From the IMG/VR virus record IMGVR_UViG_3300007511_000141, positions 1-24,755 of that record: a stretch of 24,755 bases of DNA; one strand, written 5' to 3'. The position numbers and the translations under genes are program-made. The DNA is from a virus. Under the pieces are notes generated by a model. It was not told where the DNA came from and did not search any database. It saw only the letters and a list, made by a program, of their open reading frames with translations. Every line of letters begins with the position of its first letter. Position 1 is the stretch's first letter. This document shows, piece after piece, positions 1 to 24,755 of this stretch.

Positions 1-247
1 AGTAGCGTTCGTCGCCTGTGTCGCAAAATTGGCATAGGTACTGGGGGATGCAATTGGGGGCTCGGACGACCGAAAGGACAAGGAGGAGACGAGGGTCGCG
101 GCGTGCGTTGGGAGTTAGGGTTCCTTGGGCGATACGGGTCACGAGGGAGCCTGGGTGGAGTTGGCGTGATTGAGATAGACAGGTGGCTGAGCGTGATCGG
201 TTGAGATTGCGTGCTTTGCGGTTACGGCGACGAGCGGCTTTGGACAT
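1..247 (-). CDS. Unknown basic protein, 3' end outside window
   Basis: This reading frame opens at an ATG at 245-247 and runs without a stop off the left edge (82 codons visible). A good Shine-Dalgarno, AAGGAG, lies about 8 nt upstream, and a sigma70-like promoter (269-296) sits just ahead, leaving a leader of only about 15 nt. The first 20 residues are rich in Arg and Lys (MSKAARRRNRKARN). A Cys pair in the form CxxC (QFCDTGDE context) appears near the visible end and could belong to a zinc site. The protein family is not recognised. Frame, ribosome site and promoter agree, so a real gene is likely even though its C-terminus is missing. Confidence 0.6.
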   Translation of the reverse strand, partial: MSKAARRRNRKARNLNRSRSATCLSQSRQLHPGSLVTRIAQGTLTPNARRDPRLLLVLSVVRAPNCIPQYLCQFCDTGDERY

Positions 248-268
248 TAGTGTGTCTCCTTCTATCTT

Positions 269-296
269 ATTATGCCATGGGTTGGGGATTAGTCAA
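269..296 (-). promoter_or_regulatory. Sigma70-like promoter for the left-edge gene
   Basis: On the minus strand the -35 TTGACT (291-296) and -10 CATAAT (269-274) are separated by 16 bp. A TGG triplet precedes the -10, as in the other strong promoters of this window. The predicted start is near 262. Confidence 0.6.
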
Positions 297-643
297 GGGT
301 TATTTAGTGATTATTCTAGAAAAAAACTGGGTGTGATTTTTAGAGGGAGGCAACATTTGGGAAAAATAGCTCCCCGTCTAACGAGCGTATCAAGCACAGG
401 ATGTGCCACCCCCCCACTAGAGACATACTCTCCGTCCACCCGCCTCCAGTGACCCCCCTCCCTCTACCACTCTGCTGTTCTTTTGTCAAGTGTTTTCTTT
501 GTGTTTCTTTGTTTTCTTGTATTGTTTGTATTCTTTGTATTTCTATTTGTGTTGCATAGTTCGCATACTTTGTGAGTTCTAAACCATTGGTAGTTGAGTC
601 CGTATGTATTATCATCTTCTTCTGTGAGTTGTTTTCTATTCTT

Positions 644-657
644 TTTATTGTTGCCGG
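644..657 (-). repeat. Gene-boundary box, copy 1
   Basis: CCGGCAACAATAA on the minus strand, 40 nt after the stop of the 698-958 ORF. With ATTATC flank it matches copy 2 (982-997) over about 20 nt. Confidence 0.6.
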
Positions 658-697
658 ATAATGGGTGGCTGTGGTGGCTATGGTGGCTATGGTGACC

Positions 698-958
698 TTA
701 TAGGAAGGCGGGTGGTTCAGCGTCTGTTGGGTCTGGGGTGTCTGCTGAGGTGTTCTCTTCATCTTCTATGATGCGCACTTGTGGGATGGTTACTGGGTTG
801 TTTCGTGCGATGGTGGCTGATTGTGGGGTGTAGCCAGTTAGGGTGGCTAATAGGTGCATGAGGATGCGGTTGTCTTGTTGTACTTGTAGGAGGCTTGTGT
901 TCACTTGGTCTAATACCTCCAATAGTTCTTCTATGTGATCTCCTTCTTCGAATGACAT
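698..958 (-). CDS. Small unknown protein with N-terminal coiled coil
   Basis: An 86-residue ORF starting at ATG 958 with AGGAG positioned 9 nt upstream. Residues 1-45 are acidic and heptad-like (Leu/Val/Ile spaced in EELLEVLDQVN and LLQVQQDNRIL), suggesting a short coiled coil. The C-terminus is acidic and Pro/Thr-rich and probably disordered. No family is recognised. It follows the VWA metallopeptidase by 140 nt. That gap holds two copies of a 16-nt repeat and one gene-boundary box. The frame stays open for 77 codons beyond the TAA, which is noted separately. Confidence 0.65.
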   Translation of the reverse strand: MSFEEGDHIEELLEVLDQVNTSLLQVQQDNRILMHLLATLTGYTPQSATIARNNPVTIPQVRIIEDEENTSADTPDPTDAEPPAFL

Positions 959-981
959 TATGTTCTCTCCTATGTTTGTTC

Positions 982-997
982 TTATTATTGTTGCCCG
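982..997 (-). repeat. Gene-boundary box, copy 2
   Basis: CGGGCAACAATAATAAG on the minus strand, about 25 nt before the 958 start codon. Confidence 0.6.
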
Positions 998-1008
998 ATA
1001 ATGGGTGT

Positions 1009-1094
1009 GTCAGTTTATTGACGGGGGGCTTAGATGATAATTGAGGGCTGATGGGGACAGGGTAAATAGGAGGGCTGCGTCAGTTTGTTGACGG
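1009..1094. repeat. Two copies of a GTCA/TGAC hairpin repeat
   Basis: GTCAGTTTATTGACGG at 1009-1024 and GTCAGTTTGTTGACGG at 1079-1094 differ at one base and are 70 nt apart. Each has GTCA and TGAC arms around a 6-nt loop, so each could be a small hairpin or a dyad protein-binding site. They flank the gap between the metallopeptidase stop and the next gene. A pair of operators is possible; there is no U-run for a terminator. Confidence 0.55.
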
Positions 1095-1099
1095 GCTAT

Positions 1100-2350
1100 C
1101 TATACGTCAATGACGATCACTCGCTCTTGGGTGGTGAAGTAGGGACGAGAGGCATGCTCTTTGGTCGTCATCCACATTCGTTGGCTCTTGGATCGGATAG
1201 GCTTGGGGGCAGCGAGGTCTGTAAGGATGATCAAGCCGTCGACGCTGTTCTTGTTAGCCCACTCGGTTGGAGCGTTGAAGCAGGTGCCGCCTTGGAGCAC
1301 TCGCTCAGTTGGGTGGCTCTTGCCCTTCTTCCACTCATAGATCTTGCTCTCATCGACCTCATGGTCGAATGGGATCACAATAAAAGTGGCTAACTTGGCT
1401 AACTTGTTCATCTCAGCGAAGAAGGCTGAGAGCATCCGGTCGCTTACGCTCCCACTTTGATCAACAGCAATAGCGATCTTAGCAGTACGCTTCACTCTGC
1501 GACCTGGCTGAATATATGGGTATCGACGATTGATGGTCTTTATGCTTGACTTCTTGTTCGCCCGTTGTGAGGTCTTGATGAAGTATCGCAGGATCTTCTT
1601 CCAGTCTACATGGGTCTCTAACGATTTGAGGATGTCTTTTTGTGTTGCCGAGGAAATACTTCCCCATGGCCCAACAATACCACCTCCGATTCGGCCGCTT
1701 GCGGCGGCTTGGGCGGCTCTCTTGATGCCCTTTTTGAGGCGTTGCTTCGCTATCTGTTCGGCGGCTGTTTGGGCTTCGCCTGATTGTCCTTGGGACCATT
1801 GGGAGTGATCACCGCTCATTTGATCGGTTTGCTCGCCATTATCAGAGGCACTATCGTCGCTTGGGGAGCCTTCGCCGCCTTCGCCCTCACCTTCGCCCTC
1901 ACCTTCGCCCTCTTGCTCTTCTTGCTCGTCCATCATCTTCGCTAAATACCACTCAAAGCTCTCGCCTGATGGATAGTCCGCAAAGGGACCTACGCCAGGC
2001 ATACAGCAGTTCTCGGGCAGTTGGCCTGCAAGGTGGCTGTTGATCGCTAAATCGGCAGCGATGTTCTGAAGGCGAGGAGAGACTCCTTCGACCTTGCGGA
2101 CAGAGCAGTGCTCGAAGACAAGATGATATAGCTCGTGTTTGATGACCCCCAGTTGTTGCTTCCTGGGCAGGCTCTCGAAGAACTCGTTATTGTAGATCAT
2201 CTCATAGCGACCATCTTCGGTCACTCGGACACCTGCGGTCGGAATGGCGTCCGAAGCGACCTTGTTGATGTTGCGGCTGAGGTGAGCGAAGAAGGGCTCC
2301 TCGTGCAACAATTGGACGATTCGGTCCTTGAGGTCGAATTTGGTGGTCAT
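1100..2350 (-). CDS. Putative metallopeptidase with C-terminal VWA-like domain (DUF2201 type)
   Basis: This 416-residue protein combines a zinc-protease-like N-terminal domain, HELYHLVFEH at residues 72-81 (HExxH with a further His), with a C-terminal VWA-like domain whose VDQSGSVS at about 296-303 is a MIDAS-type metal site. An acidic linker of Glu-Gly repeats and Ser/Asp (about 143-180) separates them. This matches the DUF2201 metallopeptidase/VWA architecture, which usually pairs with a MoxR AAA+ ATPase. Exactly such a gene lies directly upstream, so the two probably act together as a remodelling or maturation pair; the target is unknown. Start ATG 2350 is chosen for AGGAGA 8 nt upstream. 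A longer frame (to 2512) would cross the promoter and is rejected. It has its own promoter and leader hairpin. Confidence 0.82.
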   Translation of the reverse strand: MTTKFDLKDRIVQLLHEEPFFAHLSRNINKVASDAIPTAGVRVTEDGRYEMIYNNEFFESLPRKQQLGVIKHELYHLVFEHCSVRKVEGVSPRLQNIAADLAINSHLAGQLPENCCMPGVGPFADYPSGESFEWYLAKMMDEQEEQEGEGEGEGEGEGGEGSPSDDSASDNGEQTDQMSGDHSQWSQGQSGEAQTAAEQIAKQRLKKGIKRAAQAAASGRIGGGIVGPWGSISSATQKDILKSLETHVDWKKILRYFIKTSQRANKKSSIKTINRRYPYIQPGRRVKRTAKIAIAVDQSGSVSDRMLSAFFAEMNKLAKLATFIVIPFDHEVDESKIYEWKKGKSHPTERVLQGGTCFNAPTEWANKNSVDGLIILTDLAAPKPIRSKSQRMWMTTKEHASRPYFTTQERVIVIDV

Positions 2351-2365
2351 GGTGATCTCTCCTGA

Positions 2366-2380
2366 GAGGGTCTGTCCCTC
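2366..2380 (-). promoter_or_regulatory. 5' leader hairpin of the metallopeptidase mRNA
   Basis: The RNA would read GAGGG-ACAGA-CCCTC: a 5-bp GC-rich stem with a 5-nt loop, close to the predicted transcript start and ahead of the ribosome site. The leader hairpin at 15238-15257 has the same ACAGA loop. Confidence 0.55.
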
Positions 2381-2390
2381 CCTCATCTGT

Positions 2391-2427
2391 ACAATACCAT
2401 GCTTCTGGTATAGGTCAAGCTTTATTT
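2391..2427 (-). promoter_or_regulatory. Promoter for the metallopeptidase gene
   Basis: Minus strand: -35 TTGACC (2413-2418), 16-bp spacer ending TGG, -10 TATTGT (2391-2396). The upstream tract AAATAAAGC (2419-2427) abuts the -35. A gene-boundary box variant (2442-2456) lies just upstream. Confidence 0.75.
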
Positions 2428-2601
2428 GGAGGTTTTCTTCGTTTTCTTTGTGCCCGATGGAGGGTGCATAAAGGCGCTCCAACTCTAGACCTACCCCCCA
2501 AAAGGGACCCAAAAAGGGAGCAGTTTAGCCACTTGCTCGGGTGGGGGAGGCTTTTGGGAAATTGGCTTTCGTAAAAAGTGTGCTTTTCCAAATGGGCTCT
2601 A

Positions 2602-3654
2602 CTATGTTGACCTTGGCCCGAAAGTCTCAGCGAGGCAGTGGGCGAGGTACTCACCCGCGCCATTTGAATGCAGGTTGAGCACGTTGTCTTGAACACCGGC
2701 TGTGGAGACTACACTCCAAAGCTTCATGGCAGCCTCGGAGGGCATACGGCAGAAGAAGGTCACAAGGTTCTTGATCTCGACTTCGTTCAACTTTCGCTTA
2801 CAGGTGCCCTCAGCCTCCATCTTCTCAATCAAGGCACAAAAGTCGTTCAGGCTGAAACCCTCGATGATCTCGTCCCTTTCGCCCGCCAGCATCTGCTCGA
2901 TGGTGACCTGTCGGTCATAGTTCTTGGCAAAGTCATTGAAGGAGACTGCGGCCTCGAAGCCCACAAATGAGGTGGCTAAATGGAACATTACAGGACCATG
3001 GGTGAGATTGTCGGACTTCACAAGCACGCTGTTGAGACGATCCCACGACCGACGGGACGGGTAGACCTTGTTGGGCTCGTAGTCGCCGTTGTGCTCTAAA
3101 TGGTTGTGGTTCTGGTTGATGAAGTCCCAAATGAGACTGTCAACGTTGCTCTTGCCCCAAGTGAGCCAATCCTCAACGGTGGGCTCAATGTCCCATACGG
3201 AATAGCGGTCCAACTCGGCTGGATCCATCTCGTTGACCTGGTACTGCTCCCCATGCTCTCCGCCGTTAACCGCCGCAAATACAACGGTTTCGGGGTGGAG
3301 GTGGTTGCCGTTGAGCTTGCGGCTGTCGGTTAGCTCAAAGATGCCTTGGCGGACCTCAAGGACAGCACGATCAACCTCATCAAGGAATAGGACCACAGGC
3401 TTCTCACAGGCAACCTTGAACCAGTCCGGAGGGTTGAAGGTGGTGCGGTCTGCGTCGACGCTGGGGAGCCCAACAAGGTCACCCTCGGTCATCTGGCTGG
3501 CACGGCGCTCGATGATGGGAAGCCCCATTTCCTCGGCGATTTGGTAGACTACTTGGGACTTGCCGACGCCATGGCGACCACGGAGCATAACGGGCAACCC
3601 GGCGGCTGAGACGCTGGGGGCGATGCTGATGAAATTCTTGAAGTCGATGCTCAT
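2602..3654 (-). CDS. MoxR-like AAA+ ATPase
   Basis: A 350-residue AAA+ protein. Walker A is GRHGVGKS (residues 26-33), Walker B LFLDEVD (89-95), and the sensor-1 Asn lies in FAAVN (about 126-130). The helix-forming insertions and short size fit MoxR-family ATPases, which use ATP to remodel partners carrying VWA domains. Such a partner is the next gene downstream, so the pair is probably one system. Start ATG 3654 is preferred because GGGAG lies 8 nt upstream; an in-frame TTG five codons earlier is the alternative. Transcription starts from its own strong promoter (3711-3747), followed by a leader hairpin. The ATPase identity is confident; the biological target is not known. Confidence 0.85.
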   Translation of the reverse strand: MSIDFKNFISIAPSVSAAGLPVMLRGRHGVGKSQVVYQIAEEMGLPIIERRASQMTEGDLVGLPSVDADRTTFNPPDWFKVACEKPVVLFLDEVDRAVLEVRQGIFELTDSRKLNGNHLHPETVVFAAVNGGEHGEQYQVNEMDPAELDRYSVWDIEPTVEDWLTWGKSNVDSLIWDFINQNHNHLEHNGDYEPNKVYPSRRSWDRLNSVLVKSDNLTHGPVMFHLATSFVGFEAAVSFNDFAKNYDRQVTIEQMLAGERDEIIEGFSLNDFCALIEKMEAEGTCKRKLNEVEIKNLVTFFCRMPSEAAMKLWSVVSTAGVQDNVLNLHSNGAGEYLAHCLAETFGPRST

Positions 3655-3684
3655 TTGTGATTCTCCCAAATCATTTGTCGTCTT

Positions 3685-3701
3685 GGAGGGGCTATCCCTC
3701 C
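3685..3701 (-). promoter_or_regulatory. 5' leader hairpin of the MoxR mRNA
   Basis: RNA GGAGGG-ATAGC-CCCTCC forms a 6-bp stem just downstream of the -10 and upstream of the ribosome site. It sits in the same place as the hairpins of the neighbouring transcripts. Confidence 0.55.
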
Positions 3702-3710
3702 CTCACCTGT

Positions 3711-3747
3711 ACAATACCACAGGCTAGCGTGATGTCAAGCTTTATTT
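3711..3747 (-). promoter_or_regulatory. Promoter for the MoxR gene
   Basis: Minus strand: -35 TTGACA (3733-3738), 16-bp spacer ending GTGG, -10 TATTGT (3711-3716), with AAATAAAGC directly upstream of the -35. The upstream tract overlaps the TAA stop of the preceding 44-residue gene. Confidence 0.78.
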
Positions 3748-3876
3748 GGCGATGTGCTCAATAAAGTTGCCAGCGTCCCTGAGGGCTTTACAGACCTCGT
3801 CTAGGGTGGCTTCGGTGGCTTCTACCCTAGCCCGGCTGTTGGTGCTTGGGTTGCTATAGTAAACGATGATGCTCAT
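3742..3876 (-). CDS. 44-residue unknown protein
   Basis: A short gene of 44 residues starting at ATG 3876 with a strong AAGGAG 8 nt upstream, its own promoter and a leader hairpin. The sequence begins MSIIVYYSNPST and has an Ala/Glu/Thr-rich helix (EATEATLDEVCKAL) followed by FIEHIAK. The beta strand then amphipathic helix looks like a compact folded domain. The TAA stop is part of the AAATAAAGC promoter tract of the MoxR gene, so the two units are tightly packed. No family is recognised. Placement ahead of MoxR and the VWA metallopeptidase makes a functional link possible but unproven. Confidence 0.7.
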   Translation of the reverse strand: MSIIVYYSNPSTNSRARVEATEATLDEVCKALRDAGNFIEHIAK

Positions 3877-3889
3877 GACGGGTCTCCTT

Positions 3890-3907
3890 GAGGGGCGTCT
3901 TCCCCTC
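3890..3907 (-). promoter_or_regulatory. 5' leader hairpin of the 44-residue gene
   Basis: RNA GAGGGG-AAGACG-CCCCTC forms a 6-bp GC-rich stem in the short leader between promoter and ribosome site. Confidence 0.55.
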
Positions 3908-3918
3908 TCCTCATCTTA

Positions 3919-3955
3919 GTTATACCACGCCACCTCTCTTTGTCAAGCTTTATTT
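3919..3955 (-). promoter_or_regulatory. Promoter for the 44-residue gene
   Basis: Minus strand: -35 TTGACA (3941-3946), 16-bp spacer ending GTGG, -10 TATAAC (3919-3924), upstream tract GAAATAAAGC. A box variant CGGCATAAAAGA lies at 3959-3970. Confidence 0.78.
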
Positions 3956-4148
3956 CATCTTTTATGCCGTTTATTTGATGAGGGGGGACAAGTGTCTGGT
4001 TTGGCACGTTTCTTGCCTGGGGAATGGGGTGGTCCAAGGGGCTAAAAGGGTGTTATTGTCAGAAAAAGGGGGCGTTTGGGTTGACAAAAACACTACTTAT
4101 GGCGTATTTGGGACCTGTACAAGCGTTCAGTATATTTACTAATTTATA

Positions 4149-4295
4149 GGCGCTCGCTCCGCTCGCTAGCAGCTTCTGGCGGCTTCTAGCAGCTTCTGGC
4201 GGCTTCTGGTGACTTGCTGGCGGCTTCTGGCGGCTCGCTAGCAGCAGCTTCTGGTGGCTCGCCAACAACCTCTAGCGGCTTTCGGTGGCTTCTTA
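4149..4295. repeat. Imperfect tandem repeat of about 10 nt (GGCGGCTTCT type)
   Basis: GGCGGCTTCT, AGCAGCTTCT and GGTGGCTTCT variants recur for about 145 nt, interspersed with GCTCGCTAGCAG. The plus strand is rich in GGC/TTCT alternation. Copies have diverged, so this is an old or degenerate array. Confidence 0.7.
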
Positions 4296-4442
4296 GGGCT
4301 CTAAAATTCCTGGGCATAATTTCTTAGGTTTCACAGGCGACTTTCCCACCTCCTTTTATGGCGGCTCTGTTCCCCTCTGTGCAGCTTTATTCCTTCTCTG
4401 CGGTCCTCGTTCCTTTGGCGGGCATCCCCTCACAACCCGTTG

Positions 4443-4518
4443 TATAGTGGGGCATAGTGGGGCATAGTGGATATATTGGGATATATTGGGGCATAGTGGA
4501 TATATTGGGATATAGTGA
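4443..4518. repeat. 9-10-nt minisatellite (ATAGTGGGGC / ATATTGGGAT)
   Basis: About eight tandem units: ATAGTGGGGC twice, ATAGTGGAT, ATATTGGGAT, ATATTGGGGC, ATAGTGGAT, ATATTGGGAT, then a degenerate ATAGTGAGC. The near-10-bp period is close to one helical turn, so every unit presents the same face of the DNA. Confidence 0.8.
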
Positions 4519-4524
4519 GCTTAG

Positions 4525-4850
4525 TTCCTCAATATTCTTCTTCTGTGTCTTCTCATGGCTGTCGTTCTCTTCTTCTCCCCTTTTCTCTCCTCTTCTCTCT
4601 TCTTCTCATGCTGAACTCTTTTTTGGTTCTTTCTCTTCTTTACCCTTCTTACCAACCCTTGCTTCTCTTCTTTTCTCTCTGGGTTCTTTTTCTCTTCTTT
4701 CTCTCTATATCTTTCTCCTATCTCTCTAATATCTTCCTCTCCTTCTCTTTTCTCTCTATTGTTCTTTCTCTCTCTGTGCATCTTTATTTATCTCTAACTT
4801 TCTTCACATTTGTCTTTCTTCTTCTGTTTTTGGTTTTATTTATTATTCTT
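4525..4850. repeat. Polypyrimidine (plus) / polypurine (minus) tract
   Basis: For roughly 325 nt the plus strand is overwhelmingly C and T, in irregular TTCTCT and CTTCTT runs. The bias is far beyond the flanking genes and is not a simple repeat. Long purine/pyrimidine tracts can adopt triplex or unwound structures. Confidence 0.7.
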
Positions 4851-4858
4851 GTTGCCCG
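4846..4858 (-). repeat. Gene-boundary box after thioredoxin
   Basis: CGGGCAACAAGAA begins immediately after the thioredoxin TAA. The ~0.9-kb repeat region follows. Confidence 0.62.
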
Positions 4859-5203
4859 TTAATCGGTGTTTAGGTCAAGGAGTGCTGATAGGGCTGCTTC
4901 GTCTTTGAAGCCTGATGTGTGTGCTGTTATCTGTCCGTTGTTGAATACGTAGATGGTTGGTATTCCTCGGATTCCTAAGCTGTTTGTTAGGTCTGGGCTC
5001 TCACTTGTGTCGACCTCTCCAAACCTAACTTCGCTGTATAATTCATTGAGGCTCATTCTCGCCAGAATAGGGCTCACTAACTTGCATGGTCCGCACCATT
5101 CTGCCCCGAATTTGACTAGGGTTATTCCCTCCGCTATGAACTCCGCAAAGGTCTCTTGGTTTAGAGGGGTGATGTTGTTGTTGGTTTCATTGTTGTTGCT
5201 CAT
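4859..5203 (-). CDS. Thioredoxin
   Basis: A 114-residue thioredoxin. The redox site WCGPC is at residues 36-40 and the cis-proline lies in GIPTI (P82). Typical thioredoxins are about 105-110 residues, so the length is normal apart from an Asn-rich N-terminal extension (NNNETNNN). It would reduce disulfides, for example to support ribonucleotide reductase or act as a processivity partner; neither enzyme is in this window. ATG 5203 overlaps the upstream stop as TAATG, with AGGAG 8 nt before, so the two genes are translationally coupled. A gene-boundary box begins directly after the TAA. Confidence 0.93.
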   Translation of the reverse strand: MSNNNETNNNITPLNQETFAEFIAEGITLVKFGAEWCGPCKLVSPILARMSLNELYSEVRFGEVDTSESPDLTNSLGIRGIPTIYVFNNGQITAHTSGFKDEAALSALLDLNTD

Positions 5204-5424
5204 TATTGACTCTCCTTTGTTGTTTGTTGTTGGCGGATGTTGCCTAGGTGGCGAGTGAGGTAAAATAACGCCTTTTCTAGGTCTTCTATCTCATTGCCCT
5301 TGTGAGGGGCTCGAAGGGCGTATTTGATCACATTGCCGATGTGGAAGTTTAGATCCCAACTCTCGATGATCTTGATGGCCTCAATGCCATGGTTGTAGTG
5401 ACTGGGGTGCTCGACGTTTGACAT
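5203..5424 (-). CDS. DUF3310-like protein (SaV-type)
   Basis: A 73-residue protein with the hallmarks of DUF3310: HPSHYNHGIEAI at the N-terminus, then GNVIKYALRAPHKG and EDLEKALFYLTRHL. The family is very common in tailed phages and is sometimes annotated as nucleotide-kinase-like, but its biochemical role is not firmly established. The start ATG 5424 has AAAGGA upstream. It sits just after the terminator at 5474-5500 and before thioredoxin, sharing a 1-nt overlap with it. No clear promoter was found in the 50 nt between terminator and gene. The neighbouring ThyX fits a nucleotide-metabolism cluster. Confidence 0.88.
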   Translation of the reverse strand: MSNVEHPSHYNHGIEAIKIIESWDLNFHIGNVIKYALRAPHKGNEIEDLEKALFYLTRHLGNIRQQQTTKESQ

Positions 5425-5473
5425 ATAGTTGTCCTTTCTGGTGGTTGTCTGTCTGGGTGGCTTTGTCTCTCAA

Positions 5474-5500
5474 CGAAAAAGGCGGGGATAAACCCGCCTT
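5474..5500 (-). terminator. Rho-independent terminator after the ThyX operon
   Basis: The minus-strand RNA forms AAGGCGGG / CCCGCCTT with a 6-nt loop, followed by a U-run. It separates the ThyX operon from the DUF3310/thioredoxin pair. Confidence 0.8.
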
Positions 5501-5581
5501 CCTCGCTCTTGTCCCTAAACGACTACGAGATCACAAGCCTTAGGATCACCTTCTTTCTGTTGTATCTCATCAGTTCTATTG

Positions 5582-5734
5582 TTAGAGTAGTAAGCCAAGA
5601 ATAAAGCCAACAGCGAAGGCTAAAGCCGTAAGTCGCATTAGACGCTGTTTAGACTCCAATTTGGAAGAGTTTACAGCTTGCTCTATTGCAAGTTTATGGT
5701 GCTTCTCAGGAATTGCGGTCGGGTCATATGCCAT
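5582..5734 (-). CDS. 50-residue single-span membrane protein
   Basis: A short ORF from ATG 5734 to TAA 5582. The N-terminal 33 residues are polar (MAYDPTAIPEKHHKL, then KLESKQRLMRL) and the last 17 form a hydrophobic segment (ALAFAVGFILGLLL) ending at the stop, giving a tail-anchored layout. The ribosome site is poor: GAAGGAC lies about 17 nt upstream. Small membrane peptides in phages can be holins, anti-holins or superinfection-exclusion factors, but the sequence does not choose among them. It is the last gene before the 5474-5500 terminator. A 26-codon overlapping ORF upstream (5815-5735 region) is less convincing. Confidence 0.55.
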   Translation of the reverse strand: MAYDPTAIPEKHHKLAIEQAVNSSKLESKQRLMRLTALAFAVGFILGLLL

Positions 5735-5860
5735 AGTTAGTTATCTCTAGGTCCTTCTGTTCTGTTGACATAGTAAGTAGTGTCGTAGGGTTGTTTACTA
5801 CCATTTATTCCCTGATTATTAGCCCTACATCTGTTGGTTTCTAGCGCCTTGTTTATCTCT

Positions 5861-6589
5861 TTATTTATTGCCGGAGTTATAGGCGTTCATCGTCGCTGGG
5901 AACAGGTCGGTGGCGATGGTTCGCATGGCTTCCGCTACTTGCTGGATTTCCCACTGGGCTCCCTCATGGGTGCGGAGGGTGATGAACTTGATTAGGTTGC
6001 TGATGTCACAAGTGCCGTAGTAGCGAGTCATTAGGTTCTGAGGTAGGACCCCTCGGGCCTGTTCACGACAAACCCCTTGCTCCATTAGGCTTTGATATAG
6101 ATCGAGGCTGATCTTGTGGTGGCGAGCGACTAACGACGAAGCATCTGCTACTACCTTCGATTGGATGAACCCAGGACAGATCGCTGTTGCGTTGGGGTTG
6201 ATTAGGTTCTCTGGGTTGCTGGCCTGTCTGTTGTCCTTGTGTTGGGTGCGGAACGCTTTAGGCTCGTAGAACTGAATGTTCTCCTCTGTGTAACGCCGTG
6301 AGATCTCGTTGAATTTCCAGACACGATGGCGGTGATGTTGGCTCCTCACAAATAAAGGGACCTCAATCATAAATGTGATGTTTGAGTGCTCCATCGGTGA
6401 CGAGTGGTTGTGCTTCACCAAATAGTTGATGAGTTTCACATCTTTCTCTGTGAGTTCTGAGCTTAGGTCGTCTTGTCCGAATGATACTCTGGCGGCATTT
6501 ACAGCCATCTTATCGCTTCCTGAATGTTGGATATAGGTCACTTTGCCTATGCCGTCGCCGTAGAGGTCGATTGTCTTCTCATAGGTCAT
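5861..6589 (-). CDS. thyX: Flavin-dependent thymidylate synthase ThyX
   Basis: A 242-residue ThyX, which converts dUMP to dTMP using FAD, NADPH and methylene-tetrahydrofolate. The signature RHRx7S is present as RHR (residues 87-89) with Ser 97, in the context KFNEISRRY, as is the SPMEHSNITF segment (64-73) typical of the family. Length is normal (about 220-250). The start ATG 6589 follows the preceding gene after two TAG triplets; the ribosome site is weak (AGAGAAG), so coupling to the upstream ORF is likely. The last codons (SGNK) lie in a copy of the gene-boundary box. It fits with the DUF3310-like protein and thioredoxin in phage nucleotide supply. Confidence 0.95.
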   Translation of the reverse strand: MTYEKTIDLYGDGIGKVTYIQHSGSDKMAVNAARVSFGQDDLSSELTEKDVKLINYLVKHNHSSPMEHSNITFMIEVPLFVRSQHHRHRVWKFNEISRRYTEENIQFYEPKAFRTQHKDNRQASNPENLINPNATAICPGFIQSKVVADASSLVARHHKISLDLYQSLMEQGVCREQARGVLPQNLMTRYYGTCDISNLIKFITLRTHEGAQWEIQQVAEAMRTIATDLFPATMNAYNSGNK

Positions 6590-6592
6590 CTA

Positions 6593-6760
6593 CTACTTCT
6601 CTTTCTTTTGTTGCCCGATGAGGCGGTTTCGTTGGACGCCTGCGGCGATGGCTTGCTTGATTCCCATGTGGAACACCAAGTGCCCGAGGGGAGTGTAGCC
6701 CGTAAGCCACTTCCCCAGGGACATCAAGGTGTTAGCGAGAGTTAGTCGCAGTCGCCACAT
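6593..6760 (-). CDS. 55-residue unknown protein
   Basis: This ORF starts at ATG 6760 immediately after the TAG of the upstream gene and ends 3 nt before the ThyX ATG, filling the gap exactly. It begins MWRLRLTLANTLMSLGKWLTG and is amphipathic to moderately hydrophobic throughout, with a basic tail QQKKEK encoded by a gene-boundary box. There is no obvious Shine-Dalgarno, so translation probably depends on coupling. It may be a small membrane-associated peptide. No family is recognised. The support is the precise packing between neighbours and the uninterrupted frame. Confidence 0.6.
   Translation of the reverse strand: MWRLRLTLANTLMSLGKWLTGYTPLGHLVFHMGIKQAIAAGVQRNRLIGQQKKEK
6602..6617 (-). 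repeat. Gene-boundary box before ThyX
   Basis: CGGGCAACAAAAGAAAG encodes the C-terminal residues of the 55-residue ORF and lies about 15 nt before the ThyX ATG. Confidence 0.62.
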
Positions 6761-7078
6761 CTAACAGAGGGGGACTTCATCGCTGGACCAGCCAAGGTCG
6801 TCAAGTGGTCCCCCCTCATCGTCGTCGGACCAATAGTCGTCGATGGTGATCTCATAGGGCTCGATGGTGCCTTGAAGCGTGCTGTGGTTGAAGACACGAA
6901 GGTCGTGAGCTTGAAGGTCGAACACTAACTCAGAGCCCTCGGGGAGCTTGCGAGGTGGTGAGTCCGAACCGACAAGTTCGTCGAGGGCTACTTCAGGTAG
7001 GTCGGCGAGACGGACGAAGAGCATCTCTCGGGACTCCCCGTTCTTTTTGGTGAAGGTGGCTTGGTTTGCGATAGTCAT
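6761..7078 (-). CDS. Small SH3-like protein, possibly WYL_2/DUF2693
   Basis: 105 residues; start ATG 7078 with AAAGGAAA upstream and its own promoter (7126-7154). The segment TFTKKNGESREMLFVRLADLP, then LPEGSELVFDLQAHDLRVFNHSTLQG, resembles the small beta-barrel phage family DUF2693 (WYL_2), in which a KKDG-type turn is followed by strands ending in a RxFN-like motif. The C-terminal 30 residues are very acidic (SDDDEGGPLDDLG) and probably disordered. Its role is unknown; the family may modulate host regulators, but nothing here shows that. It leads the ThyX operon. Confidence 0.65.
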   Translation of the reverse strand: MTIANQATFTKKNGESREMLFVRLADLPEVALDELVGSDSPPRKLPEGSELVFDLQAHDLRVFNHSTLQGTIEPYEITIDDYWSDDDEGGPLDDLGWSSDEVPLC

Positions 7079-7125
7079 ATTGATTTCCTTTCATAATGAC
7101 TGGTTGTTGTTTTCTCTACTATCCT

Positions 7126-7154
7126 ATTATGCTCTAGAATGGGCTATCTGTCAA
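7126..7154 (-). promoter_or_regulatory. Promoter for the ThyX operon
   Basis: Minus strand: -35 TTGACA (7149-7154), 17-bp spacer, -10 CATAAT (7126-7131). A gene-boundary box (7186-7198) lies upstream, right after the stop of the preceding gene. Confidence 0.78.
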
Positions 7155-7185
7155 GGGTCTATTTTCACCTAAATGCTCTTTTTTG

Positions 7186-7198
7186 TTTTTGTTGCCGC
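7186..7198 (-). repeat. Gene-boundary box before the ThyX-operon promoter
   Basis: CGGCAACAAAAAC directly follows the stop of the HTH protein and lies about 30 nt upstream of the -35 at 7149. Confidence 0.62.
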
Positions 7199-7933
7199 TT
7201 AGTCGTCGTCAAAGATCACATCCCCGGTGCCTAGGTCATCTAGTTCCTCGTCGGTGAGTTCTGAGTTGATGAGATCATAGATGTCCACTGCGCCGTCCTC
7301 CTCTCTCCTTTTCTGATCCTTCATCCACTTGGGGACATGCGTCTTGTAGGTGATTATCTGGAATGCTGTCTCCCTCGTTATCCTTACCCCTTTGCTCCCT
7401 CTCATAATGTCATATTTGGCATTGAAGGCGTCGGCAATACCCTGATAGGAGAGTCCTGTGCCCGCTTGGCACCTTATCCACTCAACCTCGCTGGGTGATA
7501 ACTTTAACCTGTGGCGCTTGCGGCGTACCCTTGCCGGGCCGAACCGCTGGTGTTTGCTGAGATCTAGTGGTGGTCGCCCTTTTCTGTCTGGACCCCTAGG
7601 AGACTCCCACCGCTTTATGCGCTCTATGTTTGCTGGGGTCTCCTTCGCCAACTCCTCTTCCGACCACTCCTCATAAGGGGCATACTTAGGCACCTTCACC
7701 CACTTTATTATGCGTGGTCCCGGGTCATGGAAGCGCTTCTTCTCGTTCTGAACATCCTTATAGTAGGTGGCGAGCACTTTTGGGATGCAACCCTTTGGGG
7801 CGCTGAGCCAGCGCTTCACCTGTTCGGACTTGGGGAGTAAATAGAAATTATGCTTGGCCCCCTTGTAGGTTGGGGGTGGCGAAGGCATCTTCTTCTTTTT
7901 CTTCCTTAGTGGCTTTTTGGGTTTGCGCCCCAT
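7199..7933 (-). CDS. HTH-containing putative DNA-binding protein
   Basis: 244 residues. The N-terminus is extremely basic (KPKKPLRKKKKK), the middle is Pro- and charge-rich, and residues about 145-198 read as a helix-turn-helix: LSPSEVEWIRCQAG, LSYQGIADAFNAKY, then ITRETAFQIITYK, resembling phage HTH proteins whose recognition helix follows a GLSYxxIA helix. The C-terminus is acidic (DDLGTGDVIFDDD). It most likely binds DNA; whether it is a regulator or a packaging or endonuclease-associated protein is open. The start ATG 7933 has GAGAGGA upstream and overlaps the transglycosylase gene by 28 nt. A gene-boundary box directly follows the stop. Confidence 0.7.
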   Translation of the reverse strand: MGRKPKKPLRKKKKKMPSPPPTYKGAKHNFYLLPKSEQVKRWLSAPKGCIPKVLATYYKDVQNEKKRFHDPGPRIIKWVKVPKYAPYEEWSEEELAKETPANIERIKRWESPRGPDRKGRPPLDLSKHQRFGPARVRRKRHRLKLSPSEVEWIRCQAGTGLSYQGIADAFNAKYDIMRGSKGVRITRETAFQIITYKTHVPKWMKDQKRREEDGAVDIYDLINSELTDEELDDLGTGDVIFDDD

Positions 7934-8541
7934 TGAGGGTATCCTCTCTCAATCGACTTGATCGTCTTGACCACTCTGTCTCGATAAAACTCTATCTGGC
8001 GGCGCTTGGGAGACTTTCGCCAGCCGTAGCCTCCGTTGTAGCAGGCATAGAGGTTCTCGCCTAGACAGGCTCGGTGGCGGGAAAAAATACGCAGGATCTC
8101 GATGGCATGTCGTGTGTTGCGCTTGATGGCGGTATTGTGCTTCAAAAAGTCCTCGTAGTTCTTGTAGCCGAGTTCCTTGCCCCACCAACGATAGTTGATC
8201 TGAAAAATACCTACGTCGCCAGTTGGGGACACAGCGGTTTTCCTGAATGAAGACTCTCTGAATGCTATGGCTACCATGGCGAATGGATTTGCGCCGTATG
8301 CTTGGGAAACTTCTAGCACCTCGGCGAAGTTCTCTGACTGGACTGAATCCAGAGGACTGCTACTAAAACTCACCTGGATCGTCTCAACTTCCAAGAGGGA
8401 CTCCATGCCCTCTTTATCTCTCGGGAGGATTCGATACTCCGGACCGCTAGTATCGGGTGGACCAGCGTCAAGTGAGGGCACAAAGGGCTGGCTGCAAACG
8501 GTGACAAAGAGGAGCGAACAAAACACACTATTCCTCATCAT
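7906..8541 (-). CDS. SLT-type lytic transglycosylase, exported
   Basis: A 211-residue lysozyme-like transglycosylase that would cleave peptidoglycan. The catalytic Glu is in FRESSF (E96), followed by GDVGIFQIN (108-116) and the conserved YACYNGGYG motif (165-173), the order expected for Slt/MltC-like folds. The N-terminus (MRNSVFCSLLFVTVCSQP) is a Sec-type signal; the Cys at 16 could be a lipobox, giving an outer-membrane lipoprotein. This points to a Gram-negative host and to a lysis or virion role. The start overlaps the ClpP stop (ATGATGA); the first or second ATG may be used. It belongs to the envelope-related operon from 10.55 kb. Confidence 0.9.
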   Translation of the reverse strand: MMRNSVFCSLLFVTVCSQPFVPSLDAGPPDTSGPEYRILPRDKEGMESLLEVETIQVSFSSSPLDSVQSENFAEVLEVSQAYGANPFAMVAIAFRESSFRKTAVSPTGDVGIFQINYRWWGKELGYKNYEDFLKHNTAIKRNTRHAIEILRIFSRHRACLGENLYACYNGGYGWRKSPKRRQIEFYRDRVVKTIKSIERGYPQWGANPKSH

Positions 8542-9140
8542 TCCACTTCGACTTTCACCTCAATAGAGACTCGGAGCGTTGGGATGCGGATGTGGTTGCA
8601 TACACCATGCTTCTTGCTTTCGTCCGAATCAAGGAACCAGTCTGCGTGTCCCTTCCTGTGGACGATCTTCTTAAAGTAGTCATCCTTCTTCCCGCAATTC
8701 TGTGACATCATCTTGTAGATCTTCTGGTCCAGACGCTCAGACTCGGCAGCAGATGCTTTGACCTCCTCCACCTTACCTCGCCCCCCTGAACTGACATCAT
8801 GGATCATCACAGTGGCGTCTTCAGCCATAAAACGATATCCCTGGGTTCCGAAGGTGAATAGGACAGCACCACATGACATCGCCTTTGATTCTACGATGGT
8901 GGCTACGGGGACCTCACAGCGCTTGATCTCCGAGATCATCGACATCAACGAATAGACCTGACCGCCATAGCTGTCAATAACTATCGGAATGACTGGTTGT
9001 CCTGAGTTTCTGGCGACTTGCATGTCTGCGCTGATCTTCTCCGCCGCATCCTCATCAAATTTGTTTACCCTCACGATGATCGGCGGGGCTTTGAGTTCTA
9101 GCTTGCGGATGGAGGGGTCAATATTCTTTTCAAAATGCAT
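8538..9140 (-). CDS. ClpP-like serine protease (first of two)
   Basis: 200 residues with the ClpP/crotonase-type fold pattern. Candidate catalytic residues are Ser 89 (SKAMSCGAVLF), His 114 (VMIHDVSSG) and Asp 167 (HADWFLDSDESKKHG). GTQGYRF and the IDSYGGQVYSL strand-turn also match ClpP. In phages such proteins are usually ClpP-like or prohead maturation proteases; without a Clp ATPase nearby it may act alone. Start ATG 9140 has AAGGAAA upstream, directly after a gene-boundary box. It is only distantly similar to the second ClpP (21181-21807), so it is not a recent duplicate. The C-terminus (VSIEVKVEVE) is a short beta extension. Confidence 0.88.
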   Translation of the reverse strand: MHFEKNIDPSIRKLELKAPPIIVRVNKFDEDAAEKISADMQVARNSGQPVIPIVIDSYGGQVYSLMSMISEIKRCEVPVATIVESKAMSCGAVLFTFGTQGYRFMAEDATVMIHDVSSGGRGKVEEVKASAAESERLDQKIYKMMSQNCGKKDDYFKKIVHRKGHADWFLDSDESKKHGVCNHIRIPTLRVSIEVKVEVE

Positions 9141-9156
9141 TCGTTTGTTTCCTTTT

Positions 9157-9170
9157 TTATTTGTTGCCGA
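9157..9170 (-). repeat. Gene-boundary box at the end of the HExxH gene
   Basis: CGGCAACAAATAA encodes the final GNK and the stop of the HExxH gene and precedes the ClpP ribosome site. Confidence 0.62.
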
Positions 9171-9564
9171 AGAAGTAATTGTAGCGTTTTCTGTTTTGTA
9201 GGTAATCTGGGTCGTGCTCGTTGTCGTATGCTTCCCTCTCGAAGATGATTTGGTGGTATGCTTTGTTTCCTAGTGAGGAATACTCACCGCCCCTCTGGTT
9301 TGTCTGTCCCTTCCAGTCGTTACGGAATCGCCACATATTCCACAGATAACTGCCAATATAGGCGATGATCATCGGGAGGATAAGCATCTCAAGCGTCTGC
9401 TGGACATGGATGGTCTCGTGGCGCTTGGTCTCCTCCGTCATCTTGCCTCGGGAAATAACAAGCAACACGATTGTGATTGCTCCGATGTTTAGTGGTGCAA
9501 AATAGGAGAGCCACACAGGGATCCTGCTGTTCTCTATAAAAATTGGCTTGATATTTCTTAGCAT
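9157..9564 (-). CDS. Putative small membrane metallopeptidase-like protein (HExxH)
   Basis: 135 residues. HETIHVQQ lies at 49-53 plus flank, and a downstream FEREAY (109-114) could supply the third ligand Glu, a gluzincin-like HExxH...E layout. Two hydrophobic segments (about 20-38 and 59-76) place the motif between membrane spans. The C-terminal YLQNRKRYNYFFGNK is basic and ends inside a gene-boundary box. The pattern H-E-x-I-H-x-x-Q with ...FEREAY...YL resembles uncharacterised membrane proteins of Bacteroidota and some phages; this is from memory and was not checked. Start ATG 9564 has AGAGGAA upstream, 2 nt past the preceding stop. Substrate unknown. Confidence 0.72.
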   Translation of the reverse strand: MLRNIKPIFIENSRIPVWLSYFAPLNIGAITIVLLVISRGKMTEETKRHETIHVQQTLEMLILPMIIAYIGSYLWNMWRFRNDWKGQTNQRGGEYSSLGNKAYHQIIFEREAYDNEHDPDYLQNRKRYNYFFGNK

Positions 9565-9566
9565 TT

Positions 9567-9968
9567 CTATTCCTCTCTGTATGTGGTTTTAAACCTGGCC
9601 GATGTTCGGGCGATTGCTATCACTCTCCCGCCGTCAAGCATTCTTCCTTCGCTCGTAATAGTAAATACATCCTCACCTATGTTTTTGGCTACCACACGAT
9701 ATTCTGAGTTAAACATCTGGGTGTAAGGTATCACTTCTATTTCTTCTTGCCCGTTAGCCATATCTATAAGGTCGTGGGCATGGAGGTTGAGTGACTGGAA
9801 ATGGGCGATTCCTGATAGGGAAGCCTGGTGGGCTAAGGATGCTCGGCGAGTGTTGCCTGCGATGATGGTCTCGATTGAAGAGGACAGGAACAGCATCGAG
9901 ATCGGGACGCTGATGAGTGTGATTACCAACAAGACAAGGAACAGGGCTGACCCTCGGTGGGAAGTCAT
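9567..9968 (-). CDS. Type IV pilin-like (PilX-type) protein
   Basis: 133 residues. The N-terminus, RGSALFLVLLVITLISVP (5-22), is a hydrophobic pilin-type helix. It is followed by SSSIETIIAGNTRRASLAHQ, which closely resembles the AGN-R-x-x-x-A-x-Q-A stretch of PilX/minor-pilin N-termini, where the helix continues into SGIAHF. The remainder looks like a beta-rich globular domain (EYRVVAKNI, FTITSEGRM, GGRVIAIARTSARF). Phage genomes rarely encode such proteins. It could be a secreted or virion-linked surface protein, or a decoy interfering with host pili; the sequence does not say. It overlaps the next upstream gene by 4 nt (ATGA). Confidence 0.68.
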   Translation of the reverse strand: MTSHRGSALFLVLLVITLISVPISMLFLSSSIETIIAGNTRRASLAHQASLSGIAHFQSLNLHAHDLIDMANGQEEIEVIPYTQMFNSEYRVVAKNIGEDVFTITSEGRMLDGGRVIAIARTSARFKTTYREE

Positions 9969-10216
9969 GGGATAAGATGGTCGTCGAAGGTGATCGTGCG
10001 AGTCCTCACTTGGATGCCCACGGTGGCATAGGTAAGTTCGCCTCGGACCTCGCCATCGGTAATGAGTTCGCCCGTCTCAATTCTGGCGTTTACTTGCTCT
10101 GTCCTCGCCTTGCGCTCTATGTCGGCGAAAATGTGTGCCTTGTCCAGGTTGCGAAAGATGCCGATGATCTTGCCCCCCGCAGAAAAAACCTCGTGGAGCA
10201 TAATTGTGTCTAGCAT
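9965..10216 (-). CDS. Unknown 83-residue protein
   Basis: Starts at ATG 10216 with AAGGACG upstream, 1 nt past the stop of the preceding gene, and overlaps the pilin-like gene by 4 nt. The N-terminus (MLDTIMLHEVFSAGGKIIGIF) is mildly hydrophobic but too polar for a clear signal. A charged helix (FADIERKARTEQVNARIE) follows, then beta-prone segments (ATVGIQVRTRTITFDD). Not recognised. Its place between a secreted protein and a pilin-like protein suggests an envelope-related function, inferred from context only. Confidence 0.65.
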   Translation of the reverse strand: MLDTIMLHEVFSAGGKIIGIFRNLDKAHIFADIERKARTEQVNARIETGELITDGEVRGELTYATVGIQVRTRTITFDDHLIP

Positions 10217-10217
10217 T

Positions 10218-10553
10218 TTAGTCGTCCTTCCAAGTTGTCATCATAATAGTCGTTGCTGTCTCGTCTTGTCGTTGCCGAAGTTCATAACAAGCAGAGTTGA
10301 GAGTAGTGGGGGTGGAGAAGTTGGTGGTGAGCCATCTATCTGTTCGTTCTTCGCATTTAGGAGGTGGGTTACGGGTTTTACAGAGCGTTTCGGCGGGCTT
10401 TACGACCTCCCAGTAGCATCGTAGTTTGTTCGCTCTTCTCTGTTTGTTAGTGAGGTGGATGCCTTGGGGGGCGAGGGTGGCTCCGTCGCCTAACCATCGA
10501 GGACAGACGATCGGAGACAAAAGTGTCATTAAGAGGATCGGTGATGCAAACAT
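10218..10553 (-). CDS. Secreted Cys-containing protein of unknown function
   Basis: 111 residues starting at ATG 10553, with a strong AGAAGGAG 7 nt upstream and its own promoter (10575-10603). The first 20 residues (MFASPILLMTLLSPIVCPRW) form a Sec-like signal with a Cys that could serve as a lipobox. After it come several Cys residues (about 46, 58, 67, 89), consistent with disulfides in the periplasm. No family is recognised; a spanin-like or lysis-associated role is possible because of the downstream transglycosylase, but there is no clear spanin coiled coil. It leads the envelope operon. Confidence 0.68.
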   Translation of the reverse strand: MFASPILLMTLLSPIVCPRWLGDGATLAPQGIHLTNKQRRANKLRCYWEVVKPAETLCKTRNPPPKCEERTDRWLTTNFSTPTTLNSACYELRQRQDETATTIMMTTWKDD

Positions 10554-10574
10554 GTGTTCTCCTTCTATTCTGTG

Positions 10575-10603
10575 ATTATAGCACGAAAGCCCGTGGTTGT
10601 AAA
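10575..10603 (-). promoter_or_regulatory. Promoter for the envelope-related operon
   Basis: Minus strand: -35 TTTACA (10598-10603), 17-bp spacer ending TGC, -10 TATAAT (10575-10580). It precedes the only plus-strand gene divergently and lies about 25 nt from the ATG at 10553. Confidence 0.78.
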
Positions 10604-10634
10604 GGAAAGATAAAAGCAGTAGGCTATTTACTTC

Positions 10635-11453
10635 ATGAGCAGAGCCGCACTAAAAAACAAACGCCTGAGGCTTGAATACCGCTACCTCGAAGTGGAGAAA
10701 GAAGAGATCGATGAGGCGTCTCGTGAGAGCGAGATGGAACTACGCAAGTTCGAGTGGTATCAACAACTCTGTGAGAAGGCACTTGGGAGGCGAGCAGGCC
10801 CCGCTGAGCCTGATGTAGCACCAGAAGACAAAGGTGAGGACGAGGATGATGAGTGGGAAGATGAAGAGGAGTTCGATGAGGACATGCCACATTGGATGCG
10901 CTGGAAGCAGAAGCGTAGAAATGGGGCTGTCGGTAAAAGGCGCAAGAAAAAGAAGATACGGAACCTCCTTGCAGAATGCTCGGAAAAAGGAAACGACATC
11001 TGGGAGGAAATGCCTGACTGGTTTAAAGAGATGTTCGAAAACTCCAACGAAGCAGAAGAACCGCAAGCGAGAAATAGCGCACCAAAGGACAAGCGGGCCA
11101 GGAAGATATACAGGGCAATCGTTGAGAAAAGCCACCCGGACAAGGTTGGTCCGATCTATCTGGACCAGTTCCGCAGAGCCACCGAGGCGTTTCAATCTGG
11201 GAACATCGGCGAACTACTGAATGTCGCTGATGAGTTAGGTGTTGATGTGCCTGTCGGGATGGAGCGCGAACGCAACAAGTTCCTAGAAGAGCAGATCAAG
11301 GAGATGAGGGCGTTCGTTGCTGGCAAAAAGAACACTATCGGGTGGCTCTGGGCGGAAGCCGAGACCGAAGATGAGAGGTCCGCTATTCAAAAACGGTTCT
11401 GCTCTATCTACGGAATCGACCCCGACCAAGAGGAAACTACGACGAGGACGTGA
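10635..11453 (+). CDS. J-domain (DnaJ-like) co-chaperone-type protein
   Basis: A 272-residue protein and the only plus-strand gene. HPD at 167-169 within AIVEKSHPDKVGPIYLDQF, followed by a helix RRATEAFQSGN, is the diagnostic core of a J domain that would stimulate an Hsp70 ATPase. The preceding RARKIYRAIVE is its helix II. Residues 60-85 are an acidic run (EDKGEDEDDEWEDEEEF) and 95-110 a basic run (KRRKKKKIR); together they give a bipartite charged N-terminal half. The start ATG has no clear Shine-Dalgarno, and no strong plus-strand promoter is visible. It overlaps the convergent minus gene by 17 nt at its 3' end. GroEL is also phage-encoded here, hinting at interest in host protein folding. 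Confidence 0.85.
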   Translation: MSRAALKNKRLRLEYRYLEVEKEEIDEASRESEMELRKFEWYQQLCEKALGRRAGPAEPDVAPEDKGEDEDDEWEDEEEFDEDMPHWMRWKQKRRNGAVGKRRKKKKIRNLLAECSEKGNDIWEEMPDWFKEMFENSNEAEEPQARNSAPKDKRARKIYRAIVEKSHPDKVGPIYLDQFRRATEAFQSGNIGELLNVADELGVDVPVGMERERNKFLEEQIKEMRAFVAGKKNTIGWLWAEAETEDERSAIQKRFCSIYGIDPDQEETTTRT

Positions 11454-11733
11454 TAAGATAGCCCAAGTCGTCGGCGTGGCGGCGCAAATTAGCAGAGATG
11501 CCTTCTAGTTCCTCTATTGTCTCTCTCAACACCTCATCTTTCTCTAAAATCGAATGATCTACATCTTCGGACAAGTGGGACTCCGTGATCTCAAACACCT
11601 CCCAGATCAGGTCGGATTGTGATTGAGAGAGGTTCCCATAATAAGAAGGGAATCGAAGGCGGTCCAACACAAGTGGGTTGATCTTGTTATAAATCAAACG
11701 TAGCGTCTGGTCTTGGTTCTCTGTGTTGCTCAT
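11437..11733 (-). CDS. Unknown 98-residue protein
   Basis: Starts at ATG 11733, overlapping the upstream gene by 4 nt (ATGA), and converges with the J-domain gene, sharing 17 nt at the 3' ends. The sequence is mostly helical: SDLIWEVFEITESHL, then DEVLRETIEELEGISANLRRH, a possible amphipathic helix pair. No recognised motif. It is the last gene of the promoter unit starting near 12.4 kb. Confidence 0.65.
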   Translation of the reverse strand: MSNTENQDQTLRLIYNKINPLVLDRLRFPSYYGNLSQSQSDLIWEVFEITESHLSEDVDHSILEKDEVLRETIEELEGISANLRRHADDLGYLITSSS

Positions 11734-12104
11734 GCCTCTTCTCCGTTTAGCCAGTCTGGGTTCTCAACTCGGGCTCGCCCCTTGGCGATCTTGAGGTGCT
11801 TGGCTATTGGGATCGCAGACCAAGCGTTTATCGTGAATGTGCCTTCGGTTTCTGCCTCTTGGTGGATCTCACATCCGTATTTCTCGACTAGGCGCTTTTT
11901 TAGATGTGTGAATTGTTTCTTTGTTTCCCGACGGACGTGAATGCCGACGATGCCTTCACCAAAACCTTCATAGAAGTTGTCTTCCTTCCATTTCCCGATT
12001 GAACGAGCGATGGGCCAGTTATCTGATGATTGGACCAAGCGTAGGCGGTTCTGCTTGCAAAAGGTGCAAAACCATGCTGTCTCATCCTTCTTCTTTTTGC
12101 TCAA
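11730..12104 (-). CDS. Unknown protein with CxxC motif
   Basis: TTG 12104 overlaps the upstream stop as TTGA and has AGAGAG about 8 nt before it; an ATG at 12152 would add 16 residues and a 52-nt overlap, so the shorter form (124 residues) is preferred. AWFCTFCKQN near the N-terminus is a candidate half zinc site. After it come beta-prone stretches (GIVGIHVRRE) and TFTINAWSAIPIAKHL. The total charge is basic. Not recognised. Confidence 0.62.
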   Translation of the reverse strand: MSKKKKDETAWFCTFCKQNRLRLVQSSDNWPIARSIGKWKEDNFYEGFGEGIVGIHVRRETKKQFTHLKKRLVEKYGCEIHQEAETEGTFTINAWSAIPIAKHLKIAKGRARVENPDWLNGEEA

Positions 12105-12367
12105 GACAAACTCTCTTTCTGGGCTTGTGCCCGTAGATAGCGGGCGATCCATACTAAAGGTTCGCCCTTGTTGATAACCCCTTCATAAACAGGCAAATGC
12201 CGCTTCGAGATGGGGTAGTAATACTGTGCCCACAAGGCGTAGTCTTGTGGGGTGATCTCTTCGTAGTTTCGCTGGCGCAAGTGGCTGTTGATGATGTCTA
12301 TGGTCGGATTACACCCCACAGCGTCGAACACCCCATAAATCATCTGCCTTCTCTCTTTCGAATCCAT
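12101..12367 (-). CDS. Unknown 88-residue protein
   Basis: ATG 12367 is downstream of a consensus promoter (12395-12423). AGGCGGG lies about 14 nt before the ATG, which is a little far. The protein is helical and Tyr-rich (DYALWAQYYYPISKRHLPVYEG), with WIARYLRAQAQ near the C-terminus. No family recognised. First gene of a three-gene unit ending at 11437. Confidence 0.65.
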   Translation of the reverse strand: MDSKERRQMIYGVFDAVGCNPTIDIINSHLRQRNYEEITPQDYALWAQYYYPISKRHLPVYEGVINKGEPLVWIARYLRAQAQKESLS

Positions 12368-12394
12368 CCTGATTGGTCCCGCCTCTTCTTGTCT

Positions 12395-12423
12395 ATTATA
12401 CTACTCTTTATCTGTTTTGTCAA
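12395..12423 (-). promoter_or_regulatory. Promoter for the 12367-11437 unit
   Basis: Minus strand: -35 TTGACA (12418-12423), 17-bp spacer, -10 TATAAT (12395-12400): a near-consensus site. The -35 and spacer lie inside the 3' coding end of the 47-residue ORF. Confidence 0.82.
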
Positions 12424-12544
12424 GGTCGCCATGAGTAGTTTCTGGCTTTAATAGCATCACCGCTGCTATGAGAGCCAAGGATGCTACGCCGAGAGTCGCA
12501 ACTCCCACTTTGATCGCTAGTTGTTTGACTCTATCTTTAGACAT
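12401..12544 (-). CDS. 47-residue single-span membrane protein
   Basis: ATG 12544 overlaps the upstream stop by 1 nt (TGATG), indicating coupling. A basic N-terminus (MSKDRVKQLAIK) is followed by a hydrophobic span (VGVATLGVASLALIAAVMLL) and an acidic tail (GDLDKTDKE), so topology with the N-terminus inside is likely. Its 3' end overlaps the promoter of the next unit. Function unknown; a holin-like or exclusion peptide is possible. Length and packing support it, but no homolog is recognised. Confidence 0.6.
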   Translation of the reverse strand: MSKDRVKQLAIKVGVATLGVASLALIAAVMLLKPETTHGDLDKTDKE

Positions 12545-12861
12545 CAGTGCTCGGTAAATGAAATCCCATTATTATGTAACTCCAAGATCAAACCGTTCAT
12601 CTTATCCTGGAACATCGTCAACATCGTGCCCTGCTCCTTCGTAATCCCAATGCCATCCGTACTCACAGGACAAGAGGCAAGATCGTCGGTTAGGTAGTTT
12701 AGATACTCGTCAACACACAGATAAGTGGAACAAATGAGGCTCCCCACATCGCTGGGGGCGTAAGACATGAAATCAGAGCGAAGAAAGTGGAGATGATCTA
12801 GATTGGTTGAAACCTGTCGGACTCCGGCGTTGTAGGTGGCCAATGGTAAAAGAAAACTCAT
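12544..12861 (-). CDS. Unknown 105-residue protein
   Basis: Starts at ATG 12861, overlapping the glutaredoxin gene by 4 nt (ATGA); its stop overlaps the next ATG. MSFLLPLATYNAG could be a weak signal, followed by a polar domain with three Cys (ICSTYLCVDE, then SCPVSTDG) and a helical C-terminus (GTMLTMFQDKMNGLILEL). Not recognised. The Cys set together with adjacent glutaredoxin may suggest a redox partnership, but this is conjecture. Confidence 0.62.
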   Translation of the reverse strand: MSFLLPLATYNAGVRQVSTNLDHLHFLRSDFMSYAPSDVGSLICSTYLCVDEYLNYLTDDLASCPVSTDGIGITKEQGTMLTMFQDKMNGLILELHNNGISFTEH

Positions 12862-13118
12862 CCTCTCAACAACTGCTTCCCGCTGGCGAGATACTCCTGA
12901 AGGTCTGTGTATCCTCCAACGAGCTTGTTTTGCCCGTTCGTGGTGTCAAAGATGACTGGTGTCGTATCACGATTGTGATGCGAACGAATCTCTTGCAGTA
13001 TCTCCGGGCTATGATCTAATGAGCGCGTGGTGAAACTGACGCCCTGCTCTCTCAACAAATTAATCGCCATCTGAGAATAGGGGCAAGTAACTCTCGTGTA
13101 AATGTTAAAGGTCTTCAT
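12858..13118 (-). CDS. Glutaredoxin, monothiol-type CPYS
   Basis: 86 residues with the glutaredoxin fold: TCPYSQMA at 11-18 (CPYS active site), TPVIF (the cis-Pro segment) and GGYTDLQEYL for the glutathione site. Most dithiol glutaredoxins have CPYC; here the second Cys is Ser, so it should work as a monothiol enzyme or carry a cofactor. The start ATG 13118 lies inside the 3' end of the upstream gene (13105). It complements the thioredoxin elsewhere in the window. Length is typical of phage glutaredoxins (about 80-90). Confidence 0.9.
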   Translation of the reverse strand: MKTFNIYTRVTCPYSQMAINLLREQGVSFTTRSLDHSPEILQEIRSHHNRDTTPVIFDTTNGQNKLVGGYTDLQEYLASGKQLLRG

Positions 13119-13866
13119 GTTCTTTGATTAACTCCATTTCTGCTAGGTGAACGTTTCTTACAACTTGGTCACAGATTCTTACAATAAATAGTTCTCGACC
13201 ATACAACTCACTATATTTCCTCTTCTCTTTGCCCAAAATCAGCCCATAAGGGAATTCCATCGACTGTCTCTTGTCGGAGATTGAAGATAGGTTTCTCCAC
13301 AGTCCGAGTCGAGGGGCGACCAACGAACCAGGAGACAAGGGGTGCTCCATCTCAAGGTGGTTGCTGAATTCCTTGTAGGTGAGATACTCCGCTAATGGAC
13401 TGTTGTAATACATCATTTGAATTGCTGGTGGGAAACCGAACACCGTTCCCATTCTGTGGAGTATCCCATCGTTCGGTTTTGCTCTGTTTGGCCATACAGG
13501 GCGAACATAAGTTCGTGATGAAACCAATAGGGCATAGTGTTCACTGACCACAAATCGTTTCTTGCCCCCGCGAAGCGTGAAACTGAACTGTCTGTGTCTG
13601 TCTAGTCCAGTCCCCTCATAGCGGAGGTCGTAGCATCGGACAGGGCGTCCATCCCTAACAAGAGCACGATAGTCCCTCTCTCTGTGGTCCCGCAGGAGGC
13701 GATCCAAGAAAACTATGCGGACACTCGTTGCATCATCTGATCTGGTTGGGTTAAACTTCCGTATAGTAAATGGTTCATAATAAGGGTTCCTTCCATCCTT
13801 CGTCTCTGGATAGCAAGCGTAGAATGTCCGTAACTCCTGCCATGTCGGGTTACGTCTGTGAAACAA
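13105..13866 (-). CDS. Unknown 253-residue protein with possible SH3-like C-terminus
   Basis: Begins at TTG 13866, the only early start, with GAGGG about 9 nt upstream; it overlaps the preceding gene by 17 nt. The N-terminal half is rich in Arg and aromatic residues (VWPNRAKPN, RGGKKRFVVSEHYALLV). From about residue 175 the pattern PLSPGSLVAPRLGLWRN, then FPYGLILG, then ELFIVRIC and VRNVHLAEMELI resembles the phage SH3-like barrels seen in the neighbouring gene. Not assigned to a family. Neither catalytic motif nor membrane span is visible. Confidence 0.62.
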   Translation of the reverse strand: MFHRRNPTWQELRTFYACYPETKDGRNPYYEPFTIRKFNPTRSDDATSVRIVFLDRLLRDHRERDYRALVRDGRPVRCYDLRYEGTGLDRHRQFSFTLRGGKKRFVVSEHYALLVSSRTYVRPVWPNRAKPNDGILHRMGTVFGFPPAIQMMYYNSPLAEYLTYKEFSNHLEMEHPLSPGSLVAPRLGLWRNLSSISDKRQSMEFPYGLILGKEKRKYSELYGRELFIVRICDQVVRNVHLAEMELIKEHEDL

Positions 13867-14101
13867 TCTCTTGTGCCCTCACTTCCCGACAATTCTCCAC
13901 CTTTGTGAGCCATGATGAGCCTTGGTAGTGAACCCCCACGAATGGGCTATCGGGATCGCCCAAGACGCCGATGGGCAAGGTGACGAGAACAAAGGCAGGC
14001 TCTTGCAAGCTCACCCAGTTCGACACCACCTTGCCCGTTTTGTCATACTTGACCAGTGTGACTTCGGCAGGCAGGTAGACTAGGTCACCCGTCTTCACCA
14101 C
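13850..14101 (-). CDS. Small SH3-like phage protein, unknown
   Basis: Two adjacent GTGs (14101 and 14098) follow GAGG at a suitable spacing, and the gene overlaps the upstream stop by 17 nt. A longer frame from ATG 14146 would overlap by 62 nt with no ribosome site and is less likely. The protein is beta-rich: VKTGDLVYLPAEVTLVKYD, EPAFVLVTLPIGVLGD, then SPFVGVHYQGSSWLTKV, the alternation of strands and Gly turns expected for a small SH3-type barrel. Such proteins are common in T4-like phages and mostly uncharacterised. Confidence 0.68.
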   Translation of the reverse strand: MVKTGDLVYLPAEVTLVKYDKTGKVVSNWVSLQEPAFVLVTLPIGVLGDPDSPFVGVHYQGSSWLTKVENCREVRAQEIVSQT

Positions 14102-14498
14102 TTGCCTCGGCTGGGTTGTCCGCAGGAATGCGATTAGCAAACTCATTGAACCGCTGGGCTTGGGCTAGTTGCTCTTGGAGTTCAGCAACACTCTGCCCTT
14201 GGGGCATCAGAGCCTCGTTGGACTTCTGGTAATAACCCAAGAGCATTGACTGGTATTGAGCCATTTGATTATCGACTTTAGCTAACAGTTGGCGTAGTTC
14301 GTCTAGGTTCTCTAGGGTTAAACTAACATCGACGGGGTCGTCTTCCTTGTCGGTCAAAGGCTCCACGATGTTGGGACTAAAGTTCTGGACGATCTTGACG
14401 AGTTGGTTTCCCTCTTCGACAAGTAGGGTCCTCACGATGTCTGGGAGGCGACTCAGTTCTGCCTCAAACTGGATGGAGGCCATTACACTATCATTCAT
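14085..14498 (-). CDS. Coiled-coil protein of unknown function
   Basis: 137 residues from ATG 14498, with AGAAGGAGAG a few nt upstream. Residues 1-30 and 60-115 are helical with heptad-like spacing (LDELRQLLAKVDNQ, VAELQEQLAQAQRFNEF), Gln-rich, so a coiled-coil oligomer is likely. The N-terminus is acidic. Expressed from its own promoter (14538-14566) with a leader hairpin shared with the nuclease-like gene near 24.6 kb. Could be a scaffold or chaperone-like phage protein; no family assigned. Confidence 0.66.
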   Translation of the reverse strand: MNDSVMASIQFEAELSRLPDIVRTLLVEEGNQLVKIVQNFSPNIVEPLTDKEDDPVDVSLTLENLDELRQLLAKVDNQMAQYQSMLLGYYQKSNEALMPQGQSVAELQEQLAQAQRFNEFANRIPADNPAEASGEDG

Positions 14499-14511
14499 TC
14501 TCTCTCCTTCT

Positions 14512-14525
14512 GGGGTTCATTCCCC
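14512..14525 (-). promoter_or_regulatory. 5' leader hairpin GGGG-AATGAA-CCCC
   Basis: The RNA forms a 4-bp GC stem with a 6-nt loop between promoter and ribosome site. The identical 14 nt occurs at 24671-24684 in the leader of an unrelated gene. An ATG in the loop is not used as a start here. Confidence 0.6.
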
Positions 14526-14537
14526 TGTTGCTCCACT

Positions 14538-14566
14538 ATTATAGCAGAGGTTTTGGTTATTGGTAA
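14538..14566 (-). promoter_or_regulatory. Promoter for the 14498 unit
   Basis: Minus strand: -35 TTACCA (14561-14566), 17-bp spacer ending TGC, -10 TATAAT (14538-14543). The -35 is weak, the -10 perfect. A gene-boundary box (14579-14592) is just upstream. Confidence 0.7.
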
Positions 14567-14578
14567 GGGTTATTCTTC

Positions 14579-14592
14579 TTTTTGTTGCCCGT
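14579..14592 (-). repeat. Gene-boundary box after the 15218 gene
   Basis: CGGGCAACAAAAAG follows the stop at 14592 and precedes the promoter at 14538-14566. Confidence 0.62.
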
Positions 14593-15218
14593 TATTTGCG
14601 TTTGCGGGTGTGGCGTTTTAGGAGGCGTTGATCGTATTTGATGGTTTCACCATTTACGACGACGGTTGTGGAGGGGTAGAGCCCTTCGGGGTGGGTGGCG
14701 ACGACGAGGGCTAGCTCGTTGTGGTGGCGACGAGCAGCGCCCCCGTTCTTGCGGACCTTGCAGAGGGAGCCGACAGGGAACAAGGGCTCTTCGGTAGCCG
14801 CCTTGATGGCCTTCTCGGCGTACTTATTCTTGCACATCGCATTATATTGGCGACGGGTGGGAACAAAGTCCTCGTCGGTGGTGACCCGCAAGGCGAGGTC
14901 TCGGAAATAATGGGTGGTGACATAGTACCTGGCGCAGATTAGCATGGTCTCACGATAAGATGCTCGGTAGAGTTCGATCCAGGCTGAACGGGCGGCGATG
15001 GCTTCGTCTGAATACTTTTGCTCGGAGGAAACAAGGCAATCAATCTGCTTTTTGGAGAGGGTGCCCCTGGTGGTCAACTGATCTCGGAGGGAGGACATGA
15101 ACTCACGATCACGGTCAGTGAGAGGCTTGGAGAGGAGAGCCTCGAAGCGGGCTTCGCCGTTCTCTACTTCGAACTTGGGGGTGGGGGTGTGGCGAGGGAA
15201 GTGGCGGGAGTAGGACAT
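14592..15218 (-). CDS. Unknown basic protein with KOW/SH3-like C-terminus
   Basis: 208 residues; ATG 15218 is chosen because AAAGGTG lies 8 nt upstream (an in-frame GTG at 15227 is possible). The N-terminal half is helical and charged (LTDRDREFMSSLRDQL, then GTLSKKQIDCL). The C-terminus, LFPVGSLCKVRKNGGAARRH, then ELALVVATHPEG and VVVNGETIKYDQRLL, reads like a small beta-barrel, ending in a basic tail KRHTRKRK. It may bind nucleic acid. Own promoter and leader hairpin. A gene-boundary box follows the stop directly. Confidence 0.68.
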   Translation of the reverse strand: MSYSRHFPRHTPTPKFEVENGEARFEALLSKPLTDRDREFMSSLRDQLTTRGTLSKKQIDCLVSSEQKYSDEAIAARSAWIELYRASYRETMLICARYYVTTHYFRDLALRVTTDEDFVPTRRQYNAMCKNKYAEKAIKAATEEPLFPVGSLCKVRKNGGAARRHHNELALVVATHPEGLYPSTTVVVNGETIKYDQRLLKRHTRKRK

Positions 15219-15237
15219 TTTAGGCACCTTTCGTCTT

Positions 15238-15257
15238 GGGGAAGGTCTGTCCTCCCC
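15238..15257 (-). promoter_or_regulatory. 5' leader hairpin of the 15218 gene
   Basis: The RNA forms GGGGAGG-ACAGA-CCTTCCCC, a GC stem with one bulge. The loop is identical to that in the metallopeptidase leader. Confidence 0.58.
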
Positions 15258-15265
15258 TCAAGAAT

Positions 15266-15293
15266 ACAATAGCACGGATAGGGCTGGTGTCAA
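15266..15293 (-). promoter_or_regulatory. Promoter for the 15218 gene
   Basis: Minus strand: -35 TTGACA (15288-15293), 16-bp spacer ending GTGC, -10 TATTGT (15266-15271). It lacks the AAATAAAG tract of the closest promoter relatives. Confidence 0.75.
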
Positions 15294-15300
15294 GAGGAAA

Positions 15301-15924
15301 TTACATCATTTCCATAATTGTTTTAGCCCACGATATCACGGTTAACATGACAAGAGCCCACACGATGCGGTTGGCGTTGGAGCGGTAGCCGTCGAGGATC
15401 TCTATCTTGTGGCGCAATTCGGTCATCTCGGTAGTCGTGGCTGTGTCCCTCTCTAAACGAGAGGCTGCCTCGGCTTGGATCTGATCGCCCAATTCCTCTA
15501 TCGCATCATGGTTCTCTTGGGTGTGTTGGGTCGTAGTGGCTCGCCATGCTTGGCGCTCAGGGTCGGCGGCAAGTATTGGGGCATAAACGTCGTTGCGGTG
15601 GTCGCAATCCTGACGATAGTCGGTGACTTGCTCACCATGTTGCTCTTGTTTGTATTCCATGTCTCTCACTCTCACGTAAAGTCCCCTATCTGGATCAAAA
15701 AGAGCCGTTTTGATCTCTGAAATCTTGGCTCCGTTAGCGGATACCCTCTCCATCAGCCTATCAAAACTTCCGTTGACCTCTGAGATCTTGACTCCGTTAG
15801 CGGATACCCTCTCCATCAGCCTATCAAAACCTCCGTTGAGCACTGGTGCCTTGGAGGTGGTCTCGTTGACCTGCGCCAACATCTTCTTTATGTCTCGTAA
15901 CAGATCTTCTTTATCGTTCGGCAA
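15301..15924 (-). CDS. Coiled-coil protein with C-terminal membrane anchor and internal repeat
   Basis: 207 residues from a TTG at 15924; SD-like GAGGGGGG lies 6-10 nt upstream, in the distal arm of the GroEL terminator. Residues 31-72 contain two copies of a 21-residue unit (FDRLMERVSANGxKISE). Later parts are Gln/Glu-rich and helical (EYKQEQHGEQV, QIQAEAASRLERD). The last 24 residues (IVWALVMLTVISWA) are a membrane span near the C-terminus, so the protein is probably tail-anchored with a cytoplasmic coiled coil. No known family. A later start at KKML is possible. Confidence 0.66.
   Translation of the reverse strand: MPNDKEDLLRDIKKMLAQVNETTSKAPVLNGGFDRLMERVSANGVKISEVNGSFDRLMERVSANGAKISEIKTALFDPDRGLYVRVRDMEYKQEQHGEQVTDYRQDCDHRNDVYAPILAADPERQAWRATTTQHTQENHDAIEELGDQIQAEAASRLERDTATTTEMTELRHKIEILDGYRSNANRIVWALVMLTVISWAKTIMEMM
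15715..15840. repeat. Near-identical 63-nt tandem duplication inside a gene
   Basis: Copies 15715-15777 and 15778-15840 keep the 63-nt period and share the run CCGTTAGCGGATACCCTCTC plus most flanking bases. The unit encodes 21 residues, so the frame is kept. The high identity points to a recent duplication. Confidence 0.85.
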
Positions 15925-15940
15925 AATAAACCCCCCTCGG

Positions 15941-15980
15941 TCGTCAGCACTATCTCATCTCAACTAAATAGTGCTGACGA
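15941..15980 (-). terminator. Rho-independent terminator after GroEL
   Basis: A 13-bp perfect stem (15941-15953 with 15968-15980) and 14-nt loop, extended by a few GC pairs, then TTTATTTT on the minus strand. It lies 8 nt past the GroEL stop and ahead of the 15924 start, so the next gene depends on readthrough or a promoter not recognised here. Confidence 0.8.
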
Positions 15981-15988
15981 GGAGGTTT

Positions 15989-17581
15989 CTACTCTGTTGT
16001 TGATGCCCTCAAAACAGCGCAATTTGTCGTGAGAAGCGTACCAGCAGCAGAGGCAGCATTAATGAGTGCTTGCTTTGTGACTTTGGCTGGATCAATAACC
16101 CCCGCATTAACAAGGTCTTCAAATTGACCTGAGCGGACGTTGAAGCCGACACCCTTGTCTTCTTGGGCGATGAGGTTGCTGATGACGAGGTCCGCTGAGA
16201 TGTTTGCGTTGGCTAAAATCTGCTTTATTGGAGCAAATGATGCGTTGGCGACGATGGAGGCACCGAGATGTTGATCGGCATTCTCAAGTTCGAGTTCGAG
16301 ATTCTCACTTGCTCGGATGAGAGCGACGCCTCCACCCGGTACTACTCCCTCTTCTTGTGCTGAACGGACCGCTTCGAGAGCGTCTTCTACTCGATGGCGC
16401 TTCTCCTCTACTTCGATCTCTGTTGCTCCGCCGACTCGGATGATGGCGATGCCTGATGCGAGCTGAGTGATGCGATTCTGGATGCGCTCGGCGTCTCGTA
16501 GACTCTCAGTAGATGAGACCTCGCCACGAAGGATAGTTAGTCGCTCCTCGATGGCGCTGAGGTCACCTCCGCCCCCTGCGAGAGTAGTACGACCCTTGAA
16601 CGCTTCTACTGACTTGCATGTGCCGAGGTGGTCAAGAGTGACCTTGTTGAGGCGGACACCTGAGTCCTTGCTGATGAAGGTGGCTCCCGTTGTGAGAGCG
16701 ATGTCGTTGAGGGTGTTTCTGCGCTCTTCTCCGTAGTGGTTCGGCTTGATTGCTACGATTTTCATTTGTCCCCGCATCACGTTCATGACAAGGGCGGCGA
16801 GGAGTTGCCCTTCGATCTCCTCGGCGACGATAACCAGCGGGCGTCCGTCTCGGGCTGCGACCTCCAATAAGGGGAGCATTTCGTCGATGGTTGAGAGGGT
16901 GGCGTCCGTGACCAAAACGAGAGCATCGGTCATAGTTACAGCGGCTCGGCGTTGGTCGTTGACGAACTGCGAGGACACATAGCCGCCGAGGAACTGGTAG
17001 CCCTCGACCACATCAAGAGAGGTCTCCAAAGAGCGACTCTCCTCGATAGTGATCGCTCCGTCCTTGCCTGCCGCATCGACCGCTGTGGCGATGAGGGTGC
17101 CAATGGACTTGTCGCCGTTGGCGGAAACCGTGGCGATGGAGGCGATTTGTTCCTCCGAGGAGACCGGGGTCGCCATCTCTCCGAGGTTCTCCACGATCTT
17201 CTCGACGGCTGCGTCGATCCCTCGTTTGAGTTCGATGGAAGCAGCACCAGCGACCACTTGGCGGTGGGCTTCCTCCATGATGGCTCGGGCGAGAACTGTG
17301 CTCGTTGTGGTGCCGTCTCCCGCATGGTTGTTGGTTTGGAGGGCGGCTTGGCGGATCACTTCCACCGCAGCCTGTTCGTAGTTATCTTCCAACTCCACAA
17401 CTCGGGCGACGCTCACTCCGTCCTTCGTGATGACTGGCGGTGCCCCACGCTTATAGAGGATCACGTTCTGCCCTCGTGGTCCTAATGTGGATGCTACTGC
17501 GTCGGCGAGTTTGTTCGCTCCCGCCAGTAGTTTCGTTCTGATCTCGTCGTCAAATAGGATATTATCCTTGCTATTATTCAT
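15989..17581 (-). CDS. groEL: GroEL-type chaperonin (Hsp60)
   Basis: A 530-residue group I chaperonin, close to the usual 545. STLGPRGQNVIL (31-42), GDGTTTSTVLA (88-98, with the ATPase Asp 89) and RVEDALEA (Asp 400) are intact, so ATP hydrolysis should work. The apical substrate site keeps GYVSSQF (199-205). The C-terminus lacks the Gly-Gly-Met tail, ending in ATTE-like CAVLRASTTE. No groES is in the window, so it must use the host's, a distant phage gene, or none. Start ATG 17581 overlaps the methyltransferase stop as TGATG; a longer frame would extend inside that gene. Phage-encoded GroEL is uncommon and usually linked to folding of capsid or other large phage proteins. Confidence 0.94.
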   Translation of the reverse strand: MNNSKDNILFDDEIRTKLLAGANKLADAVASTLGPRGQNVILYKRGAPPVITKDGVSVARVVELEDNYEQAAVEVIRQAALQTNNHAGDGTTTSTVLARAIMEEAHRQVVAGAASIELKRGIDAAVEKIVENLGEMATPVSSEEQIASIATVSANGDKSIGTLIATAVDAAGKDGAITIEESRSLETSLDVVEGYQFLGGYVSSQFVNDQRRAAVTMTDALVLVTDATLSTIDEMLPLLEVAARDGRPLVIVAEEIEGQLLAALVMNVMRGQMKIVAIKPNHYGEERRNTLNDIALTTGATFISKDSGVRLNKVTLDHLGTCKSVEAFKGRTTLAGGGGDLSAIEERLTILRGEVSSTESLRDAERIQNRITQLASGIAIIRVGGATEIEVEEKRHRVEDALEAVRSAQEEGVVPGGGVALIRASENLELELENADQHLGASIVANASFAPIKQILANANISADLVISNLIAQEDKGVGFNVRSGQFEDLVNAGVIDPAKVTKQALINAASAAGTLLTTNCAVLRASTTE

Positions 17582-18348
17582 CAGTTTCCCTTTCTGTTGA
17601 TGATTAGTATCTCTTTCGATGTCTTGTCTTTGCTCATTCCGTACTTCCATTCAAGATTATACTCTATTACGTGATTTCTGTAAAGGTCTAAAATCTCTGG
17701 ATGTGGGTTATATGATATTATCCAGTTGTTCTTCTTTTTTATTGTTGCCGCAAAAAGGGCGTGGTTGAAGTGCTTGTGGGTGGAGCCCTTGTTGCCGTAG
17801 AGGGTGTTGCTCTCCAAGAGGTAGGGTGGGTCGGCGTAGATGAAGGTGTCGTCGTCGTGGAGGGCGAGGCTGTCTTCGAATGAAAGGCACTTAGCGGTGA
17901 GGTTGGGGGCGGAGAAGGAGGCTAGGCGGTCTATTGCGGACTGCGTGTAGCGTGGGTGGTTATTGGACATTCCGCCGCTCAAAGTTGCGCCGCTGAACGA
18001 GGAGCGGTTGATTGCGTAAAAGGCGCAGGCTCGTAGGTGAGGGTCAAGAGTGAGGTCGGCGACCCTCTCCTGAAATCGCTTGAACTGCGCCTTGCTGATT
18101 GGGTGCATCGCCCCCTCAAGGATGTGAGCCATCGCAGGAGCATCCAAGAGTGCTTGCTGCCAAAAGTTGATGAGAGGCTCGAACACATCGTAGGCATGGA
18201 CCTTCGTGCCCTGGGCGGCATAGTGGAGTTCGATGGACCCTCCCCCCAAAAACGGACTTACCATCTCTGGGATGTCGTCCGGGAAGTGGGGGATGATGTG
18301 TTTTAGGGCTCGGGTCTTGCCGCCAGGGTAGCGAAGAGGTGATTTCAA
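17581..18348 (-). CDS. Dam-type DNA adenine methyltransferase (alpha class, D12)
   Basis: 255 residues. Motif I is SPFLGGGSIE (31-40), with RYPGGK at the N-terminus, and motif IV DPPY at 173-176, the alpha-class order. The C-terminal NWIISYNPHPEILDLY also matches Dam-like enzymes. It should methylate adenine N6, perhaps at GATC, but specificity cannot be read from sequence. The start is TTG 18348, overlapping the previous stop (TTGA), and the stop overlaps GroEL ATG. One copy of the gene-boundary box falls inside the coding region (17736-17750). Acts with the two other methyltransferases in this window. Confidence 0.92.
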   Translation of the reverse strand: MKSPLRYPGGKTRALKHIIPHFPDDIPEMVSPFLGGGSIELHYAAQGTKVHAYDVFEPLINFWQQALLDAPAMAHILEGAMHPISKAQFKRFQERVADLTLDPHLRACAFYAINRSSFSGATLSGGMSNNHPRYTQSAIDRLASFSAPNLTAKCLSFEDSLALHDDDTFIYADPPYLLESNTLYGNKGSTHKHFNHALFAATIKKKNNWIISYNPHPEILDLYRNHVIEYNLEWKYGMSKDKTSKEILIINRKGN

Positions 18349-19010
18349 GTTTTGTCGCTTTCGTGTCGGAGGTTGTAGTTGATCTTTTGGCGTCCCTCTT
18401 TCTCTTTCTCAAAGACCCAAAAGTATGAATGGAACTTGCGAGCGTGCTTTTGGTTGGCGTGATTATGCCCGATCATTCTGTTCTTCGCCACCAACACAAA
18501 CATGTCTCGTGGGTAAAATCCCTTCTCGATGGCGCAGTTCATCACATAGGAGTGTGAGAACCAGTTCTTGCCACCTGAGACTGTGTCCTGACACTTGAAG
18601 GTGAGGATTCCTCCTGGTTTGAGGATGCGTGAGAACTCAGCGAGACAGGCGTCGTACCACTCCCACATCTCGGTCACATAGCGAAAGCCATGGAAGCGCT
18701 CACCCATCACCCCTGTTGGTTTGGCTTTTGTGTAGCCCGCCATAAATGGAGGGTCGAACATTATGCTGTTGATTGAAGCATCGTCAAAGGGTAGATCCTC
18801 GGCGGTTGCTTTCAATACATCTGGTCGCTGAGGGTAGAGGTCGTATTTGTGCGTTGGAGTGATGACTCCGGGCTTTTCATAGAACTTACCCTTACTATAT
18901 GTTGGATCTAATTCAAACCCCTCTGGGACATAGAGGCGCTGAATGTCTCTAATGATGTCGTGTTGATTGCTGTTGGTTGTCTTGATGAGTTGAGGGGTGG
19001 TTTCTTCCAC
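18345..19010 (-). CDS. SAM-dependent DNA methyltransferase-like protein (DPPF)
   Basis: 221 residues from GTG 19010 with a perfect AGGAGG upstream. IMFDPPFMAG (DPPF at 86-89) is motif IV of N6-adenine or N4-cytosine methylases. Further on, RILKPGGILTFKCQD (about 125-139) is a typical beta4-beta5 element. No classical FxGxG motif I is clear; it may be weak or at another place, so the fold is sure but the exact base target is not. It overlaps the Dam-like gene by 4 nt. Phages use such enzymes to mask restriction sites. Confidence 0.83.
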   Translation of the reverse strand: MEETTPQLIKTTNSNQHDIIRDIQRLYVPEGFELDPTYSKGKFYEKPGVITPTHKYDLYPQRPDVLKATAEDLPFDDASINSIMFDPPFMAGYTKAKPTGVMGERFHGFRYVTEMWEWYDACLAEFSRILKPGGILTFKCQDTVSGGKNWFSHSYVMNCAIEKGFYPRDMFVLVAKNRMIGHNHANQKHARKFHSYFWVFEKEKEGRQKINYNLRHESDKT

Positions 19011-19036
19011 TTGCCCTCCTTTCTGTTTTTGGTTTT

Positions 19037-19156
19037 TTAGTGCCGGATGTTGACTGTTAGACGCCCATTCACATAGGTGGTCATGTAGTTCTTGCCTGCG
19101 TCAAGTCGGATCGAACCCTCAAAGCGGGCTGGATAGATGAGCTTAAACGGAAGCAT
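19037..19156 (-). CDS. 39-residue unknown protein
   Basis: A short ORF from ATG 19156, 5 nt after the upstream stop (19162-19164), to TAA 19037. It is MLPFKLIYPARFEGSIRLDA, then GKNYMTTYVNGRLTVNIRH: beta-rich and basic. The stop lies in a variant of the gene-boundary box. No Shine-Dalgarno is convincing (CGAG only), so coupling to the preceding gene is likely. Open reading continues upstream for about 30 codons in the same frame without a start codon. Confidence 0.5.
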   Translation of the reverse strand: MLPFKLIYPARFEGSIRLDAGKNYMTTYVNGRLTVNIRH

Positions 19157-19161
19157 CTCGA

Positions 19162-20856
19162 CTAGTGCCGAGCCGTCTTGGTTTGTTTTGCCCTTGGCGA
19201 AGTCTGCGAAATCTGAACTATTGCTCCTTGGGAATAGGCAATCTTTGCGAGTTCTGTGAATGCCGGCTCACCGCTCTCAGTCTTGAGGTTGTTGACTTGA
19301 GACTCCACCTGGCGAGCGAGGGCTCCGAGCAGGTGGTAATAAGGACTATAGCGAGATGACCTCTTACTCCTCTCATCGACGGGGAAATACTTGCTAGTTT
19401 TCTTCTCGAAGTAGTCTCTAGAGACCTTGCCTGATAAATCTGTGTCTTTCGATGTGTATATCGACTCAAGCATCTTATACTCTTCTCCGCCGATCAGCCC
19501 AAAGGCGTACAATGCTGCGGCTGGACCCGCTTTAGATGAGAGCCTCCCCAGACTGCGCAACGCCAAGTAGAGGTGTTCGAGAATCTCAGACCCCCCCCAC
19601 ATCTCTTTAATTTGCTCGGGTGTACGACCAGCAACCTCAATCACTTCGAGTAATGAACGTATACTAGGGTTCGCTCCGCCACCCTTCGCTCCTTTTGAAC
19701 TCACGCCGACCTTATAACCTCCGGCGAAGTGCAGATAACTGTCCACCATTGCATGAGTCACCGAGGAGGGCCACTCAAGTGAGACTGCTTGTTTGTAGTT
19801 ATCGATCTTATTGGGGTTCAATAGGTGCTTTGTTGAGTCTACTATTGTACTTGTTGGTGATAAAGCGTCATGTTCAACAGACAACAAGAGCGGGGCAACA
19901 ATCTCGCCATAATACTTGATCACAGCAGGTAAGGACACTTTGCGAGACTCCTCGTCTGCGAAGACAATAGGTGTAGGCGAGGATCCCGATATAATACTTT
20001 GCAGGTGCGAAACGATCGATGCCTTAGTTATAGGGGACAATGAGGCTGTCTCTAATCTTGCTCCAACAATTGATGCGAGGTCTCTCTTCGGAATCGCTTG
20101 GTCGCCAGGTAAAAGGTCTGATGGTTTAAGGGCGAGAGCCTCTGTCTCTGCGGTTGTGCCTCGCACTCCCCATCCGGTGTCTCTTCCGAACGCAGTCTGA
20201 GTCCACATCCTGGAGGTTGTATAGCGAACGAACGCATACTCACCCCCATCGCCCTCGGCGACGATGACTAGCGCCCTGTACGGAGGGCGTCCTGTGGGAT
20301 TATTGCTATATAGAACCTCTACGCTTTCGCCGCCAATCTGATCAAGGAGGTTACTTTTCTCGTTTCCATCCTCGTCAACTTCTAGCTCAACTTCCAGTCT
20401 GTAGTGTCTCTTGAGTGTAAGTTCTTCACCGGCGCTATTCTGGATTCTTACGCCCATCTTGTCATCATGGGCTATACCCTTACTTGATTCCGTCAGCATC
20501 GCTTGCTCAATCATCTCATCTAAGATCGACAAGTTCTCCACCTGAATATTGGGTGGGGCTTGCTGTGCTTTACGAAGCTTGTCTAATAATTTGGGCGAGT
20601 GGAACTCAAGGTCGTCCTGAGTGTCTGGGCAGTCGCATGCGCCATGGGCTACTCTCACATAGTCCTCTACGCTTCTGGCTGATTCTCCATCCAAGAATAG
20701 GTCGGTGGAGAATAGGGCTTGCTGCTTGTCTGTGAGAGTGTCCCAATCTCTGTAGTTCATCGACTGGTTTGATAATCTTCCCTGGAGTTCTTTTACTTTT
20801 TGCCCGAATTCATCTGCGATGTGGGGGTCAGTGGACAGGGTGGCGATGATGGTCAT
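19162..20856 (-). CDS. Large unknown phage protein, 564 residues
   Basis: The longest unassigned gene here. Its start ATG 20856 overlaps the previous stop as TAATG. Composition is ordinary; no signal peptide, membrane span or coiled coil is seen. Possible landmarks are CDCPDTQDD near residue 74, a beta-rich centre (LVIVAEGDGGEYAFVRYTT), the Gly-rich SSKGAKGGGANPS (about residues 390-402), and a helical C-terminus. The Ser-Lys/Gly run recalls, from memory, motifs of several uncharacterised T4-like phage proteins, but no family can be given. A virion or accessory structural role is as likely as an enzyme. It is in the same operon as ClpP and the methyltransferases. Confidence 0.75.
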   Translation of the reverse strand: MTIIATLSTDPHIADEFGQKVKELQGRLSNQSMNYRDWDTLTDKQQALFSTDLFLDGESARSVEDYVRVAHGACDCPDTQDDLEFHSPKLLDKLRKAQQAPPNIQVENLSILDEMIEQAMLTESSKGIAHDDKMGVRIQNSAGEELTLKRHYRLEVELEVDEDGNEKSNLLDQIGGESVEVLYSNNPTGRPPYRALVIVAEGDGGEYAFVRYTTSRMWTQTAFGRDTGWGVRGTTAETEALALKPSDLLPGDQAIPKRDLASIVGARLETASLSPITKASIVSHLQSIISGSSPTPIVFADEESRKVSLPAVIKYYGEIVAPLLLSVEHDALSPTSTIVDSTKHLLNPNKIDNYKQAVSLEWPSSVTHAMVDSYLHFAGGYKVGVSSKGAKGGGANPSIRSLLEVIEVAGRTPEQIKEMWGGSEILEHLYLALRSLGRLSSKAGPAAALYAFGLIGGEEYKMLESIYTSKDTDLSGKVSRDYFEKKTSKYFPVDERSKRSSRYSPYYHLLGALARQVESQVNNLKTESGEPAFTELAKIAYSQGAIVQISQTSPRAKQTKTARH

Positions 20857-21128
20857 TAGATGCCCTCTAATTCTGTCTCTTCAGGAGAGGCTAGTTCAAT
20901 ATCTGTCTCTTCCATCTTGACATTTGTGCCGTCCTCAAGCTTGATTATAGCGCCGTGGGCTTGAAGGGTGACTACTTCGCCCTGCTCGCCCGTGGAGATA
21001 CTCTTGACTTGGTCGCCAAGTTCATAGGAGCGGAGGGCGCTCTCGTTGAGCAACCCCTCTGAGCGGAGTTTGGCATGCTCTTCGGTGATTAGTTGCTGTA
21101 GCCGTCTTTTGGTGATGTCTAGTTTCAT
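20856..21128 (-). CDS. Small SH3/KOW-like protein, unknown
   Basis: 90 residues. MKLDITKRRLQQLITEEHAK is a short amphipathic N-terminal helix of a type often found at the front of marine T4-like phage proteins (a recollection, unverified). Then GDQVKSISTGEQGEVVTLQAH, GAIIKLEDGTNVKMEETDIEL looks like a KOW/SH3 barrel. Start ATG 21128 has GGAGAA upstream. Between ClpP and the 564-residue protein; possibly a virion or assembly factor. Confidence 0.7.
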   Translation of the reverse strand: MKLDITKRRLQQLITEEHAKLRSEGLLNESALRSYELGDQVKSISTGEQGEVVTLQAHGAIIKLEDGTNVKMEETDIELASPEETELEGI

Positions 21129-21180
21129 TTTGGTGTTCTCCGGGTTGTCTCAATAAATAGGTCTGACAGGAACAAAAGGA

Positions 21181-21807
21181 CTACATCATCTCATCGGCGA
21201 TGCCATACTCAATTGCCTCTTCGGCGCTGATGTAGACGTTCGTGTGGCGATCCATCAGCTTCTTGATGAACTTCTGGCTCATATTTGTGTGCTCCGAGAG
21301 GACTCGGAAGTACTGCTTTTGGAGCCAATGGGTCTCTTCGTACTCGGTCTCCAGTTCATGCATCGGCCCCTGATAGCCCGCTTGGAGCGAGTGGATCATT
21401 AGGCGAGTGTGGCGACCAATATAACGATGACCTTGTGTGCCCGAGGCGAGTAATAGGACGCCAGCAGACATTACCTTGCCGATGCCGTAAGTGTGGATGG
21501 GCGTTTCCTCGCGGATATTGATCATTAGGTCGTGGATGCCGAACATCTCTACGGCTGAGCCTCCAAACGTGGAGATGTAAAACTTCATTGGCTTGTTGCC
21601 GTAATAGACCTTCTCTGGTGTTCCCTCTGGGTCTTGATCGATAAGATGGAACAAGGAGTTGTTGTGGAGGTTTAGCATACCGGTGACGATCTGTCCCGCT
21701 GTCTCCTCGTTTAACTCGGCGTGGAAGTTGATAGAACGAGACTTGGCGGGCTCCGTGTCTACTTGCTGGTATGACATGGGGATCTCGTCAATCTCTTCTT
21801 CGGTCAT
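21181..21807 (-). CDS. clpP: ClpP protease (second, more canonical)
   Basis: 208 residues from ATG 21807, the usual size of ClpP. The triad is clear: Ser 114 (KVMSAGVLLLASG), His 139 (RLMIHSLQAG) and Asp 186 (KLMDRHTNVYISAEEA), with the C-terminal EYGIADEMM. The frame remains open upstream to a TTG at 21960, but that N-terminus is Lys-rich and overlaps the real end of the previous gene. A GAGGAGG at the gene junction is 8 nt from an in-frame ATA, so a non-AUG start cannot be excluded. It may process the acidic scaffold-like protein nearby or work with a host Clp ATPase. Confidence 0.9.
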   Translation of the reverse strand: MTEEEIDEIPMSYQQVDTEPAKSRSINFHAELNEETAGQIVTGMLNLHNNSLFHLIDQDPEGTPEKVYYGNKPMKFYISTFGGSAVEMFGIHDLMINIREETPIHTYGIGKVMSAGVLLLASGTQGHRYIGRHTRLMIHSLQAGYQGPMHELETEYEETHWLQKQYFRVLSEHTNMSQKFIKKLMDRHTNVYISAEEAIEYGIADEMM

Positions 21808-21859
21808 CGTCTCAAGATCGATGTAGGGGTCGGTTGCGATTATCTCGACTACCTCCTCT

Positions 21860-22171
21860 TTATTCTTCTTCTTTTTCGTTGCCGACTTCTTCTTGCTTGT
21901 CTTCTTCGGGGATTCCGAAAAGCTCCGTTTCACGAAAGCGCAGGTTGTTTTCTTCGTCAAAATGTATTTCTACCTTTCCTTTGTTGTAATACTCTAAAAG
22001 CATCATATAGCGCATTATTGCTTCTGGGTTGTTCTGCTCAACAGCCCACTCTAGGATTCGATAGCCAAAGAAGAAGTTCTCGGCGTTTATTAGGTTTCCC
22101 TCGTCGGCTGCGTATCCTTGCGAGGTGAGCATCTTGACAGCTTGCTTCATTACTAGCTTTGGCTTTTCCAT
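21860..22171 (-). CDS. Unknown 103-residue protein
   Basis: Mostly helical: KLVMKQAVKMLTSQGYA, FFFGYRILEWAVEQ, AIMRYMMLLEYYN, with an acidic C-terminus EEDKQEEVGNEKEEE that reads through a gene-boundary box. Start ATG 22171 has AAGGA at short spacing and is only a few bases from the predicted transcript start, so the mRNA may be nearly leaderless; Met 8 (22150) is an alternative. No family recognised. First gene of the ClpP-GroEL operon. Confidence 0.68.
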   Translation of the reverse strand: MEKPKLVMKQAVKMLTSQGYAADEGNLINAENFFFGYRILEWAVEQNNPEAIMRYMMLLEYYNKGKVEIHFDEENNLRFRETELFGIPEEDKQEEVGNEKEEE

Positions 22172-22178
22172 CTTCCTT

Positions 22179-22207
22179 ATTCTACCCTATTTTGGTCGCC
22201 CTGTAAA
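22179..22207 (-). promoter_or_regulatory. Promoter for the ClpP-methyltransferase-GroEL operon
   Basis: Minus strand: -35 TTTACA (22202-22207), 17-bp spacer, -10 TAGAAT (22179-22184). The predicted start falls at or next to the ATG of the first gene. Box 22212-22226 is just upstream of the -35. Confidence 0.65.
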
Positions 22208-22211
22208 GGTC

Positions 22212-22226
22212 TTTCTTTTGTTGCCG
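22212..22226 (-). repeat. Gene-boundary box at the 22.2-kb promoter
   Basis: TCGGCAACAAAAGAAAG on the minus strand, ending about 5 nt from the -35 (22202-22207). Confidence 0.62.
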
Positions 22227-22278
22227 AAAGAAAAAGGCGGACAAGGATTGAGTGATAGCGAGGGCTTCTCACGCACAG

Positions 22279-22339
22279 ACAAAGACACCCCCTCACTACT
22301 CGGCTTTCTATATTCCGTAGAGTGAGGGGGTGTCTTTGT
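22279..22339 (-). terminator. Long inverted repeat, bidirectional-type terminator
   Basis: Perfect 19-bp arms, 22279-22297 and 22321-22339, flank a 23-nt loop. The arms hold AAAGACACCCCC and its complement GGGGGTGTCTTT, the usual form of a bidirectional rho-independent terminator. It ends the unit containing the acidic protein and insulates the next promoter. The loop is longer than typical, and the U-rich tail on the minus strand is interrupted. Confidence 0.75.
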
Positions 22340-22378
22340 TCTGTCGTAGGAAGCTGTGCCCAGAGGGCTACTGCTGGT

Positions 22379-22879
22379 CTACTTTTTGGCTAGGAGGCGC
22401 TTGACTACACGACGAAGGACAGCTTCGGTGAGGTCGTCAGCGTCGATTTCGTCTTCGGTGCGATTAGCGGGAAGCTCCTCTTCCTCAGCACCCATCTCCA
22501 TAGCAGGCTCCTCGGCGGGAAGCTCCTCTTCCTCGGCACCCATCTCCATGGCGGGCTCCTCGGCGGGCATCTCTTCGCCAGCGTCCATAGAGATCTCAAC
22601 GTCGGTGACGTCAGAGATAGCCTGAACGACTGCGCCGACGATGTCCTCTACGCTTGCCTCTTCGGCAGACTCGGGCTCTTCGACGGGAAGCTCTTCCATA
22701 GCAGGCTCCTCAGCGGGAAGCTCCTCCATAGCAGGCTCTTCGCCCATGGGTAGCTCCTCCACCTCTTCCTCACCCTCTTCGGTGAGGTTCTCTAACCAGT
22801 TCTCGGTGAGAGGAGTAAGCTGTGCTAGCTTGCCCCAGCGACGGATGGTGGCTTCGTTCATTAGGCTCTTCTTGGACAT
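22379..22879 (-). CDS. Acidic repeat protein, possible prohead scaffold/core component
   Basis: 166 residues starting at ATG 22879 with GGAGAAA upstream. MNEATIRRWGKLAQLTPLTEN at the front is a segment I associate with T4-like prohead core or scaffold proteins of marine phages. The middle is strongly acidic with EEPAMEELPAEE-type repeats and two 16-residue units (EMGAEEEELPAEEPAM). Residues about 82-100 (DIVGAVVQAISDVTDVEISM) and the C-terminus (AVLRRVVKRLLAKK) are helical. Acidic, low-complexity and repetitive proteins of this size fit internal scaffolds cleaved during maturation; the canonical ClpP lies just downstream. Without homology search this remains inference. Confidence 0.68.
   Translation of the reverse strand: MSKKSLMNEATIRRWGKLAQLTPLTENWLENLTEEGEEEVEELPMGEEPAMEELPAEEPAMEELPVEEPESAEEASVEDIVGAVVQAISDVTDVEISMDAGEEMPAEEPAMEMGAEEEELPAEEPAMEMGAEEEELPANRTEDEIDADDLTEAVLRRVVKRLLAKK
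22467..22562. repeat. 48-nt direct repeat in the acidic protein gene
   Basis: Two copies with a 48-nt period (GCGGGAAGCTCCTC at 22467 and again at 22515) differ at a few positions and encode the 16-residue acidic unit. Confidence 0.75.
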
Positions 22880-22972
22880 TTGGTTTTCTCCAGTTGGGAA
22901 GTTTCAGGTTTATTGAGAACACATCTTTCTGTTGTGCGCTCCTTGTAAATAGTATGCTACTTTGCAAACCGC

Positions 22973-23215
22973 CTACTCTTCTTTAAATCCGCCTCGTTCG
23001 ATCATCTTTCTCACACCAGCCGCCTCTAATTGAGCGATGCGGACGTGGGACACTCCCATACGCGCCGCAACTTCTCTTAGAGATAGTCCGTTGTCATACT
23101 TTCTGGCGCAAACAATAGCGCAGTTTAGGTCGTCTTCGTAGCTCATCCAGTTGCGGCAGTCCTTTTTGTCGCAGGATACTTGCCACTTCTCGTGGATGTC
23201 AAAACATTTACTCAT
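22973..23215 (-). CDS. Sigma-70 region-4-like HTH protein with Cys cluster
   Basis: 80 residues. Cysteines at 4, 15, 20, 32 and 36 (CDKKDCRNW, then NCAIVC) may bind zinc. Residues about 44-72, LSLREVAARMGVSHVRIAQL, then EAAGVRKM, match the HTH of sigma-70 region 4, where -35 DNA is read. The protein lacks region 2, so it is not a full sigma factor but probably a phage transcription regulator or late-gene co-factor, a type known in T4-like marine phages (recalled, not checked). Its ATG 23215 overlaps the methyltransferase stop by 8 nt; no true Shine-Dalgarno, only the A-rich box, lies upstream. Confidence 0.83.
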   Translation of the reverse strand: MSKCFDIHEKWQVSCDKKDCRNWMSYEDDLNCAIVCARKYDNGLSLREVAARMGVSHVRIAQLEAAGVRKMIERGGFKEE

Positions 23216-23981
23216 TTGTTATTCTTTTCTTTTGTTGCCGGGAAATGGCGTCATCAACCCTCTGTTTAGCTAACTCATAATACCCCTCATTCAATTCAAC
23301 CCCGATGAAATCTCTGTTTGTGTTAGCACAGGCAACACCCGTAGTCCCCGAACCCATCGTGAAGTCTAACACCACCTGCCCCTCGTTGGTGTATGTCTTT
23401 ATCAAATATTCCATCAAAGCCGTCGGCTTCTGTGTTGGGTGCTTCCCATACTTACCTCTCTCGGCTTCTGCTGTCTTGAAATATTGGACAGACCTTGGAT
23501 ATCTCATCCCGTCATCACACTTCACCGTAGTGCTGACCTGTTCCCCATAAACATCTGTCTCTCGTTTCGCTGTGCCTTTGTTGTAGGGGGTTGACTGCCA
23601 CTTTTGTGGGTTGTAGATTGGTGGCTTCTTGTAGAACACACACACATCCTCGTGAGCTTTGAGAGGCATCTTCTTGGCGTTCAAATAACCACTTGCCTTT
23701 GATTTCTCCCAAACCCAGTTGTAACGAAACTCTTTTATGTTACTCGCTATCAGTGATGTAGTAAAGGGTTGCGATGCCGTAAAGACCTTTGCTGCATCTT
23801 GCTTACACACTCTTGTGAGTTCTTCCCACATGGGACCCAAGGGTAGAATACTATCCCATTTACACTTGGTTGTTCCATAGGGCAAATCCACCAACACCAT
23901 ATCTATCGTGCTTGACTGGATTGTTCGCAAATGTTCAAAGGCATCTCCCAGTAGTAGTTGGCAAGTTGTAGTAGTAGTCAT
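23208..23981 (-). CDS. Beta-class DNA methyltransferase (DLPY)
   Basis: 257 residues. Catalytic motif IV is DLPYGTT (32-38), a DPPY variant, and motif I-like DFTMGSGTTG (206-215) follows late in the chain, the beta-class order with the target-recognition domain between. KHPTQKPTALMEYLI (about 180-194) is the conserved motif just before it. It modifies adenine N6 or cytosine N4; target unknown. It overlaps the nuclease-like gene upstream by 4 nt and the sigma-like gene downstream by 8 nt. It could protect phage DNA from that nuclease or from host restriction. Confidence 0.92.
   Translation of the reverse strand: MTTTTTCQLLLGDAFEHLRTIQSSTIDMVLVDLPYGTTKCKWDSILPLGPMWEELTRVCKQDAAKVFTASQPFTTSLIASNIKEFRYNWVWEKSKASGYLNAKKMPLKAHEDVCVFYKKPPIYNPQKWQSTPYNKGTAKRETDVYGEQVSTTVKCDDGMRYPRSVQYFKTAEAERGKYGKHPTQKPTALMEYLIKTYTNEGQVVLDFTMGSGTTGVACANTNRDFIGVELNEGYYELAKQRVDDAISRQQKKRITNE
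23225..23241 (-). repeat. Gene-boundary box at the methyltransferase/sigma-like junction
   Basis: CCCGGCAACAAAAGAAAAG encodes the last residues (RQQKK) of the methyltransferase and is the only sequence in ribosome-site position for the sigma-like gene. Confidence 0.62.
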
Positions 23982-24652
23982 TTAGAATCCTCATTCTGTT
24001 GTTCGCCTTCGGGTTTCTGTTCTGTCAGCCGCTGATAAAAATCAACCTCTCTCCTAATTAGTTCTTCTTCTGGGTTAAATTGAACAAACGTACTCATGGG
24101 GGTTAGATATGTCTTACTCGATGTCCTGCCATGGCGACACAGAGGAAAATACAACATCTTCTCACGAAGAAGCGTTTCGTAGAGTTTGCTCCTAGTTTCG
24201 AGGTCCCTCTCTAGTAAGTGTCCAAAGTTGTCATATGAGGTTGGACAACTTAAGATAAAATATGGGACGTCAGCCCCCACAGAGAGACTCGCCTGAATAA
24301 CATCTATGGCATTTTTGATCGCTCGTCCAGCGAATGGTTTATCGACATAATGCCCCTTGTCTTCTTCGACAGCAAGCAGTCGTTTACCGCATAGAGTATA
24401 AACCCAGAGATCCGGCTTATAAACTTTAGCAATAGCTCGTTCGAGTTCTGTCGATGGTTTAAAACCCCTACCAGGAACAACTTTGAGCCCATAGCCATAG
24501 TACTTTTTCAGATAAGCCGCCCTGTAGCTCTCGTACTCCTCACCTACGGTGTCCTTCTTTGCTTTGTTGTCTTTCATCACTCGTCGGCAGAGACCTTGGT
24601 AATAGATAGTGCTAAGTTCTTCGCCAATTTGTCGGACAATCTCATCTTCCAT
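23978..24652 (-). CDS. Putative PD-(D/E)xK nuclease, possible restriction partner
   Basis: 224 residues from ATG 24652. KPDLWVY (P80-D81) and LLAVEEDKGHY (E97-D98-K99) have the spacing and surroundings of a PD-(D/E)xK active site: Asp on one strand, Glu-x-Lys on the next. KPSTELERAI (66-75) may hold the helix Glu. The gene overlaps the methyltransferase by 4 nt, the arrangement of type II restriction pairs. Start ATG 24652 is preferred because AGAGGTAGAG precedes it; an ATG in the leader hairpin (24679) is probably not used. It could degrade host DNA, act as a restriction enzyme, or exclude other phages. The residue match is visible; the activity is inferred. Confidence 0.68.
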   Translation of the reverse strand: MEDEIVRQIGEELSTIYYQGLCRRVMKDNKAKKDTVGEEYESYRAAYLKKYYGYGLKVVPGRGFKPSTELERAIAKVYKPDLWVYTLCGKRLLAVEEDKGHYVDKPFAGRAIKNAIDVIQASLSVGADVPYFILSCPTSYDNFGHLLERDLETRSKLYETLLREKMLYFPLCRHGRTSSKTYLTPMSTFVQFNPEEELIRREVDFYQRLTEQKPEGEQQNEDSK

Positions 24653-24670
24653 CTCTACCTCTTTCCGTCT

Positions 24671-24684
24671 GGGGTTCATTCCCC
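24671..24684 (-). promoter_or_regulatory. 5' leader hairpin of the nuclease-like gene
   Basis: GGGG-AATGAA-CCCC on the minus strand, identical to 14512-14525, located 10-15 nt past the -10 and about 20 nt ahead of the chosen ATG. Confidence 0.6.
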
Positions 24685-24692
24685 GTACATTA

Positions 24693-24728
24693 TTTATACC
24701 ACGTTTCGCTGGTACGTCAATCTTTATT
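24693..24728 (-). promoter_or_regulatory. Promoter for the nuclease-methyltransferase unit
   Basis: Minus strand: -35 TTGACG (24715-24720), 16-bp spacer ending GTGG, -10 TATAAA (24693-24698), with AAATAAAG upstream of the -35 and a gene-boundary box at 24735-24750. Confidence 0.75.
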
Positions 24729-24734
24729 TGTCTT

Positions 24735-24750
24735 TTTCTTTTGTTGCCGG
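24735..24750 (-). repeat. Gene-boundary box at the right edge
   Basis: CCGGCAACAAAAGAAA on the minus strand, 15 nt upstream of the -35 of the nuclease-unit promoter. The gene ending here is outside the window. Confidence 0.62.
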
Positions 24751-24755
24751 CGCTA

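Follow-up and report, generated by a model that had tools for sequence, protein, structure and literature searches.

A candidate head-on promoter with phased 10-bp repeats in an uncultured phage: a possible origin-type control module

In the large lytic phage T4, the origin oriE combines an early promoter with evenly spaced short direct repeats of 12 nt; these repeats are kept in the syntenic regions of relatives and their role is unproven (PMC3016281). The iterons of plasmid origins are helically phased, as are the initiator-site arrays of the lambda origin, which also needs transcription to function (PMC5043065). The R1 parC and tubC centromeres likewise have short direct repeats in phase beside a promoter, those of the ParR type being tandem direct repeats that adjoin or flank the promoter (PMC5016525). 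Rho utilisation (rut) sites are long C-rich, G-poor stretches 3' of a promoter (PMC11018607).

A locus that shares features with each of these systems lies in a window of 24,755 nucleotides (the whole stretch analysed, IMG/VR record IMGVR_UViG_3300007511_000141), which is a fragment of a large uncultured virus of bacteria coded almost wholly on one strand. Its gap at 4149-4850 is best read, with a probability of about 0.4, as the transcribed side of a head-on promoter and an iteron-like, origin-type control module. By analogy, the module is plausibly a replication origin of the T4 oriE kind, and it would then bear on whether the oriE repeats do anything. Unlike those of oriE, the repeats here are 10-bp units placed after the promoter start, the neighbouring genes are unrelated, no repEA or repEB was seen, and the module is not near a switch of the transcribed strand, whereas oriE is. 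From the lambda and iteron origins it differs in its unit, 10 bp against about 17-22 bp, and no clear AT-rich stretch for melting lies in the window.

Anatomy of the gap and its neighbours

The gap separates two minus-strand reading frames, a thioredoxin gene upstream (4859-5203; PF00085, 7e-22) and a 44-aa ORF of no family with an AAGGAG ribosome site (3742-3876). The first gene downstream (2602-3669, minus strand) encodes a MoxR-like AAA ATPase and served as the anchor for finding relatives. The sequence-only reading had seen nothing gene-like in the gap, and this was borne out: the ORFs within 4149-4850 are of low complexity and none is credible. One of them, an 86-aa minus-strand ORF, was dismissed because it has no Pfam match and a 10-bp indel disrupts its frame in a sibling contig; a hidden gene was hence rejected. 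A structured noncoding RNA was rejected as well: the search for conserved covarying structure gave six weak pairs, folding z-scores were near 0, and there was no Rfam match.

Two repeat arrays occupy the proximal part of the gap on the plus strand. Array 1 (4152-4300) consists of about 12 imperfect units of [AG]GC[AG]GCTTCT with a period of 10, and its lag-10 self-match is 25/30, where the background probability of at least 20 is 0.0015. Array 2 (4443-4517) is built from the units ATAGTGGGGC and ATATTGGGAT, arranged as 10+10+9 in a 29-bp super-unit. Tandem Repeats Finder (TRF) placed arrays at 4172-4262 (period 10/21) and 4443-4517 (29-bp super-unit), in agreement with the period of 9-10 nt first noticed.

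Beyond the arrays lies a tract at 4535-4831 that is C/U-rich on the plus strand and purine-rich on the sense strand. It is the best pyrimidine segment, with 297 nt and 86% C/T, and its score of 133 lies well above anything reached by 200 dinucleotide shuffles (maximum 33) or by related contigs totalling about 1 Mb (38 at most). Its composition on the plus strand is 31% C and 6% G, the C/G ratio reaching 27 in 78 nt, and TRF reported short pyrimidine repeats within 4566-4607 and 4662-4773. The tract of 325 nt that had been proposed is therefore real and far beyond chance, though its length (4526-4850) was slightly generous; the extreme strand asymmetry is present but local only. A second spacer, at 340-670 after the DUF2201 gene region, is purine-rich on the minus strand and has period-9 repeats at 491-544 and 664-694; no antisense promoter match was found in it.

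On the sense (minus) strand, a candidate sigma70-like promoter of the AAATAAAGCTTGACA family, TTGACA-N16-TATAAC, stands in front of the 44-aa ORF (3919-3946), and a candidate promoter of the MoxR gene, TTGACA-N16-TGGTATTGT, at 3711-3738. Minus-strand copies of this AAATAAAGCTTGACA-N16-TGGTATTGT family lie at 3954-3919, 3746-3711, 2426-2391 and 15293-15266; many of these promoters overlap the preceding stop codon, and a related promoter profile is common to the relatives. At the other border, a gene-end element dispersed in this phage, CGGGCAACAA (4849-4858, minus strand), directly follows the thioredoxin stop codon. The form CGGCAACAA followed by A-rich sequence occurs on the minus strand of the window at 4849-4858, 667 and 1008 and at many sites in the sibling (G001; L090+L091). 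In that 36.5-kb contig the pattern GG.?CAACAA is about three times commoner on the sense than on the antisense strand, and it is frequent directly after stop codons and before promoters. A 3' end shared by the window and two relatives (L022 and L026) proved to be mostly this dispersed element CGGCAACAA. Elsewhere in the minus-strand region, a gene-like plus-strand ORF (10635-11453) with reversed AT skew carries an HPDK motif as in J-domains, yet has no Pfam match.

The antisense motif and the phased arrays of relatives

The relatives found through the MoxR gene sit on viral contigs whose length reaches 190 kb and beyond. Where sampled, these are coded almost wholly on one strand and encode a DnaE-like polymerase, a DnaB-like helicase, ribonucleotide reductase, GroEL and portal. 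These phages look lytic, and cultured phages in the searched collection are distant relatives only. In the spacers of 16 relatives (15 MoxR spacers and a relocated copy in L045) an antisense motif, TTGAC[AGT]-N17-TA[TC]T[AT][AG], was found. A matrix trained on these relatives alone, with no window sequence in it, gave 20.3 bits at 4081-4110 on the plus strand of the window, the next best match on both strands being 9.7; the motif was defined after the relatives had been inspected, and the similarity of the window had been noticed visually ahead of the matrix run. A background of 716 kb gave no match of at least 20.3 bits, the best outside true sites being 17.1.

This predicted antisense sigma70-like promoter, here called P_rev, consists of TTGACA (4081-4086), an 18-bp spacer and TATTTG (4105-4110), and it aligns with TTGACAAAGACCCTTATACTATGTATTAGGCACC of one relative (L002). 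It points away from MoxR and against nearly all genes. Its -10 element TATTTG and 18-bp spacer are weak for sigma70, and it was missed by a general promoter scan. Since the relatives' matrix gives one clear match in the window, the gap can be taken as what P_rev would transcribe, with array 1 as the first transcribed part. Each of 11 large contigs has one convincing antisense motif, less surely so in G022; the one in G021 coincides in part with the start of an ORF. A T4-type late promoter, TATAAATA, was considered at 4141-4148 and set aside, its one-mismatch matches being not clearly above chance.

Downstream of the motif, phased repeats recur. In the MoxR spacer of relatives with about 70% identity there are three to four helically phased 10-bp repeats; 13 of the 16 motif-bearing relatives have three to four copies of GCWGNCAAWN at 10-nt spacing, which begin a few nucleotides 3' of the motif and keep CAA invariant every 10 nt. 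A strict sub-pattern of these repeats was found in 12 of 22 records, each time in the MoxR spacer only, so that each array-bearing genome has a single such locus, and a reversed control gave none. An array with a lag-10 self-match of at least 20 follows 13 of 33 antisense motifs against 0 of 26 sense ones (background 0.0015); the 13 cases include many close kin and are therefore not independent events. Conserved boxes, TTGATAANGCTNG, AAAACAATCACTTA and the palindromic TGTGCAACTTTTGCAGT, were also seen 3' of the array in the MoxR spacers of L004-L016; of these, the window lacks the palindromic one.

The arrangements vary. In L026 and L022 the promoter motif is followed by an array and then by a C/T-rich stretch, as in the window, with different units; L029 has the motif and an array of yet another unit without the C/T-rich stretch, and L017 and L018 keep the motif and have no array. 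A profile search comparing the repeats of the window and of the relatives was not significant. A matrix comparison did give matches (p about 0.04 and 0.004), which were not relied on because the orientation is opposite, and direct homology of the repeats was set aside as not demonstrable. The MoxR tree places the window outside the clade that carries arrays, and the window's array could therefore be inherited or independent. The conservation that had been looked for in relatives thus holds for the architecture and fails for the repeat sequence.

Origin-type function and its rivals

From these features we infer promoter activity, protein binding, origin function and termination. P_rev would fire head-on into the phased repeats of about 10 bp and then into the C/U-rich, G-poor stretch. 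A phage DNA-binding protein may polymerise along the repeats on one helix face, as on iterons, and the bound protein together with antisense transcription would open the DNA and/or prime leading-strand synthesis, as in T4 oriE or the lambda origin. The C-rich tract would end the P_rev transcript, in the manner of a rut site, before the thioredoxin operon is read antisense; if it did not, P_rev would read the thioredoxin gene in that direction. Unlike in the generic rut comparison, the tract is C-rich on the antisense transcript only, and the terminator is predicted from composition.

Of the features of iteron-type origins, short direct repeats in helical phase are present in the window and in 13 close relatives, and a promoter adjoining the repeats is represented by the conserved promoter-like motif. 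The changing neighbour gene and a sibling indel of exactly 10 bp, the length of one repeat, also agree with such a module. No initiator gene adjoining the module was identified; a helix-turn-helix (HTH) gene lies near it in many genomes, at no fixed position and with no Pfam family, and in the window the HTH protein is encoded at 7199-7933. A DnaA-dependent origin was rejected, as the window holds 161 box matches with at most two mismatches against 172 expected, and no exact TTATCCACA. The change of skew that the sequence-only reading had tied to this place was found neither in the window contig nor in relatives, and in four large genomes the detrended skew reaches its minimum 28-32 kb away. 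Absence of skew is not decisive for phages that have several origins and replicate by recombination. The idea of a dedicated, origin-like site consequently gains from the phased 10-bp arrays kept at one locus beside a conserved antisense motif and loses from the lack of a skew switch. More tentatively, the module may be a lineage-wide one for replication initiation in uncultured one-strand phages, with one head-on promoter and phased 10-bp array per genome, its architecture kept while the units would be replaced between lineages in step with a putative DNA-binding initiator; this wider form is rather doubtful.

The main rival is a regulated antisense promoter with no replication role, where the repeats would be operators for an oligomeric repressor or activator and the C/U-rich RNA would regulate early gene expression, in antisense or in trans. 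The conserved motif, the phased sites directly at the transcription start, the divergent sense promoter and the missing skew signal all agree with it, and the array sites presumably resemble operators of ribbon-helix-helix proteins. We nevertheless hold it to be somewhat unlikely: there is no conserved RNA structure, the downstream target gene differs among relatives, and an operon regulator would not usually occur just once per genome beside neighbours that change. The gene beside the module may be MoxR or, in L045, DUF2201, while in L029 and L020 the module lies 3-5 kb beyond MoxR; plain regulation of the MoxR operon was rejected for this reason. For antisense control as for replication start, one conserved motif of a head-on promoter, accompanied by phased repeats, marks a precise place for a test.

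The gap might instead be a neutral spacer, in which slippage-prone minisatellites and a low-complexity tract accumulated beside an unrelated old promoter. Here the sibling contig (IMGVR_UViG_3300009128_000064, G001), with 99.87% identity over 23.2 kb of the window, is informative. Within the gap it differs by one 10-bp insertion at 4599, in the C/U-rich tract, and by a three-base swap of one unit of array 2, and by nothing else. Across the aligned sequence, tandem repeats contain 9 of the 20 substitutions as well as the sole indel of more than one base, which indicates that the repeats are unstable and change by one unit at a time, although the indel and the swap may be assembly effects. Such instability suits a neutral spacer, as do unit sequences that are not conserved between lineages and the result of DNA and pattern searches, in which no contig other than the sibling carried the window's own repeats. 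But the order of promoter and array, in some cases with a pyrimidine stretch, recurs in several lineages on the antisense strand only, and 13 relatives keep phased arrays at one site, so that neutrality appears improbable. Of the recombination hotspot suggested earlier, what stands is that the repeats are where two siblings differ; it found no further support.

A partition (centromere-like) or packaging site, also proposed earlier, is very unlikely; a ParR/TubR-like protein or a small terminase would there bind the 10-bp repeats. ParR-type centromeres do have units of 10-12 bp, and the tandem repeats beside a promoter fit them; however, no par or tubZ gene was seen among the annotated genes, and no ParM/ParR or TubZ/TubR among the proteins scanned, in genomes that are not fully annotated, and the phages look lytic. 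Packaging is disfavoured because in G011 the portal gene (14-16 kb) lies about 72 kb from the module (86 kb).

The two siblings also differ outside the gap. The end of the window (23241-24755) carries a DNA methyltransferase and a 233-aa ORF and finds no alignment with the corresponding sibling end; it appears to be a strain-specific cassette. At 22379-22879 an acidic protein with in-frame 48-bp repeats is encoded, and 6 of the 20 sibling substitutions fall there.
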